A stretch of DNA of 64,000 nucleotides from an uncultured Rhodospirillales bacterium (GTDB lineage Bacteria > Pseudomonadota > Alphaproteobacteria > ATCC43930 > CGMCC-115725). The translations under genes and the position numbers were made by a program. Positions 1 to 64,000 of the stretch are shown here, one piece after another (position 1 is the first letter of the stretch; the number at the start of each line of letters is the position of its first letter). The stretch is from the NCBI GenBank assembly GCA_903822185.1, contig CAIJOA010000045.1:1-64000 (forward strand), read 5' to 3'. The notes beneath the pieces are model-generated. The model saw only the letters and a list, made by a program, of their open reading frames with translations. It did not search any database and was not told the origin of the DNA.

Positions 1-50
1 AATCCAGTCTGTTCGCGCACTGGATTGCTTCGCTACGCTCGCGATGACGT
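1..50. repeat. Partial dispersed intergenic repeat
   Basis: An 8-bp perfect inverted repeat (AATCCAGT at 1-8, ACTGGATT at 19-26) is followed by GCTTCGCTACGCTCGCGATGAC. This resembles the imperfect palindromic repeat found between genes in many alphaproteobacterial chromosomes. It lies downstream of the DUF3501 gene and is cut by the window edge. Family membership is inferred from memory of the motif. Confidence 0.5.
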
Positions 51-57
51 TGAAGTG

Positions 58-648
58 TTAAGCGAAATCTGCCGCGAGGGCTTCGCGTACCGCGCCGGAT
101 ATGATCGCCATATGACCGTAATGTGGATGATCGATACCGCACAGAACCTGCACGTCGGGATCGCGGAACTTCTTGATCTGATCCGCCGTGAACGGAAAGC
201 GCACGAACTGCACCGATGACGCTTTGCCTTCGGGCGAGGTGTTTTCGCGCGTCGGGTCGGGGATGCCGTTGGCGCGCTCGCCGCCGACCGAGATATACAT
301 TTTATTCTCGGCGCCGCCGAGTTGACCGAGCAGCGCCGCGCGGCGGCCGGCATCGGGAATTTCGAACATCACCGTCGCGTAGAGATCGTCGCCTTGCGGG
401 ATCAGCGGATTATAGGCTTCGAGCTCTTCGGCGATCTGGGTTTCGCCGCCACGTTCGATATGCAGCATCTCGTGAATCTGATGCCACATCGTGTCGTAGC
501 TTTCGAAATAGAACGTCGCGATCGGACCGACCCCGATGCGGCGATTGCGCTTGATCTCAGTGATCTGTTTTTTCAGCGCGACCCGATCTTTCGCATAGAG
601 ATCGGGCGCGAGAATATCGGCGCGGGTGATCTGACGTTTAGCGGCCAT
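58..648 (-). CDS. DUF3501 family protein
   Basis: A 196-residue soluble protein of the DUF3501 family, function unknown. It begins [16 protein letters not shown] and has no signal peptide, membrane segment or cysteine cluster; a lone Cys lies in VLCGIDHPHYGHM near the C-terminus. The start is the ATG at 648, which overlaps the stop of the upstream Fe-S oxidoreductase by one base (TAATG), so translational coupling is likely. The family is often found with CCG-domain Fe-S proteins and rubrerythrins (established context as I recall it), and the same set occurs here. A role in the same redox module is inferred only from this context. Confidence 0.85.
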   Translation of the reverse strand: MAAKRQITRADILAPDLYAKDRVALKKQITEIKRNRRIGVGPIATFYFESYDTMWHQIHEMLHIERGGETQIAEELEAYNPLIPQGDDLYATVMFEIPDAGRRAALLGQLGGAENKMYISVGGERANGIPDPTRENTSPEGKASSVQFVRFPFTADQIKKFRDPDVQVLCGIDHPHYGHMAIISGAVREALAADFA

Positions 649-2000
649 TACAACTCTCCGTCCGTCAGCCCATAGGCGCGCGCCATAAGCTCGATCGGGT
701 GCAGTGTTTCGGGCTGGGACGCGCCCGGTTCGCTTTGCGCCTCGGCGCCCTGTTGTAGATGCAATGCGGCAAGCGGACATTCCGACGCGAGAAACGCCTT
801 GTCCGAGCGCGCAACTTGACGCGAGGGCGGACGGCCGACCTTCATCGCGATATCGAAATTCTCTTTCTTCACGCCCCAAGAGCCGCCATGGCCCGAGCAG
901 CGTTCGATCACGTCGAGATTCTGACCGGGCATCAGTTTCAGCATCTCGGCTGCCTTGGCGCCCATGTTCTGCGCGCGCGCGTGACAAGCCAGGTGGAGAC
1001 TGACGCCACCCGGAATTTCGGTCATGCCCGGCGCGATGCCTTCTTTCTTGGCGATATCGACGATGTATTCGCTGAGATCGAAGGTGGATTTCGCCAGCCG
1101 CGCGACATCGGGATCGTTCGGCAGCATTAATGGCCATTCGAACTTGGCCATCAACGCGCAGGACGGGATCAGCGCGATGACGTCGTAGCCTTGATCGAGA
1201 TAAGGCTTGAAGGTCGCGGCGATATTCTTCGCCTTGGCGGCGACGCGCGACAGCTCCCCCTGTTCCATCTGCGGCATGCCGCAGCATTCCGGATAGACCA
1301 CCTCGGTTGCGACGCCGTTCTTCGCCAGAACGGCGCGGGCCGCTTCACCGATATCGGGATTGTTATAATTGACGAAGCAGGTCGCATACAGCACCGCTTT
1401 GCGGCCAAACGCCGGCGCAGCCGCATCGGGCGCAGCGTTATCGCTAGCGGCGCGCAGTTCGAACGTGCGCGCGTGAAATTTCGGGAGCGCCGCTTTGCGG
1501 TCAATGCCGAGCACCGCTTCCATCAACGGACGGGTCAGCTTGTTATCGACATCGGACGCCCAATTGGCGAGCGGCGCGACGACGCGGGCCATCTGACCGT
1601 TGCGGTCGGTTTCGGCCAGCTGCTTATCAAGCTGCTTGCCCTCGCCTCGTTTTTCCTGTGCCGCGCGATGGCGCAGCATCAGATGCGGGAAATCGAGATT
1701 GAATTCGTGCGGCGGCACATACGGACACTTCGTCATGAAGCACATGTCGCACAGCGTGCAGGCTTCGACGACCGCGCCGTATTCCTTCACATCGACGTCG
1801 TGCAGTTCGCCCGACGGCGTCTCGTCGATCATGTCGAAGAGGCGCGGAAAGCTATCGCAGAGGTTGAAGCAGCGGCGGCACCCGTGACAGATATCGAAGA
1901 CGCGCGCCAATTCGGCGTCGATCTTCGTCTGGTCGTAAAAATCCGGGTCTTGCCAAGCAATGGGGTGACGCATCGGCGCGCCGAGACCGCCCTCGCTCAT
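648..2000 (-). CDS. CCG-domain Fe-S oxidoreductase (GlpC/HdrD-like)
   Basis: A 450-residue electron-transfer protein. The N-terminus carries two ferredoxin-type [4Fe-4S] motifs, [11 protein letters not shown] and [13 protein letters not shown]. The C-terminal half has two cysteine-rich CCG domains; the first reads YPECCGMP, and the second is altered to [10 protein letters not shown]. This is the architecture of GlpC and HdrD-type subunits, but no flavoprotein partner (GlpA, HdrA, GlcD) is adjacent. The ATG at 2000 is preferred over an upstream TTG because GAGGAG lies 9 nt before it. It lies between rubrerythrin and DUF3501 on the same strand. Passing electrons to the rubrerythrin is an inference from that context and from the missing rubredoxin domain. 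Confidence 0.85.
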
Positions 2001-2025
2001 GTCCCGCTTCTCCTCACTCAAGAAT

Positions 2026-2060
2026 TAAAAATGCGAAGGGACGCACAGCGGCGTCCCTTC
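2026..2060 (-). terminator. Rho-independent terminator/attenuator after rubrerythrin
   Basis: A perfect 10-bp inverted repeat (GAAGGGACGC at 2035-2044, its complement at 2051-2060, 6-nt loop) is followed on the minus strand by GCATTTTTAATTCTT. It sits between the rubrerythrin stop and the Fe-S oxidoreductase start, so it should end most rubrerythrin transcripts and let only part of transcription through. Confidence 0.75.
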
Positions 2061-2101
2061 ACCCTTAGATCAACCGGAAAAGCTTCCGATCACCCTTGGC
2101 A

Positions 2102-2521
2102 TCAGCCGAGGGTGTCGAGGGCCTTCTGGAAACGGCCAGCATGCGACTTCTCGGCTTTCGCGAGCGTCTCGAACCAGTCGGCGATCTCGTCGAAGCCTTC
2201 TTCGCGCGCGGTGCGGGCCATGCCCGGATACATGTCGGTGTATTCGTGCGTCTCGCCGGCGACGGACGCCGCGAGATTGAGAGCCGTGCCGCCGATCGGC
2301 TTGCCGGTCGCCGGGTCACCCGTCTCTTGCAGATATTCGAGATGGCCGTGCGCATGGCCGGTCTCGCCTTCCGCGGTCGAGCGGAACACAGTGGCGACAT
2401 CGTTGTAGCCTTCGACGTCGGCCTTTTGTGCGAAATAGAGGTAACGGCGGTTCGCCTGGCTTTCGCCGGCAAAGGCTTCTTTCAGATTCGCTTCGGTTTT
2501 GCTTCCCAGCAGCTTGGCCAT
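2102..2521 (-). CDS. Rubrerythrin-family di-iron protein lacking rubredoxin domain
   Basis: A 139-residue ferritin-like four-helix protein. Di-iron ligands of the rubrerythrin type can be read at E20, E53/H56, E90/E93 and E124/H127. Classical rubrerythrins (about 190 aa) end in a rubredoxin domain with two CxxC motifs; this protein has no cysteine and stops after the helical bundle, so it needs an external electron donor. Family members reduce hydrogen peroxide to water in the cytoplasm. The start is the ATG at 2521, with AAGGAGG 8 nt upstream. A near-consensus promoter overlapped by an Irr-type box precedes it, and the Fe-S oxidoreductase and DUF3501 genes follow beyond a terminator. Confidence 0.93.
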
Positions 2522-2538
2522 AGTAAGGTCCTCCTTAG

Positions 2539-2582
2539 ATTAGAATGTTTCCAATTACACTCCGGCAACGTGCCACTGTCAA
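2539..2582 (-). promoter_or_regulatory. Rubrerythrin promoter with Irr/ICE-like operator
   Basis: On the minus strand TTGACA (2577-2582) and TGTAAT (2554-2559) are separated by 17 bp, nearly consensus for the housekeeping sigma factor. A hyphenated 17-bp dyad at 2539-2555 (plus strand ATTAGAATGTTTCCAAT, one mismatch) starts on the last two bases of the -10 element and covers the likely start site. It resembles the iron control element bound by Irr (TTTAGAA-N3-TTCTAAA). Irr usually represses iron-rich proteins when iron is scarce, so repression here is the expected effect. Confidence 0.7.
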
Positions 2583-2605
2583 TGGCATCGAGCCGTTCGC
2601 TCCGG

Positions 2606-3022
2606 TCAGGTTTTCTCGCCCACCCGGATGATCACATCGACACGGCGGATGGTGCCTTCGGGCGGTACCGGGAGGTTCGTTACCTCGATCCGGTCGCCGG
2701 CAATATCCATCAGCTTGCCTGATTCTTCGAAAAAGAAATGATGGTGGTCGGCGATGTTGGTGTCGAAATAGGACCGCGCCGTATCGACCACGACAGCACG
2801 CAGCAGCCCCGCATCGACGAATTGATGCAGCGTATTATAGACCGTCGCCAGCGATACCGGCACCGCTGCCGTCAGCGCTTCATCGTGAAGCTGCTCGGCC
2901 GTGACGTGACGATCGCCTTTTTCGAACAACAGCCGCGCCAAAGCCAGCCGCTGCCGTGTCGGGCGCAGCTTGGCGGACCGGAGCAATTCCAGGGCGTTGG
3001 TAAAAGGCCGGACGGCGTTCAT
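2606..3022 (-). CDS. irr: Irr-type iron-response regulator (Fur family)
   Basis: A 138-residue Fur-superfamily repressor. The winged helix has LRPTRQRLALARLL and VSLATVYNTLHQF, and the Irr-type DHHHFFFE segment replaces the usual Fur metal-site layout. In alphaproteobacteria Irr senses iron through haem and represses haem synthesis and iron-containing proteins under iron limitation. The N-terminal haem regulatory Cys-Pro motif of Bradyrhizobium Irr is absent, as in many Irr proteins. The ATG at 3022 fits the family length and follows the likely transcription start; an in-frame extension to 3127 would run through the promoter. It is 84 bp upstream of rubrerythrin in the same orientation, and a matching box lies in its own promoter, suggesting autoregulation. 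Confidence 0.85.
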   Translation of the reverse strand: MNAVRPFTNALELLRSAKLRPTRQRLALARLLFEKGDRHVTAEQLHDEALTAAVPVSLATVYNTLHQFVDAGLLRAVVVDTARSYFDTNIADHHHFFFEESGKLMDIAGDRIEVTNLPVPPEGTIRRVDVIIRVGEKT

Positions 3023-3053
3023 CAGCGGAATATGGGCATAACGCCCCTTCCAA

Positions 3054-3096
3054 TTTAGAAGCAATCCAAATCTAACCCGAAACGGGAAACAGGCAA
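3054..3096 (-). promoter_or_regulatory. irr promoter with Irr/ICE-like operator
   Basis: On the minus strand TTGCCT (3091-3096) and TAGATT (3069-3074) are spaced 16 bp. A hyphenated dyad at 3054-3070 (coding strand TTTGGATTGCTTCTAAA) begins on the last two bases of the -10, exactly as the box does at the rubrerythrin promoter. The two boxes share WTTGGAW-N3-TTCTAAW. Confidence 0.6.
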
Positions 3097-3139
3097 AGCC
3101 TGCATTCCCGGATCGCGAAAGCCTCACGCGGTTTTGAGG

Positions 3140-4537
3140 CTAATCGCCGGTTTTGAGGCGATCGACGAGCTGGCTGACGGTTGGAATGAAGCCGTTTTTG
3201 TAAAACGGGTCAGTGCCGAAACGGAACGCGTTATGTCCCGCGAACATCAGCTCTTCTTCGCAATCGTCGGAATGGCTGATCGCCTGTAGCGTCTTCTGAA
3301 TGCAGAAGCTGCGCGGATCGGCCTTCTTGCCGGTGGTGCCTTCCTCGTTCTGCGCCCAGTTCGAGAAACCGCACGCCGAGAGACAACCCATGCAATTGAT
3401 CTGATCGTTCCGAATCTCGAGCGCCTGGGGCAGCGTCACGAAGATCAGCGTCGAATCCGGCGTCCGCAATGCTTCGTCATAGCCTTGCGCCATCCAGCCG
3501 AGCGCTGATTCACGATCGTGCGGGGTCAGATAAACGACGCGCTTGCGCGCGCCGATTTCGAGCGGGGCGAGATGATCGCCGACCGGCTCGATTTGATAAG
3601 CGACCTGATGCTCCGCGCGCTGCGACAACTCGTTGATGAAGTCGTTGCGCACCGCTGAGGAGTAAAATCCTGTCGGGCTGAAGTGATTGAGATAGACGTC
3701 GCCTTCCTTAAGCGTCAGCAGACGGCGCTTCCACGCGTCGGAGATGGGGCTCTCCTGCGTCAGCAAAGGCCGCGTGCCGAACTGGAACGCGATCGGACCA
3801 AGGTCCGGATTGCCGATCCAGTCTTCCCATTCGCGGAGGTACCAGATGCCGCCCGCCATCACGATCGGCGTTTGATCGAGACCGAATTCGCGCATCAATT
3901 TGCGCAGTTCCAGGACACGCGCAAACGGCGCTTCGGGCTTGTTCGGGTCTTCGACATTGGAAAGACCGTTATGGCCGCCGGCCAGCCACGGGTCTTCGTA
4001 CACAACCGCACCGAGATGATCGCGGAATTTGTGATAGGCGCGTTTCCACAACGCGCGGAAAGCGCGCGCCGAGGAGACGATCGGATAATAATAAACGCCG
4101 TAGCGTTCGCAGATTTCGGCGATGCGATAGGGCATGCCCGCGCCGCAAGTGACGCCGGCGATCAAACCCTTCGCGCCTTCGAGAACGCCGTGCAGGATGC
4201 GCTCGGCCGCGCCCATCTCCCACAGGATATTCATGTGGATGCGGCCTTGGCCGTTCGCGCGTTCGTACGCCACGCGAGCCTGATGAATCCCGCCGGCAAT
4301 CGAGAAGGCGACCAGTTCTTCATGCCGCTCGCGACGCGTGCGACCGTGATAGACCTGTTCGCGCTTGACGCCATTCGCGTCATAGCTGTCGGCATTGACG
4401 CCGGAAAATGTTCCGACGCCCCCGGCAGCAGCCCATGCGCCCGAGCTTTCGCCGTTGGAGACGGAAATACCTTTTCCGCCTTCAACCAACGGAAGTACTT
4501 CGCGCCCCGACATGAGTACCGGGTTAAACGCCTTCAC
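3140..4537 (-). CDS. Nitronate monooxygenase-like flavin oxidoreductase with Cys-rich tail
   Basis: A 465-residue protein of the NMO/2-nitropropane dioxygenase and FabK-like TIM-barrel family, expected to bind FMN in the cytoplasm. VTCGAGMPYRIAE and the glycine-rich APIVMAGGI-type strand (read here as TPIVMAGGIWYLREWEDW) fit the flavin-binding barrel. At about 465 aa it is longer than typical NMO (310-380 aa). The extension contains C382, C385, C389 and C412 (CMGCLSAC, then SFC), a spacing that could hold an Fe-S cluster or zinc. The GTG start at 4537 is supported by GGAGGG 8 nt upstream. It is not clearly co-transcribed with irr. The substrate is unknown. Confidence 0.8.
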   Translation of the reverse strand: MKAFNPVLMSGREVLPLVEGGKGISVSNGESSGAWAAAGGVGTFSGVNADSYDANGVKREQVYHGRTRRERHEELVAFSIAGGIHQARVAYERANGQGRIHMNILWEMGAAERILHGVLEGAKGLIAGVTCGAGMPYRIAEICERYGVYYYPIVSSARAFRALWKRAYHKFRDHLGAVVYEDPWLAGGHNGLSNVEDPNKPEAPFARVLELRKLMREFGLDQTPIVMAGGIWYLREWEDWIGNPDLGPIAFQFGTRPLLTQESPISDAWKRRLLTLKEGDVYLNHFSPTGFYSSAVRNDFINELSQRAEHQVAYQIEPVGDHLAPLEIGARKRVVYLTPHDRESALGWMAQGYDEALRTPDSTLIFVTLPQALEIRNDQINCMGCLSACGFSNWAQNEEGTTGKKADPRSFCIQKTLQAISHSDDCEEELMFAGHNAFRFGTDPFYKNGFIPTVSQLVDRLKTGD

Positions 4538-4590
4538 AGCAACAGCCCTCCTGCATCGAGCCCATCATATGATGACGAGCTCTATGGGAT

Positions 4591-6726
<2,136 letters not shown>

Positions 6727-6781
6727 GATTTTGTTCTCTCTCTATCTTTCTTGATTCTTTTTGGAAAAGCGCATGCGTGCA

Positions 6782-6809
6782 ACGCGGACGACCATATCGG
6801 TCGTCGCGT
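6782..6809 (-). other. rpsO-pnp intergenic stem-loop
   Basis: ACGCGGACGACC (6782-6793) pairs with GGTCGTCGCGT (6799-6809) with one bulged G and a 5-nt loop. There is no T tract, so a plain terminator is unlikely. The position matches the RNase III processing stem in the pnp leader of other bacteria. Confidence 0.45.
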
Positions 6810-6848
6810 CACGCGCGGCTTTTGAATGTAACGTTGTGAGGCGAGGGC

Positions 6849-7118
6849 TCAGCGGCGGAGTCCCAGGCGCTCGATCAGTTTGGCGTAACGGGAAACGTCG
6901 GTGCCCTTCAAGTAATCGAGCAGGCTGCGGCGCTGACCAACCATGACCAACAGGCCACGGCGTGAATGGAAATCTTTCTTATGACCCTGCAAATGCTCGG
7001 TCAAATTGACGATCCGTTCGGACAAAATCGCGACTTGGACTTCGGGCGATCCCGTATCGTTTGCGGTACGGCTGTATTCTTTGACGAGCTCTTGCTTACG
7101 CTCGGGCGTTATCGACAT
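6849..7118 (-). CDS. rpsO: 30S ribosomal protein S15
   Basis: An 89-residue primary 16S rRNA-binding protein of the small subunit. It has the full family length and the expected segments: [20 protein letters not shown], the [12 protein letters not shown] loop, and the C-terminal [13 protein letters not shown]. The ATG at 7118 has GGAGAG 6-7 nt upstream. It lies 14 bp downstream of truB and upstream of pnp, as in most proteobacteria. Confidence 0.98.
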
Positions 7119-7132
7119 CGTTCTCTCCTTGA

Positions 7133-8059
7133 TTAGAGGTTCATCACCCGAATTGGGCGAACGAGGCCTCCTTCAATCGCTGCCAACGCCACCAGCTTTC
7201 CGTTGCTGGTTGCGCGGATCGTCACGCCATCTGCGAACTTTTCGATGGGCATCTGATCCGATGGAAGCGACGGCGTTACGGTACGACCGCAACGCAAGGC
7301 CTCTGCTTCTGCTTCCGTCAAGGCCAGTGCCGGGATGTCGTCCAGCGCGGTCTCTAGCGGAAGCAAGTGTTCGGAAACGGCGGCACTATGCTCTAGCCCC
7401 GCCAGTATATCCAGGGAAATCGCCCTTTCCAAGCCGAAGGGGCCGACCGAAAGACGCCGCAGCGCCGTGACATGGGCATAACACCCCAATGTGATCCCCA
7501 AATCCCGCCCGAGGGCGCGGATATAGGTCCCTTTTCCGACCTCGGCCTCGAATTCGGCATGGTCGGGATCGGGCATCGCGACGAGGCGGAGGCTGTCGAT
7601 TTCGACCGTCCGCGGCGCCAGGACGACCTCCTGACCATCACGGGCCAGCGCGTAAGCCCTCTCGCCGGCCACCTTGAGCGCCGAATAGATCGGCGGAAGC
7701 TGGGTGATGGCGCCGACAAAACCCGGCAAAACCGCCAAAATTTCGGCTTGGGACGGTCGAACCGGACTGGTTGCGGTGATCGCGCCCTCGCCATCGTCGG
7801 TTTCGCTTGCCTCGCCCCAGCGCAGGGTGAAACCGTAGCGCTTTTTCCCGGTGATGACATAGGAGACGGTCTTGGTGGCCTCGCCGAGTGCGATCGGTAG
7901 AACCCCGGTCGCCAGGGGGTCGAGTGTCCCGCCATGGCCCGCTTTGGCAGCGTCGAGCGCGCGGCGAACGGCGCCCACGGCCCGGCTCGAACTCATTCCC
8001 AGCGGTTTATCGAGGATGAGCCAGCCGTGAACCGGCTGGCCACGGCGCTTACGCGCCAA
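7133..8059 (-). CDS. truB: tRNA pseudouridine(55) synthase TruB
   Basis: A 308-residue enzyme forming pseudouridine 55 in the T loop of tRNAs. The catalytic Asp lies in the [14 protein letters not shown] motif (motif II); [14 protein letters not shown] is motif [14 protein letters not shown] and the TruB C-terminal domain follow. No ATG fits the start. The TTG at 8059 gives the family N-terminus [13 protein letters not shown] and overlaps the rbfA stop by 11 bp; a longer reading to 8308 would run antisense-like through rbfA in another frame and looks unnatural. Translational coupling to rbfA is likely. Confidence 0.95.
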
Positions 8060-8525
8060 TATCTTTTCCGTCGGGGGCTGTCCCGTCAGGGTCCGTGTCG
8101 TCCGATTCCGGAACAGGAGCGGCGAGATCGCGCTGCACCTCTTCGCGATGCAGGAGCGCATCGATCTTGCTGGCATATTCGAAGCTCGCATCGAGTTCGA
8201 ACCCCAACATCGGCGCGACGCGCAGATCGATCTCGCGCGCCATCGCCATCCGCAGATAGCCGGAGGCGCGGCGCAACGCGGCCACGACCTCGGGCGCGTT
8301 TTTCCCACCCAGCGGCATGACGAAAACCGTCGCGTGTTTCAGATCGGGTGCGATGCGGACTTCGGTGACGGTCGGGCTGGCATCCTGCAGCGCCGGATCA
8401 CGCAACTCGCCGCGGTCGAAAATGCGGGCGAGGACGTGACGCATTTCCTCGCCGACGCGGAGCTGTCGTTGCGACTGCCCCTGCGTCGTGGATGACCGTT
8501 TGCGAGAGGATTTTCCCGATGCCAT
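8049..8525 (-). CDS. rbfA: 30S ribosome-binding factor A
   Basis: A 158-residue KH-fold factor needed for late maturation of the 16S rRNA 5' end and for cold adaptation. The family core runs from RVGEEMRHVLARIF to LDASFEYASKIDALL. The N-terminal SSRKRSSTTQGQSQRQ stretch and the acidic C-terminal tail are typical extensions. It starts at the ATG at 8525, 55 bp after infB, in the conserved infB-rbfA-truB order. Confidence 0.95.
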   Translation of the reverse strand: MASGKSSRKRSSTTQGQSQRQLRVGEEMRHVLARIFDRGELRDPALQDASPTVTEVRIAPDLKHATVFVMPLGGKNAPEVVAALRRASGYLRMAMAREIDLRVAPMLGFELDASFEYASKIDALLHREEVQRDLAAPVPESDDTDPDGTAPDGKDIGA

Positions 8526-8580
8526 CGACGATCACCCTGCGTAACGCAAAGCGGGAAGCCCGCGAACGGGCTTCACCGGC

Positions 8581-11235
8581 TTAAAGCGTGCGCGCAACCT
8601 CTTCGACTTCGAAGCACTCGATCACGTCGCCCTTTTCGACATTCTCGTAATTCTCGAAGGCCATGCCGCATTCGAAGCCTTCGCGCACTTCGCGGACTTC
8701 GTCCTTGAAGCGTTTAAGGGTCTTGAGCGTGCCTTCGTGAATGACGACGTTGTCGCGCAACAGGCGAACCTTGCCGCCGCGTTTGACGATGCCTTCCGTG
8801 ACCATGCAGCCGGCGACCTTGCCGACCTTGGTGATGTTGAAGACGTCACGGATCGCCGCGTTGCCGAGGAACTTCTCGCGGCGGGTCGGCGACAGCATGC
8901 CGCTGAGCGCGGCCTTCACGTCGTCGATTACCTCGTAGATGATCGAGTAATAACGGATTTCGACCGTGTCGCGGCGGGCGAGATCGCGCGCTTGCGGATT
9001 GGCGCGGACGTTGAAGCCGATGATCACAGCGCCAGACGCTTTGGCGAGGATCACGTCGCTTTCGTTGATGCCGCCGACGGCGGCATGCAGCACGCGCACG
9101 ACGACTTCCGAGGTGCCGAGCTTTTCGAGCGACGCGGTGATCGCTTCGAGCGAACCCTGCACGTCCGATTTGACGACAACGGCAAGTTCCTTGGCAGCGC
9201 CGACGGAGGCCTGCGCGAACATCTGTTCCAGCGTGCCACGCGCACCGGCAACCGCGTTCTGATCGCGGCGGCGGCGTTGACGGTAGTCGGCGATGTTGCG
9301 TGCCTGGGTTTCGTCAGCCGCAACGGTGAAGTCGTCGCCGGCCAGCGGCGCGCCGCTGAGGCCGAGCACTTCGACCGGCATCGCCGGACCCGCTTCGGTG
9401 ATGTTCTTGCCGCGATCGTCGATCAGCGCACGGACACGGCCCGATTCGCTACCCGCGACGAAGATGTCGCCGACGCGCAGGGTGCCACGTTGGATGAGCA
9501 CGGTCGCAACCGCGCCGCGGCCCCGTTCCAGCTGCGCTTCGATAACGCTGCCTTCGGCCGGACGGTCGGGATTAGCTTTGAGATCGAGCAGTTCGGCTTG
9601 AAGCAGGATCGCTTCTTCGAGCTTTTCGAGATTGATCTTCTTGGTCGCCGACACCTCGATATCGAGCACGTCGCCGCCGAGGCCTTCGACCACCAGTTCG
9701 TGTTGCAGCAGTTCCTGCCGCACGCGATCAGGATTGGCGCCGGGAAGATCGATCTTGTTGATGGCGACGATGATCGGCGCACCCGCCGCTTTCGCGTGAC
9801 GAATGGCTTCGACCGTCTGTTCTTTGATGCCGTCATCGGCGGCAACCACGAGAACGACGATGTCGGTGACGTTGGCGCCGCGCGCGCGCATCGCGGTGAA
9901 GGCCTGATGGCCCGGCGTATCGATGAAGGTGATGCGCTGGCCGCCCTTCAAGGCGACTTGGTAGGCGCCGATATGCTGCGTAATGCCGCCCGCTTCGCCG
10001 GAGACGACATCGGTTGCGCGCAACGCGTCGAGCAGCGAGGTCTTGCCATGATCGACATGGCCCATGACGGTGACGACCGGCGGGCGCGAGACGAGCATTT
10101 CGTCGGCGTCGTCTTCGCCCTTCAGGCCGATTTCGACGTCGGATTCCGAAACGCGTTTAATCTTGTGGCCGAATTCGGTGACGACCAGTTCGGCGGTATC
10201 GGCATCAATCGCCTGATTGATGGTCGCCATCACGCCCATCTTCATCAAGGCTTTGATGACATCGACGCTGCGCTCGGCCATGCGGTTGGCGAGTTCTTGA
10301 ACCGTGATCGTTTCCGGCACGACGACGTCGCGGACGATCTTGGTATTCTCTTGCAGCATCTGCAGCGCGCGAAGTTTTTCGCGCTCGCGATGACGGCGCA
10401 CCGACGCGAGGCTGCGCTGGCGTTCGTTGTCTTCTTCGTTGAGAACCTTGGTGACGGTGAGCTTCGCATTACGGCGTTGCTCGTCACGACGCGGCACCGG
10501 CGTCGGACGACGCACGACCGCGGCGCCGCGCGGACTGCCGGGACGGCGCGCCGCTTCTTCTTCGGGCTCTTCCTCGACGACTTTGACTTTGCCCGCGGCG
10601 GTGAGCGCTGCGACTTTGGCCGCCGCGGCCTTTCCGGCACGCTCGGCAACTTCGCGGCGCGAATCTTCGTCGGCCTTTTCCGCCTTACGGCGGGCATCGT
10701 CTTCGGTGTGACGCTTGGTGTCTTCTTCGCTCTTGCCGGCCGCGACTTCAGCGGCTTTGCGTTTCGCGTCTTCTTCGGCGCGCGCGGCATCTTCGACAGC
10801 GCGGCGTGCATCTTCCTCGCGCTGGAGATCGGCATCGATCAGCGCTTGGCGGCGTTGTTCTTCGGCCGCGGTCATCGCGCCCTTGAGCGCGCGAACGCGA
10901 TGGGCGCGTTCTTCTTCGGTTAGACCTTGCGGCAGGACGACGGCGCGGCGCACCGGCGCGGCGGTCGTGGGCTTAGCGACGGCAGGCGTTGCGGCAGCGG
11001 TCGTGGTTGTCGCTGCAGCAGCGGTTGCCGTTACGGCAGGCGGCGCTTCGGCAGGCTTATCCAGCGACGGGCCGGCGACACGTTTCTTGCGTACCTCGAC
11101 CTGCACGGTCTTGGTCCGGCCATGCGGGAAGCTTTGGCGCACCTGACCGGTTTCGATCGGCTTACGCAGCTCAAGCTTTCCACCCGGACGAACCAGGCTT
11201 AACGGCCGCTTCTCTTGGTCGGTGTTATCGGTCAC
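8581..11235 (-). CDS. infB: Translation initiation factor IF-2
   Basis: An 884-residue GTPase that positions initiator tRNA and joins the subunits. A long, low-complexity Ala/Lys/Glu/Arg-rich N-terminal region (about residues 60-240) precedes the GTPase domain, with P loop [12 protein letters not shown] near residue 390, [12 protein letters not shown] (G3) and [12 protein letters not shown] (G4). Domains II, III and IV follow. The GTG at 11235 overlaps the end of ylxR by 11 bp. Full family length. Confidence 0.98.
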
Positions 11236-11896
11236 TCACATCCACCTTTACGTCGGCACGAAAGCCCTGAAGCCGTCGTGCCTCGACGAGAAATAATTCC
11301 GAAAGTCTTCCCAGCTTCAGCGCCGCATGAACCGCATGCTCGCGCCCGAAAGCCTCCCCAAGCTCAAACGCACTCAAACACGATACCAACGCCGAACCCG
11401 GCGCCATGGCCGCGAGCTTCCGACGCCCGTCAGCCGCACCGTCCGTCGCCGCAATCAGCGCCGCGATCTTGTTCTCGGCGAGCACGGCCTTGACCTTCAC
11501 GAACCCGACCATCGCCAGACCGGCGCGCCGCGCGAGCCCGATCAGCTCCATGCAGCGTCGCACCAACAAGGCTTCGATACGGTCTTCAAGACCGGCCTCG
11601 ACCACGACTTGCGCCTTCGCCGCCCGGGCAAAGAGCCGTTTCGAGACGGCCTCGGCCACTATATCCCGGCGGGCGGTCAACCACAAACCCCGGCCCGGCA
11701 GCGTTCCGGCGACGTCCACCGCGATCCTGCCCTGCGGATCGACGACAAAACGCAGCAATTCGGCCTTTGGCCGAATCTCACCCGTCACAAAGCAGCGCCG
11801 CGTCGGCCCCGTCAGACGCTCTTCTTCGACCGCAGGAGAGACGGGCTCTCCCTCGACAGAGGACGGCGCTGGGATGACGGGAGCGGCAGCGCTCAA
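11225..11896 (-). CDS. YlxR/L7Ae-type RNA-binding protein
   Basis: A 223-residue protein with two parts. The N-terminal YlxR (DUF448) domain includes TRRCFVTGE and [11 protein letters not shown]. The C-terminal half (about 110-210) is an L7Ae/L30e-like fold with [16 protein letters not shown]. This fusion is usual in alphaproteobacteria, always between nusA and infB; an RNA-binding role in transcription or translation is accepted but not precise. The start appears to be the TTG at 11896, with GCGGAG 9 nt before it inside the end of nusA. It overlaps infB. Confidence 0.92.
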
Positions 11897-11902
11897 ACGG
11901 GG

Positions 11903-13444
11903 TTACTCCGCCTGTTTGCCCTCGCTCGCCGCCGGTTCGTCGGCGAACCAATGGGCGCGCGCGGCCATGATGATGGCGTTTGCCTCTTCCTCGTCCAGCT
12001 TGGCGCCGGCGCCGGCCATTTCGATCAGTTCGTCGGCAGCAAGATCGGCCAGGTCGTCCAGCGTTTTGACGCCCTTTTCGCCGACCGCCACCAGGAGACC
12101 GGGGGTCATGCCCTCGATTCCGGCGATCTCGTCGCTGACGCCGAGTTCCTGACGCTTGGTTTCGTACCGCTCGTCGCGTTCCTTGAGGAAGGTCTGAGCG
12201 CGCTGTTGCAGCTCGCTCGCCACATCCTCGTCGAAGCCTTCGACGCCGGCGAGATCTTCGAGTTCGACGAACGCAACTTCCTCGACCGAGGAGAAGCCTT
12301 CGGTGACAAGCAAATGGGCAATGACGTCATCGACATCAAGCGCCTCGATGAACATCGCCGAGCGGGTACGGAATTCTTCCTGACGACGTTCGCTTTCTTC
12401 GGCTTCGGTCAGGATGTCGATATCCCAACCGGTCAGCTGCGACGCGAGGCGCACGTTCTGGCCGCGACGGCCGATCGCCAGCGACAACTGATCGTCGGGC
12501 ACGACGACTTCGATGCGGCGCTGTTCTTCGTCCATGACAACCTTGGCGACTTCGGCCGGGGCCAACGCGTTGACGACGAAGGTCGCCGGGTCTTGCGACC
12601 AGGGAATGATGTCGATCTTTTCGCCCTGAAGTTCGGCGACGACGGCCTGAACGCGGCTGCCGCGCATGCCGACGCAAGCGCCGACCGGGTCGATGCCGTG
12701 ATCGTTCGAGATCACCGCGATCTTGGCGCGGCTGCCCGGATCGCGCGCCACGGCGCGGATTTCGATGATGTTGTCGTAGATTTCCGGCACTTCCTGGGCG
12801 AAGAGTTTCGCCATGAATTGCGGATGGGTGCGCGACATAAAGATCTGCGGGCCGCGCACTTCCTGGCGCACGTCATAGATATAAGCGCGCACGCGTTCGC
12901 CCTGGCGGAAGCTTTCGCGCGGCAGCAATTCGTCGCGGCGCAGGATCGCTTCGGCGCGGCCGAGATCGACGACGACATTGCCGAATTCGACACGCTTCAC
13001 GAGGCCGTTGACGATCTCGCCGACGCGATCCTTGAACTCTTTGTATTGGCGCTGACGTTCGGCGTCGCGAACGCGCTGCACGATGACTTGCTTCGCCGTC
13101 TGCGCGGCGATGCGGCCGAAATCGATCGGCGGCAGCGGATCGGTGAGAAAGTCGCCGACTTCGGCTTCGGGGTTGAGATGCCGCGCCGCGGCCAGCGTGA
13201 TCTGCGTCGCTTCGTTCTCGATCGGGTCCGCGACTTCGCGGAAGCGCATCAATTTGATTTCGCCGTTCTTGCGGTCGATCTCGGCACGGATATCGTATTC
13301 GAGACCGTATTTGGAACGGCCGGCCTTTTGAATAGCCTGCTCCATCGCCTGAAGCACCTCATCGCGGTCGATGCCTTTGTCGCGCGCGACGGTGTCGGCG
13401 ACTTGCAGCAGTTCGGGCCGGGGATAAGAGTTTGCGGTGGCCAT
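11903..13444 (-). CDS. nusA: Transcription termination/antitermination protein NusA
   Basis: A 513-residue RNA polymerase-binding elongation factor that modulates pausing, termination and antitermination. Order: N-terminal RNAP-binding domain (1-130), S1 domain with [17 protein letters not shown] (about 135-200), KH1 and KH2 ([35 protein letters not shown]), and two C-terminal helix-hairpin-helix repeats with the acidic tail found in alphaproteobacteria. The ATG is at 13444, 13 bp after rimP. Confidence 0.98.
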
Positions 13445-13457
13445 GGACGTTTTCTCT

Positions 13458-13952
13458 TCAGCTAAGGTTTTGCGGTTGCGTCGCGGCGAGCAACTCTTCG
13501 GTTATGACGAGCTTCGCCTTCGAAATCAGAGAGAGCGGATAAGAGAGGGTCACGGTGCCGACCATCACTTTGGCATTGTCGCCATCGAGTCCCAGCAGCT
13601 TGCCTTGAACGCGCTTGCGCCCATCGGTGACGCGCTGCAGTTCGATGCGGGCCTCGAAGCCGGCCCAACGTTCATAGTCGCTCGGCCGCGTCAGCGGACG
13701 GTCGATACCCGGCGAACTGACCTCGAGCATGTAGGCCAACTCGATCGGATCGGCGACGTCCAGAATGGCCGAGACGGAATGGCTGATATCGGAGCAGTCA
13801 TCGACCGTCATCGCCGCTTCGTCTTTACGCTCGGCCATGATCTGCAGAGTCGGGCGTGTCTTGCCGCCCATGAACTGTACGCGGACGATGCGATAGCCCA
13901 TCGAATCGAGCGATGGCGCGATCAGGGCCTCGATTTGGCCTGCGTCGAACAC
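13458..13952 (-). CDS. rimP: Ribosome maturation factor RimP
   Basis: A 164-residue factor for 30S subunit assembly. Family segments include the N-terminal GYRIVRVQF strand, VDDCSDISHSVSAILD, and the SPGIDRPLTRPSDYERWAG motif with its conserved SPG. The GTG at 13952 appears to be the start. It is the first gene of the nusA-infB block; the trmB terminator lies just upstream (13969-13998), so the promoter must be very close or within that region. Confidence 0.95.
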   Translation of the reverse strand: MFDAGQIEALIAPSLDSMGYRIVRVQFMGGKTRPTLQIMAERKDEAAMTVDDCSDISHSVSAILDVADPIELAYMLEVSSPGIDRPLTRPSDYERWAGFEARIELQRVTDGRKRVQGKLLGLDGDNAKVMVGTVTLSYPLSLISKAKLVITEELLAATQPQNLS

Positions 13953-13968
13953 GGGGTTTTCGTTGCTC

Positions 13969-13998
13969 CAAAAACAAAAAGTGGGCCAATCGGCCCAC
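13969..13998 (-). terminator. Rho-independent terminator of trmB
   Basis: GTGGGCC at 13981-13987 pairs with GGCCCAC at 13992-13998 around a 4-nt loop. On the minus strand it is followed by TTTTTGTTTTTGG. It lies 95 bp past the trmB stop and 17 bp before the rimP start, so it separates the two transcription units. Confidence 0.85.
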
Positions 13999-14093
13999 CG
14001 GATTTTCGACAGCCCGTAAAGGGCCTATGGACGCTTATTTGGTGCGGAATATAGCGATTTCCTGGGGTTCCGCAAGGCTTTGCCCGAAAATCG

Positions 14094-14792
14094 TCAGCGC
14101 CGGCGGTAACGGAAAAGGGCCGCCCCCCGTCCTTGACGTCGCGCCTTCATCTCATACCGGGTCGCCGGCCAGTCGTTCGGCCGGTCGGTAAAGACCACCC
14201 GTTCGAACGCCGGATGGACGTCGCCGCGCTCCGCCATCCATTCCGCATAGTCCGGCACGTCGGTCCCCAGCCGCAACTCGGCCCCCGGCTTCATCACCAC
14301 GGCCAGATCGTCCAGGGTCTCGGTCGAGACGACCCGGCGCTTCTTATGGCGTTCCTTGGGCCAGGGGTCCGGAAAAAGGATAAAGGCCCGGCCCAGCGAC
14401 TGCGGCGCCAGCGCCGCGATCAACAGCCGGGCGTCGTCGGGAAAAAGGCGCAGATTCGTGAGGTTTTTGGCCGCCACTTCGGTCAAAAACCGCGCAATTC
14501 CGGGCTCGAACACCTCGCAGCCGATCAAACCGACCTGAGGGTGGGTTTCCGCCTGAAATCCCAGATGCTCGCCGGCCCCGAAACCGATCTCGAGCCAGCA
14601 ATCCTCGACCGCGCCCGGAAAGAGCCCGCGCGGGTCCAGCTTGGCCTCCGCATTTTCAGGCAGTGGCACGCGCAGCCGGGGCAGCAGCGTATCGATCAGC
14701 GATTGTTGCCCCGTCCGCAAAGCGCGACCGCGACGGCGTCCGTAAACACGGCGCGGCGGCACCACGGCGGGTGGGTTGGTCATGTCGGTCAT
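14094..14792 (-). CDS. trmB: tRNA (guanine-N7-)-methyltransferase TrmB
   Basis: A 232-residue SAM-dependent enzyme that methylates G46 of tRNA. Family motifs are the SAM site LEIGFGAGEHLGF, the FPDPWPKERHKKRR signature, and C-terminal TRYEMKARRQG. The ATG at 14792 gives the usual length; a further in-frame extension would overlap the regulator upstream. In many relatives metK lies directly before trmB, but here only 43 bp separate it from the XRE gene. Confidence 0.95.
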   Translation of the reverse strand: MTDMTNPPAVVPPRRVYGRRRGRALRTGQQSLIDTLLPRLRVPLPENAEAKLDPRGLFPGAVEDCWLEIGFGAGEHLGFQAETHPQVGLIGCEVFEPGIARFLTEVAAKNLTNLRLFPDDARLLIAALAPQSLGRAFILFPDPWPKERHKKRRVVSTETLDDLAVVMKPGAELRLGTDVPDYAEWMAERGDVHPAFERVVFTDRPNDWPATRYEMKARRQGRGAALFRYRRR

Positions 14793-14835
14793 GGGGGGCA
14801 ATGGACAAGACGGCGCGGGGGCCGTCAAGCGCAGC

Positions 14836-15279
14836 TCAATCCGTCGATTCCGCCCCGCCCGGATAGGCGGCGGCAAGCGCCTTGGTGAGTTCGAACACGC
14901 GCCGCTTAATCTGGGGATCGGCGATCCGCAAATAAGCACGCACCAATTCCAACGTTTCACGCTTCATCATCGGGTTGGGCTGATAGGCATCAGTCGTGGG
15001 CTCGGCCACACCGGCGACCGAAGGCGCGTCAGCGAATTCCTCGAAGAAATACGCGACCGGCACGTCCAACACGCGCGACAAGTCGTAAAGCCGGCTGGCG
15101 CCGATACGATTAGCACCACGTTCGTATTTTTGAACTTGTTGGAAGGTGAGGCCAAGGGCGTCACCTAATTTTTCCTGGCTCATTCCGAGCAGCGTACGCC
15201 TTAAGCGCACGCGCGAGCCGACATGAATGTCGACCGGATTGGGCTTATCGGATTTTGGTCTTCGCCCTGATGTGTCCAT
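14836..15279 (-). CDS. XRE-family helix-turn-helix regulator
   Basis: A 147-residue DNA-binding protein. The HTH_3 domain (about 15-75) reads VGSRVRLRRTLLGMSQ, then LGLTFQQVQKYERGANRI, and is nearly invariant in alphaproteobacteria. A C-terminal helical region of about 60 residues carries no recognised ligand motif. Homologues sit between lnt and metK/trmB in many genomes and have been linked to general stress or cell-cycle control; targets here are unknown. The ATG at 15279 is preferred over a GTG at 15309 because it matches family length, though neither has a clear ribosome-binding site. Confidence 0.9.
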   Translation of the reverse strand: MDTSGRRPKSDKPNPVDIHVGSRVRLRRTLLGMSQEKLGDALGLTFQQVQKYERGANRIGASRLYDLSRVLDVPVAYFFEEFADAPSVAGVAEPTTDAYQPNPMMKRETLELVRAYLRIADPQIKRRVFELTKALAAAYPGGAESTD

Positions 15280-15442
15280 GCGACTGAATTCGATTTTTAA
15301 GCTGCCCACGCGCCCGCCGCCGACAGCATTCTTAGATCGTCACTGCGTCTTCATGCACTAACATGGGCCTCGATTCGGCACCAGCCTGAAATGACTCTAA
15401 AGCACAGATAATTCCCACGCCGCACAAAAGGTTGAGGGAAAC

Positions 15443-17071
15443 TCACACGCGGTGCGAGAGTGCTCCCGTTATGCGACGTTGCAGAATCAACCCTGCCACA
15501 ATTAGTAGCAAGGCGATGAGAAAACTGGTGTCGCCGAGTCGCGTATAAAGCGGCGCGGCCAACGCTTCGGGCAAGGCGACGTCGAGCACGCCAACGGCGT
15601 CGAGATCGAGACGCGCGGTAACGCGGCCATAAGGATCGAACATCGCCGAGATGCCGTTGTTCGCAGCCCGTGCAAGCGGCAGACCTTCTTCAACCGCACG
15701 TGTGCGCGCGATCGCAAGATGCTGGAACGGACCCGATGTGATTCCGTACCACGCATCATTGGTGATATTGAGCAACCATGCCGGACGATGCAGCGGATCG
15801 GTGACGGCATCGGGGAAGATCACTTCATAACAAATCAGCGGACTGAACGCCGGCAAGCCGGGCAGCGTGATCGTGCGTGGACCGGGACCGACCGAGAAGT
15901 CGATCGAACCCGGCGTGATCTTTTGCATCGGCAAAATTTCGCGCAACGGTACATATTCGCCGAACGGCACGAGATGAAATTTATCGTAGGTCGCACGCAG
16001 CACGCCGGCATGATCGATTGCGGCAAGACTGTTCCAGACATGCGTCGGCGCCGCCGGTAAGGCATCGGTGCGTGCCGTGCCCGCGATGATATAACCGTCG
16101 GCCGGTACCGCATCGGCCAAAGCCGTGCGTGCGCTGCCATCGCGTTCGAGAAACGGCGGCGCGGCATCTTCGGGCCAGAGAATCGCAGATACCTTGTCGC
16201 CACCGGGCGAGGTGCTGAGCGCAAAGAGGCGACGGAAGTTGGCGAGCGTTTGCGCAGGATCGTTCTTCAGTGTTTCGGGGATCGACGGCTGCACCAAGCG
16301 CAGCGTGACGCCGGCAACATCCGCGGGATGACCCTGCGATAAACGATACGTACCCCAAGCACTGGGTATCGCGATCAGCACGGCCGCCGCGATAACCGCC
16401 AACCAGCGCCGGCCGGAAAAATCACCGAGGCGCGCCGGCAAGGTCGCCGCCATCACGGTGATAAGACTGAGGCCATAGATGCCGACCAGCGATACCGTTT
16501 GCAGCATCGCCAACGCGCCGGGAAATGCGCCAGACCACGCATAGCCGACGAGGTTCCACGGAAAGCCCGTCAGCACATGACCGCGCAGCCATTCCGCCGT
16601 CGCCCAGAAGAGAACGAAAGACAGGATACGCGGCGTGCCGCCCAACACTAGCCAACGGCATGTCGCGTAATTCGCCAACAAGGCAAGGCCGGTGAAGATG
16701 CCGAGCACAGCGGGAAAGCCCATCACCGCAAAGGGAACGAGCCACCAGAATTGTCCGATATCGACGAACAAGGCTGCCGCGATCCAATAGAGTCCCGCGA
16801 TGAAGAAACCGAAGCCGAAATTCCATCCCAGAAAGAAAGCCGAACGGAATCCGGTATTGCCATCGGTCAGCCAGATCAGCGCGGGGAAAGAAATCAGCAA
16901 CACCGGCGTGACATCGAGCGGTGGTAACGACACCGCCGCCAAGGCGCCAAAGAGAAACGCCGCAAGATGCCGGCGCCAACCGGTTAAGCCGGTCAGCCAA
17001 AAGGCAGCGCGTTGCAACGGCGTGATCGGCGCGGTGCTGCCGCGCAATTCGACGCTTATCGTCTCAGTCAT
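15443..17071 (-). CDS. lnt: Apolipoprotein N-acyltransferase
   Basis: A 542-residue inner-membrane enzyme that adds the third acyl chain to lipoproteins. About seven hydrophobic segments occupy residues 15-220 and the periplasmic nitrilase domain the rest. The Glu-Lys-Cys triad can be read in WPEDAAPPF, TYDKFHLVPFGEYVP and SPLICYEVIFPD. A last membrane helix lies at the C-terminus. The ATG at 17071 overlaps the corC stop by 8 bp. Full family length. Confidence 0.96.
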   Translation of the reverse strand: MTETISVELRGSTAPITPLQRAAFWLTGLTGWRRHLAAFLFGALAAVSLPPLDVTPVLLISFPALIWLTDGNTGFRSAFFLGWNFGFGFFIAGLYWIAAALFVDIGQFWWLVPFAVMGFPAVLGIFTGLALLANYATCRWLVLGGTPRILSFVLFWATAEWLRGHVLTGFPWNLVGYAWSGAFPGALAMLQTVSLVGIYGLSLITVMAATLPARLGDFSGRRWLAVIAAAVLIAIPSAWGTYRLSQGHPADVAGVTLRLVQPSIPETLKNDPAQTLANFRRLFALSTSPGGDKVSAILWPEDAAPPFLERDGSARTALADAVPADGYIIAGTARTDALPAAPTHVWNSLAAIDHAGVLRATYDKFHLVPFGEYVPLREILPMQKITPGSIDFSVGPGPRTITLPGLPAFSPLICYEVIFPDAVTDPLHRPAWLLNITNDAWYGITSGPFQHLAIARTRAVEEGLPLARAANNGISAMFDPYGRVTARLDLDAVGVLDVALPEALAAPLYTRLGDTSFLIALLLIVAGLILQRRITGALSHRV

Positions 17072-17969
17072 GTTCGGTCGCGGATGGTGCGCTCTTCGGC
17101 AAACCGCGAACCCGCAAACGTTTGACCCGGCGCGGATCGGCATCCAGCACTTCGAAATCGAAGCCGAGCGGATGGCGAACGATTTCACCGCGCGCGGGGA
17201 CCCGACCGGCGAGCGCGACGACAAGACCGCCCAACGTCGTCACGCTTTCCTCAAGTTCTTCGGGAACGAGCACGCCATCGACATGGGCGGCGAGCGCTTC
17301 GATCGGCGTGCGACCCGGCGCGAACATCGAGCCGTCGGGACGGTTCACGAGTTTCGGCCGGTCGGCATCGTCGTGCTCGTCTTCGATTTCACCGACGATC
17401 TCTTCGATCACGTCTTCAATCGTGACGAGCCCATCGGTGCCGCCGAATTCATCGACAACGATCGCCATGTGCATCCGCGATAGCCGCATTTGCAGCAGCA
17501 GGTCCAGCAACGCCATCGTCGGCGCAACAAACAGCGGCTTGCGGGCGATTTCCGACAATGCCGGCATGCGGCCATCGACCGTGCAGGGCAGCAGATCCTT
17601 GATGTGAATCATGCCGACGACGTCATCGAGCGTTTCGCGATAGATCGGTACGCGAGAGTGACCGCATTCGATAACGCTCTTCACCGCATCGGCGAAAGGC
17701 GTATCGGCATCGATGGCGACGATATCGACGCGCGGCACCGCGACATCTGTCGCGGTTTGACCGTGCAGTTTGAGAATATTGATCAGCAGGGTCCGTTCGT
17801 GCTGATCGATCGGCTGTTCCTGATCGTGCTCTTCGATCATTTCGGCGAGGGCGGCGCGGAGGTTGCGCGCCTCTTCCGGCTCGCCACGCAATTGGCGCAG
17901 CCAATTGCGTAAGCCTTGTAGCGGGCCTTCGTCTTGCGGCGCTGGCGTGTTGCCTTCGATATCAGCCAT
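17064..17969 (-). CDS. corC: CBS-domain protein of the CorC/TlyC family
   Basis: A 301-residue cytoplasmic protein with two CBS domains (about 75-195, with TATDVAVPRVDIVAIDAD and HSRVPIYRETLDDVVGMI) and a C-terminal CorC_HlyC transporter-associated domain (about 215-290). Homologues are associated with magnesium/cobalt efflux or haemolysin annotation; the exact role is uncertain. The ATG at 17969 overlaps the end of ybeY by 8 bp, making one ybeY-corC-lnt unit. The CBS domains suggest adenine-nucleotide sensing. Confidence 0.9.
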   Translation of the reverse strand: MADIEGNTPAPQDEGPLQGLRNWLRQLRGEPEEARNLRAALAEMIEEHDQEQPIDQHERTLLINILKLHGQTATDVAVPRVDIVAIDADTPFADAVKSVIECGHSRVPIYRETLDDVVGMIHIKDLLPCTVDGRMPALSEIARKPLFVAPTMALLDLLLQMRLSRMHMAIVVDEFGGTDGLVTIEDVIEEIVGEIEDEHDDADRPKLVNRPDGSMFAPGRTPIEALAAHVDGVLVPEELEESVTTLGGLVVALAGRVPARGEIVRHPLGFDFEVLDADPRRVKRLRVRGLPKSAPSATEHD

Positions 17970-18460
17970 GGATGTTCTCGCGCACCCGATAGGGGTCGGC
18001 GACACCCATCAAAGCCAAGATGCGTGTCTCCAGGGACTCCATCTTCTTCGCTTCACGATCAGCCTGATGATCGTAGCCGAGCAAATGCAGCACGCCGTGA
18101 ATGACCAGATGGCGAAAATGATCGGGCAAAGTCTTGCCTTGTTCCTTGGCTTCGCGTTTCACCGTCTCATAAGCGAGGATGACGTCGCCGAGCAACGTAG
18201 GCGCCGGCCCCTTCGGCGATTCGTCGCTGGCGAAAGCGAGCACGTTGGTCGGCGCGTCTTTGCCGCGCCATTGCGCATTCAATTTATGCACCGTCTTGTC
18301 GTCGGAGAGGATCAGCGACAGTTCCGCCGCGCCGAATTTCTTGCCGGAATGTTTCAAGGCCGCGCGTGCCGCTTCGGTCGCGACGGTTTCGGCGTCGGAC
18401 AAGGCACGTCGCCACTTCGCACAGGGAATCGCGAGATCGATGGCGACGGAGCGAGTCGGG

Positions 18461-18477
<17 letters not shown>
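17962..18477 (-). CDS. ybeY: Endoribonuclease YbeY (rRNA maturation factor)
   Basis: A 171-residue metal-dependent RNase for 16S rRNA 3' processing and 70S quality control. The zinc-binding HGVLHLLGYDH signature lies near residue 130. The ATG at 18477 lies inside the end of phoH, overlapping it by 17 bp. Length and neighbours (phoH upstream, corC downstream) match the conserved cluster. Confidence 0.95.
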
Positions 18478-19443
<966 letters not shown>

Positions 19444-19447
<4 letters not shown>

Positions 19448-20793
19448 GCGCCGACCTCCATGGTTTCGACTTCCCCCGAGAGACTGTTGCTGCTGACGCC
19501 GGTGATGCGCACCGGCATGACCGTGCCCTGGCACCGCGCCGACGCGGTCGCGTGAACACCCTGCGCATAAGGACTGCGGCCGACCAATTGCCCGGCATAG
19601 CGGCCCGACCGCTCGAAAAGCACCGGCAGCACCTTGCCGACGCAAGAGCGATTGAAGCTGTCTTGCGATTCGGTCATCAGCGCTTGCAGGGTTTGGAGCC
19701 GGTCCGAAGCGACGTCGTCGGCGACATGTTTCGCCATCGTCGCCGCCGGCGTGCCCGAGCGCGGGCTGTATTTGAACGTGTAGGCCTGGGCCAAGCCGAC
19801 ATCGCGGATGAGATCGAGCGTCGCCGCAAAATCGGCATCGGTTTCGCCGGGGAAGCCGACGATGAAGTCGGATGAGAAAGCGATGTCGGGCCGGACGCTA
19901 CGCAGACGATCGATGATGCGGCGGTAGTCGTCGGCGGTATGGCCGCGATTCATCGCTTCAAGGATGCTGTCGGACCCCGACTGCACCGGAAGATGAAGGA
20001 ACGGCATCAATTCGGGCAGGTCGCCATGCGCTTCGATCAGATCGTCATCCATGTCGCGCGGATGCGATGTGGTGTAGCGCAGACGCTCGATGCCCGGCAC
20101 GGCGGCCAGCGCGCGAAGCAGACGCGCGAGGTTCCAGTTCATGCCGTCGGTCCCATCGCCGTGATAGGCGTTGACGTTTTGGCCCAGCAGCGTGAGTTCC
20201 CGCGTGCCGCCGGCGACAAGACGCTTCGCCTCGGCGATGATCGACGCCGCGGGGCGCGAGAATTCGGCGCCGCGCGTATAGGGTACGACGCAGAAGGTGC
20301 AGAACTTGTCGCAGCCTTCCTGCACCGAGAGGAAAGCCGAGACGCCTTGCGGCGCCTCCGTCTCCGGCAGAAAGTCGAATTTCGGTTCGGTCGGAAATTC
20401 GGTATCGAGCACCGGCCCTTCACCGCGGGCGAGCCGCGCGACCATTTCCGGCAGGCGATGATAGGTTTGCGGCCCCAGCACCAGATCGACGAACGGCGCG
20501 CGGCGCATGATCTCGGCCCCTTCGGCCTGCGCGACGCAACCGGCAACGCCGAGAATGAGATTGTCGCCGCTATCGGCCTTGCGCGTCTTCAGCACGCGCA
20601 GACGGCCGAGATCGGAGAAAAGCTTCTCCGCCGCCTTTTCACGGATGTGACAGGTGTTGAGCAGAATCATATCGGCGTCATCGACGACATCGGTCGCGAC
20701 AAAGCCGAGCGGTGCCAGAACTTCCGCCATGCGCGCGGAGTCATAGACGTTCATCTGACAACCATAAGTGCGGATATAGAGTTTTCGTTTCAC
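19444..20793 (-). CDS. miaB: tRNA-2-methylthio-N6-dimethylallyladenosine synthase
   Basis: A 449-residue radical-SAM methylthiotransferase acting on i6A37 of tRNA. The N-terminal UPF0004 domain has [10 protein letters not shown] and the other auxiliary-cluster cysteines ([20 protein letters not shown]). The radical-SAM cluster is CDKFCTFC near residue 160, and the C-terminal TRAM domain ends near MEVGA. The GTG at 20793 begins the typical [12 protein letters not shown]. First gene of the miaB-phoH-ybeY-corC-lnt string. Confidence 0.96.
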
Positions 20794-20806
20794 GGGCGCG
20801 GACCGA

Positions 20807-21619
20807 TTACGAGAGCGCCAGCACGGCGTGGGCCGGGACCGGCGCGTCGAGCCGCCCGGACAGCGCCGCCGATAGACCGTTATTGATCACCTGCCAGCAA
20901 TGTTCCGACAACGCCTTGCGCGAGGCGAAATCGGCCAGCCGAACGGGTTCGTGAAACATGATCACCACGGTCAAGCGTCCAAATCCGAGAAACGTCCAGA
21001 GATGCGGCAGCATCAGCATATCGCCGTACCAGGCGAAGAACGGGCGATAGAACCGCCCGAGCGGCATGCCGTCAAGCAGACGATAGGCAACCGATACCGG
21101 CTGAACCAGCACGCGTTCGTCGTCGGCCGCCGAGAAAAGCGTCGATTTGAACGGCAGAAGATGCGTGCCGTCGTTGCTGGTGCCTTCGGGAAACAGGATG
21201 AGATTGTCGCCGTCATCCAGCCGTTTGCGGATCGCGTCGCGCTGCCGCATCGCGCCGGCGCGATCCGTGCGCTCGACGAAGATCGTCCGCTGCAGCCGCG
21301 CCAGCCAGCCGAACAACGGCCAGCGCGACACCTCGGCCTTGGCGACGAAGCTGCCTTCGATCGCACCGCCGATGATGGTGATGTCGAGATAAGAGATATG
21401 ATTGGCAACAAAGAGTGTCGGCCGGTGCGATGTGCGCGTGCCGCGGAAATCGAGTTCGATGCCGAGGATGCGGCCGCACCAGCGGTGATAAAATACCGGC
21501 AGACTGCGCGCGGCGGCATTGACCCTCAACAGAACCAGCACGGCCTGAATCGGCATCAATATCAAAGTCAGGGTGATGAAAGCCGTCATGCGCCCGAGGC
21601 GGAGCAAGAGGCCCATCAT
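20807..21619 (-). CDS. olsA: Lyso-ornithine lipid O-acyltransferase (PlsC-like)
   Basis: A 270-residue membrane acyltransferase. One or two N-terminal membrane segments precede the PlsC motifs NHISYLD (H-x4-D) and [10 protein letters not shown]. The ATG at 21619 overlaps the stop of olsB by 4 bp (ATGA-type). The pairing with an OlsB-type gene identifies it as the second enzyme of ornithine-lipid synthesis, transferring a second acyl chain to lyso-ornithine lipid, rather than a general lysophosphatidate acyltransferase; this is inference from context. Confidence 0.85.
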
Positions 21620-22458
21620 TCGGCGGCCGCGTCCTCGCGCGCACGGCGCTCGTAATGACGGTAATATTTGTCCGCGACCAGATCGGTCTTCACCACGATG
21701 GCGACGTCGGTGGTGTTGAATTGCCGGTCGATCACCGCGCCGTCCCCGACGAAACCGCCGAGGCGCAGATAGCCTTTGATCAGGGGCGGCAGCAGGTTTT
21801 GCGCCTGGACCTGATCGATCGCTTCTTTCGGCATGCGATCCATCGACACGTAACGGTCGGGCAACGCACGCACGGTCAGCTCGGACGGGGCGCGATGGAA
21901 GTGACAGAGATAAGAGAGCGGCAAAGCCAATGCGTCGGGATCGGTGCCCGGAAGGCTGGCGCAGCCGAACATCACTGCGATCTTGTGATGGAACACATAA
22001 GCCGAGATACCGCGCCACAACAGCTTGGCCGCAGGACCCGCGCGCATCGTCGTGTCGGTGCAGGATCGGCCCAGTTCGAGAATTTCGCCTGGATGCGACG
22101 GCAATTGACCGAGATCATATTCAGCCGCCGAATAGAAACCACCTTGCCGCGCAGCCGCCTCGCGACGGATCAGGCGATAGGTGCCGACAACGTTTTCCGG
22201 CCCCTCGCCGCGCGCATGATCGAGCACCAGCAGATGATCGCAGACGCTGTCGAGGGGATCGACGTCGCGCCGTGTCCGCGCCGCCTCGGGCGACGGCTGC
22301 GCGCCCATCTCTTCATAGAAGACGCGATAACGCAGCGCCTGGGCCGCATCGATTTCGGCCTCGCTTTCGGCAAGGCGGACCTGGAGGGTATCGTAACGCA
22401 CATCGACAACGGACCCCGAAGCCGGGGGCCGCACTCGCTTTTCAGACGTTTCCGTCAC
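21616..22458 (-). CDS. olsB: L-ornithine N(alpha)-acyltransferase OlsB
   Basis: A 280-residue GNAT-like acyltransferase. It carries the OlsB signatures LRYRVFYEEMGAQ, DHLLVLD near residue 75, ELGRSC and GYLRLGGFVGDGAVID. The enzyme moves a 3-hydroxyacyl group from acyl carrier protein to ornithine, the first step of a phosphate-free membrane lipid. The GTG at 22458 is the only sensible start. It is 21 bp after the Fur/Mur gene and overlaps olsA. In rhizobia ornithine lipids rise under phosphate starvation; no Pho box was recognised here. Confidence 0.88.
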   Translation of the reverse strand: MTETSEKRVRPPASGSVVDVRYDTLQVRLAESEAEIDAAQALRYRVFYEEMGAQPSPEAARTRRDVDPLDSVCDHLLVLDHARGEGPENVVGTYRLIRREAAARQGGFYSAAEYDLGQLPSHPGEILELGRSCTDTTMRAGPAAKLLWRGISAYVFHHKIAVMFGCASLPGTDPDALALPLSYLCHFHRAPSELTVRALPDRYVSMDRMPKEAIDQVQAQNLLPPLIKGYLRLGGFVGDGAVIDRQFNTTDVAIVVKTDLVADKYYRHYERRAREDAAAE

Positions 22459-22479
22459 ATATCCTCACGACGCACAGCG

Positions 22480-22914
22480 TCATTTCTTCTCGTTCTGGGA
22501 GGCGTCGCCGTCCAAGGGAACGGCGAAGAGTTCGAGCCGATGCTCGATCAGGCGATAGCCAAGCCGCGCCGCAACGGCGCGCTGCAGGTCCTCGATTTCC
22601 TCGTTATGAAATTCGATGACCTGGCCGGATTTCAGATCGATGAGATGATCGTGATGGTCCGACGGCATTTCCTCGTACCGCGCGCGGCCGTCGCCGAAAT
22701 CATGGCGCGCAAGGATGTTGGCTTCCTGGAACAGCCGAACCGTACGATAGACCGTCGCGATGCTGATTTTGGGATCGATCGAGCTGGCCCGATGAAACAC
22801 CGAATCGACATCGGGGTGGTCCGCAGAATCGGACAGCACGCGCGCAATGATGCGGCGCTGCTCGGTCATTTTCAGACCTTTGTCGATGCAGAGTTGTTCG
22901 AGCCGGGAAATCAT
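22480..22914 (-). CDS. fur: Fur-family regulator, probably Mur/Fur
   Basis: A 144-residue Fur protein with TEQRRIIARVL and SIATVYRTVRLFQEAN in the winged helix and SDHHDHLIDLKSGQVIEF in the metal-binding dimerisation half. In alphaproteobacteria that have Irr, this type usually acts as a manganese-responsive regulator (Mur), or as an iron sensor in some; the assignment here is by analogy. No CxxC zinc site is seen. Downstream olsB is only 21 bp away, so the three genes may be co-transcribed. Confidence 0.88.
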   Translation of the reverse strand: MISRLEQLCIDKGLKMTEQRRIIARVLSDSADHPDVDSVFHRASSIDPKISIATVYRTVRLFQEANILARHDFGDGRARYEEMPSDHHDHLIDLKSGQVIEFHNEEIEDLQRAVAARLGYRLIEHRLELFAVPLDGDASQNEKK

Positions 22915-22964
22915 GCCGACCGGAGTATAACCGAAAGCCCCCGTCTAGGCGCAACCATCGCGAA

Positions 22965-22994
22965 GCGACGATTTCGTCGCGTCACGAAAGTGAC
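22965..22994 (-). other. Tandem hairpins between mucR and fur
   Basis: Two adjacent perfect dyads occur: GCGACGATTTCGTCGC (22965-22980) and GTCACGAAAGTGAC (22981-22994). They lie downstream of mucR and 51 bp before the fur start. Either they form a terminator-like structure for mucR (no strong T tract is present) or the second is an operator for fur. Confidence 0.35.
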
Positions 22995-23032
22995 ATTAAA
23001 GACGGCAAAAACAAAAGGCAGTAGGGACGCGA

Positions 23033-23452
23033 TCAGCCGGCGCGGGCGCGGCGGCCACGCGTGCCGAGGCCGATATCCTTGGCCAGCTTGCTGCGTTGCC
23101 GGGCGTAATTGGGGGCGACCATCGGATAATCCTGCGGCAGACCCCAGCGTTCGCGATATTGCTCGGGCGTCAGACCATAGGAGGTCTTGAGATGACGCTT
23201 GAGCATCTTGAGTTTCTTGCCGTCCTCAAGACAAACCAAGTAGTCGGGATGAATCGACTTCTTCACATTGACGGCCGGTTGCGGGCGTTCGGCTGTCGCG
23301 ACCGGCGCTTTACCGATGTTGGTGAGCGACTGATAGACCTGATTAATCAGCTGCGGCAGGTCGGCAACCCCAACGGTGTTATTCGAGACATGGGCCGCGA
23401 CGATTTCCGTCGTCAACGCCAGCAAGTCTTTGGGGTTGGAATTCTCAGTCAT
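23033..23452 (-). CDS. mucR: MucR/Ros-family zinc-finger transcriptional regulator
   Basis: A 139-residue regulator. The MucR zinc finger can be read in YLVCLEDGKKLKMLKRHL, with the final H of RHLKTSYGLT supplying a ligand, and the motif GLTPEQYRERWGLP follows. MucR proteins control exopolysaccharide, motility and cell-cycle genes and bind AT-rich, T-A-step-containing DNA as oligomers. The basic tail GRRARAG is typical. It has its own promoter with overlapping dyads (23480-23533). Confidence 0.95.
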   Translation of the reverse strand: MTENSNPKDLLALTTEIVAAHVSNNTVGVADLPQLINQVYQSLTNIGKAPVATAERPQPAVNVKKSIHPDYLVCLEDGKKLKMLKRHLKTSYGLTPEQYRERWGLPQDYPMVAPNYARQRSKLAKDIGLGTRGRRARAG

Positions 23453-23479
23453 GATTTGTTTCCTTAACGCAAATTAGGG

Positions 23480-23533
23480 CCGAATATATTGCGAGTTCTC
23501 GGAGGGTGCAATACTGCACGCGTGAATATTCGG
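23480..23533 (-). promoter_or_regulatory. mucR promoter with overlapping inverted repeats
   Basis: On the minus strand TTGCAC (23506-23511) and TATATT (23483-23488) are separated by 17 bp. The -35 lies within a GTGCA-ATAC-TGCAC dyad (23506-23519). The -10 lies within CCGAATAT (23480-23487), which is repeated inverted as ATATTCGG at 23526-23533. MucR homologues repress their own genes, so these are candidate autoregulatory sites. Confidence 0.6.
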
Positions 23534-23542
23534 ATGAATTGT

Positions 23543-24001
23543 CTAAATCAAAGAAAGGCTGAGACGCCAGGCATCAATATTCGGTCCCGCCTTGCGCCGA
23601 TAGTAACCGCGGCGGCGTCCATCGCGCTGAAACCCCAAGGAATCGTAGAGGCCCAGCCCCGCATCGTTATCGGCAGCGACCTCGAGCACGATCCGCCGCG
23701 CACCGGATTGGCGGGTGCGCTGGATCAGATCTGACAACAGAAAGCGGCCAATACCACCGCGGCGCGCCGCGGCCGAGACGCCCAGCGTTAGTATTTCCGC
23801 TTCTTCGCCCAGACATTGATCGAGGATCATCCCCTGCATGTCCGCGGTGGCCCCATAAACGACGCGACCATCGGCCCCTGGCATCGCCAAGACCGTCGCC
23901 AAGGCGGCGGAATCCCAAGCCTCGTCGGGAAAGCATTGGAGATGAAGCGCCGCGAGGCCGCTGAGATTGGCGTCGCGGGCGGGCAGCAAAATGGCGCTCA
24001 T
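23543..24001 (-). CDS. rimI: Ribosomal protein S18-alanine N-acetyltransferase RimI
   Basis: A 152-residue GNAT enzyme. Acetyl-CoA site ILTLGVSAAARRGGIGRFLL and the strand VLEVAADNDAGLGLYDSLGFQ are clear. In most genomes it neighbours tsaB, as here, with a 4-bp overlap at the ATG at 24001. It acetylates the N-terminus of S18 in E. coli; substrate range in this organism is not known. Confidence 0.88.
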   Translation of the reverse strand: MSAILLPARDANLSGLAALHLQCFPDEAWDSAALATVLAMPGADGRVVYGATADMQGMILDQCLGEEAEILTLGVSAAARRGGIGRFLLSDLIQRTRQSGARRIVLEVAADNDAGLGLYDSLGFQRDGRRRGYYRRKAGPNIDAWRLSLSLI

Positions 24002-24660
24002 CGAATAACCGGCGGGATTTTCTTGGAGGCGGTGGTATCAGGCGCCCGTAGATAGAGCGGCAAAGGCCGCGGCGGAACCGTGCCGGGCGTCCAAAGCCCT
24101 GCCCCGACCCGCGCTGCCGCCGTTGCCAGCGAAACCGCCGGCGGATCGGCAAGAACGATATCCGTGCGCGTCACCGAGGCCATGAGCCGTCCCGCGCCGT
24201 CACCGGCAAGATGGATCGGTCCAGACGGGATAAAAGCATCCCATGCCTCGGGTGGCACCAGGGCCGCCTCGCCCGCCGTCGCGGCATGAATTTGGAGAAA
24301 GAGTTCGGCGCGTTTGCTTTCGAGCGCGATCGCCAGCGGCCGTTGCGGATAAATATTGGCAACCGCATCGAAGCAGGTGACGCCAATCAGCGGCAAACCC
24401 GCGCCCAGTGCCAACCCGCGCGCGGCAGCGAGGCCGATACGAACGCCGGTAAAGCTGCCAGGCCCGACTGTCACGGCAATAAGATCAATCGCATCGAGTT
24501 CAAGTTTCGCCGCCGCAAGAACGTCCTTAATCATCGGCAACAGCAACGCCGCCTGGCCGCGCTCCATCGCTTCGTCGCGCGCCGCGATCGGCTGCCCGTC
24601 CGACACCACCGCGACCGAGCAGGCGCCGCCGGCGCAATCGATGCCGAGCACCCACGTCAT
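23998..24660 (-). CDS. tsaB: tRNA threonylcarbamoyladenosine synthesis protein TsaB
   Basis: A 220-residue ASKHA-fold partner of TsaD in t6A37 synthesis of ANN-decoding tRNAs. It starts MTWVLGIDCAGGACSVAVV and contains the VTVGPGSFTGVRIGLAAARGL-type motif (read here as VGPGSFTGVRIGLAA). The ATG at 24660 fits the family better than one five codons upstream. It overlaps rimI and is divergent from the dipeptidase gene. Confidence 0.93.
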   Translation of the reverse strand: MTWVLGIDCAGGACSVAVVSDGQPIAARDEAMERGQAALLLPMIKDVLAAAKLELDAIDLIAVTVGPGSFTGVRIGLAAARGLALGAGLPLIGVTCFDAVANIYPQRPLAIALESKRAELFLQIHAATAGEAALVPPEAWDAFIPSGPIHLAGDGAGRLMASVTRTDIVLADPPAVSLATAAARVGAGLWTPGTVPPRPLPLYLRAPDTTASKKIPPVIR

Positions 24661-24716
24661 CGCTGATCCGTCCATCGCCGATCCATCCGGGCGGAATTCA
24701 TGCTAGGAAACGCATC

Positions 24717-25271
24717 ATGACGCTGATCCAGTTCACGCCCGAAACACATGATGTCGTCCTCGACATCGCTTATGCCACGCCGCGCAATTTTACCGGCAAG
24801 CCCGTCTATACAAAGGGGCTGTGCTTCCTGCACGAGGAAGCCGCGGCAAAAATGGAAAAGGCGATCGCCCTCGCCGCCGCGCTGGATCTGCGCTTCAAAT
24901 TGTTCGACGGCTTTCGGCCCAGCGAGGCGCAATGGGTGCTGTGGAATCATACGCCGGATCCGAATTTCCTCGCGGACCCACGCCGTGGCTCGCCGCATTC
25001 GCGCGGCGCGGCGATTGACCTGACGCTGATCACGCCCGACGGCGCAGAGCTCGACATGGGCACCGGCTTCGATGAATTCACGCCCTTGTCGCATCACGCA
25101 TCGACCGCGATTCCCGCTGCGGCGCAGCGCAATCGCTTCTTGTTGTTGGGATTGATGAGCGCTGCCGGCTGGGATTTTTATGGTAATGAGTGGTGGCATT
25201 ACCAGCTCTTCAACGCCCGCAACTATCCTCTGCTGGGCGATGCCGATGCGCCGCAGCCGATGATGTCTTGA
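24717..25271 (+). CDS. ddpX: D-alanyl-D-alanine dipeptidase (VanX/DdpX family)
   Basis: A 184-residue zinc dipeptidase of family M15D. Zinc ligands and catalytic residues are SPHSRGAAIDLTL (H and D) and NEWWHYQ (E and H); DGFRPSEAQ carries the conserved Arg. It hydrolyses D-Ala-D-Ala. No signal peptide is visible, so it is probably cytoplasmic, consistent with recycling of cell-wall dipeptide rather than vancomycin resistance, since no VanHA-like genes are nearby. Confidence 0.9.
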   Translation: MTLIQFTPETHDVVLDIAYATPRNFTGKPVYTKGLCFLHEEAAAKMEKAIALAAALDLRFKLFDGFRPSEAQWVLWNHTPDPNFLADPRRGSPHSRGAAIDLTLITPDGAELDMGTGFDEFTPLSHHASTAIPAAAQRNRFLLLGLMSAAGWDFYGNEWWHYQLFNARNYPLLGDADAPQPMMS

Positions 25272-25284
25272 TCACGCTGGGCCG

Positions 25285-25827
25285 TTAGACGGCGCGGACT
25301 TCAGTCACTTCCGGAATGTAGTGGCGCAGCATGTTCTCGATGCCGGATTTCAAGGTCGCGGTCGAGCTGGGGCAGCCCGAGCACGAGCCGTGCATCTGCA
25401 GGAAGACGACGCCGTCGGCGTAATCCTCGAACACGATATCGCCGCCGTCTTGCGCCACCGCCGGACGCACGCGCGTTTCGATTAATTCTTTGATCTGGGT
25501 GACGATATCGCTGTCTTCACTGGTTTCTTCGGCCGGGGCCGGGCCGGTGAGCAAAGTCGCTCCGGTGGTGAAGTGATCCATGATCGCGCCCAGCACAGCG
25601 GGCTTTAGCTCCTGCCATGCGGTCTCGTCGTTTTTGCTGACCGAGATAAAATCGCCGCCGTAGAACACCTGGGTGACGCCGCTGAGACCGAACAGCCGCA
25701 CCGCCAGGGGCGAGCGCGTCGCCGCATCCGCATCGGCGAAATTGGCCGTACCCTCTGTCATGACCGCGCGGCCAGGCAGGAATTTCAGCGTCGCCGGGTT
25801 GGGCGTCGTTTCGGTTTCAATGAACAT
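25285..25827 (-). CDS. NifU-like Fe-S scaffold protein (Nfu type)
   Basis: A 180-residue protein with an N-terminal Nfu_N domain (MFIETETTPNPATLKFLPG region, 1-90) and a C-terminal NifU domain (about 105-175) whose MHGSCSGCPSST supplies the cluster-binding CxxC. It carries Fe-S clusters to target apoproteins. The ATG at 25827 has GGAG 6 nt upstream and gives the family N-terminus. Eukaryotic NFU1 and alphaproteobacterial homologues share this layout. Confidence 0.93.
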   Translation of the reverse strand: MFIETETTPNPATLKFLPGRAVMTEGTANFADADAATRSPLAVRLFGLSGVTQVFYGGDFISVSKNDETAWQELKPAVLGAIMDHFTTGATLLTGPAPAEETSEDSDIVTQIKELIETRVRPAVAQDGGDIVFEDYADGVVFLQMHGSCSGCPSSTATLKSGIENMLRHYIPEVTEVRAV

Positions 25828-25912
25828 CGGATTCTCCAAGAGGCTGATCCAGAATGTGGATCATGCCCGGGCGAAGTCAACCCTTGGCCGTCCGGGGTTA
25901 ATGCGAAAACCC

Positions 25913-26422
25913 TTACGCCAGCGCGGCGATCTGCTCGTTCGTAAGGTTGCCCGGCACAATCGTGATCGGCACGCGCAGCTTCTCCGGCCGACTGATAAGG
26001 GCGGTAATCAAGGGGCCTGGCCCTTCCTGCTCCGTACCAGCGGCGAGAACCAGGATCGAGATGCCCGGCTCCTCATCGAGCAGTTTGGTCAGTTCTTCGC
26101 GCGTCGTCCCTTCGCGCAGATGGACGATCGGCACCGTGCCGCAAATCTCGGTCACTTCGGTGGCAAGGCGGGAAATCAGCGTTTCGGCGGCTTCGCGCGC
26201 TTCTTCCGCCATCCGTTCCTCGATGGCGGCGAATTGCTGGACTTCGGGCGGTTCGATCACGCCCAGCAGTGCAACTTTGCCGCCGGTATAGAACGCGCGC
26301 AGTGCCGCATAGCGGAGCGCGACACGCATCTCGGCCGTCTCGTCGGCAACGACGAGGAAGATGCGCGTCCGCGCCGGCGGTTGTGGCGGCGGCGATGGTG
26401 ATGCGGATGACGGATCGGTCAT
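25913..26422 (-). CDS. Universal stress protein
   Basis: A 169-residue UspA-fold protein. TRIFLVVADETAEMRVALRYA is the first strand and helix, followed by VHLREGTTREELTKLL. The usual ATP-binding GxxGxxG(S/T) motif is weak or absent near IIALISRPEKLRVPITIVPGN, so nucleotide binding is uncertain. The N-terminal DPSSASPSPPPQPPA segment is unstructured. Regulation cannot be read from the sequence. Confidence 0.8.
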   Translation of the reverse strand: MTDPSSASPSPPPQPPARTRIFLVVADETAEMRVALRYAALRAFYTGGKVALLGVIEPPEVQQFAAIEERMAEEAREAAETLISRLATEVTEICGTVPIVHLREGTTREELTKLLDEEPGISILVLAAGTEQEGPGPLITALISRPEKLRVPITIVPGNLTNEQIAALA

Positions 26423-26431
26423 GACGCTCTC

Positions 26432-27178
26432 CTATTTATTTCGAAAGGGCAGGCTCGAAAGCCAACCGAGCAACACCGCGCCGGCAACCGCGGCAAAGCC
26501 ATAAAGCGCAGCAAAACGATAGGCGAAGTCATTGAGGTCGGCATTGACGCCGATTTCCGATACGACGAGCGGTGTGGTTTGGCCCGCAACGACATTGCCG
26601 TTCCGCACCAGCAACACCTCGACGAGATACGTCCCGATCGGCACATTGGCGGGAAAAGAAATCGTCGCGCGGAACAGACGGTCGCCGAGAAAGCTGACGC
26701 TTTGGGTATATTCGGCATAAACGCCCTGCCCGCGCTGATCTGCCACCAGCGCGGCGCGGAAGGTCGTGGTGCGGTCGGCCGGCGTTTGCGGATCGCGCAG
26801 ATCGAGACGAACATTGCTGATGCCCATCTGATGCAGCGCCGCGACATTGGCCGGTGCGACCTCACCGAGAGGCCGATTGCTGTAGATCGCGTAATAACTC
26901 GGCGCTGAGGCGAAGGTGACGTTGAGCGCGTTGATCCACAGCCCGGCGAGATGCCGCTTCTGCCGCACCATGACATCGCGTTCGGGACCACGCACGATCG
27001 CGACGATGTCACCCGGGCCATCCGTCGCGCCGAACAGCGTGACCGAGGTGCCGACAAAGCCGGTGGTGATGGCGATAAGATGACTGGAAAGGTCGGCGAG
27101 CAACGGTTGATCGGCGCGCGCCGGCGCGATGCTGCCGAGCAACACGAAGGCACAGAAGAGGCTGCGCCACAGCCTCAT
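26432..27178 (-). CDS. TIGR02186 family membrane protein
   Basis: A 248-residue protein with an N-terminal signal peptide (residues 1-22, cleavage near ARA-DQ), a beta-rich periplasmic body, and one C-terminal membrane helix (about 222-242) followed by SLPFRNK. This is the alphaproteobacterial TIGR02186 family of unknown function. Its ATG at 27178 overlaps the preceding TauE-like permease by 4 bp, a pairing seen elsewhere in alphaproteobacteria, which suggests it assists that transporter. Confidence 0.85.
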   Translation of the reverse strand: MRLWRSLFCAFVLLGSIAPARADQPLLADLSSHLIAITTGFVGTSVTLFGATDGPGDIVAIVRGPERDVMVRQKRHLAGLWINALNVTFASAPSYYAIYSNRPLGEVAPANVAALHQMGISNVRLDLRDPQTPADRTTTFRAALVADQRGQGVYAEYTQSVSFLGDRLFRATISFPANVPIGTYLVEVLLVRNGNVVAGQTTPLVVSEIGVNADLNDFAYRFAALYGFAAVAGAVLLGWLSSLPFRNK

Positions 27179-28101
27179 GTATCGAGACCCACGACCGAGA
27201 AAAGATTATCGGGCCGCACGGTGAGATCGAAGACGAGTTTCGCCGCAACGGCCAGAACCAGCAGCGCCATCAGTGCACGCAATTCCTCGCCGCGCAGTTT
27301 CGCGCCCCAGCGCGTTCCGAGCTGCGCGCCGATCACGCCACCGACCAGCAGCACCAAAGCCAGCACGACATCGACCGTGTTGTTTTCGATCGCCTGCAGC
27401 ACCGTCACCGACGAGGTGACGAAGATGATCTGGAACAAAGACGTTCCCGGCACCACCGCCGTCGGCATGCGCAGAAGATAAATCATCGCCGGCACCATGA
27501 TGAAGCCGCCGCCGACGCCGAGCACCGCCGACAGGACGCCGACGAAGAAGCCGAGAAAGATCGGCAGCAGCGCGCTGATATAAAGTTTCGAGCGGCGGAA
27601 GCGCAGCTTCAACGGCAGGCCATGCAGCCAGTTATGTTGATGTAGTTTGCGGCGCGGCTGACCCGGCTTGCGGCGGCGCAACCAGGCGCGCGAGCTTTCG
27701 ACCAGCATCAGCCAGCCCAGTATCGACAGCAGCGTCGCGTAAGAAAGACTGATCACCAGCTCGACCTGGCCGAGGCGGCGCAGCAACGTGAAAATCCAAA
27801 CGCCGAAGGCCGAGCCGGCCAAGCCACCCAGTAGCATGAGGACGCCCATGACGACATCGACATTGCCGCGCCGCCAATGCGCCAGCGCGCCGGAAACCGA
27901 CGCACCGACAAGCTGATTGGCAGACGAAGCAACCGCGACCGCGGGCGGCACGCCGATGAAGATGAGCAGTGGTGTCAGCAGAAAACCACCGCCGACACCG
28001 AAGACGCCTGAGAGAACACCGACCGCCGCGCCAAGGACAAGCAGCCACACGACATCCAGCGAGACCCCGGCGATGGGCAGGTAGATGTCGAGAATGCCCA
28101 A
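27175..28101 (-). CDS. TauE/SafE-family permease
   Basis: A 308-residue membrane protein with about eight helices in two homologous halves. Each half starts with the glycine-rich motif VLSGVFGVGGGFLLTP (near 29) or VLSAVLGVGGGFIMVP (near 190). The family exports sulfite, sulfoacetate or related organic anions; the substrate here is unknown. The first codon appears to be TTG at 28101. It is coupled to the TIGR02186 protein and preceded by a repeat. Confidence 0.87.
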   Translation of the reverse strand: MGILDIYLPIAGVSLDVVWLLVLGAAVGVLSGVFGVGGGFLLTPLLIFIGVPPAVAVASSANQLVGASVSGALAHWRRGNVDVVMGVLMLLGGLAGSAFGVWIFTLLRRLGQVELVISLSYATLLSILGWLMLVESSRAWLRRRKPGQPRRKLHQHNWLHGLPLKLRFRRSKLYISALLPIFLGFFVGVLSAVLGVGGGFIMVPAMIYLLRMPTAVVPGTSLFQIIFVTSSVTVLQAIENNTVDVVLALVLLVGGVIGAQLGTRWGAKLRGEELRALMALLVLAVAAKLVFDLTVRPDNLFSVVGLDT

Positions 28102-28129
28102 AGGACTAAGAACCCCGCTCGATCAGTTT

Positions 28130-28196
28130 CCCCTCACCCCAACCCTCTCCCCGGCGGGGAGAGGGAGGGACCCGCGTCAGCGGGAGGGTGAGGGGG
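28130..28196. repeat. Palindromic intergenic repeat (CCCTCACCC...GGGTGAGGG)
   Basis: Nested inverted repeats: CCCCTCACCC (28130-28139) with GGGTGAGGGG (28186-28195), and CCCTCTCCCC (28143-28152) with GGGGAGAGGG (28156-28165). This element type is common between genes in GC-rich proteobacteria. It may also terminate trpS transcription. Confidence 0.75.
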
Positions 28197-28206
28197 TCTC
28201 TTTAAC

Positions 28207-29205
28207 TTAAGGCCGCAGCAGCCCCATGATGTCGAAGACTTCCTGCAGATGCGGCTTCGCCACCGCATTCGCCCTTTCTGCACCGCGGCGCAGGATGTCG
28301 TCGATATAACCGGGCTCGGCCAGCAAGCGGCGCATCTCGCCGCCGATTTTGCCCAGCACCGACGACGACAGATCGGCAAGGTCGCTTTTGAAGGTCGAGA
28401 AGCTTTTGCCCGCCCATTGCTCGATCACCTGATCGCGCGTCAGGTCCGACAGCGCGGCATAGATGCCGAGCAGATTGTCGGCCTCGGGCCGCGCCTCGGC
28501 GTCCTTCGCCGTTTCCGGCAAGGGATTGGGGTCGGTCTTGGCCTTGCGGATCTTTAGCGCGATCGCATCGGCATCGTCGGTCATGTTGATGCGCGAATAA
28601 TCCGACTGGTCCGACTTCGACATCTTCTTCGTGCCGTCGCGCAGACTCATCACCCGCGTCGCGGTGCCGAAGATCATCGGTTCGGGCAGCGGGAAGAATT
28701 CGACGCCGAAGCGGCGGTTGAAGGCGCCGGCGATGTCACGCGATAGCTCCAGGTGCTGTTTCTGGTCCTCGCCGACCGGCACATGCGTCGCCTTATAAAG
28801 AAGGATATCGGCGGCCATCAGCACGGGATAGCTGTAGAGCCCCAGCCCCGCTTCTTCGCGCTGTTTGCCGGCCTTTTCCTTGAACTGGGTCATGCGGTTG
28901 AGCCAGCCGAGCGGCGTCTGGCAGCCGAGCAGCCAGGCCAATTCGGCATGACCCGGTACGGTGCTTTGATTGAAGATGACGCAGCGTTCGGGATCGATAC
29001 CGGCGGCGATATAAGCGGCGGTCACTTCGCGCGTCTGGGCACGAAGCTGGACCGGGTCCTGGGGCACCGTGACGGCATGGAGATCGACGATGCAGAAAAT
29101 GCAGTCGTAATCGTGCTGCAGCGCCACCCAATTGCGGATCGCGCCGAGATAGTTGCCGAGATGGAGGTTACCGGTGGGCTGAACGCCCGAGAAAATACGA
29201 TTCAT
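28207..29205 (-). CDS. trpS: Tryptophan-tRNA ligase
   Basis: A 332-residue class I aminoacyl-tRNA synthetase. The HIGH-type motif is [13 protein letters not shown] and the KMSKS motif is [14 protein letters not shown] (near residue 195). Full family length with the ATG at 29205. Downstream of murJ by 31 bp, so probably the same transcript. Confidence 0.97.
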
Positions 29206-29236
29206 CCTGGTTTATCGTCGCGTTACGGGTATCGGG

Positions 29237-30790
29237 TCAAGCCGGGCGGCGGCGCGACGTGAGCTTTTCCTTGATCTCGCGCCATTGCACCGCGCCGAAG
29301 AGGATCGCCAGGGCGAAAAACGCCGCCGAGGCGATGCCGATCACCGCGGCCAGCGTTGCCGTCCGGACCAGGAATTCGCCGGCGAAAAGCGGCGCGCTCC
29401 ACCGATCCATGGCCCAGAGCAACAAACCCATTCCCGCCGACGCCGCGACGATGCGCGGCACAACCCGGCGCGAGCGCGCATCGAGGGTGAAATGACCGCG
29501 TCGGTGTAGCAGCACCATCAGCGTCAGGGCATTGACCCAGCCGGCGATCGTCGTCGCGCAGGCAATGCCGACATGGGCGAACGGCAGCACGAGGCCAAGC
29601 AGCACGGTGAGGATGAGGTTGGTCGCCATCGCGGCGAAGGCAACCTTTACCGGCGTCGCCGTGTCGTGACGAGCGAAGAAGCCGGGCGTCATGATCTTGA
29701 TCAGTACGAAAGCCGGCAAACCGGCAGCATAAGCCGCGAGCGCCGCAGCGGTCGCCTGAGCCTCAGTCGCGCCGAAGGCGCCGCGCTGAAACAGCACGCT
29801 CATGATCGGCCAGGCGGTGAAGCCAAGCCCGACCGCCGAAGGCAAGGTCAGGAACAGTGCCAGTTCGAGGCCGCGATTCTGGGTGTGAACCGCCCCGGCA
29901 TTGTCGCCAAGCCTGACCTGACGCGACAGTGAGGGCAGGATCGCCGTCCCGACCGCGATACCGACCACCGCCAACGGCAGTTGGTTCAGCCGGTCTGCGT
30001 AATAAAGATAGGACACCGCGCCGGTCGGCAGCAGCGACGCCACCGCCGTCGAAACGACGAGATTGAGCTGCGTCACCCCTGCCCCGAAGACGCCGGGCAG
30101 CATCAGCCGCAACATCCGCCGCACCTCGGGCGTCAAACGCGGCCAGGGCAGCGACAGGCTGAGCCCTGCCTGATGGCAGGACACCATTAGCCACAGGAAC
30201 TGAGCGAAGCCCGAGAGGGTCAGCGCCCAGGCCAGCGCCTCGCCGCTCAACGGATGAATCAGCACCAGCGCGCCGATGAGAAAGATATTCAGCAGCATCG
30301 GCGTTGCCGCCGTCGCAGCGAAGCGTTCGACCGAATTGAGAATCCCGCCTTGCAATGCGGTCAGCGAGATGAACAGCAGATAAGGAAAGGTGATCCGAGT
30401 CAGCCCGACCGTCAGCCAGAACTTGTCGCCGTCCGCGCGGAAGCCCGGCGCGATGATATCGAGCAAGGTCGGGGTGAAGATTTCACCCAGCAGCACGAAG
30501 ACGAACAACGCGGTCAGCAGCACCGACATCGAATCTTCGGCAAAGCGCTTGGCGACCGGCTTGCCGTCCTGCGCGATCGTCCCGGCGAAGAGCGGCACGA
30601 ACGCCGCCGAGAACGCGCCCTCGGCAAAGAGGCTGCGGAATAGGTTGGGGAGCCGCTGCGCCACAAAAAATGCGTCGGCCACCGGCCCCGCCCCCAGAAA
30701 CGCCGCGGTTAGAATATCGCGGATGAATCCGAGGACACGGCTCGCCATGGTGTAGCCGCCGACGGTCGCCACGGATCGTAAAAGAGCCAT
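29237..30790 (-). CDS. murJ: Lipid II flippase MurJ
   Basis: A 517-residue polytopic membrane protein with about 14 helices. It starts with LLRSVATVGGYTMASRVLGF and has the conserved FAEGAFSAAFVP segment and the ALLPTGAVSYLYYADRLNQLP segment of the MurJ/MviN family. It moves lipid-linked peptidoglycan precursor across the inner membrane. The C-terminus, MKEKLTSRRRPA-like, is basic. Confidence 0.96.
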   Translation of the reverse strand: MALLRSVATVGGYTMASRVLGFIRDILTAAFLGAGPVADAFFVAQRLPNLFRSLFAEGAFSAAFVPLFAGTIAQDGKPVAKRFAEDSMSVLLTALFVFVLLGEIFTPTLLDIIAPGFRADGDKFWLTVGLTRITFPYLLFISLTALQGGILNSVERFAATAATPMLLNIFLIGALVLIHPLSGEALAWALTLSGFAQFLWLMVSCHQAGLSLSLPWPRLTPEVRRMLRLMLPGVFGAGVTQLNLVVSTAVASLLPTGAVSYLYYADRLNQLPLAVVGIAVGTAILPSLSRQVRLGDNAGAVHTQNRGLELALFLTLPSAVGLGFTAWPIMSVLFQRGAFGATEAQATAAALAAYAAGLPAFVLIKIMTPGFFARHDTATPVKVAFAAMATNLILTVLLGLVLPFAHVGIACATTIAGWVNALTLMVLLHRRGHFTLDARSRRVVPRIVAASAGMGLLLWAMDRWSAPLFAGEFLVRTATLAAVIGIASAAFFALAILFGAVQWREIKEKLTSRRRPA

Positions 30791-30852
30791 GGGTCGGGTT
30801 TAAAGGAAGGCGGCGAGCCTGGGAAGGGAAAGCGCGACGGCATAAACGTCAC

Positions 30853-30949
30853 GAGTCCTTCGACAGGCTCAGGGTGAGGGAAAATTTCGCGCGGCCTTTG
30901 CCAAAGCAGCGCATCGCTCTCTCCTCATCCTGAGCCTGTCGAAGGGCTC
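30853..30949. repeat. Inverted pair of GTCCTTCGACAGGCTCAGG repeats
   Basis: Two 28-nt arms in opposite orientation (30853-30880 and 30922-30949) enclose 41 bp. The arm sequence, with GTCCTTCGACAGGCTCAGG at its core, is a widespread dispersed repeat of proteobacterial intergenic DNA. It occupies most of the gap between murJ and the exported trio at 31047; nothing else is recognised in this gap. Confidence 0.8.
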
Positions 30950-31046
30950 CGGTTGCTCATGCAATCAATCGTCGCCCGCGCCAAAACGTGAACTTCCTGC
31001 AACTTGACGTAAGAAGCCTCACGGTCCAGTTTCGGGCCCACATATC

Positions 31047-32015
31047 ATGTATAAATTCACGCGATCTGCCCTTTGGGGCGCGGCCTTCCTCGCAACATCG
31101 TTCGGTCTTTGGTCCGAGGCGCACGCCCAGGCACAGGGGCCGCGCTCGCTCGTCGAGTCGAAGGAGTCCCTCTACAACAATATCTACGTCTATAAGCAGG
31201 GCAGCTATTACGACATGACCTTCGGTTACAACCGAAGGCTCTATACCGAGAGCAGCTACAACACGCTCGACGATCGCGAATTGCCGATGTTCTACACCCG
31301 GTTCATGACGACGAGCCTGATCTACGCCAAGAATGTAACCTCGGTTCTCGAGATCGGTTTCGGCGGCGGGCGCACGAGTTGGTATCTGCATCGCTTTCTG
31401 CCCGACATGTCGGTCACGTCGGTCGAGCTCGATCCCGGCGTCGAGGCGATGGCGCGGAAATATTTCGGTATCCGCGACGAACCGAATTTCAAGATCGCCA
31501 ATAGCGACGGCCGTCTTTATCTGCAAAAGTCCAAAGACAAATACGACATCATCCTGATCGACGCCTATCGCGGCCCGTTCGTGCCATTCCATTTGCTGAC
31601 CAAGGAATTCTATCAGCTGGTCAAAGAGCATCTGAACGAAGGCGGCGTGGTCGCACAGAATGTCGAGCCTTCAACCATGCTGTTCGACAGCGCGGTGAAG
31701 ACGATTCATTCCGTCTTTCCGCAGGAAGATTTCTATCTCGCCGAAGGCAATGTCGTGACCATCGCCTATGACGGCCCGCCGCGGTCGCCTGATGAATTGA
31801 ACAAGAGCGCCGAAGACCGCACGGCGCAATTCAAGCTGCGCTATCCCCTCGCCGGCATGCTGAGTCAGCGGCGGCGTCTGCCGCCCGATATCAGCGGCGG
31901 CACGATCGATCCCAGCGCCAAGGTGCTGACGGATGATTTCGCGCCGGTCGAAACCTTGAAAGCGGTCGAGAATCACAATCGCAAATGGCCGGATCAGGAA
32001 CCGAATACTCACTAA
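31047..32015 (+). CDS. Exported spermidine-synthase-fold protein
   Basis: A 322-residue protein with a signal peptide (basic 1-6, hydrophobic 8-22, cleavage near AHA-Q28) and a SAM/decarboxylated-SAM-type Rossmann fold: VLEIGFGGGRTSW (100-112), VELDPGVEAMARKYF (126-140), SDGRLYLQ and ILIDAYRGP. It resembles the C-terminal half of fused MFS/spermidine-synthase proteins. The usual DExxYHE-type substrate motif is replaced by LDDRELPMFYTRFM, so aminopropyltransferase activity is doubtful. The partner membrane domain is encoded next (31985) with a 31-bp overlap, in the reverse order of the usual fusion. Action in the periplasm is an inference from the signal peptide. No ribosome-binding site is obvious. 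Confidence 0.8.
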   Translation: MYKFTRSALWGAAFLATSFGLWSEAHAQAQGPRSLVESKESLYNNIYVYKQGSYYDMTFGYNRRLYTESSYNTLDDRELPMFYTRFMTTSLIYAKNVTSVLEIGFGGGRTSWYLHRFLPDMSVTSVELDPGVEAMARKYFGIRDEPNFKIANSDGRLYLQKSKDKYDIILIDAYRGPFVPFHLLTKEFYQLVKEHLNEGGVVAQNVEPSTMLFDSAVKTIHSVFPQEDFYLAEGNVVTIAYDGPPRSPDELNKSAEDRTAQFKLRYPLAGMLSQRRRLPPDISGGTIDPSAKVLTDDFAPVETLKAVENHNRKWPDQEPNTH

Positions 32016-32617
32016 GCGGCGGCGCGGCGCAAGCGACGGTCCTCGGGAACGCCTTCTTCGTCGGCAGCGTGCTGATGGGCTTCGAGATGCTCGGCAGCCG
32101 CTATCTCTTTCCCTATTTCGGCGGCGGCATCGGCACCTGGGCGGGTCTTATCTCGACCGTGCTGGCGGCGCTGACCATCGGTTATTTCATCGGCGGCGCG
32201 ATCGTCGATCGCCATCCGAGCCCGCGCGTCATCGCGGTGTCAAGCGCCGTAGCTGCCGCGTATCTGGCGCTGGTGCCGGTTTCGGCCGATCCGGTGATGG
32301 AAATCATCCTCAATCGTATCGGTGACGGGCCTGCCGGGATTTTGATAGCATCGTCGATCCTGCTGCTGTTGCCGCTGTCGGTCCTCGGCACCTTCTCGCC
32401 GGTTGCTGTGCGCCTGCTGCTGCGCTCGACCGCGGAGACGGGCCGTATCGCCGGTCTCGTTTATGGCATCTCCACCATCGGCAATATCTTCGGCACGCTG
32501 TTCACGACCTTCTGGCTGATCCCGACCCTCGGATCGCGCAACATCACCTATATCTATGCCGGTGTGCTGGCGCTGTCGGCGCTGAGCATGTTCATCCTCG
32601 GCCGCGCGCGCCGATGA
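31985..32617 (+). CDS. Membrane domain of spermidine-synthase-like system
   Basis: A 210-residue membrane protein with about six helices and almost no loops. FFVGSVLMGFEMLGSRYLFPYFGGG and TIGYFIGGAIVDRHPSPR (near 60) match the N-terminal membrane half of fused MFS/spermidine-synthase proteins. Normally this domain precedes a cytoplasmic synthase in one polypeptide; here it is separate and follows it. The ATG at 31985 lies inside the end of the upstream gene. It overlaps the M28 gene by 4 bp. Transport substrate is unknown. Confidence 0.78.
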   Translation: MAGSGTEYSLSGGAAQATVLGNAFFVGSVLMGFEMLGSRYLFPYFGGGIGTWAGLISTVLAALTIGYFIGGAIVDRHPSPRVIAVSSAVAAAYLALVPVSADPVMEIILNRIGDGPAGILIASSILLLLPLSVLGTFSPVAVRLLLRSTAETGRIAGLVYGISTIGNIFGTLFTTFWLIPTLGSRNITYIYAGVLALSALSMFILGRARR

Positions 32618-33540
32618 TGCGCTCGGCCTTTCTCATCGCCGGTCTGTTGTTCGCGGGATCGGCAGTGGCGCAAACGCCATCCGCCGACGTGACGCTGTGG
32701 CAAGGCAACCGCGCTCTCGGCGATGTCGCCAAGCAAGTAGCGTTCGGCGCACGCGCGCCGGACACACCGGGCCACCAGAAGACGATTGATCTGATCACCG
32801 CCGAGTTTCGCCGGCTTGGCATTGCCGTTCAGGAACAACAGTGGAATTCGACCGTCGCCGGTCAAAACCATACGCTGACCAATCTGGTCGGCCGGCTTTA
32901 CCCGAAGAACCCCAAGCGGATTTTGCTCGGCACCCATTACGACAGCATCATCCGCGCCTATCGCGACAAGGATCATCCCGATGCGGTGATGCCGGGCGCG
33001 AATAATTCCGCGTCCGGCGTGGCGCTGCTGCTGGAAACCGCACGCGCCCTGCACGACGCCAAAGCGCCGCCGCCGGTCGGGATCGATTTCGTTTTCTTCG
33101 ATGGCGAGGAAGGGCCCTTGGCGCTGGGTGCGGGCGATCCGCATTGGCAGCCGCTGGGCTCGCCCTATTTCGTCCAGAACATCGCGACCTTCTATCCCGA
33201 CACCAAGCCGAGTCAGGCCGTGATTTTCGACATGGTCTGCGGCAGCGCGCAAAAGCTGCAGCAAGAGCAAGCATCGCTGCTCTATGCCGCCGACCAGGTG
33301 ACGAAATTCTGGAACATCGGCCGCACCTTCGCGCCGGCCTTTTACAGCAACACCCTGACCACCGCCCCGATCTATGACGACCAGTTGGCGCTGGGCGAGA
33401 TCAAGATCCCGGCTTTCCTGGTGATCGGCTTCGATTACGAGCCCTGGTTCAACACGACCCAGGATACGCCGGACAAATGTTCGGAAGCCGCAATCAACGC
33501 TGTCGGGCGCACGCTCTTCCGTTATATTTATCTGCCTTAA
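32614..33540 (+). CDS. Secreted M28/glutaminyl-cyclase-fold protein, altered metal site
   Basis: A 308-residue protein with a signal peptide (cleavage near AVA-Q20) and the M28/glutaminyl-peptide cyclotransferase fold. LLGTHYDS, PGANNSASGVALLLE, FVFFDGEEG and WFNTTQDTPDKCS mark the family. The usual metal-ligand Asp of PGANDxxSG is Asn (codon 33004-33006), and the His of the C-terminal W(W)HT motif is also Asn (33451-33453), while the first His, the Glu of GEEG and the later Asp (IFDMVCG) remain. Either the protein is inactive, or it binds metal differently. It overlaps the membrane gene by 4 bp and ends 15 bp before dapB. Confidence 0.82.
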   Translation: MMRSAFLIAGLLFAGSAVAQTPSADVTLWQGNRALGDVAKQVAFGARAPDTPGHQKTIDLITAEFRRLGIAVQEQQWNSTVAGQNHTLTNLVGRLYPKNPKRILLGTHYDSIIRAYRDKDHPDAVMPGANNSASGVALLLETARALHDAKAPPPVGIDFVFFDGEEGPLALGAGDPHWQPLGSPYFVQNIATFYPDTKPSQAVIFDMVCGSAQKLQQEQASLLYAADQVTKFWNIGRTFAPAFYSNTLTTAPIYDDQLALGEIKIPAFLVIGFDYEPWFNTTQDTPDKCSEAAINAVGRTLFRYIYLP

Positions 33541-33555
33541 CACCCCAAGGTTCAC

Positions 33556-34362
33556 ATGGCAGAGATTCGCATCGGAATATCGGGCTGCGGCGGGCGCATG
33601 GGGCGCATGCTGATTGCCGAAGTCACCGCAACGCCGGGCTGCGTGCTGTCGGGTGGCGTCGATGCGCCGAACAGTCCGAACATCGGTAAGGATATCGGCG
33701 AGCTGGCCGGCATCGGCGCGAACGGCCTAATCGCCTCGACCGATTTCGCCGCGCTGCTGGACGCGAGCGACACCGTGATCGATTTCTCGACTCCCGAGGC
33801 GAGCCTTGCCCATGCCGCGCTGGCGGCGAAGACCGGCAAAGCGCTGGTCATCGGCACAACCGGTTTCGATGCTGCAGCGGATGCCGCGTTGCGCGCCGCG
33901 GGCAAAAGCGCGCCGATCCTTTGGGCGCCGAACATGAGCTTGGGCGTCAATCTGTTATTGAGCCTTGTCGAGCAGACGGCGCAACGGCTCGGCGATGATT
34001 ACGACATCGAGATTCTGGAAATGCATCACCGTCACAAGGTCGATGCCCCGTCAGGCACCGCGCTTGCCTTGGGCAAAGCCGCCGCCGCCGGCCGCAAGGT
34101 CGATCTCGCGGCGAAGAGCCAACGCGTGCGTGATGGAATCACCGGTGCGCGCAAAGCCGGCGATATCGGCTTCGCGACATTGCGCGGCGGCGACAATGTC
34201 GGCGAGCATCACGTATTGTTTTCCGCCGACGGCGAGCAGATCGAAATCGCGCATAAGGCATCGAGCCGCCGCGTCTTCGCGCGCGGCGCCGTCGCAGCGG
34301 CGCAGTTCCTCGCCGGCAAGCCGGCCGGGTTTTACGGCATGAAAGACGTGCTGGGGCTTTAA
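33556..34362 (+). CDS. dapB: 4-hydroxy-tetrahydrodipicolinate reductase
   Basis: A 268-residue NAD(P)H enzyme of lysine and meso-diaminopimelate synthesis. Nucleotide site GISGCGGRMGRML at the N-terminus; active-site EMHHRHKVDAPSGTAL near residue 155. Length and ATG at 33556 match the family. It follows the M28-like gene by 15 bp, so they may share a transcript although functionally unrelated. Confidence 0.97.
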   Translation: MAEIRIGISGCGGRMGRMLIAEVTATPGCVLSGGVDAPNSPNIGKDIGELAGIGANGLIASTDFAALLDASDTVIDFSTPEASLAHAALAAKTGKALVIGTTGFDAAADAALRAAGKSAPILWAPNMSLGVNLLLSLVEQTAQRLGDDYDIEILEMHHRHKVDAPSGTALALGKAAAAGRKVDLAAKSQRVRDGITGARKAGDIGFATLRGGDNVGEHHVLFSADGEQIEIAHKASSRRVFARGAVAAAQFLAGKPAGFYGMKDVLGL

Positions 34363-34382
34363 TTTCCTATGGAGCCGACGCC

Positions 34383-34481
34383 GTGCGTCCCTCGACTTCG
34401 CTCGGGACGCGGTAGAGGGTGCGTTGCATTTAACGGGCGCGGTACGATGTTCCTCGTCCCGAGCGCCGTCGAGGGACGCAC
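34383..34481. repeat. Long inverted repeat between dapB and nth
   Basis: A 27-nt arm (34383-34409, GTGCGTCCCTCGACTTCGCT and on) is repeated in inverted, slightly diverged form at 34455-34481. It separates the convergent dapB and nth and could terminate both. The arm resembles dispersed repeats of other alphaproteobacteria. Confidence 0.75.
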
Positions 34482-34496
34482 AATGGAAATACAGTC

Positions 34497-35144
34497 CTAC
34501 TCGGCTTCGGCGAGTGTGGTCTTACCCTTAAAGCCGCACTGCTTGATCACCACGCACTCATAACATTTCGGTTTCCGCGCGACGCAGATATAGCGGCCGT
34601 GCAGGATCAGCCAGTGATGCGCGTGCTGCATATATTCTTTCGGCACGACCTTCAGTAGCTTGTCCTCGACAGCGCGGGGCGTCTTTCCCGGCGCAAGGCC
34701 GGTGCGATTGCCGATGCGGAAGATATGCGTATCGACCGCGATGGTCGGTTCGCCGAACGCGACATTGAGCACGACATTCGCCGTCTTGCGGCCGACGCCT
34801 GGCAACGCCTCGAGCGCGTCACGATCATGGGGCACTTCGCCGCCGTGCTTGTCGATCAGGATTTGACTGAGGGCGATGACGTTCTTCGCCTTGGTATTGA
34901 AGAGCCCGATCGTCTTGATGAAGCCTTTCAGCTTGGTTTCGCCCAGCGCGACCATCTTTTGCGGCGTATCGACGGTCTTGAACAAAGGCTCGGTCGCCTT
35001 GTTCACCGAAATATCTGTCGCTTGCGCCGACAGCGTCACCGCCACCAAAAGCGTATAGGGATTTTTATAGTCGAGTTCGGTCTTCGGGTCCGACCGGTCA
35101 CGGGCGAGAAGATGGAAGAATTCTTTGACGTCGGCGGGTTTCAT
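34497..35144 (-). CDS. nth: Endonuclease III
   Basis: A 215-residue DNA glycosylase/AP lyase for oxidised pyrimidines. The helix-hairpin-helix LPGVGRKTANVVLNV holds the catalytic Lys; the catalytic Asp is in VDTHIFRIGNR. The C-terminal [4Fe-4S] site CVARKPKCYECVVIKQC fits C-x6-C-x2-C-x5-C. The ATG is at 35144. Its terminator region is the inverted repeat at 34383-34481. Confidence 0.97.
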   Translation of the reverse strand: MKPADVKEFFHLLARDRSDPKTELDYKNPYTLLVAVTLSAQATDISVNKATEPLFKTVDTPQKMVALGETKLKGFIKTIGLFNTKAKNVIALSQILIDKHGGEVPHDRDALEALPGVGRKTANVVLNVAFGEPTIAVDTHIFRIGNRTGLAPGKTPRAVEDKLLKVVPKEYMQHAHHWLILHGRYICVARKPKCYECVVIKQCGFKGKTTLAEAE

Positions 35145-35203
35145 GACGCCGTCATCCTAGAGAGCGTTCGGGCAGCGCGCCACTTACGACCGAGCAAAGA
35201 AAA

Positions 35204-35232
35204 AAGCCGGCCCTGCGAACAGGACCGGCTTT
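35204..35232. terminator. Bidirectional rho-independent terminator
   Basis: AAGCCGGCCCTG (35204-35215) pairs with CAGGACCGGCTT (35220-35231) with one mismatch. On the minus strand it is followed by TTTTTCTTTG, fitting the end of the small exported protein at 35241; on the plus strand TCTTTGG follows. Confidence 0.8.
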
Positions 35233-35240
35233 CTTTGGAT

Positions 35241-35495
35241 TTAGCGGCGACCACCCAGTGGGATCACGATATTGAGGCCGGGCGCGCCATAGACGACGGG
35301 CGGCGGCGGCGGCGGCGCGTAATAGACCGGCGGCGGCGGCGCATAGACATAACCGGGGTGGTAATAATGCGGCCGGTAATGGCGATGGTACTCACGATCG
35401 CGCCATTCCTGAGCAGAGGCCGGCGACGGGGCTACCGCGCCGATGGCGGCCAGGGCGGCAAGAACGCCCAACGCAGCTTTAGCATAGCTCTTCAT
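35241..35495 (-). CDS. Small exported Pro/Tyr/His-rich protein
   Basis: An 84-residue protein with a signal peptide (cleavage near ASA-Q29) and a mature part rich in Tyr, His and Pro (HRHYRPHYYHPGYVYA, then a proline run). It ends with a short hydrophobic strand. Such proteins occur in the envelope of many alphaproteobacteria without known function. The ATG at 35495 has AAGGAG 7 nt upstream. It is 11 bp downstream of the Spy-like gene, likely the same operon, and ends at a strong terminator. Confidence 0.8.
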   Translation of the reverse strand: MKSYAKAALGVLAALAAIGAVAPSPASAQEWRDREYHRHYRPHYYHPGYVYAPPPPVYYAPPPPPPVVYGAPGLNIVIPLGGRR

Positions 35496-35506
35496 CACTA
35501 TTCTCC

Positions 35507-36073
35507 TTAGCTCTTGGTCGGGGTCGCGGGCTGGCTCGGCGAGGTCGTCGCTTTGACGCGGCGATTGACGCGTTGGTTGAAGACCGTATCGGCCGTCTTC
35601 TTCTGCTCAACCGACATCGAGTCGTAGAGCTTCTGGAAGGCGGGAACGAGTTTCTTCAGACCATCGGTATGGGCGTCGCTGATCTCTTCATAGGTCTTGA
35701 GATTATCGACAGCGGTCATGGTCTTCGCGGCGGCGCGGCGCTTGCGGCCGAGTTCGGCCATCGCCTTACCGTTGTCGCGCATGACCTGGGCCATCGCGTT
35801 GAACTGATCTTCTTGAGCCGCCGTTATCTTCAGATCCTCGTGAAGGCTTTTGATGCGTCCTTCGATCCCGGCGCCAGGCGCGCGGGGCGTACGGGCCTTC
35901 TTGGCCTTGGGGGCTTTTGCGGCCGGTGTTGCGGTGGTGGCGGGCGCGGATACAGCCGGGGCCAAGCCGGTCGAGCCGTTGCTCTGCGCAACCGAGGGAG
36001 GAGCCCAGCCGGTCAAACCAACGCCGAGAGCGGCGACAGCGGCGAGGGTGAGGAAAGTACGTGATTGTGTCAT
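35507..36073 (-). CDS. Spy/CpxP-like periplasmic protein
   Basis: A 188-residue exported protein: signal peptide 1-29 (cleavage near SVA-Q), a Lys/Ala/Pro linker to about 65, then a helical body with the LTxxQ-type segments LKITAAQEDQFNAM and MSVEQKKTADTVF. The Spy/CpxP family binds misfolded envelope proteins and senses envelope stress; here assignment is by motif only. It shares a divergent region with the lipoprotein-TetR operon. Confidence 0.78.
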   Translation of the reverse strand: MTQSRTFLTLAAVAALGVGLTGWAPPSVAQSNGSTGLAPAVSAPATTATPAAKAPKAKKARTPRAPGAGIEGRIKSLHEDLKITAAQEDQFNAMAQVMRDNGKAMAELGRKRRAAAKTMTAVDNLKTYEEISDAHTDGLKKLVPAFQKLYDSMSVEQKKTADTVFNQRVNRRVKATTSPSQPATPTKS

Positions 36074-36267
36074 GGGATGCCTGCCTTTGAATGGGTGGTC
36101 GTTTCAAACGGGACGCTAAACGGAACGCATGGCGAAAATGAGTCATCGGTTGGGCATCTGCGCCACCTTCGTTCGAACCGCTTTCACCAAAACAACGGCG
36201 GACGAGACCGAGATATCCGTGACAAATATTTAATGATACGGTACCGGATCGTTTCGTTGTTTTCTTG

Positions 36268-36281
36268 CCTATAGCTATAGG
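36268..36281. promoter_or_regulatory. 14-bp perfect palindrome, candidate TetR operator
   Basis: CCTATAGCTATAGG lies 47 bp before the lipoprotein ATG of the lipoprotein-TetR pair, in the gap (36074-36328) shared with the divergent Spy-like gene. TetR regulators usually bind such palindromes near their own promoter. Autoregulation is an inference. Confidence 0.5.
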
Positions 36282-36328
36282 AAGTCGGCTTTTTGGCCGG
36301 CATGTCAGGCCCAGGCCAGGAGATCGTC

Positions 36329-36484
36329 ATGACCACCCAGAGCACCACGCCTCGTTCGAAACCCCGCCGGATCGCCGCGGTTGCGGCCGCTCTGGCTCTC
36401 GCTGCGGTTCTGTCCGGCTGCGTTGTCTATCCCGTCGGCGGCTATGGCGGCGGCTACCATCATCATTACTGGCAACGCTATTGA
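36329..36484 (+). CDS. Small lipoprotein
   Basis: A 51-residue protein: basic N-terminus, hydrophobic stretch, and the lipobox AVLSGC at about residue 29, followed by a Gly/Tyr/His-rich mature peptide of about 22 residues. The ATG at 36329 has AGGAG 6 nt upstream. Its stop overlaps the TetR start by one base (TGATG), so the two are translationally coupled. Function unknown. Confidence 0.75.
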   Translation: MTTQSTTPRSKPRRIAAVAAALALAAVLSGCVVYPVGGYGGGYHHHYWQRY

Positions 36485-37119
36485 TGGATGGGGCCACACT
36501 CCGGCGCGGCGGCCGCCCGACCCGAGCTGAAGCAGCCCAACTCGGCGACAAAATTCTCGACGCGGCCACGGCTCTTTTCCTGAGCCGTGGCTTCGGCGCG
36601 ACGAGCATCGAGGCGATCGCCGCGCGCGCCCGCATATCGAAGCGCACCCTGTATCATCGATTTGACGACAAGCCGGAACTGTTCCGCGCGGTCATACACC
36701 GCATGATGCAGCGGTGGTTGCCGCCATTCGAATCCAGCTTCGATGCTCCTGCTCCGGTCGAAGCGGTACTGCTACGTTCGGCCGAACATATGTTGTCAGT
36801 CGCCTTGTTGCCCGATGCCTTGGCGCTGCGCCGGTTGCTGTTGGCCGAAGCCGAAAGATTCCCCGAACTCGTGCAGATCGTGGTTCAGCAAGGCGCGGCG
36901 CGCGGCATCGATCGCATCGCGTTGCTGCTCGAAGCCGAAACGAAAGCCGGGCGTCTGCGCGTCACCGACAGCCGCTTCGCCGCGATGCAGTTTCAAGAAA
37001 TGATTTTGTCGATCCCGTTGCGCCGGGCGATGGGATTCGGCCCGCGCCTCACCACTGAAGAGCTTGCCGATTGGGCACGTAACAGTGTCGGCCTCTTTCT
37101 CGATGGCTGCCGCGCATAA
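36484..37119 (+). CDS. TetR-family transcriptional regulator
   Basis: A 211-residue repressor. The TetR helix-turn-helix covers residues 15-60, with FGATSIEAIAARARISKRTLY. The C-terminal ligand-binding half resembles the TetR_C (AefR-like) type, with VEAVLLRSAEHMLSV. The ATG at 36484 overlaps the lipoprotein stop. The ligand cannot be deduced; the only obvious target is the operon itself, through the palindrome at 36268. Confidence 0.9.
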   Translation: MDGATLRRGGRPTRAEAAQLGDKILDAATALFLSRGFGATSIEAIAARARISKRTLYHRFDDKPELFRAVIHRMMQRWLPPFESSFDAPAPVEAVLLRSAEHMLSVALLPDALALRRLLLAEAERFPELVQIVVQQGAARGIDRIALLLEAETKAGRLRVTDSRFAAMQFQEMILSIPLRRAMGFGPRLTTEELADWARNSVGLFLDGCRA

Positions 37120-37193
37120 GTGTTGCGATTCAAAGACGGAATCTGTTCCGTCGCATGACAAGCGACACTTTGTCGTAACTGTCGTTTCATTAT

Positions 37194-37230
37194 CTCGGGT
37201 TAGCATACGCTAGCTTTCGCTAGACCCGAG
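37194..37230. promoter_or_regulatory. Tandem dyad operator or start-site hairpin
   Basis: Two abutting dyads TAGC-N4-GCTA (37201-37212 and 37211-37222) repeat every 10 bp, as in operators of ribbon-helix-helix repressors. They are enclosed by a perfect 7-bp repeat CTCGGGT (37194-37200) and ACCCGAG (37224-37230). As RNA the whole can fold into an 11-bp stem with one bulge ending 2 nt before the start codon at 37233. Confidence 0.6.
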
Positions 37231-37232
37231 TC

Positions 37233-37496
37233 ATGAAGAAATCCGTTCAAACAAACGTCCGTGTTTCCGAAGACGACAAGGCCTTGATCCTCGCCGTCGC
37301 TCAAAAACTGCGCATCGATCCGTCATTCAGCGTGCGCGTCAAACAGTTGTTGGATGAAAGCGGCGACGCCGCGCTTACCGACCGCGTCAAACTTCTCGAG
37401 GAACAGGTTGCGAGGTTGTTATCGGGCGCGATCGTGATGCCGCGATCGGTGCCGCGTGTTGCCCCGTCACGCCTTCCGACACTCACACCGCGCTAG
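37233..37496 (+). CDS. Small DNA-binding-like protein (RHH type possible)
   Basis: An 87-residue protein not confidently recognised. TNVRVSEDDKALILAVAQKLRIDPSFSVRVKQLL has the strand-helix-helix pattern of a ribbon-helix-helix dimer, and residues 50-65 form a short coiled coil (RVKLLEEQVARLL). The tail is Pro/Arg-rich. Its start lies directly after a tandem dyad that fits an RHH operator, which suggests autorepression. Its stop overlaps the convergent antiporter by 4 bp. No toxin gene follows. Confidence 0.6.
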   Translation: MKKSVQTNVRVSEDDKALILAVAQKLRIDPSFSVRVKQLLDESGDAALTDRVKLLEEQVARLLSGAIVMPRSVPRVAPSRLPTLTPR

Positions 37497-39196
37497 ATCG
37501 TTTCCACACCGAGTGCGGGCGGCAAGGCGCGCACATGTTCCAGCATCGTATGCGCGATTTCGCGTTCACCCATGATGACGATGCTGGCGCCGAACTGCAT
37601 CAGCTGATCGACCTCGGCATCGAAATGCGCGCGCGCCAGAATCTCGATCTTGGGATTTACCTTACGGGCATGGCGAACGATCTCGCAGGCCTCGAACGCA
37701 TTTGGAATTGCAACCAAAAGGATATTCGCGCCGGCGACGTTCGCGGCGTCAAGCACCCGGTCCTCGGCCGCATTGCCGGCGATGGTTTCGATCCCTTCGG
37801 TCCGCAATAGCTCCAACGCCTCGGCAGCATCCTCGATCACGAGGATCGGCCAACCGTCTGCCTTCAAGCTTTCCCCGACGAGCCGCCCGACCCGGCCATA
37901 ACCGACCAGCACCGCGTGGCCGCTGAGCTTCGTCGGCTCCAGATACTCGACCGCGTGTTCGCGAATTTCCTCCGGCGCGGGCGCGTCCGCGCGGTGCCGA
38001 TCGAGCCAAGCGGTTAGCCGTTCGGTCGCGGCGAACCAGATCGGGTTGATCAGGATCGAGAGAATCGAAGTGCCGAGAATAAGATCGCGCGCCCGGACCG
38101 GCAGCAGCCCCAGCCCGATGCCGAGATCGGCGAGGATGAACGAGAATTCGCCGATCTGCGCCAAGCCCGCCGCGACCAGCAGCGCCGTCGCCATCGGATA
38201 GCCGAGCAACCGCACCATGGCGAAGGCGACGCCCGACGTGCTGACGACCACCACCAGCGTCGTCGCCAGCAGCGGCAACGGTTCGCGCCACAAGACCGTC
38301 GGGTCGAACAACATCCCGACCGAGATGAAGAACAGTACGGCGAAGGCGTCGCGCAGCGGCAGCGATTCCTCGGCCGCGCGTTGGCTGAGTTGTGATTCGC
38401 TGAGCACCATGCCGGCGAAGAACGCGCCCAGCGCGAACGAGACGCCGAACAATTCCGAGGCGACGAAGGCAACGCCCAGCGCCGTCGCCAGAACCGCGAG
38501 GCGGAACAGTTCGCGCGATCCGGTATGAACGATGTAATGCAGAATCCACGGGATGACCCGCCGCCCGACGATCAGCATCAGAGCGATGAACAAAGCCGCC
38601 TTGCCCAAAGTGATCGCCAGCGTCAGGGCCAGCGCGCCCGGATGGATGCTGCTCATCGTCACATCCCCGCGCAGCAAGCCGGCGAGCGGCGGCAATAGGA
38701 CGAGCACGATCACCATCAGCAGGTCCTGATAGACCAGCCAGCCGATCGCGATATGACCGCGCTCGGTATCGGTCAGACGATGTTCCTGCAGGCCGCGCTG
38801 CAGCACCACGGTCGAAGCGACCGAGAGCGCGAGACCGAACACCAGGCCGGTGCCGAACGACCAGCCGAACAGCCAGGCAATACCCGTCCCGAGCAGTGTC
38901 GAGACCGCGACCTGCACCGTGGCCCCAGGGAAGATCACCCCTCGGACCGCCAGCAAATCCTTGAACGAGAAATGCAGCCCGACGCCGAACATCAAGAGAA
39001 TCACGCCGATCTCGGCGAGCTGTGACGCCAATCCCTGATCGGCGACGAAGCCCGGTGTGAACGGCCCCACCAGCACGCCGGCGAGGAGATAGCCGACAAT
39101 GGTCGAGATGCGCAGATGATGCGCGATCGTCCCCATGATGAAAGCGAGGCCAAGCCCGATCACGACGATGGCGATGAGCGAGGAGCCGTGGGTCAT
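37493..39196 (-). CDS. KefB/YbaL-type cation/proton antiporter
   Basis: A 567-residue CPA2 antiporter. About 12-13 membrane helices (residues 5-395), with the family motifs GYLLAGVLVGPFTPG and ISVGMLFDP, precede a TrkA-N NAD-binding domain starting HAVLVGYGRVGRLVGESL (near 425), typical of YbaL. It is expected to move K+ or Na+ out against protons. No KefF/KefG-type subunit is nearby. It starts with the ATG at 39196. Confidence 0.92.
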   Translation of the reverse strand: MTHGSSLIAIVVIGLGLAFIMGTIAHHLRISTIVGYLLAGVLVGPFTPGFVADQGLASQLAEIGVILLMFGVGLHFSFKDLLAVRGVIFPGATVQVAVSTLLGTGIAWLFGWSFGTGLVFGLALSVASTVVLQRGLQEHRLTDTERGHIAIGWLVYQDLLMVIVLVLLPPLAGLLRGDVTMSSIHPGALALTLAITLGKAALFIALMLIVGRRVIPWILHYIVHTGSRELFRLAVLATALGVAFVASELFGVSFALGAFFAGMVLSESQLSQRAAEESLPLRDAFAVLFFISVGMLFDPTVLWREPLPLLATTLVVVVSTSGVAFAMVRLLGYPMATALLVAAGLAQIGEFSFILADLGIGLGLLPVRARDLILGTSILSILINPIWFAATERLTAWLDRHRADAPAPEEIREHAVEYLEPTKLSGHAVLVGYGRVGRLVGESLKADGWPILVIEDAAEALELLRTEGIETIAGNAAEDRVLDAANVAGANILLVAIPNAFEACEIVRHARKVNPKIEILARAHFDAEVDQLMQFGASIVIMGEREIAHTMLEHVRALPPALGVETI

Positions 39197-39362
39197 GCGC
39201 GCGCTGCGGCGAATTCAGCAAGGTACATATGAAACACTTAGCCTAAGCGGCGCGGCACCGAAAGCGGATTGGCGTCCGGCGGTTCTGTGACGGCGGTTGA
39301 GAAATTGTCCCGAACCCGGCACCCTTGGCCTTTGGATGAACCACCGATTGCGAGGATTCGAG

Positions 39363-39758
39363 ATGGAACAATATTCCGGGGTCGCCATCGTCACGCTGTT
39401 ATGCAGCCTCATGGTTCTCGGCATGGCGGTCAAAGTGGCGAAAACACACGCGAAGACTGGCCTTTTAGTGCCGACGATGACGGGTGATCCACTGCTCGAA
39501 CGCACGATCCGCGCGCATATGAACACGATCGAATGGATGCCGATCTTTCTTCCGTCGATGTGGATGTTCGCGATCTATTGGAGCGCATCCTGGGCGACCG
39601 GGTTGGGGTGCGTTTGGTTGCTCGCCCGGATCGCTTACTTCATCGGCTATATTTCTGCGCCGTCCAAAAGAATGCCGGGCTTTTTCATTCAGGCATTTAC
39701 AACCCTCGCTTTGCTGCTCGGCGCGATTGGGCGTATCGGCTACCTGGCTGTGTCGTGA
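39363..39758 (+). CDS. MAPEG-family membrane protein
   Basis: A 131-residue protein with four predicted helices and the MAPEG features ERTIRAHMNTIEWMPIF (E-R...H-N...E) and RIAYFIGY. Members are glutathione-dependent or eicosanoid-metabolising enzymes; bacterial ones are poorly known. The ATG at 39363 has GAGG 7 nt upstream. It is followed by comM. Confidence 0.88.
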   Translation: MEQYSGVAIVTLLCSLMVLGMAVKVAKTHAKTGLLVPTMTGDPLLERTIRAHMNTIEWMPIFLPSMWMFAIYWSASWATGLGCVWLLARIAYFIGYISAPSKRMPGFFIQAFTTLALLLGAIGRIGYLAVS

Positions 39759-39846
39759 TGACCCGCGCGCCGGAAACAAATCGGACTCTTATAGCAAAGC
39801 TCCCGGCCCTCGCTTAAAGTCGCGGCGCAATCTTTGGGGGAATTGC

Positions 39847-41367
39847 GTGGTTGCTCGCGTCCGGACAGTCGCCTTTCTCGGCATCGACGCGCTTGAGGTC
39901 GAGGCGCAGGTCACGATTGCGAGCGGCCTTCCCGCCTTCACGGTTGTCGGCCTTCCCGATAAAGCCGTTGCCGAATCGCGCGAGCGTGTGCGCGCGGCGC
40001 TGACCGCGATGGGCCTTGCGGTGCCGAGCCGGCGCATCACCGTAAACCTCGCCCCCGCCGATCTTTTGAAAGAAGGCAGCCATTTCGATCTGCCGATCGC
40101 GCTGGGGCTTCTGGCGGCGATGGATGTTCTGCCCAAGGACGAGCTGGAACATTACGTCGCGTTGGGCGAACTCGCCCTCGATGGGTCGGTGCTGCCCGTC
40201 GCAGGCGTGCTGCCCGCCGCCGTCGGCGCGGCGTCGCGCGGCCATGGCCTCATTTGCGCGGCGGCGTCGGGCGGCGAAGCCGCCTGGGCCGGCGGGCTCG
40301 AAATTCTGGCGACGCCGTCGCTGCTCGCCATCATCAATCACTTTAAAGGCACGCAGGTTCTGTCGCCACCGACACCGCGTTTAGCCGATGAACGCAGCAA
40401 TTTCCTCGACCTTAAAGACATCAAAGGACAAGAAACGGCGAAGCGTGCGCTCGAAGTCGCGGCGGCCGGTGGACATAACCTCCTGATGATCGGCCCGCCG
40501 GGTGCGGGGAAGTCGATGTTGGCTTCGCGTTTGCCGAGCCTTCTTCCGCCGCTCGATCCCGCCGAGGCGCTGGAGGTTTCCATGATCCATTCCGTTGCGG
40601 GGTTGCTGCGCAACGGCGAATTGATGCGGCAACGGCCGTTTCGCGATCCGCATCATTCCGCATCGCTGGCCGCGCTGGTCGGCGGTGGCCTGCGGGCGAA
40701 GCCCGGCGAATTGTCCTTGGCGCATCTCGGCGTTTTGTTTCTCGATGAACTGCCCGAGTTCCAACGCGCGACCTTGGAAGCCTTGCGACAACCGATGGAA
40801 AGCGGCCGCGCCGTCGTCGCCCGCGCCAACGCGCATGTAACGTATCCGGCGCGCGTGCAGTTGATCGCGGCGATGAATCCGTGCCGCTGCGGTTATCTCG
40901 ATGATCCCGCGCAAGGCTGTGGCCGGGCGCCACGGTGTGGTCAGGATTATCAGTCGAAGATATCGGGGCCGTTATTCGACAGAATCGACTTACATATCGA
41001 CGTGCCGGCGGTGCGCGCCGTCGATCTGACCTTGCCGCCGCCCGCCGAAGGATCGGCGGAAGTGGCGGCGCGCGTCGCCACCGCCCGCGCGCGGCAACGC
41101 GCGCGCTTTGCCCGTTTGCCCGACGACCGCCGCATCCGCACCAATGCCGAAGCCGACGGCACGTTGCTGGACGATATCGCCACGCCGGACCCTGACGGCA
41201 AGAAGCTGTTGAACGATGCGGCGGAACGCATGCGTTTATCCGCGCGGGGTTATCATCGCGTTTTGCGTGTCGGACGCACGTTGGCCGATCTCGACGGCAG
41301 CGACCGCGTCAGCCGCATGCACATTGCCGAGGCGTTGAGTTACCGGCGGATCGGGCTCGGCAGTTAA
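39847..41367 (+). CDS. comM: ComM/YifB family AAA+ ATPase
   Basis: A 506-residue hexameric helicase-like protein that promotes branch migration during natural transformation in competent species. Order: N-terminal ChlI domain (1-165), Mg-chelatase AAA+ core with Walker A GPPGAGKSMLAS (near 220) and Walker B LFLDELPEF (near 300), zinc site CRCGYLDDPAQGCGRAPRC, and a C-terminal Mg_chelatase domain. The GTG at 39847 has a GGGGG run 6 nt before it. No other competence gene is in the window. Confidence 0.95.
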   Translation: MVARVRTVAFLGIDALEVEAQVTIASGLPAFTVVGLPDKAVAESRERVRAALTAMGLAVPSRRITVNLAPADLLKEGSHFDLPIALGLLAAMDVLPKDELEHYVALGELALDGSVLPVAGVLPAAVGAASRGHGLICAAASGGEAAWAGGLEILATPSLLAIINHFKGTQVLSPPTPRLADERSNFLDLKDIKGQETAKRALEVAAAGGHNLLMIGPPGAGKSMLASRLPSLLPPLDPAEALEVSMIHSVAGLLRNGELMRQRPFRDPHHSASLAALVGGGLRAKPGELSLAHLGVLFLDELPEFQRATLEALRQPMESGRAVVARANAHVTYPARVQLIAAMNPCRCGYLDDPAQGCGRAPRCGQDYQSKISGPLFDRIDLHIDVPAVRAVDLTLPPPAEGSAEVAARVATARARQRARFARLPDDRRIRTNAEADGTLLDDIATPDPDGKKLLNDAAERMRLSARGYHRVLRVGRTLADLDGSDRVSRMHIAEALSYRRIGLGS

Positions 41368-41387
41368 GTTGTGATCAAACGGACGAA

Positions 41388-41415
41388 ATAATCGCGAAAA
41401 TTCATCGCGGATTAT
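41388..41415 (+). terminator. Stem-loop after comM
   Basis: ATAATCGCGA (41388-41397) pairs with TCGCGGATTAT (41405-41415) with one bulge. It is followed by TGTCTCGTC with no T tract. A weak terminator or processing stem at the comM end is possible. Confidence 0.35.
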
Positions 41416-41437
41416 TGTCTCGTCATCCTGCATTTTA

Positions 41438-41455
41438 TCTAAATTGATATTTAGA
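41438..41455. promoter_or_regulatory. 18-bp perfect hyphenated palindrome before flp
   Basis: TCTAAAT-TGAT-ATTTAGA lies 83 bp before the pilin ATG in an unusually AT-rich stretch. The size and position suggest a dimeric regulator site in the pilin promoter; the outer TCTAAA/TTTAGA arms resemble Irr-type boxes but with a 4-bp centre, so identity is open. Confidence 0.5.
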
Positions 41456-41537
41456 AATAGAGTTGGGTACAACCGCTTAACAATCGATTCATTTGCCTGA
41501 GTTATTCCTTTCGCGTACCACAACACGGGGAATTTAT

Positions 41538-41699
41538 ATGTTTAAGGCAACTGCTCTTCTTCTTTCTGATGACAGCGGCGCAACGGCTATCGAGTACGGA
41601 CTCATCGCCGCCCTGATCGCGGTTGTAGTCATCACTGCCGTCAAACTCATCGGCACCAACCTGACCACCACCTTTAACTCCGTCGCGACCGCACTCTGA
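41538..41699 (+). CDS. flp: Flp/Fap-type pilin
   Basis: A 53-residue prepilin. A short leader ends in Gly before ATAIEYGLIAALIAVVVI, the class IVb prepilin cleavage site with the conserved Glu-Tyr, followed by the single hydrophobic helix. Flp pilins build tight-adherence (Tad) pili. No tad/cpa/rcp gene or prepilin peptidase is present in the window, so this copy is isolated. The ATG at 41538 has GGGG about 7 nt upstream; a longer reading from 41493 lacks support. Confidence 0.9.
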   Translation: MFKATALLLSDDSGATAIEYGLIAALIAVVVITAVKLIGTNLTTTFNSVATAL

Positions 41700-41845
41700 G
41701 ATTGTCTCATGCACGAGATCATCGGCGGGGCTTGCGCCAATGAATCGGATACGACTCGAAATGATCGGAACGTTCTCGCGATAAAATTGCGCGCGGACTG
41801 ACTGTTCTCTCGCCTGGGACCGGGCTTTGGTGAGCAGTGTTGTTG

Positions 41846-41871
41846 AAGGCCCCGTCTCAAGGCGGGGCCTT
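41846..41871 (+). terminator. GC-rich hairpin after flp
   Basis: AAGGCCCCG (41846-41854) and CGGGGCCTT (41863-41871) form a perfect 9-bp stem with an 8-nt loop, 146 bp past the pilin stop. Only TTCG follows, so termination strength is uncertain. It also faces the end of the MFS gene. Confidence 0.6.
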
Positions 41872-41915
41872 CGCCGTTCCATGAGCAGTCAAACTTTGGC
41901 GGCGGCGTTGCGGGG

Positions 41916-43085
41916 TTAGCCCTTCGCTCGCAACGACGCGATCATCGAGATCGCCGTCAGCACCATCACCACGGCACCATAGATATAAGCCGTCATCGAC
42001 AGCCCGATATAGGGCACGGCGAGGCCCGCCGCGACCGAGGGAAGGCTGAACGCCAGATACGATTCCGTATAAAAGGCAGCAAGCAGACCAGCGCGCTGGT
42101 TCGGCCCCGCGGTCGGCAGCAAGGCGCCGAGCGTCCCCGAGAAGCCGGTACCGAAGCCCAGCCCGGCGATGAACGTGCCCCCCAGCAGCGCCGCGACATT
42201 CTGCAATTCGATGCCGATGAGCGACACGGCCACGCCGACGATCAAGGCGCTGCAACCGCCGAGCACGAGACGCCGCACGGGCCAGTGCCGCGCGACCGAT
42301 ACCGCGATCACCCCCGACAGCATCAAGGTGCCGACGACGATGCCGCCGATCAGCGGCGAGGCCGCATGAAGCGTGATCGCCACCAACGTCGGCATTAGCG
42401 ATAGATAAAGCCCACCCAACGCCCAACAGGCGATGTTGACCGGCGATAGGCGCAACAGCACGGGCCAGGAAGCGGCCGGCACGCTGATGTGCGGTTTGAG
42501 CGAGGCCAGCGCCCCGGTCTTTCCCGCCGTCGTTTCCGGCATCGCGCCCAGCATCACCGCCAACACGACCGACACGACTAACAGGATTTCATAGACGAGA
42601 TGCAGCGGGTCGGGCGCGTAGGTGACGAGGATAGCCGCGCCCAAAGCGCCAGTCATCAGGCCGAGGAAAATCTGCACGCTGTTGAGCAACGGACCGAGCG
42701 TACGGTTGGTATCCATCAGTGCTGCGCCCAAAGCGGTCGTCGCCGCGCCGACGCACACGCCCTGCACCGCGCGCGCGATGATCAGCTCGCCGACATTGCT
42801 GGCCGTCGAGAAAAGAATCATCGCCGCGACATTGAGGAGAAGCGCGCCGAAGATCACTGGCCGCCGACCGATATAATCAGACAGGCCGCCGACCGTCAGT
42901 AGCGCCATCAACAGGCTGATCGAATAGATCGCGAAGACAATGGTGATCAGCAGCGGTGTCAGATTCATAGACTGCTGATAAAGATGATAGAGCGGCGTGA
43001 CGGCGCCGCTGCTGGCCGCAACAAGCACCGCCGTGCAGAAAGCGAACACGGTCATCGCGCGCGGCGGCAGGAAACCCTTGAGCAT
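41916..43085 (-). CDS. Major facilitator superfamily transporter
   Basis: A 389-residue protein with about 12 helices. The MFS A-motif between helices 2 and 3 reads GGLSDYIGRRPV, and SNVGELIIARAVQGVCVG lies in helix 4. The set resembles drug/proton antiporters, but the substrate is unknown. The ATG at 43085 is preferred to a TTG two codons earlier. It follows the methyltransferase gene by 14 bp. Confidence 0.88.
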   Translation of the reverse strand: MLKGFLPPRAMTVFAFCTAVLVAASSGAVTPLYHLYQQSMNLTPLLITIVFAIYSISLLMALLTVGGLSDYIGRRPVIFGALLLNVAAMILFSTASNVGELIIARAVQGVCVGAATTALGAALMDTNRTLGPLLNSVQIFLGLMTGALGAAILVTYAPDPLHLVYEILLVVSVVLAVMLGAMPETTAGKTGALASLKPHISVPAASWPVLLRLSPVNIACWALGGLYLSLMPTLVAITLHAASPLIGGIVVGTLMLSGVIAVSVARHWPVRRLVLGGCSALIVGVAVSLIGIELQNVAALLGGTFIAGLGFGTGFSGTLGALLPTAGPNQRAGLLAAFYTESYLAFSLPSVAAGLAVPYIGLSMTAYIYGAVVMVLTAISMIASLRAKG

Positions 43086-43099
43086 GTGCAATCCCGCGT

Positions 43100-43759
43100 T
43101 CAGCGTTTGCCGCGGCGGCCGGGTGCGGGCTTAGGCGCGTCTTCTTTTACCGCAGCGATATAAAGCAGCGTCGATTTTTCGTAGGAGAGGCCGTCGGCGA
43201 TCGAATTGCGCTTGGCGTTGAGGAAGCGGTGTTCGGCCACGCGAAATCCGGTTTCGTCGAACGACGACGCCAGATCGGCGAGTTTGTATTTGCGATAGCG
43301 CGGATGGGTTTCGAGGTCGCCGGAATAGGTCGTGACCCACACCTGCCCGCCCGGGCGCAGGACACGCCGCGCCTCGCGGAAAACATCGTCGAGCGGCACA
43401 TGGCCGATCGATTCGGGGAATATCACCAGATCGAAGCAATCCCATTCGAACGGCAGGAAGCGTGCATCGGCTTCGGTCGTTCGCTGCAAGCCCAACTGCA
43501 TCGCGCGCTTAAGCATGTGATGCGAAATGTCGAGCCCGACGACGCGATGGCCGTCGGTGGCGAGATGAATCTCAAGCTCGCCCGCACCGCAGCCGATCGA
43601 GAGGATGTCGGCCTTTGATTTTTCAATCCGCTCCGCCATCCAGCGGCGGAACGGCGCGGAGATCGCGCTGAACGTGAAATAGTCGCTGTCGCGCCAGCCA
43701 TGCGTGCCGATCTGCCGATAGAACTTGTTATCGGCGGCAGGAGTGCGTTGCTTTGGCAT
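43100..43759 (-). CDS. SAM-dependent class I methyltransferase
   Basis: A 219-residue Methyltransf_11-type enzyme. SAM site LSIGCGAGELEIHLA (near 53), VVGLDISHHML (near 75) and the FDLVIFPESIGHVP catalytic-strand region. The C-terminal tail is Lys/Arg/Pro-rich. It precedes the MFS exporter on the same strand. Substrate unknown. Confidence 0.88.
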   Translation of the reverse strand: MPKQRTPAADNKFYRQIGTHGWRDSDYFTFSAISAPFRRWMAERIEKSKADILSIGCGAGELEIHLATDGHRVVGLDISHHMLKRAMQLGLQRTTEADARFLPFEWDCFDLVIFPESIGHVPLDDVFREARRVLRPGGQVWVTTYSGDLETHPRYRKYKLADLASSFDETGFRVAEHRFLNAKRNSIADGLSYEKSTLLYIAAVKEDAPKPAPGRRGKR

Positions 43760-43846
43760 GAAAGGCTGACTCGACCCATGAATGATGTGCCCCGCAATCT
43801 AGGGGCGGGCCGGATGAGCGGCAATACGCCGCCGCGACGCCGAAGA

Positions 43847-45748
43847 TCAGGCAGCGCCTTTCTTCTTCTTCGATTTCGCGCGGCGAACGCTCGCGGCGAA
43901 AGAGCGCGTGATGCGCTGGCGTATTTTGGTCTTCGCCGGCGCATGCGTCGTCGGTGTCGGGCGGCGTTTGACGAGTTGCGCGCCGGTTTTCGATTTCAAC
44001 AGATGCAATGTGCGATCGTGGAATTCGGCAAGGCCCGGCCGATGTCCGACCGAAATCAAAGTCGTCCAGGCGAGTTCTTCGTGGAAGAGCTGCATCATCG
44101 ACGCTTGGTTTTCTTCATCGAGCGCAGCGGTCGCCTCGTCCATGAAGATCCATTCGGGCTTGTGCAGCAAGGCGCGGGTGAACGCGACACGCTGCAATTC
44201 GCCGACGCTGAGAATGCGGTCCCAGCGATCGGTGTCATTGAGCTTCGGGATCAAATGTTCGAGGCCGCAACGCTCTAACGCTTTTTCCATGTCCTTGACC
44301 GCAAAGCGACGCGATGGTGCGGGATAAGCGATCGCCGCGCGCAACGTGCCGAGCGGCAGATAAGGCCGCTGCGGCATAAACATCAGCTTGCTGCGCGACG
44401 GTAGATGGATCGAGCCTGCGCCCCACGGCCATAGACCCGCCGCGGCGCGCAACAAGGTACTTTTGCCGCTACCGGATTCACCGTCGATCAGCACCTTCTC
44501 GCCGCGATGGATCGTCGCGTTGGTTTCCGAGATCACGACATTGCCGTCGGCCAGGGTGATCTGAAGATCCTTGAAGGTGAGCGCCTCTTTGCCTTCCTCG
44601 AACGGTTCTTCGACCAGTTCGATGCGCGTGACCTCGCCCGCCTCGGTCGTCGATTCGATCGTGGTCTGCAGCATGTCCTCGAATTCCAGCAGCCGCGCGA
44701 CATGTGAGCGCCATTCGGCGATCTGCGGGAAATTATCGACGAACCAGGTAAGGCTGGTCTGGACCTGGCCGAACGCCGCGGTGATCTGCATCAACCCGCC
44801 CAGCGTGATCACGCCGGTGAAGTAGCGTGGGCTTGCCACCAAGGTCGGATAGATGATGCCGATCATCGCGTAGCCGCTGGTCATCCACATCAAATGACGC
44901 TTGGCGCGCATCAATCCGATCGACGCGCCAATGACATGACCGAAATTCCGCACGAGGCCCTTTTGCTCGTCGGCCTCGCCGCCGATCAGCGCAATGGCTT
45001 CGCTGTTTTCACGCACGCGGATGAGAGCAAAACGGAAATCGGCTTCGGCGGCATTCTGTTTGACGTTGGCATCGACGATCGGCCGTCCAACCAGATAGGT
45101 CAGGAACGAACCGACGATGGCATAGATCAACGCCGCGCCGACCATATAGCCGGGGATTTCAAAGGTGCGCCCGGCCAAGACGATTTTCAGGACGCCCGAC
45201 AACACCCAGAGGATGCCGGTGAAGGAGACGAGCGTCAGGGCCGCGTTGAGAATACCGAGCGCGAATTCGACCGCCATTTCGGTCGCGCCACGCACATTTT
45301 CCGAAATGCGCTGATCGGGATTCTCGACGCCCTCGCCGACGAAGTTCAGTTGATAGTGACGGCCATTCTCGAGCCAGCCGCCGACAAGGCGGTTGGTCAG
45401 CCATTTGCGCCAACGCAATTGCAGCAGTTGCTTGAGATAAACCTGATAGACCGCGACGCCCATACTGACGACGCCGAGGACCGAAAATATCTCCATCTGG
45501 CGGAGAAACGCACCCCAGTTGAGATATTCGAGCGCGTCGAAGAAATCCTTGTTCCAGATATTGATCCGGATCTGGATGCCGATTTGAAACAGAGTCAGCG
45601 CGATAACGCCGCCGGCGAGCAGCCACGCCTGAAACCGTTCCTCCGACAAAAAGAACGGTCCCGCAAGACGGATGAAGCGCCGAAGAAAAGAGCCGTGAAC
45701 CGCAGGGTCGCGGTGATGTTGCGGTAGCGGTGTCTGCGTATCAGCCAT
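43847..45748 (-). CDS. ABC transporter, permease-ATPase fusion (YddA/ABCD type)
   Basis: A 633-residue half-transporter: an SbmA/BacA-like ABC_membrane_2 domain with about six helices (20-340) followed by an ATPase domain with Walker A GESGSGKSTLLRAAAG (near 440), signature LSVGELQR (Val instead of the usual Gly) and Walker B WIFMDEATAALDEE. The tail is very basic (RAKSKKKKGAA). Relatives handle peptides, vitamin B12 or long-chain acyl compounds. The ATG at 45748 is assumed; another in-frame ATG at 45775 is possible and neither has a clear ribosome-binding site. Confidence 0.88.
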   Translation of the reverse strand: MADTQTPLPQHHRDPAVHGSFLRRFIRLAGPFFLSEERFQAWLLAGGVIALTLFQIGIQIRINIWNKDFFDALEYLNWGAFLRQMEIFSVLGVVSMGVAVYQVYLKQLLQLRWRKWLTNRLVGGWLENGRHYQLNFVGEGVENPDQRISENVRGATEMAVEFALGILNAALTLVSFTGILWVLSGVLKIVLAGRTFEIPGYMVGAALIYAIVGSFLTYLVGRPIVDANVKQNAAEADFRFALIRVRENSEAIALIGGEADEQKGLVRNFGHVIGASIGLMRAKRHLMWMTSGYAMIGIIYPTLVASPRYFTGVITLGGLMQITAAFGQVQTSLTWFVDNFPQIAEWRSHVARLLEFEDMLQTTIESTTEAGEVTRIELVEEPFEEGKEALTFKDLQITLADGNVVISETNATIHRGEKVLIDGESGSGKSTLLRAAAGLWPWGAGSIHLPSRSKLMFMPQRPYLPLGTLRAAIAYPAPSRRFAVKDMEKALERCGLEHLIPKLNDTDRWDRILSVGELQRVAFTRALLHKPEWIFMDEATAALDEENQASMMQLFHEELAWTTLISVGHRPGLAEFHDRTLHLLKSKTGAQLVKRRPTPTTHAPAKTKIRQRITRSFAASVRRAKSKKKKGAA

Positions 45749-46056
45749 GGGATGAATCGGTTCTTTCCATTCCATAACCCCACAACCGGGCCAGGTGTTC
45801 GCCGCGATTGAACGTTATTCCAAGATCGCAAGCCGCGCCGGTATAGGACGCGCTGCAAATAACCGATGTATGGAACGAACGCCGACAGAAGATTGAAAAG
45901 GTGCTTGTGGACATCAAGGACGGAGGAAATCACTACCGCATGGCTAAATTATGTCGCCAGCTTGCCCTTGTAGTGATTGCGTCACCGAACCGATGCGGGA
46001 TAATGAACAGCATCGCGATCCCGGATCGTATGCTGGGCATCAGGGGAGGTTAAGGC
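45749..46056. other. Intergenic gap between ABC transporter and FAH gene
   Basis: A gap of about 300 bp between divergent genes. Apart from the candidate promoter at 45977-46004 and the GGGGAGG ribosome-binding site before 46057, I recognise no gene, repeat or RNA. A minus-strand reading frame overlapping 45595-45933 is out of frame with the transporter and looks like chance. Confidence 0.5.
45977..46004 (+). promoter_or_regulatory. Candidate housekeeping promoter for FAH gene
   Basis: TTGCGT (45977-45982) and GATAAT (45999-46004) are spaced 16 bp, about 45 bp upstream of the FAH-family ATG. Confidence 0.45.
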
Positions 46057-46971
46057 ATGAAGCTCATTTCATATCGCAGCGGCGACATGCAGGGCATCGG
46101 CGTCATGGTCGATCACGAGCGTTTTATCTCCCTGCGCCGCCTGATCCCCGACCTACCGAACGATCTGCGCTTCCTCCTGGATCAAGGCAAAGCAACGCTG
46201 CAGCGCATCGCCGAGGCGATCGTCGGCAATGAGGGCGATATGCGGATCGATCAGGTTCAGCTCGACCCGGTCATTCCCGAGCCGCATGCGACCTGGGCCC
46301 TCGCCCTCAATTTTCAAATGCACATCGACGAGACGGGCCTCACCACCTCGCCGGACTATCCGCAAATTTTCATGCGGATGCCGATCAGCGTCGTCGGTCA
46401 TAACGAGCCGTTATGGTGCCCGAACCCGGCCATCGCGAAAATCTTCGATTACGAAGGCGAGCTGGCCGTGATCATCGGCCGCCCCGGCCGGCACATCCCG
46501 GTCGAGCGCGCGCTGGAATTCGTCGCCGGCTATTCCTGTTACAACGAAGGGTCGGTGCGCAATTTCCAGGGCCACAACCGGCAGTTCGGTCTGGGCAAGA
46601 ATTTCGAGCGTTCGGGCAGCTTTGGTCCCTGGCTGATGACTGCCGATGAATTCGGCGATCCGAAACAGCATCGCGTCATCACCCGGCTGAACGGCGTCGA
46701 AAAGCAAAACGAGTCGCTCGACCAGATGCTCTTCTCCGTCGAGCAAGTGATTCACTATCTCTCGACCGGCTACACGCTTCAGCCCGGCGACGTGATCGTC
46801 ATGGGAACGCCGGGCGCGCTGAAGAAACCGGCCGATTATGTTTTGGAACCTTATGACTCGCCAAAGAACCCCGGCCGCACGCACATGAAGCCGGGCGATG
46901 TCTGCGAGGTCGAAGTCACCGGTCTCGGCATCCTCAGCAATCTGATCGTCGCTGATCCGACCGAACTCTAA
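46057..46971 (+). CDS. Fumarylacetoacetate hydrolase family protein
   Basis: A 304-residue FAH-fold enzyme with Mg/Ca ligands in FDYEGELAVIIGRPG (E..E) and the later conserved Lys/Gly region GKNFERSGSFGPWL. C-terminal VIVMGTPGALKKP and KPGDVCEVEVTGLG are family signatures. Members act on 2-oxo-acids, acylpyruvates or related diketones; the substrate is unknown. ATG at 46057 with GGGGAGG 7 nt upstream. Confidence 0.9.
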   Translation: MKLISYRSGDMQGIGVMVDHERFISLRRLIPDLPNDLRFLLDQGKATLQRIAEAIVGNEGDMRIDQVQLDPVIPEPHATWALALNFQMHIDETGLTTSPDYPQIFMRMPISVVGHNEPLWCPNPAIAKIFDYEGELAVIIGRPGRHIPVERALEFVAGYSCYNEGSVRNFQGHNRQFGLGKNFERSGSFGPWLMTADEFGDPKQHRVITRLNGVEKQNESLDQMLFSVEQVIHYLSTGYTLQPGDVIVMGTPGALKKPADYVLEPYDSPKNPGRTHMKPGDVCEVEVTGLGILSNLIVADPTEL

Positions 46972-47088
46972 TCGCCGTCAGCCGTTGAATACGCGGCGCG
47001 ACCACGGGCGTGGCCTCATGCTGTGCCGCGATCTGAATAAAATCCCGCACCGAACGTTGATGCAGGACGTCTGCCTAGGAGATCGACC

Positions 47089-49113
47089 ATGTTCGCCCCC
47101 CGGTTCCTGTTCCGCACCGTCGCATTGAGCGCCGCCATGCTGCCGCTTTGGGCGGGGGCTGCGATCGCCGACCCGCCGGATCGGGTCGGGCGGTTGAGCG
47201 TGATCGAAGGCAATGTCTCGATCCATTCGGCCGGCGACGATCAATGGCAGCCGGCGGGCCCTAATTACCCCATCAGCACTGGCGATACGGTGTGGGTCGA
47301 ACCCGGTTCGCGCGCCGAGATCGAAGTCGGCGGCACCGCCTTGCGGCTCGACCAAGAAACCGAGGCCGATATTTTGCGGCTCGAAGATAATGCGACGGTG
47401 CTGCGGGTCGATGAAGGTGCGGCCAATCTGCGCGTCTATGCCTTGCCGCCCGGCGGCCTCACAGTGCTGACGCCGAACGGTCAACTGAGCGTCAACGCAT
47501 TGGGCAGTTATTACGTCGCTGCCACCGCATCGCGCCCCGGCACGCCGCCGGATCGTATCGAAACCGCGGTGCTGCAAGGCGCCGCACGTTTCAACGGACC
47601 GCGCGGGACGATGGATCTTCGCCCGGGCGAAAGTGCGATCAGCGTCGGCGGCAACGTCTCGCTCGCCGGCATCGCCCAGACGCCGATCAATGATTGGGGC
47701 TATGCCCGCGATCGTCAGGCCGCTTCGCAGCAAGCCGTTCAATATGTATCGCCGGAAACCACCGGCTATCAGGATCTCGACGCCAATGGGCGCTGGGGTA
47801 ATGACCCTGAGTATGGGACGGTCTGGTACCCAACCACGGTTGCCGCCGACTGGGCGCCGTATCGTTATGGCCATTGGGCGTTCGTGCGGCCTTGGGGCTG
47901 GACCTGGATCGATGACGCGTCTTGGGGCTTTGCACCGTTCCATTACGGCCGCTGGGTCCAGATCGGGCCGCGTTGGGCATGGTGGCCGGGCGAGCGCGTC
48001 GCGCGGCCGGTCTATGCGCCGGCGCTGGTCGTCTTCCTCGGCGGCATCGGCAGCGGTCCATCGGTCGGCTGGATTCCGCTGGCGCCGCGCGAGCCCTTCC
48101 GTCCCTATTTCACCGCCAGCGCCAATTACGAGCGCAACGTCAATCGTTCGTCCGGCGCACGGGGTGACTTCAGTGCCGCCAACGCCAATGCGAATGGCAG
48201 CAGCTTCCGCAATCGCGGTGCCGTGACGGTCGTGCCGAATGCGGCCTTCACCCGCGCCCAGCCGGTGCAGCGCGCCGCCGTGGCCGTGGACAGCAATCAG
48301 GTTTCGCAAGCCCGCGTCGCACCGGCCGCCGTGTCGCAGCTTCGTCCCGAACGCCCGGAACGCAGCGCCGGACCGGGCAATGGCGGAGCGGGAAATAGTG
48401 GGCCGGGCAATAACGGCGGAGCACGTCCGCAGTTCGTCCCGAATCAAAACGGCAACGCGCCGGCCAATGGGCGCGAGCAGCAAGGCGGTTTCCGCGGCAA
48501 CGAGCAGCAACGGTCCATCGCGCCGCAATCGCCATCGCCGCAAGCGGCACCCAACAACGCGCCCGCACCGTTCGAGCGCCGGACACCGGATGCCGCACGC
48601 CCGCAGCAAGCGCCTGCCGCGGCACCACAGGTCCAAGCCGCACCGAACGCTGCCGCGCCGAATCCCGAACCGCGCCGCTTCGAGCAGCGGAACGATCCGG
48701 CCCGCCAGCCACAAGCGGATGCCCCGCCGCGCAACGTGCAGCCGAACCAAGCTGCGCCGTCACCGTTTGAACGCCGGGCGCCCGACGCGGCACAACAACA
48801 GCCGGCTGCCGCGCAGGCTGCGCCCAATGCCGAGCAGCAGCGCCGCTTCGAGCGCCCGCCCCAAAGCGAGCCGGCCCGGCAACCGCCAACACAACCACAA
48901 GCAGAGGCGCCGCGCCCGCAACGTCAGGAACGGCCGCCGGAAGCACGGCAGCCCGAGCGCCCGGCGGCACAGCCGCAGCAAGCTGCGCCGGCGCGTCAGG
49001 CCCCGCCGGCACGGGAAGAACGTCGCGAAGAACGCAAGGATCCGCCGCCACCAGCGGCGGCAGCTCCTGCCTCACCCCCGAGCGACCCGCGTCGGCCGCC
49101 CAACGGCGGCTGA
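47089..49113 (+). CDS. Secreted FecR-domain and Trp-rich protein with repeat tail
   Basis: A 674-residue exported protein: signal peptide 1-27, FecR-like domain (about 33-180, with GDTVWVEPGSRAEIEVGG), then a Trp-rich DUF6600-like domain (about 215-330) of YGHWAF, PWGWTWIDDASWGFAPFHYG type, and a 330-residue low-complexity tail rich in Pro, Ala, Gln, Arg. The tail has two diverged copies of a PFERR-x-PDAA...RRFE unit (about 48563-48900). It is not an anti-sigma factor in layout (no membrane helix after the FecR domain). Envelope or extracellular matrix role is a guess. AGGAG precedes the ATG at 47089. Confidence 0.85.
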   Translation: MFAPRFLFRTVALSAAMLPLWAGAAIADPPDRVGRLSVIEGNVSIHSAGDDQWQPAGPNYPISTGDTVWVEPGSRAEIEVGGTALRLDQETEADILRLEDNATVLRVDEGAANLRVYALPPGGLTVLTPNGQLSVNALGSYYVAATASRPGTPPDRIETAVLQGAARFNGPRGTMDLRPGESAISVGGNVSLAGIAQTPINDWGYARDRQAASQQAVQYVSPETTGYQDLDANGRWGNDPEYGTVWYPTTVAADWAPYRYGHWAFVRPWGWTWIDDASWGFAPFHYGRWVQIGPRWAWWPGERVARPVYAPALVVFLGGIGSGPSVGWIPLAPREPFRPYFTASANYERNVNRSSGARGDFSAANANANGSSFRNRGAVTVVPNAAFTRAQPVQRAAVAVDSNQVSQARVAPAAVSQLRPERPERSAGPGNGGAGNSGPGNNGGARPQFVPNQNGNAPANGREQQGGFRGNEQQRSIAPQSPSPQAAPNNAPAPFERRTPDAARPQQAPAAAPQVQAAPNAAAPNPEPRRFEQRNDPARQPQADAPPRNVQPNQAAPSPFERRAPDAAQQQPAAAQAAPNAEQQRRFERPPQSEPARQPPTQPQAEAPRPQRQERPPEARQPERPAAQPQQAAPARQAPPAREERREERKDPPPPAAAAPASPPSDPRRPPNGG

Positions 49114-49120
49114 CGGATCG

Positions 49121-49558
49121 TTAGGCGGGAAGGTTCGACGTGCAGTGCGGGCAGCGCGTCGCTTCGACGGCGATGGGGGATTTGCAGTAAGTGCATTCCT
49201 TCGTCGGCTTCGCCGGCGCTTCGACCTTTTTAGGCATAAAGCGATTGACCTGCCGTACCAGCAGATAAACGGCGAATGCAACGATGACGAAATCGAGAAT
49301 GTTATTGATAAAGAGGCCGTAATTGATCGTCGCGGCGCCCGCGGCTTTGGCCTCGGTCAGCGACTCGTAATGCTTGGGCGACAGATTGATGAACAGGTTG
49401 GAGAAATCGACCCGGCCCAGGACGACGCCCAGCGGCGGCATCAGGACGTCGTTCACCAGCGACGTGACGATCTTGCCGAACGCGGCACCGATGATGATAC
49501 CGACGGCCAGATCGACGACGTTGCCGCGCATCGCGAAATCACGAAAATCTTTCCACAT
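49121..49558 (-). CDS. mscL: Large-conductance mechanosensitive channel with zinc-ribbon tail
   Basis: A 145-residue MscL: N-terminal [20 protein letters not shown], pore helix and second helix [19 protein letters not shown], then a cytoplasmic helix. It ends with a Cys4 segment [18 protein letters not shown], a zinc-ribbon-like extension not part of the E. coli protein. It releases solutes on hypo-osmotic shock. The ATG at 49558 has GGGGG 5-6 nt upstream. Convergent to the FecR gene, 7 bp away. Confidence 0.95.
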
Positions 49559-49791
49559 GAATGCCCCCTTTTGTAACGACGCGCGCGGGACTATAGCACC
49601 GCCCACGCGTGAAACTGAGCCCCTGTCGGCGGCGTCCAATCGGCTCAGACCTCTTGCCAACAAATAGGAAGGCAAGCCTTTTCAAGTGCTTGGCACCAAA
49701 GTAGTGGCCGGATTTTTCCGGTCGCGGCCTTTGTTGCAGTGCGGCAAGGAAAGGTCTAAAGACGGCGCCGTTTTGCTTCGGGAGTGCCGGC

Positions 49792-51687
49792 ATGGCGCAA
49801 ACCGCCAGCCCTGAGCATCACACCGATGGCCATACCGCTTCGCGGCGGCAATTGGTGTTGGGTGCTTTGGGCGTTGTCTATGGCGATATCGGTACGTCGC
49901 CGCTTTATACGATCAAGCAATGCTTCAACGCATTGGGGGGGATCACGCCTCCCTCGATCTACGGCGTTCTGTCGCTGATCACCTGGGCCTTGGTCTCGGT
50001 CGTGACGCTGAAATATGTCAGCGTGATCATGCGCGCCGACAACCGTGGCGAAGGCGGCACCTTGGCGCTGACGACCCTGGCGTTGCGTGTATCGCGGCCC
50101 GGCACAAAATTTCATTGGTGGATTCTGGCGGCCGGCTTGCTGGGGGCCTCCCTATTTTACGGTGACGGCGTCATCACGCCGGCGATTTCGGTTTTGAGCG
50201 CGGTCGAAGGTTTGAAGATCGCGACACCGGCGTTCGAGCCTTTCGTCATTCCGCTGACGATCGCGATCATCGTCGTCCTGTTCATGGTGCAAAATCGCGG
50301 TACCGGCAGGGTTGGCGGTTACTTCGGGCCGGTCACAGCGTTGTGGTTTCTCACCATCGGCCTCTTGGGCGCCATCGAGATCGTGCGCGAGCCGGAGATT
50401 CTGCTGGCGCTTAATCCCTGGTACGGCCTGAAGCTGCTGCTGCACGATCCGCTGAAAGGCTTTGCCCTGATGGGTGCGGTCGTCCTGGCCGTCACCGGCG
50501 CCGAAGCGCTCTATGCCGATATGGGTCACTTTGGCCGCGCGCCTATTCGCTTCGCTTGGCTGTCTTTCGTTTTCCCGGCGCTGCTGTTGAATTATTTCGG
50601 CCAAGGCGCGCTGCTGCTGCACGATCATGCCGCGATCGAAAACCCATTCTTCCTGCTGGTTCCCGATTGGGGACTTTATCCGATGGTCGCGCTGGCTGCC
50701 GCAGCCACCGTAATCGCGTCGCAAGCCGTTATCACGGGTGCTTTTTCGATGACACGGCAAGCCGTGCTGCTGGGCTATCTGCCGCGCTTTGAAATTCGTC
50801 ATACCTCGGAAACCGCGATCGGCCAGATCTATGTGCCCAAGATCAACTGGTTCCTGCTGGTGGCGGTCGTCGCATTGGTGCTCGGCTTCCGCACCTCGGA
50901 CAATCTGGGTTCGGCTTACGGCATCGCTGTTACCGGCACGATGTCGATCGATACCATCCTCGCCCTGATCTACATGATCGGTGTCGCCGGCTGGAATCGG
51001 CTCGGCGCCGTCCTGATCTTCGGTTTTTTCCTGACCATCGATCTTGCCTTTTTCTCGGCGAATCTGTTGAAGATCGAGGATGGCGGCTGGTTCCCCCTGA
51101 CCATCGCCGCGGTCGCCTTTACGTTGATGGTGACATGGCTGCGCGGCCGTGAAGCATTGTTGGCCGAACGTTGGCGCGAGGCTTTGCCGCTCGATAACTT
51201 CCTGGCGACGATCAAACCCGACCGGCCGCCGCGCGTCCCCGGCACCGCCGTCTTCATGGTGCCGAATGACCGCATCGTTCCGACCGCCTTGCTGCACAAC
51301 CTAAAACACAACAAGGTTTTGCACGAGCGCGTCGTGTTGATGAAAGTCGAGACGATCGACATTCCGCATGTGCCGGAAGATCAGCGCATCGAGATCAAAC
51401 ATCTCGAGCATAATTTCCACACCGTCACCGTCAGCTACGGCTTCATGGACGAGCCGAATATCCCGCGCGCGCTGGCGCAGTTGCGGCTGATGCAGTTCCG
51501 CTTCAACCTGCTGGAAACATCCTTCTTCGTCGGCCGCGAGAAAGTCGTGATCGGTAAGGAAGGTGGCTTGTGGACTTGGCGGAAACGGCTTTTCATCATC
51601 ATGCACCGCACGATGATGAGCGCGACCGAGTATTTCCGCATTCCGACCAATCGCGTGGTGGAACTCGGCGGCCAAGTCGAAATTTAA
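49792..51687 (+). CDS. kup: Kup potassium uptake protein
   Basis: A 631-residue KUP/HAK/KT transporter with about 12 helices in the first 445 residues. GVVYGDIGTSPLYTIKQCF at the N-terminus and FYGDGVITPAISVLSAVEG are family signatures, and the C-terminal cytoplasmic part ends LGGQVEI. It takes up K+ with protons. A small hairpin (51694-51709) between it and the convergent PAS gene may be a weak terminator. The C-terminal domain has no CBS or TrkA module. Confidence 0.96.
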   Translation: MAQTASPEHHTDGHTASRRQLVLGALGVVYGDIGTSPLYTIKQCFNALGGITPPSIYGVLSLITWALVSVVTLKYVSVIMRADNRGEGGTLALTTLALRVSRPGTKFHWWILAAGLLGASLFYGDGVITPAISVLSAVEGLKIATPAFEPFVIPLTIAIIVVLFMVQNRGTGRVGGYFGPVTALWFLTIGLLGAIEIVREPEILLALNPWYGLKLLLHDPLKGFALMGAVVLAVTGAEALYADMGHFGRAPIRFAWLSFVFPALLLNYFGQGALLLHDHAAIENPFFLLVPDWGLYPMVALAAAATVIASQAVITGAFSMTRQAVLLGYLPRFEIRHTSETAIGQIYVPKINWFLLVAVVALVLGFRTSDNLGSAYGIAVTGTMSIDTILALIYMIGVAGWNRLGAVLIFGFFLTIDLAFFSANLLKIEDGGWFPLTIAAVAFTLMVTWLRGREALLAERWREALPLDNFLATIKPDRPPRVPGTAVFMVPNDRIVPTALLHNLKHNKVLHERVVLMKVETIDIPHVPEDQRIEIKHLEHNFHTVTVSYGFMDEPNIPRALAQLRLMQFRFNLLETSFFVGREKVVIGKEGGLWTWRKRLFIIMHRTMMSATEYFRIPTNRVVELGGQVEI

Positions 51688-51700
51688 GAAGAAGTCGCCG

Positions 51701-52270
51701 TTAGGCGACGTGCGCCGGCTGCAATTCTTTCCACGACGCCGGCGTGCTGAGCGGCAGCACTTCACGCTTGCCGGCGGAATGAACGCCTTCCTTATCCAAC
51801 GTGCGGAGTTGCGGCGGGAAGACATCGTCGGACTGATGCGACATGCCGACCAGCACCATCGATGGCTGGCCTTCGCCGGTCGCGAGCGGCAAGACGAGAT
51901 GACGCATTTCGAGCCGGCCTTTAGCGCCGTACCGGAAATTGCTTTCACCATAGATCGGCGCCGCTTCGGCATTTGCCTGCCGCAATAGCTTGCCGAGATG
52001 TTCGAGATAATCGCTCTTCGGTAGATCGGCGAGCCACTGTCCGGTCGGATCGTAACCCAGACGCTTCACCAGGATCGTGCCGACCAGACGAAAGCGAATG
52101 CGATTACCCTGATCCGCGAGTTCGCAGATCATCAGATGCGGCAAGAGCTTCGGTCCCATTTCGATCGGATCGATCTCGCGCCGTGTCGGCCTGGCACGCC
52201 CGCCCCGCTTCTTGTCCCAATAGCGGAACAGCGGGCCGAGAGTCGTTTGATTATAGACGTCGATAGGCAT
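51701..52270 (-). CDS. PAS_5-domain protein
   Basis: A 189-residue protein of the PAS_5 (DUF1488-like naming aside, PF07310-type) family common in alphaproteobacteria. LGPLFRYWDKKRGGRARP, LLPHLMICEL and FRLVGTILVKRLGYDPTG are characteristic. Cytoplasmic; ligand and partner unknown. The upstream gap carries TTAA-N7-CTAA at 52324-52338, one base from a CtrA box, listed as rejected. It is separated from the histidine kinase by 172 bp. Confidence 0.85.
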   Translation of the reverse strand: MPIDVYNQTTLGPLFRYWDKKRGGRARPTRREIDPIEMGPKLLPHLMICELADQGNRIRFRLVGTILVKRLGYDPTGQWLADLPKSDYLEHLGKLLRQANAEAAPIYGESNFRYGAKGRLEMRHLVLPLATGEGQPSMVLVGMSHQSDDVFPPQLRTLDKEGVHSAGKREVLPLSTPASWKELQPAHVA

Positions 52271-52442
52271 CAGCCGGATGTATCCTGTCTTTACCGGTTG
52301 ATCCCACTTCGCGCCTTTTATGGTTAATTAATCACTAACGTTCGAGACGCCGTCGGAACGATGGTTTCTAGGCTTTTGAAATCGTTGAAAGTCGGGCCCG
52401 CCACACGGCGTTAACGTCCCGGTAACTTTGTCGAAATTGTGT

Positions 52443-54746
52443 TCAGTTCCCCGCCGATTCGCCTTCAGCGAACGGCCAGAAATCTTGCGCGCCGCTATCG
52501 GGCCGCATCACGCGCATCGCTGGCAGCCAAGCGGTCGCGACCGTGCCGATGCCGACTTCGCTTTCGATCGTCAAACGGCCGCCATGCATTTCGATCATCG
52601 ATTTCGTCAGCGGCAAGCCAAGACCGCTGCCTTCGTATTTGCGCGAGAGATGGCTGTCGATTTGGCCGAAGGGCCGCATCGCCGTGCCGATATCTTCGGG
52701 CGCGATGCCGATGCCGCTATCCGCGACCGCGATGCTGACTTCGCCATCGTCATGCGAGGCGACACGCAACGCGACACGGCCACCGCTGGGCGTAAACTTC
52801 ACCGCATTGGATAGAAGATTGAGCAAGATTTGCTTCATGCGTCGCGCATCGCACAGCAGATAAGGCATATCGCGCGGTATCTCGACTGCGAGTTCGACGC
52901 CCGCTTCTTCGGCACGATCGCGCATCAAACGGCGCGATGATTCAGCGATCACCGCGATATCGACGGTGTCTTCGTTGAGTTCGACCTTGCCGAATTCGAC
53001 CTTCGAGATGTCGAGCAGATCGTTGATGAGATTCAACAGATGTTGGCCGCTATCACGGATATCCGCGGCGTATTCGCCATAGCGTGCATCACCCAGCGCG
53101 CCGAAGACTTGGCCTTGCAGAATTTCGGCAAAGCCGATGATGGCGTTGAGCGGCGTCCGCAACTCGTGGCTCATATTGGCGAGAAATTCGGTCTTCGTCC
53201 GGCTTGCCATTTCCGCTTCTTCTTTGGCGCGGCGCAGATCGGCTTCGACGCTTTTGCGGTCGGTAATATCGACATAGGTCGCGACGAACCCGCCATCGGG
53301 CATCGGGCTCAAGCGGCGCTCGATCACATGACCGTCTTCGCGGAACAATTCCTCGATCGGCGCCATCGCGCGCAAAGCGGCCAACCGTTCATCGACCAGT
53401 TGAGTCGGATCGCCGGGGCCGTAGGTGCCGAGCTTTGCCTGAATCAACATCAATTCGGCGACCGGCATGCCGACATTCAGTAGCGCGGGCGCAAGGCCCA
53501 CCGTCTCGCAGAGCTGATCGTTCCACAGCTTTACGTTCAGCCGCTCGTCGAGCACCAAGAGCCCTTGGCGCATGTTCTCGAGCGTTGCGCCAAGCAGACG
53601 CGATTTATCGGCCAGTTCGCGTTCGCGACGTTTGATCGCCGTGATGTCGGTTTGAATGACGACGCTGCCGCCGTCATTGGTGCGCTTCTCGCTGACCTGA
53701 AACCAGCGCGACCCAAGACGGCTTTCGCCGACGCCGGAATTACCGGGTTGAAAACGGGTTTCGAGCTTTACCGCCACCGGCCTGACTGCACCGCGATCCT
53801 CGCTGGCAGCACAGAGATCGGCGAGCGGCGTGCCGCTGATCAGCCACGGCGCAATCGCCTCGTTAACATCGCGATAGCGGTTGTTGCACAGGACGAGCCG
53901 GTCATCGGCGTCGAGCAGCATGAAACATTCGGGCATGGCTTCGATCGCGTCGATCAGATGGCCTTGCGCGGTCACGGCATGATGTTCCGCACGCATCAGC
54001 GAGGTCACGTCGCGGCCGATGCCGCGATAGCCGACGAATGCGCCGTGTGCCGCGAAGATCGGCAACCCGGAGAGCGACAAATGATGGGTAACGCCATCGC
54101 GATCCTGGTGCGCGATGCGGATATCACGGAAAGGCAACCGCGCTTCGAGCAGATCAGTGACGGATCGCAACGCGTCGCGCATTTGCGCGTCGGTCGCGAA
54201 ATCGACCAAACGCCGGCCAGCGAAATCTTCCCCCGCTTCCGACATCGGCAGCTGCGCGCTGTCCGACATCGAGATGAAACTCAGATCGGCGCCCATTTCC
54301 CAGAACCAGTCGGCGGCAGCCTCGGCATAGTCGCGCAACCGTTGTTCGCCGGCACGGTGCTGTGACGCCGCTTCGGTTTCAACCAGCAGGAATTGGCGTT
54401 GTCCGGTTTCGGTGGAATCAATCGGTGAGGCAACGATATCAAGGCAACGTACACCGGCGCCGGTATGAACCTGCAGCGCCGAGCGCACCGTCTCGCCGCT
54501 CATCAAATGGGCGAGCAGCGCCATGCCCTCGGCGGGATCGACGAAATGGTTGAGGAAGGCGCTGAGCCCGTCCGTCGTTGAGGGGGCCGCGAAGTTCGAA
54601 ACCGCCGCCGGGTTTTGCAGCACGATATGGCCGTCAGCACGAAACACCGTGGTCATCACGGAGTCCGCAAAATAGCCCGTTTCGCGCGCGGATTGCTCCG
54701 GCATCGCGATGGCAAAATTCTCGATCCCCGAACTTGGTGAAGTCAC
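52443..54746 (-). CDS. Multi-PAS hybrid-like sensor histidine kinase (no receiver)
   Basis: A 767-residue soluble kinase. No membrane helix is evident. At least three PAS-like repeats (about 150-260, 270-370, 390-490, each with DxxLVLCNxRY-type or IDxTxIKRRE segments) precede HisKA with FLANMSHELRTPLNAIIG; H527 is the phosphoacceptor. HATPase motifs are N in NLLSNAVKF, DSGIGIAPED and YEGSGLGLPL. PleC/DivJ-like kinases of alphaproteobacteria share this core. No response regulator is adjacent. The GTG at 54746 lies after a hairpin that includes its ribosome-binding site (54760-54781). Confidence 0.9.
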   Translation of the reverse strand: MTSPSSGIENFAIAMPEQSARETGYFADSVMTTVFRADGHIVLQNPAAVSNFAAPSTTDGLSAFLNHFVDPAEGMALLAHLMSGETVRSALQVHTGAGVRCLDIVASPIDSTETGQRQFLLVETEAASQHRAGEQRLRDYAEAAADWFWEMGADLSFISMSDSAQLPMSEAGEDFAGRRLVDFATDAQMRDALRSVTDLLEARLPFRDIRIAHQDRDGVTHHLSLSGLPIFAAHGAFVGYRGIGRDVTSLMRAEHHAVTAQGHLIDAIEAMPECFMLLDADDRLVLCNNRYRDVNEAIAPWLISGTPLADLCAASEDRGAVRPVAVKLETRFQPGNSGVGESRLGSRWFQVSEKRTNDGGSVVIQTDITAIKRRERELADKSRLLGATLENMRQGLLVLDERLNVKLWNDQLCETVGLAPALLNVGMPVAELMLIQAKLGTYGPGDPTQLVDERLAALRAMAPIEELFREDGHVIERRLSPMPDGGFVATYVDITDRKSVEADLRRAKEEAEMASRTKTEFLANMSHELRTPLNAIIGFAEILQGQVFGALGDARYGEYAADIRDSGQHLLNLINDLLDISKVEFGKVELNEDTVDIAVIAESSRRLMRDRAEEAGVELAVEIPRDMPYLLCDARRMKQILLNLLSNAVKFTPSGGRVALRVASHDDGEVSIAVADSGIGIAPEDIGTAMRPFGQIDSHLSRKYEGSGLGLPLTKSMIEMHGGRLTIESEVGIGTVATAWLPAMRVMRPDSGAQDFWPFAEGESAGN

Positions 54747-54759
54747 CGCGTCGCATCCT

Positions 54760-54781
54760 CCTAGACAACTTAAAGTCTAGG
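54760..54781 (-). promoter_or_regulatory. Hairpin overlapping histidine kinase ribosome-binding site
   Basis: On the minus strand CCTAGAC pairs perfectly with GTCTAGG across an 8-nt spacer. The last AGG of the stem is the first half of the AGGAGG that lies 10 nt before the GTG start. Folding of the mRNA would hide the ribosome-binding site; as DNA it could equally be an operator. Confidence 0.55.
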
Positions 54782-54822
54782 AAGGCTGCGTTAACATTCT
54801 CCAAAACTGGGGTGGGTTTTGG

Positions 54823-55185
54823 TTAATCTTTCGGAAGCATCGCGCCGAGGCGCTTTTTGCCGAAGATGTGGACATGGAAGTGCGGCACTTCCTGATGTCC
54901 GTCATGACCGTGGTTCGCCAGAATGCGGTATCCGGTCTCGGCAACACCCTGGTCTCGGGCAACGTCGCCGACAGCCCGCACAAAACCGACGATTTCCGCA
55001 GCGGAGGCTTTCTCCGAAAAATCATCCATCGAGACGTAAGCGCCCTTCGGGATGACAAGGATATGCAGCGGCGCCTGCGGATTGATGTCGTGGAAGGCGA
55101 GCGCATGCTCGTTTTCGAAGACTTTTTTGCAGGGAATCTCGCCCCGGAGGATGCGAGCGAAAATATTATTTTGATCGTAGGCCAT
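54823..55185 (-). CDS. hinT: HIT family protein (HinT)
   Basis: A 120-residue purine nucleoside phosphoramidase-type protein. Triad motif HFHVHIFG near residue 103. It directly abuts hisE with no gap, as in many alphaproteobacteria where it ends the his operon. Full family length. Confidence 0.95.
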   Translation of the reverse strand: MAYDQNNIFARILRGEIPCKKVFENEHALAFHDINPQAPLHILVIPKGAYVSMDDFSEKASAAEIVGFVRAVGDVARDQGVAETGYRILANHGHDGHQEVPHFHVHIFGKKRLGAMLPKD

Positions 55186-55527
55186 TCACGCTCCGTCTTT
55201 CCGGGACGCCTTTTCGGCGATGCCGGAGGTACCCATGCGCTTTTCCAGCGCCGTCCAGACATCCGCTGGCGCGACACCGGCATCGGCCCAGAGCACCAGC
55301 AGGTGATAGAGCAGGTCCGCGCTTTCGCCGACGAGGCCATTGCCATCCATCGCCGCGATCACGGTTTCGACCGCTTCCTCGCCCAGTTTCTTCGCGATCC
55401 GGGCGCGGCCTTCACTGAAGAGTTTCGCGGTATAGGAAACCGCCGGATCGGCGCCACGCCGCGCCGCGATGGTGACGAAGAGGCGATCGATGATCGCGCC
55501 GTCGAGATCGCTCATCTTGTCGCTCAT
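55186..55527 (-). CDS. hisE: Phosphoribosyl-ATP pyrophosphatase
   Basis: A 113-residue MazG-like enzyme for the second step of histidine synthesis. [14 protein letters not shown] and [11 protein letters not shown] are the metal-binding helices. The ATG at 55527 overlaps the hisF stop by 4 bp. No fused HisI domain; hisI is not in the window. Confidence 0.96.
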
Positions 55528-56282
55528 AACCGCACCGGGATGCCAGCCTGGGCGAGATGCGCCTTGGCGTCGGCAATGCGGTAAGTGCCGAAATGGAAGA
55601 TCGAGGCGGCCAGCACCGCCGTCGCGTGGCCGTCGCGGATACCATCGACGAGATGATCCAGCGTCCCGACACCGCCCGAGGCGATGACCGGAATGCGGAT
55701 CGCATCGGCGACCTTTTGCGTCAGCGCGATATCGAAGCCCGATTTGGTACCGTCGCGATCCATCGAGGTCAGCAGAATTTCGCCCGCGCCCATTTCGGCC
55801 ATGCGCTTTGCCCAGTCGATCGCATCGAGCCCCGTCGCCCGCCGGCCGCCATGGGTGAAGACTTCCCATTTGCCTGGCGCGGTCTGTTTCGCATCAATGG
55901 CGACAACGATGCACTGGCTGCCGAATTTTTCCGCCGCTTCGCGGACGAAATCGGGATTGGAAACGGCGGTCGTGTTGATCGAGGTTTTATCCGCGCCGGC
56001 GAGCAGCAGCTTACGGATATCGTCGGTGTTCCGGATGCCGCCGCCGACCGTCAGCGGCATGAAACATTCCTCGGCGGTGCGGCGAACCGCATCGTAGAGC
56101 GTCGAGCGGTCTTCGGCCGAGGCCGTGATGTCGAGAAAGCAAAGCTCGTCCGCGCCTTCGGCGTCATAGATGCGTGCCTGCGACACCGGATCGCCGGCAT
56201 CGATGAGATCGACGAAATTGACGCCTTTAACGACGCGTCCGTCTTTCACATCAAGGCAAGGGATGACGCGCATCTTCAACAT
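55524..56282 (-). CDS. hisF: Imidazole glycerol phosphate synthase, HisF
   Basis: A 252-residue (beta/alpha)8 cyclase. [19 protein letters not shown] has the catalytic Asp near residue 11; the second Asp is in VVAIDAKQ. With HisH it makes imidazole glycerol phosphate and AICAR. ATG at 56282, 3 bp after hisA. Confidence 0.98.
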
Positions 56283-56285
56283 GAT

Positions 56286-57008
56286 CTAATCCGCGATCGC
56301 CAAGGCTGCATTGAGATCGATCCGCCCGTCGTAAAGCGCGCGGCCGAGAATCGCGCCGGCGATGCCGGTGCTTTCCTGGGCCTTCAAAGCCGTCACGTCG
56401 TCGATCGAGGCGACACCGCCGGAAGCGATCACCGGCGTTTTCAGTTTTTGCGCGAGCGCCGCCGTCGCCGTGACATTGACGCCGGCCAAAGCGCCATCGC
56501 GATCGATGTCGGTGAAAATGATCGCGGCAACGCCGGCATCTTCGAAGCGCAACGCCAATTCGGTCGCGGTGATGTCAGACGCTTTCGCCCAGCCCTCGAC
56601 CGCAACCATGCCATTGCGCGCATCGATACCGACGGCGACGCGATTCGGATAAAGCCGGCAAGCCTCACGCACCAAATCCGGATTGGTCAGTGCCGCGGTG
56701 CCGAGAATCACCCGCGTGATGCCTTTTTCGAGCCAGGCGGAAATCGTCGCGATGTCGCGGATGCCGCCGCCGAGCTGCACCGGCTTATCGACAACAGCGA
56801 GGATCGCCTCGACGCTGGCGCGGTTCATCGGCTTGCCAGCAAAAGCGCCGTCGAGATCGACGATATGCAGCCAGCGGCAGCCGGCTGTCACAAACGCCTG
56901 GGCCTGCGCGGCGGGATCGGTGTTGAAGACCGTCGCGGCATTCATCTCGCCGCGCAGCAAGCGAACGCAGCGGCCTTCTTTCAAATCGATCGCGGGATAG
57001 AGAATCAT
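56286..57008 (-). CDS. hisA: ProFAR isomerase HisA
   Basis: A 240-residue (beta/alpha)8 isomerase. The N-terminal [18 protein letters not shown] holds the catalytic Asp; the second Asp lies in [13 protein letters not shown]. The ATG at 57008 overlaps the GNAT stop by 4 bp. Confidence 0.97.
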
Positions 57009-57556
57009 GATTTCGGTTTACCGCGCCCGCCCGTCAGGCGTTTGAAATAATAATGACCTTCGATGGTCTTACCATCGACGCGCGCATAAGCAGGGTTCGT
57101 GCCGAACCGTTCGAAGCCCATCGTCTCATAAAGTCCGATCGCCGCTTCCTGCGTCGCGCGCACGTCGAGATTGAGCACGGCGAAGCCGGCAACCCGCGCC
57201 GCATCTTCGACCGTTTCGATCATGCGCCGCGCAAGACCATGACCGCGCGACCAAGGCGCGAGAAAGTTACTGGTCAGCGTCGCGGCAAAGCTTTGCGCCT
57301 CGTTGTTGCGTGGCGGGCCGACAAGCTGCACCGCGCCGCAGATCGTGCCGTTGAGACGCGCGACAAACAACGTCCGTTCCGGCACCAGCAGGATGCCGTT
57401 CCAATAGGATTCGAGCACATGCGACGCCGGTGATTTCACCCAACCGAAACCACCGCCATCTTCGATCGCCGCGACGGTCGCCTCGCACAGATCTTCGAGA
57501 TCGCTGCCGGCGAAGGCGCGAATCCGTTCGATCGTCGTGACGACCGTTTCCGTCAT
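57005..57556 (-). CDS. GNAT acetyltransferase inside his operon
   Basis: A 183-residue GNAT protein. Acetyl-CoA site region [18 protein letters not shown] and [22 protein letters not shown]. It lies between hisH and hisA, coupled to both (TGATG with hisH and 4-bp overlap with hisA). The same insertion occurs in some Rhodospirillales (recalled, not checked). The substrate is unknown; the context suggests a histidine-pathway or small-molecule amine, an inference. A GTG one codon upstream is an alternative start. Confidence 0.88.
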
Positions 57557-58197
57557 CACGGTTTCCAGCGCAAGAAGTTGGCGATGAGCTTAAGACCCGT
57601 CGCCTGACTTTTCTCGGGATGGAACTGCACGCCGATGATGTTGTCGCGTCCGACGACCGCCGTGACCGCCCCGCCGTAATCGACCGTGGCGATAAGGTCT
57701 TTCGGATCGGCAGCGGTCAGCGCGTAGGAATGAACGAAATAGGCATGCGCGTCGTTCTCGATGCCGTCGAGCACCGGGTGCTTTCGGTGCATCTGCAACT
57801 GGTTCCAGCCCATATGCGGAATCTTCAGCTTCGGATCGCTGGGCACCAGCGGCGCGACTTCGCCTTTGATCCAGCCGAGGCCATCGACGGTTTCGAATTC
57901 ACGGCCGCGATCCGCGAGCAATTGCATGCCGACACAGATGCCGAGAAACGGCCGGCCTTCTTTCAGCACGACCTGCTTCAGCGCCTCTTCCATGCCCGGC
58001 ACCTTGGCGAGGCCGCGGCGACAATCGGCAAAGGCGCCGACGCCCGGCAACACCACGCGGGTCGCGCCGCGCAAGCTATCGGCGTGATTGGTGACGAGGA
58101 CGCGGCCGTCGGCGCCGCTTTCGCGCGCCGCACGTTCCAGCGCCTTCGCGGCCGAGCGAAGATTGCCCGAGCCGTAATCGATGACGACGGTGGTCAT
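57556..58197 (-). CDS. hisH: Imidazole glycerol phosphate synthase, HisH
   Basis: A 213-residue class I glutamine amidotransferase. The nucleophile Cys is in [11 protein letters not shown], and the His-Glu pair in [10 protein letters not shown]. Supplies ammonia to HisF. ATG at 58197 overlaps the hisB stop (TAATG). Confidence 0.97.
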
Positions 58198-58838
58198 TAG
58201 AGAGAACCGCCGAGCACGCCCTTGGTGGAAGGCACGGCATCGAGACGGCGCGGATCGAGCGCGGTCGCCATACGCAGTGCGCGGGCAAGCCCTTTGAAGC
58301 AGGATTCGACGATATGGTGATTATTCTCACCATAAAGATTTTCGATATGGAGCGTGACACCCGCCGATTGGGCGAAGGCCTGGAACCATTCCTTGAACAG
58401 TTCCGTATCCATCTCGCCCAGTTTCGGGCGCGAGAAAGTAACCTTCCAAACGAGATACGGCCGGTTCGACAGATCGAGCGCGACACGGGTCAGCGTCTCG
58501 TCCATCGGCACCATCGCCTCGCCCCAGCGCATGATGCCCTTACGGTCACCCAGCGCCTTGTTCACCGCCTCGCCAACGACGTAGCCGGAATCTTCGGTGG
58601 TGTGATGGAAGTCGATATGGAGGTCGCCCTCGGCCTTCAGCGTCAGATCCATCAGGCTGTGGCGCGACAACTGATCCAGCATATGGTCGAGGAAACCGAT
58701 GCCACTGGCGATGTCCGACACGCCCTGGCCGTCGAGATTGACGGTCGCGGCAATGCGGGTCTCGCGCGTGTTGCGTTCGACATGGGCCTGACGGCCCGCG
58801 GCGGCGGACGGGGTCGAATCTGATTTCGCTGGCGGCAA
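58197..58838 (-). CDS. hisB: Imidazoleglycerol-phosphate dehydratase
   Basis: A 213-residue enzyme with the two His-rich metal motifs [15 protein letters not shown] and [11 protein letters not shown]. Stand-alone, without the phosphatase half found in enterobacteria. The TTG at 58838 is preferred because AAGGAG sits 6 nt upstream; the earlier TTG at 58844 directly abuts the Shine-Dalgarno. First gene of the his transcript seen here. Confidence 0.95.
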
Positions 58839-58908
58839 GGGCAACTCCTTGAAGCTGCCCTTTTAGCAAAATCCGGGAATTATCGCTACCGCCCCCTCGG
58901 GCCTGGCC

Positions 58909-59775
58909 TCAAACCACCAGGGCGCCGTGCTCGCTTTGGCCTTCGGTCAGGCCGCGATCCTTCATCCAATCGTAGGTCCGGCTGAACAACGTCGAATCAT
59001 AATAATCGACGTGTTTGTAATGGACGAAGGCCTTCAGCAGCTCACGCGGCTCCAGGCCGCCCTTGGCCTGGGCGCAGACATGGTGGGCATATTTGTAGAA
59101 ATCGCGGTTGATCAGATCGACCGCCTGGTTTTCCGCCTCGTAATAGGCTTTGCGTTGCGCGTCGGTCAGGCTGGGCGCGATGACCTCGCCGCCGCGATAG
59201 AACGAGGCGGCGATGATGTGAGCCCCTTCTTTAAGGGCGAGACTGATGAACGGCTCCATCACCGTAACCGCGCGATAGGTGCCGTTCTTGAGCGCGGCAT
59301 AGCGCGCCTGCGGCAGCCCGCCATTGGCGATATTGACGTGTTCCGCGCCGAGGGCGCTTTCGAGCATTTGGATGGTGGTGTAGTGCGAACCGGTCAGTTC
59401 CTGCACCAAAACAGGGACATCGGCCAAGTCGCGCGGCACTTGCAGCGCGTCGTCGAAGGTAATGATGGCCTGGGCCGCAACCGCCGCGCGCAACGCCGCC
59501 AGCTTGCCGCCGCGGGTGCCGCGCTCCAGCCGGTCGATGCTGGCCCATTCGCAGACATTGTAGCTGTCGGCCGAACCGCATTCGAACATCTGTTCCTTGA
59601 GGCGCGACAGGATTGGTTTTTCGGCGCTGTCCTTTTCGCGATCGGCGTAGCTGGCCGACATTTGCACATCGAGGCCGGCTTTTTCGAACAGCTTTTCCTC
59701 GATCCCGACCAAGACCGGCAGGTCGAAAACCGGGTTGTTGGGGGCTATGCGAACGACGGGAAGATCGGTGGCCAT
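58909..59775 (-). CDS. NMT1/THI5-like solute-binding-fold protein without signal peptide
   Basis: A 288-residue protein of the NMT1/SsuA-like periplasmic-binding fold. VVRIAPNNPVFDLPVLVGIEE at the N-terminus and FDDALQVPRDLADVPVLVQ fit this fold. No signal peptide or lipobox is present and no ABC permease or ATPase gene is adjacent, so it may act as a cytoplasmic sensor or enzyme (like yeast THI5-type proteins) or be exported another way. It lies between hisB and hslV. Confidence 0.7.
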   Translation of the reverse strand: MATDLPVVRIAPNNPVFDLPVLVGIEEKLFEKAGLDVQMSASYADREKDSAEKPILSRLKEQMFECGSADSYNVCEWASIDRLERGTRGGKLAALRAAVAAQAIITFDDALQVPRDLADVPVLVQELTGSHYTTIQMLESALGAEHVNIANGGLPQARYAALKNGTYRAVTVMEPFISLALKEGAHIIAASFYRGGEVIAPSLTDAQRKAYYEAENQAVDLINRDFYKYAHHVCAQAKGGLEPRELLKAFVHYKHVDYYDSTLFSRTYDWMKDRGLTEGQSEHGALVV

Positions 59776-59814
59776 CGGCTATCTCCTTGCGATCACGCGA
59801 AAAATCCGCCGCAA

Positions 59815-59843
59815 CTTGATCGCGGCGCGCTGCTACCCCACAT
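59815..59843 (+). promoter_or_regulatory. Candidate sigma-32 heat-shock promoter for hslVU
   Basis: CTTGAT (59815-59820), then 15 bp, then CCCCACAT (59836-59843) is close to the heat-shock consensus CTTGAA-N13-15-CCCCATnT. The predicted start near 59850 leaves a 20-nt leader before the ATG at 59871. hslVU is a classic RpoH target. Confidence 0.6.
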
Positions 59844-59870
59844 GCTAGCTTCGTTTCCATGGGAAAGAAG

Positions 59871-60419
59871 ATGTCGGAAGCAGAATCGAACGTTTGGCAC
59901 GGTACCACCATCATCGCCGTGCGCAAAGATGGCCAGGTCGCCCTCGCCGGTGATGGTCAGGTGTCGATGGGCAATACCATCGTCAAATCCAACGCCAAGA
60001 AATTGCGCCGCCTTGCCGGCGGCACGGTCATTGCGGGGTTCGCCGGCGCGACGGCGGATGCCTTTGCCCTCTTCGACCGCCTCGAAGGCAAAATGGAGCA
60101 ATATCCGGGGCAACTGACGCGGGCCTGTGTCGAGCTGGCCAAGGATTGGCGCACGGATCGTTACCTTAGGAAGCTGGAGGCGATCATGGCGGTTGCCGAT
60201 AAGTCGGTGTCGCTGATCGTGTCGGGTACCGGCGATGTGCTGGAGCCGGAAGACGGCATCATCGGCATCGGGTCCGGTGGCAACTATGCCCTCGCCGCCG
60301 CGCGCGCCTTGATCGACGTCCCCGGGCTCGACGCCGAAACGATCGCGCGCAAAGCCATCGCGATCGCCGGCTCGATCTGCGTTTTCACCAACGGCAAAGT
60401 GACCTTCGAATCGCTATGA
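59871..60419 (+). CDS. hslV: ATP-dependent protease subunit HslV
   Basis: A 182-residue N-terminal-nucleophile threonine protease. The catalytic Thr follows the propeptide in WHGTTIIAV, and [19 protein letters not shown] is diagnostic. The ATG at 59871 is preferred over 59859 because GGAAAG precedes it and because the likely heat-shock start would leave almost no leader for the earlier codon. Overlaps hslU by 4 bp. Confidence 0.95.
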
Positions 60420-61732
60420 GTGTTTCCTTCAGTCCGCGCGAGATCGTTTCCGAACTTGATCGCCATATCGTCGGCCAGGCCGACGCCAAGCGCGCCGTCG
60501 CCATCGCCTTGCGCAATCGCTGGCGGCGGCAACAGCTTCCCGAAGCTTTGCGCGAAGAAGTTCAGCCGAAGAACATTCTGATGATCGGCCCGACCGGGAT
60601 CGGCAAGACCGAGATCGCCCGGCGTCTGGCAAAACTGGCGCAGGCGCCTTTCATCAAAGTTGAAGCAACCAAGTTCACCGAGGTCGGCTATGTCGGCCGC
60701 GATGTCGAGCAGATCATCCGCGACCTGGTCGAAGTTTCGTTACTGATGACGCGCGAACGTCTGCGCAAGGACGTCGAAAGCAAAGCGGAACTGGCCGCCG
60801 AAGAGCGCGTGCTCGACGCGTTGGTCGGGCAAGGCGCCGGTCCGGACACGCGGACGAAGTTTCGGAAGATGCTGCGCAACAACGAGATCAACGATCGCGA
60901 GATCGAGATCCAAGTGCCCGACAGCGGCAGCATGCCGACGATGGAAGTCCCCGGTATGCCCGGCGCGCAGATGGGCATGGTCAATATCGGCGAGATGTTC
61001 GGCAAGGCTTTCGGCGGCGGCCGCACCAAGCCGCGCAAGATGAGCGTCGCCGACAGTTACAAAGTTCTGATCGCCGAAGAGAGCGACAAGCTGCTGGATC
61101 AAGAACGCGTCAACAAGGACGCCATCTTCGCGGTCGAGCAGAACGGCATCGTCTTCCTGGACGAGATCGACAAGATCGCCGGCCGCAGCGAGCATCGCGG
61201 CGGCGCTGATGTCAGCCGCGAAGGCGTGCAGCGAGATCTATTACCCTTGATCGAAGGCACCACCGTTGCGACGAAGCATGGCGCGGTGAAGACCGATCAT
61301 ATTCTGTTCATCGCCTCGGGCGCATTTCATGTCTCGAAGCCATCGGATCTTCTGCCCGAGCTGCAAGGCCGCTTGCCGATCCGGGTCGAGTTAAAGCCGC
61401 TAACGCGCGACGATTTCCGCCGCATCCTCACGGAACCCGAAGCAAGCCTGATCAAGCAATATATCGCGTTGATGGCGACAGAAGACGTCACCCTCGAATT
61501 TACCGAGGATGCGATCGACGAGTTGGCGTCATTGGCGGAAGAGATCAATACGACGGTCGAGAATATCGGGGCCCGCCGGCTTCATACGGTGCTGGAACGG
61601 CTGTTAGAGGAAGCGAGCTACAGTGCTTCCGATCAGCCGCCGCAAACCGTCGTTCGGATCGACCGCAATTACGTTCGCGACAAAGTCAGTGCGCTCGCGA
61701 AGAACGCCGATCTATCGAGGTTTATTCTGTAA
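60416..61732 (+). CDS. hslU: HslU ATPase
   Basis: A 438-residue AAA+ unfoldase, partner of HslV. Walker [13 protein letters not shown] (near 57), Walker [13 protein letters not shown] (near 245), and the C-terminal tail ending DLSRFIL that docks on HslV. Full length, with ATG at 60416 inside the hslV end, followed by a terminator. Confidence 0.98.
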
Positions 61733-61736
61733 CGGA

Positions 61737-61765
61737 AACGGGCGGCGTTGCCGCCGCCCGTTTTG
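61737..61765. terminator. Terminator between hslU and cspA
   Basis: AACGGGCGGC (61737-61746) and GCCGCCCGTT (61753-61762) form a 10-bp stem with a 6-nt loop, followed by TTTTG on the plus strand; a shorter T run follows on the minus strand. It serves hslVU and probably the convergent cspA. Confidence 0.85.
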
Positions 61766-61770
61766 TCGCT

Positions 61771-61974
61771 TTAGGCGTTGGTGAGGTTCGCAGCGGCCGC
61801 TTTGCCGCGATCCATCGAAACGTCGTATTTAACCTTCTGGCCTTCGGCCAGTCCGCCCATGCCTGCGCGCTCGACCGCAGAGATATGAACGAAAACGTCC
61901 TTGCCGCCGTCATCGGGTTGAATGAAGCCGTAACCCTTTTGGGCGTTGAACCATTTTACAGTGCCGATAGCCAA
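61771..61974 (-). CDS. cspA: Cold shock protein
   Basis: A 67-residue CSD protein with RNP1 KGYGFIQPD and RNP2 VFVHISAV. It acts as a single-strand nucleic acid chaperone. The start codon is TTG at 61974 (GGAGA 6 nt upstream). A 10-bp hairpin with one mismatch (61998-62022) sits in the leader, and the leader may be long (about 200 bp), as usual for cold-regulated csp genes. Confidence 0.95.
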   Translation of the reverse strand: MAIGTVKWFNAQKGYGFIQPDDGGKDVFVHISAVERAGMGGLAEGQKVKYDVSMDRGKAAAANLTNA

Positions 61975-61997
61975 GAGAAGTCTCCAATCAGTATTTC

Positions 61998-62022
61998 GGA
62001 TGCGGCCTGAAGGGCCTCATCC
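61998..62022 (-). other. Stem-loop in cspA leader
   Basis: GGATGCGGCC and GGCCTCATCC can pair with one mismatch around a 5-nt loop, 24 nt before the TTG start. Leader structure is known to control csp mRNA translation in other species; here it is only a suggestion. Confidence 0.35.
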
Positions 62023-62185
62023 ATCGTGGGATGACTACGGTCCTTCGATTCCGGTTTTAAGGCAACAATTTTTTTGCGGCGGGGATTAGGCAAAGAGGGG
62101 GTAAAAGCGCGACAGCGCTTGCCAAAGCGCCCCGCAGGGTCTTTCCTCGATCCAACAATGACCGTCGCCGGATGGGAGCGAAGCC

Positions 62186-62725
62186 ATGGACAATAATACC
62201 GTCGAAAATCGCGCAAAGCTGCGTGTCGAGCCCCTCAATCAACCGAAAATCTTCTCACATGGCACGTTGGAATGCCGAAATCTGTCGGAATCCCGGCCGT
62301 TTTACGAGGAGTTCCTCGGTTTAGAGTGTGTACGGCACGCGCAAAAGGCGATGATGCTGCGAAAAGGCGGATATTTCGGTCTGGTATGCCTCGAAAAGGG
62401 AAAAAACGTCCGTCCTGTCGGGGTTGGTAACCATTGGGGAATGGACTTCGCCACCAAGGAAGAAGTCGATCGCGGCCGCGAATTGGCGATCGAGCACAAA
62501 GAAAAATACGGCATCCAAAAAGTGATGCGCATCACCGAGATGCACGGCACTTACGCGTTTTATTTCCAGGATCGCGACGGCAATTGGTGGGAATTCCAGT
62601 ATGTCGGCGAGGGTCAAGAAACCGGCCAGGGCCGTTATGACCGGCATTTTGCCCGCGGCGACGTCGTCCCGATGGGGACCGACACCTCGGCCATTCCGAT
62701 GGAAGATGATCCGACTGAAGAGTAG
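62186..62725 (+). CDS. VOC-superfamily (glyoxalase/dioxygenase fold) protein
   Basis: A 179-residue VOC protein. Probable metal ligands are the His in FSHGTLE (near 25), the His in GNHWGMDF and the Glu in WWEFQYV (near 132), in the order His-His-Glu used by ring-cleaving dioxygenases. DGNWWEFQYVG is typical. The C-terminal tail (about 40 aa) is acidic. Substrate unknown. GGGAG precedes the ATG. Confidence 0.82.
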   Translation: MDNNTVENRAKLRVEPLNQPKIFSHGTLECRNLSESRPFYEEFLGLECVRHAQKAMMLRKGGYFGLVCLEKGKNVRPVGVGNHWGMDFATKEEVDRGRELAIEHKEKYGIQKVMRITEMHGTYAFYFQDRDGNWWEFQYVGEGQETGQGRYDRHFARGDVVPMGTDTSAIPMEDDPTEE

Positions 62726-62747
62726 GGCGCCCGAAGAGTAATCTGCC

Positions 62748-63143
62748 CTAGCCGGCCACCCGGCTTTTGCGGCGTCGCGACGGCGATGCCGGTACCGATT
62801 TGATGATTTCGAGAATCCGCTCGGTCCGTTCGGGCGGCAGATTACGGATGCGTTCGGCCAGAAGATTCGCCAGTTCAGTCGCCGCCGGCGACAGACCCGC
62901 GGTATCGACCGTGACCCGCGGATGCGAGACACGCGCCAGGCGCATCAATTCATCCGCCTCGTCCCAGATGATGTTGAGCTGGGCGCAGATCGCGACAACC
63001 ATCGCATGGGTCGGACGGCCGCGACGGCCATGTTCCAGCGCCGACAGATACGCTGCCGAAACGCCCAGCGCCTCAGCCATGTCTTTGAGCGCGATATCCC
63101 GCTCGCCCCGCAATTGCCGCAGACGCACGCCGAACGGCGTCAT
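62748..63143 (-). CDS. XRE-family regulator
   Basis: A 131-residue protein with an N-terminal HTH_3 domain (LRGERDIALKDMAEALGVSA, then YLSALEHGRRGRPTHAMV). The rest is helical with a basic end. It overlaps the Smr gene by 4 bp and belongs to the LutC-Smr-XRE string. No target is apparent. Confidence 0.85.
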   Translation of the reverse strand: MTPFGVRLRQLRGERDIALKDMAEALGVSAAYLSALEHGRRGRPTHAMVVAICAQLNIIWDEADELMRLARVSHPRVTVDTAGLSPAATELANLLAERIRNLPPERTERILEIIKSVPASPSRRRKSRVAG

Positions 63144-63634
63144 CGCAAACGCCGCAGCAACAGATACAGCGCGCCTTCGCCGCCATGCAGACCGTGAGCC
63201 CGCGAAGCGGCGGTGACGCGGCCGCGATTGTCGCCTTCCTCGAGCCAGCGCGGCACGTTGCCGTAGAGCACGCCGGACTTTCCCGTGATCACCAGCACCG
63301 CGCGCATGCCGTGATTTTGCGCGTTGGCGATGAAACGCGAGAGTGCCTCGTGCGCGCGGTTCTGGGTCATGCCGTGAAGATCGAGGCGCGCCTCAATCGG
63401 TAATCGGCCGCGCTTCAATTTCTGTGCGCTGCGGCGATCGACGGTGACGATACCCGGTGCCGGGACAATCTTTGGCGACGGTGCGAGGGGTTCGAGACTC
63501 TTCGGATTGTTCGCGATAATCAGCGCCGGTGCCGGCTTGGCGATCGTCTCGACCGCACGGTGACGGCGCAACGGCTTCACGCCGCGCATCGTCTCCTGCC
63601 ACAAGGCGCGTTCTTCGCCTCTAAGCGCGCGCAT
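63140..63634 (-). CDS. Smr-domain protein
   Basis: A 164-residue protein with a C-terminal Smr domain (about 85-160). LDLHGMTQNRAHEALSRFI is the diagnostic LDLHG strand-helix, and VITGKSGVLYGNVPRWL follows. Smr domains are nucleases or bind branched DNA. The N-terminal half is unstructured and basic. It overlaps the LutC-like gene by 14 bp. Confidence 0.88.
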   Translation of the reverse strand: MRALRGEERALWQETMRGVKPLRRHRAVETIAKPAPALIIANNPKSLEPLAPSPKIVPAPGIVTVDRRSAQKLKRGRLPIEARLDLHGMTQNRAHEALSRFIANAQNHGMRAVLVITGKSGVLYGNVPRWLEEGDNRGRVTAASRAHGLHGGEGALYLLLRRLR

Positions 63635-64000
63635 CGTCGATCAGCACAATGTGAAGCCGGCGCGGACCATGTGCGCCGAGCACCATACGTTGTTCGATAT
63701 CGCCGGTGCGCGACGGACCGCTGATGAAATTGACGGTACGCGGCATCGCGCCTTTCGCGCGCAGGCGATCCCAGCCGTCTTCGTAAGACGCGACCACCTG
63801 GCCGGCGCGCAGCACGACGATATGCGTGTCGGGTAAAAAATTGTTGCGCGTCGGGCTGTCGGGACCAGACACCAGCATCAAGGTACCGGTTTCGGCGACG
63901 GCTGCATGACACGCGGTGACGCCAACCGCATCGTCGTCCGCGGCGATACCTTTGTGGATATCAAGCAGTGGCGCTTTATCCCAAGGCACATCGTCGAGTT
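63621..64000 (-). CDS. LutC/YkgG-type LUD-domain protein (partial)
   Basis: The C-terminal 126 residues of a LUD-domain protein; the gene continues beyond the window end. VGVTACHAAVAETGTLML and NFISGPSRTGDIEQRMVLGAHGP are LutC/YkgG signatures; LutC acts with LutAB in L-lactate oxidation. LutA or LutB cannot be seen. It precedes Smr and XRE on the same strand. Confidence 0.85.
   Translation of the reverse strand, partial: LDDVPWDKAPLLDIHKGIAADDDAVGVTACHAAVAETGTLMLVSGPDSPTRNNFLPDTHIVVLRAGQVVASYEDGWDRLRAKGAMPRTVNFISGPSRTGDIEQRMVLGAHGPRRLHIVLIDDARA

Follow-up and report, generated by a model that had tools for sequence, protein, structure and literature searches.

Three overlapping genes in the window (the 64,000-nucleotide stretch of DNA from an uncultured Rhodospirillales bacterium that was analysed) were found to form a conserved operon, here designated A, B and C. 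With moderate confidence, the products of A and B are read as halves of one SAM-dependent transferase that acts outside the cytoplasm and is most likely a methyltransferase, and the product of C as a protein that would recognise or prepare the same acceptor. The positions that a preliminary description of this DNA had assigned to the three open reading frames, all on the plus strand, were confirmed, as was the 4-bp overlap (ATGA) between B and C; A and B overlapped by 31 bp. The features that were located are listed in Table 1.

Table 1. Genes, predicted signal peptides and active-site positions of the trio in the window.
Feature	Position	Strand	Basis
Gene A, exported spermidine-synthase fold, 322 aa	31047..32015	+	PF01564, NF037959 and PDB matches
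Putative Sec signal peptide of A, residues 1-27, inferred cleavage AHA/QAQ	31047..31127	+	Hydrophobic core followed by AxA; same in relatives
A motif I, GFGGG, residues 104-108, without the acid of GxG(D/E)G	31356..31370	+	Alignment to 3o4f (GGGDG) and 5wcj (GLGGG)
A E127, counterpart of METTL13 Glu524 (AdoMet ribose)	31425..31427	+	Alignment; PMC6109062
A D154-G155, DG motif common to METTL13 and spermidine synthase	31506..31511	+	Alignment; PMC6109062
A D172-A-Y-R175, first Asp of DxxD kept, second replaced by Arg	31560..31571	+	Alignment; roles from PMC6109062
Gene B, six-helix half-MFS membrane protein, 210 aa	31985..32617	+	NF037959, PF07690 MFS_1, charge bias
Gene C, exported type II glutaminyl-cyclase (QC, M28) fold, 308 aa	32614..33540	+	PF04389, model, fold match
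Putative signal peptide of C, residues 1-19, AVA/QTPS	32614..32670	+	Sequence; relatives
C N131, replaces zinc ligand Asp (HsQC D159, PgQC D149)	33004..33006	+	Alignment; PMC7948796
C E165-E166, counterparts of catalytic Glu201 and zinc ligand Glu202	33106..33111	+	Alignment
C D206, counterpart of catalytic Asp248 (HsQC)	33229..33231	+	Alignment
C N280, replaces zinc ligand His (HsQC H330, PgQC H299)	33451..33453	+	Alignment; PMC7948796

With A as the query, 84,980 species genomes were scanned, and 80 loci were obtained. Besides the window, 12 loci carried A, B and C consecutively on one strand (13 in all): one in a Rhodospirillales MAG of the window's genus (L031), one in a Hyphomicrobiales MAG (L035) and ten in Bradyrhizobium (L032-L034, L036-L038, L041, L042, L044 and L045). 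With the start codons as chosen here, A and B overlapped in every one of these loci, and B and C either overlapped or were separated by 3-74 bp. The dN/dS ratios of A, B and C were roughly 0.06-0.45 in the pairs that were computed, well below 1, and all three genes are thus under purifying selection. Because the same operon was present in 12 other loci and dN/dS was so low, the trio is real, far beyond chance. The earlier proposal that the three genes are a coupled unit was therefore upheld by the neighbourhood search. That proposal had been open to two objections, that the trio might be absent from other genomes and that A might stay in the cytoplasm; the trio was found elsewhere, and A is very probably exported, as set out below.

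Among 196 Bradyrhizobium genomes, a full-length C was found in 11 and a close A in the same 11, in each of which A and C shared a contig and a strand, with space for B between them. The A proteins that are accompanied by C formed a single clade in the tree of A (support 100/98), on which the presence of C required one change in 100% of the bootstrap trees. C was found in two of the 39 genomes of the window's family, both of them members of the window's genus, and in one of the 385 genomes of its class, the window's own. This patchy distribution suggested horizontal spread. A was present as a single copy in the window's genome, and the GC content was modestly lower over A (0.57). A PHROGs search gave no match for A, B or C, and scans for promoters and terminators returned chance-level results only. 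The neighbours of the trio were housekeeping or lineage-specific genes, with no recurrent neighbour that hinted at a substrate. Between murJ and A (window 30860-30942) lay an inverted pair of TCGACAGGCTCAGG[GA]TGAG. The genome contains this sequence 16 times in exact form, in several cases as inverted pairs with a spacing of about 60-80 bp; it is a dispersed palindromic repeat.

C was missing from other lineages that carry A and B, in which an exported SGL propeller was encoded as the third gene. Since the third gene differs between lineages, A and B work without C as an obligate partner. A gene for an exported SGL/SMP-30 beta-propeller was observed after B in L040, L051, L055 and L057 and before the fusion in L056, and DUF2891 genes were observed near A in five split loci (L003, L033, L039, L040 and L043; the Pfam match was checked for L040). 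Neither the DUF2891 gene nor the SGL propeller was common to the trio clade.

The NCBIfam model NF037959, named fused MFS/spermidine synthase, matched B over positions 6-184 (3.2e-26) and A over positions 290-480 (1.2e-24), and both proteins cleared its 40-bit cut-off. B corresponds to the N-terminal end of the model and A to its C-terminal end, so that the gene order in the window is reversed, as the preliminary description had stated. Its suggestion that splitting is unusual was not borne out. The loci comprised 28 A>B pairs, 11 B>A fusions, 24 loci with separate B>A genes (among them L061, possibly a fusion broken by a frameshift) and 20 with no B beside A. Separate B>A pairs were also found in public plasmid records, in which each half is annotated as fused MFS/spermidine synthase. 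Splitting of the membrane/spermidine-synthase-like protein is thus ordinary, split B>A pairs being as common as fusions in this sample and annotated on public plasmids. In the tree of A, the A>B order was essentially one clade, whose sister was a fusion. The fused proteins, like the window, combine an MFS-like membrane part with a spermidine-synthase-like part and have the export segment and the A motifs in common with it; they differ in being one polypeptide with the membrane part first, whereas the window has two overlapping open reading frames in reversed order plus a third gene. The window's A-B pair is accordingly a split variant of the NF037959 family and not a fused member. The split B>A pairs in L127 and L129, on Xanthomonas and Pseudomonas syringae plasmids, lay beside an annotated transglycosylase gene and beside genes with annotations of secretion or transfer components.

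Consistent with the earlier prediction that A and C are exported, both proteins began with hydrophobic N-termini ending in AxA sites. In every one of the 63 cases where B adjoins A, whether as a fusion or as a separate gene, a hydrophobic segment directly preceded the A domain; in each of the 11 fusions this segment, together with an AxA site, lay between the membrane and soluble parts. The preliminary description had held that the synthase half gained its signal peptide; the fused relatives, all of which carry an equivalent segment, contradict this. The 20 cases in which no B adjoins A were reduced to 18 usable ones after two that were cut by contig ends had been excluded, and the segment was lacking in 10 of the 18. 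These 10 fell into two clades, corresponding to about two independent events; the association between B and export counts gene neighbours only, and B-like domains occur elsewhere in several of the genomes whose A is cytosolic. Individual exported relatives of A carried twin-arginine motifs (L047, L051 and L055; by eye also L057) or a lipobox (L092). On the evidence of hydrophobicity, motifs and their consistency among relatives, A very probably works outside the cytoplasm, which agrees with the location originally proposed for it. Many A proteins of the trio clade, and the C protein of the window, were predicted to start with Gln after cleavage at the AxA site (for A, window 31047-31130), and such a residue would be a possible cyclase substrate.

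The charge bias expected from the positive-inside rule placed both ends of B in the cytoplasm (N-in/C-in) in 24 of 24 sequences, and the segment that follows B in the fused forms therefore leads out of the cytoplasm. Read from sequence, the simplest account is that the A domain would lie outside the cytoplasm in every member of the B-linked family, the window's A having a signal that would correspond to the linker segment in the fusions. PF07690 (MFS_1) matched 16 of 24 B relatives, with a best value of 6.4e-8. The model of a fused relative comprised six to seven helices (20-218), a low-confidence linker and a soluble domain from residue 258. A search of the B profile against the PDB returned no relative by sequence, and in the fold search with the fused model the match list was filled by the spermidine-synthase domain, so that the fold of B was barely probed.

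A matched PF01564 (5.9e-12), and its profile matched spermidine synthases in the PDB, with METTL13 as the second-best entry (1.6e-12). METTL13 superposed on the model of the fused relative at 2.1 Å over 186 residues with 26% identity; the fold list for that model was led by spermidine synthases, with higher Z and more residues than METTL13. The acid of the GxG(D/E)G motif, which is needed for decarboxylated SAM (PMC10349129), was absent from the window's A and from all of the approximately 80 relatives that were inspected. The C-terminal domain of METTL13 (PDB 5wcj) is, like A, related to spermidine synthase, has the same GGG in motif I and presents Glu524, a DG motif and Asp575 at the positions of E127, D154-G155 and D172; METTL13 depends on both Glu524 and Asp575 for its activity as an N-terminal methyltransferase (PMC6109062). 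D172 was invariant across the set, as were the SAM-binding motifs. METTL13 differs from A in that it is human and cytosolic, has no membrane partner and methylates the N-terminus of eEF1A (PMC6109062), and its Asp577 is without a clear counterpart in A. Judged by these residues, a methyltransferase would be favoured over an aminopropyltransferase for A, because the acids of spermidine synthase are lost, the counterparts of METTL13 Glu524 and Asp575 are kept and METTL13 itself is matched.

C matched PF04389 (M28; 4.1e-23), and its model (pLDDT 82.9, pTM 0.86) was closest in fold to solved bacterial type II QCs (Z about 35), which were also its closest relatives by sequence. The zinc ligands of QCs are an Asp, a second acid (Glu or Asp) and a His (PMC7948796; PMC11312887). 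The bacterial enzymes PgQC (6qql) and TfQC (6qro; PMC7948796) resemble C in fold, in being exported and in the catalytic Glu and Asp, but they keep the three zinc ligands, whereas C invariantly has Asn at two of these positions. In all 13 trio members, the zinc-ligand positions were occupied by Asn131, Glu166 and Asn280, and H108, D110, E165, E166 and D206 were conserved, so that the pocket was invariant apart from the two conserved Asn residues. The description of C as an exported glutaminyl-cyclase fold held for the fold and for the export; since only one of the three zinc ligands is kept, the term glutaminyl cyclase is a fold assignment only. C looks repurposed and not decayed, because these residues are invariant in all 13 members. 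Two further residues beside the pocket motifs, the cysteines C209 and C289, were also invariant in 13 of 13 (window 32614-33540). In L049, an A>B pair outside the trio clade, a QC with all of the ligands was encoded just upstream of A, and the QC fold is thus linked to A-B in a second lineage.

The nearest experimental precedent for A-B is, by analogy of architecture, the fungal protein NHMT (AN4663 of Aspergillus nidulans). This ER-resident protein joins a membrane domain of seven helices to a spermidine-synthase-like domain, and it methylates secreted LPMOs at their N-terminal histidine (PMC10349129). Truncation of the membrane part abolished this mark, and the membrane domain has been reported in filamentous fungi only (PMC10349129). 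In both NHMT and A-B, a membrane domain of several helices goes with a spermidine-synthase-like domain in which the GxG(D/E)G acid is missing, and both are placed in a secretory compartment; likened by architecture, the six helices of B and the export segment of A would together be the counterpart of the NHMT membrane domain. In contrast to A-B, NHMT is a single fungal chain with proven activity, and no QC-fold partner has been reported for it. It follows from NHMT that SAM-dependent chemistry by such an architecture is possible in an exported compartment. The expectation that SAM-type substrates do not occur outside the cytoplasm, on which the preliminary description had relied, therefore has a published exception in the ER (PMC10349129).

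Other explanations were weighed against the transferase reading. It is distinctly unlikely that A is an extracytoplasmic aminopropyltransferase which makes polyamines, or attaches them, at the cell envelope. The spermidine-synthase fold, the Pfam match and the leading place of spermidine synthases by Z in the fold list are all in keeping with such an enzyme, but none of the approximately 80 relatives has the GxG(D/E)G acid, and of the two DxxD residues of spermidine synthase that concern putrescine (Asp173 and Asp176) the trio A proteins keep only the first (D172), the second being Arg (R175). Furthermore, A scored far below the equivalog cut-offs (52 versus 249.55 bits for TIGR00417 and 107 versus 304 bits for NF003380), and decarboxylated SAM would be needed outside the cytoplasm as well. 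The amine modification of envelope molecules that had been offered as a guess is disfavoured by the same loss of aminopropyltransferase residues. It is also unlikely that A is a non-catalytic protein that binds SAM or a nucleoside, with B and C as a sensor or transport module and with no transfer reaction. The loss of the spermidine-synthase substrate residues from A and of zinc ligands from C would allow for repurposed binding proteins; the invariance of the SAM-binding motifs and of D172, whose METTL13 counterpart is essential for catalysis, argues against this explanation.

A doubtful but somewhat more probable alternative concerns C, which may be an active QC that either dispenses with the classical zinc site or uses metal bound in the second M28 site; the operon would then combine N-terminal cyclisation with a SAM-dependent step. 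The counterparts of the catalytic residues (E165 and D206) are invariant together with H108 and D110, work on a tick QC, as treated in PMC7948796, suggests that metal dependence may not be universal, L049 combines an A-B pair with a QC that has every ligand, and the Gln with which many trio A proteins are predicted to begin would suit such an activity. Against it stand the Asn residues at two of three zinc-ligand positions in 13 of 13 members and the loss, by replacement of Asp with Asn, of the ligand that the second site shares with the first. For the same reason the pyroglutamyl role suggested earlier is doubtful. That A, B and C are neighbours by descent only, with unrelated functions, is very unlikely. 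Although A-B lineages that lack C and have an SGL propeller in third place are what this explanation would lead one to expect, the gene starts are overlapping or near-contiguous in 13 of 13 loci, the surroundings differ between genera and A and C co-occur perfectly in Bradyrhizobium, both being confined to the same 11 of 196 genomes.

In the preferred reading, A and B as halves of one transferase served by C, A would be exported, would have the spermidine-synthase fold and would bind SAM rather than decarboxylated SAM. B would stay in the inner membrane and serve A, either as its anchor or as a passage for SAM or the product. The acceptor would probably be an exported protein or peptide, perhaps at its N-terminus, by analogy with NHMT and METTL13. 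C, an exported QC fold that has lost the normal zinc site while keeping a strictly conserved pocket, would recognise or prepare the acceptor of A and would not be a standard glutaminyl cyclase. The operon, its conservation, the export signals, the topology bias and the residue changes were computed, and it is from these that we infer methyl transfer, periplasmic SAM, the acceptor and the roles of B and C. A more specific form, in which the half-MFS protein delivers SAM to an exported methyltransferase of spermidine-synthase fold to which the N-termini of exported proteins are presented by a zinc-free partner of QC fold, is speculative and on balance improbable.

The annotation fused MFS/spermidine synthase is a wide one, and a literature search found no study that assigned a function to a bacterial protein of this name. 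These results indicate that the name is misleading, since the catalytic domain is exported and lacks the residues of spermidine synthase. If SAM chemistry does take place in the bacterial periplasm, a route of SAM supply would be needed, for which B is a candidate. The trio is a small, testable unit, in which C provides a QC fold with a changed yet conserved metal site. If the proposed reading is true, the trio may chemically tag exported proteins.
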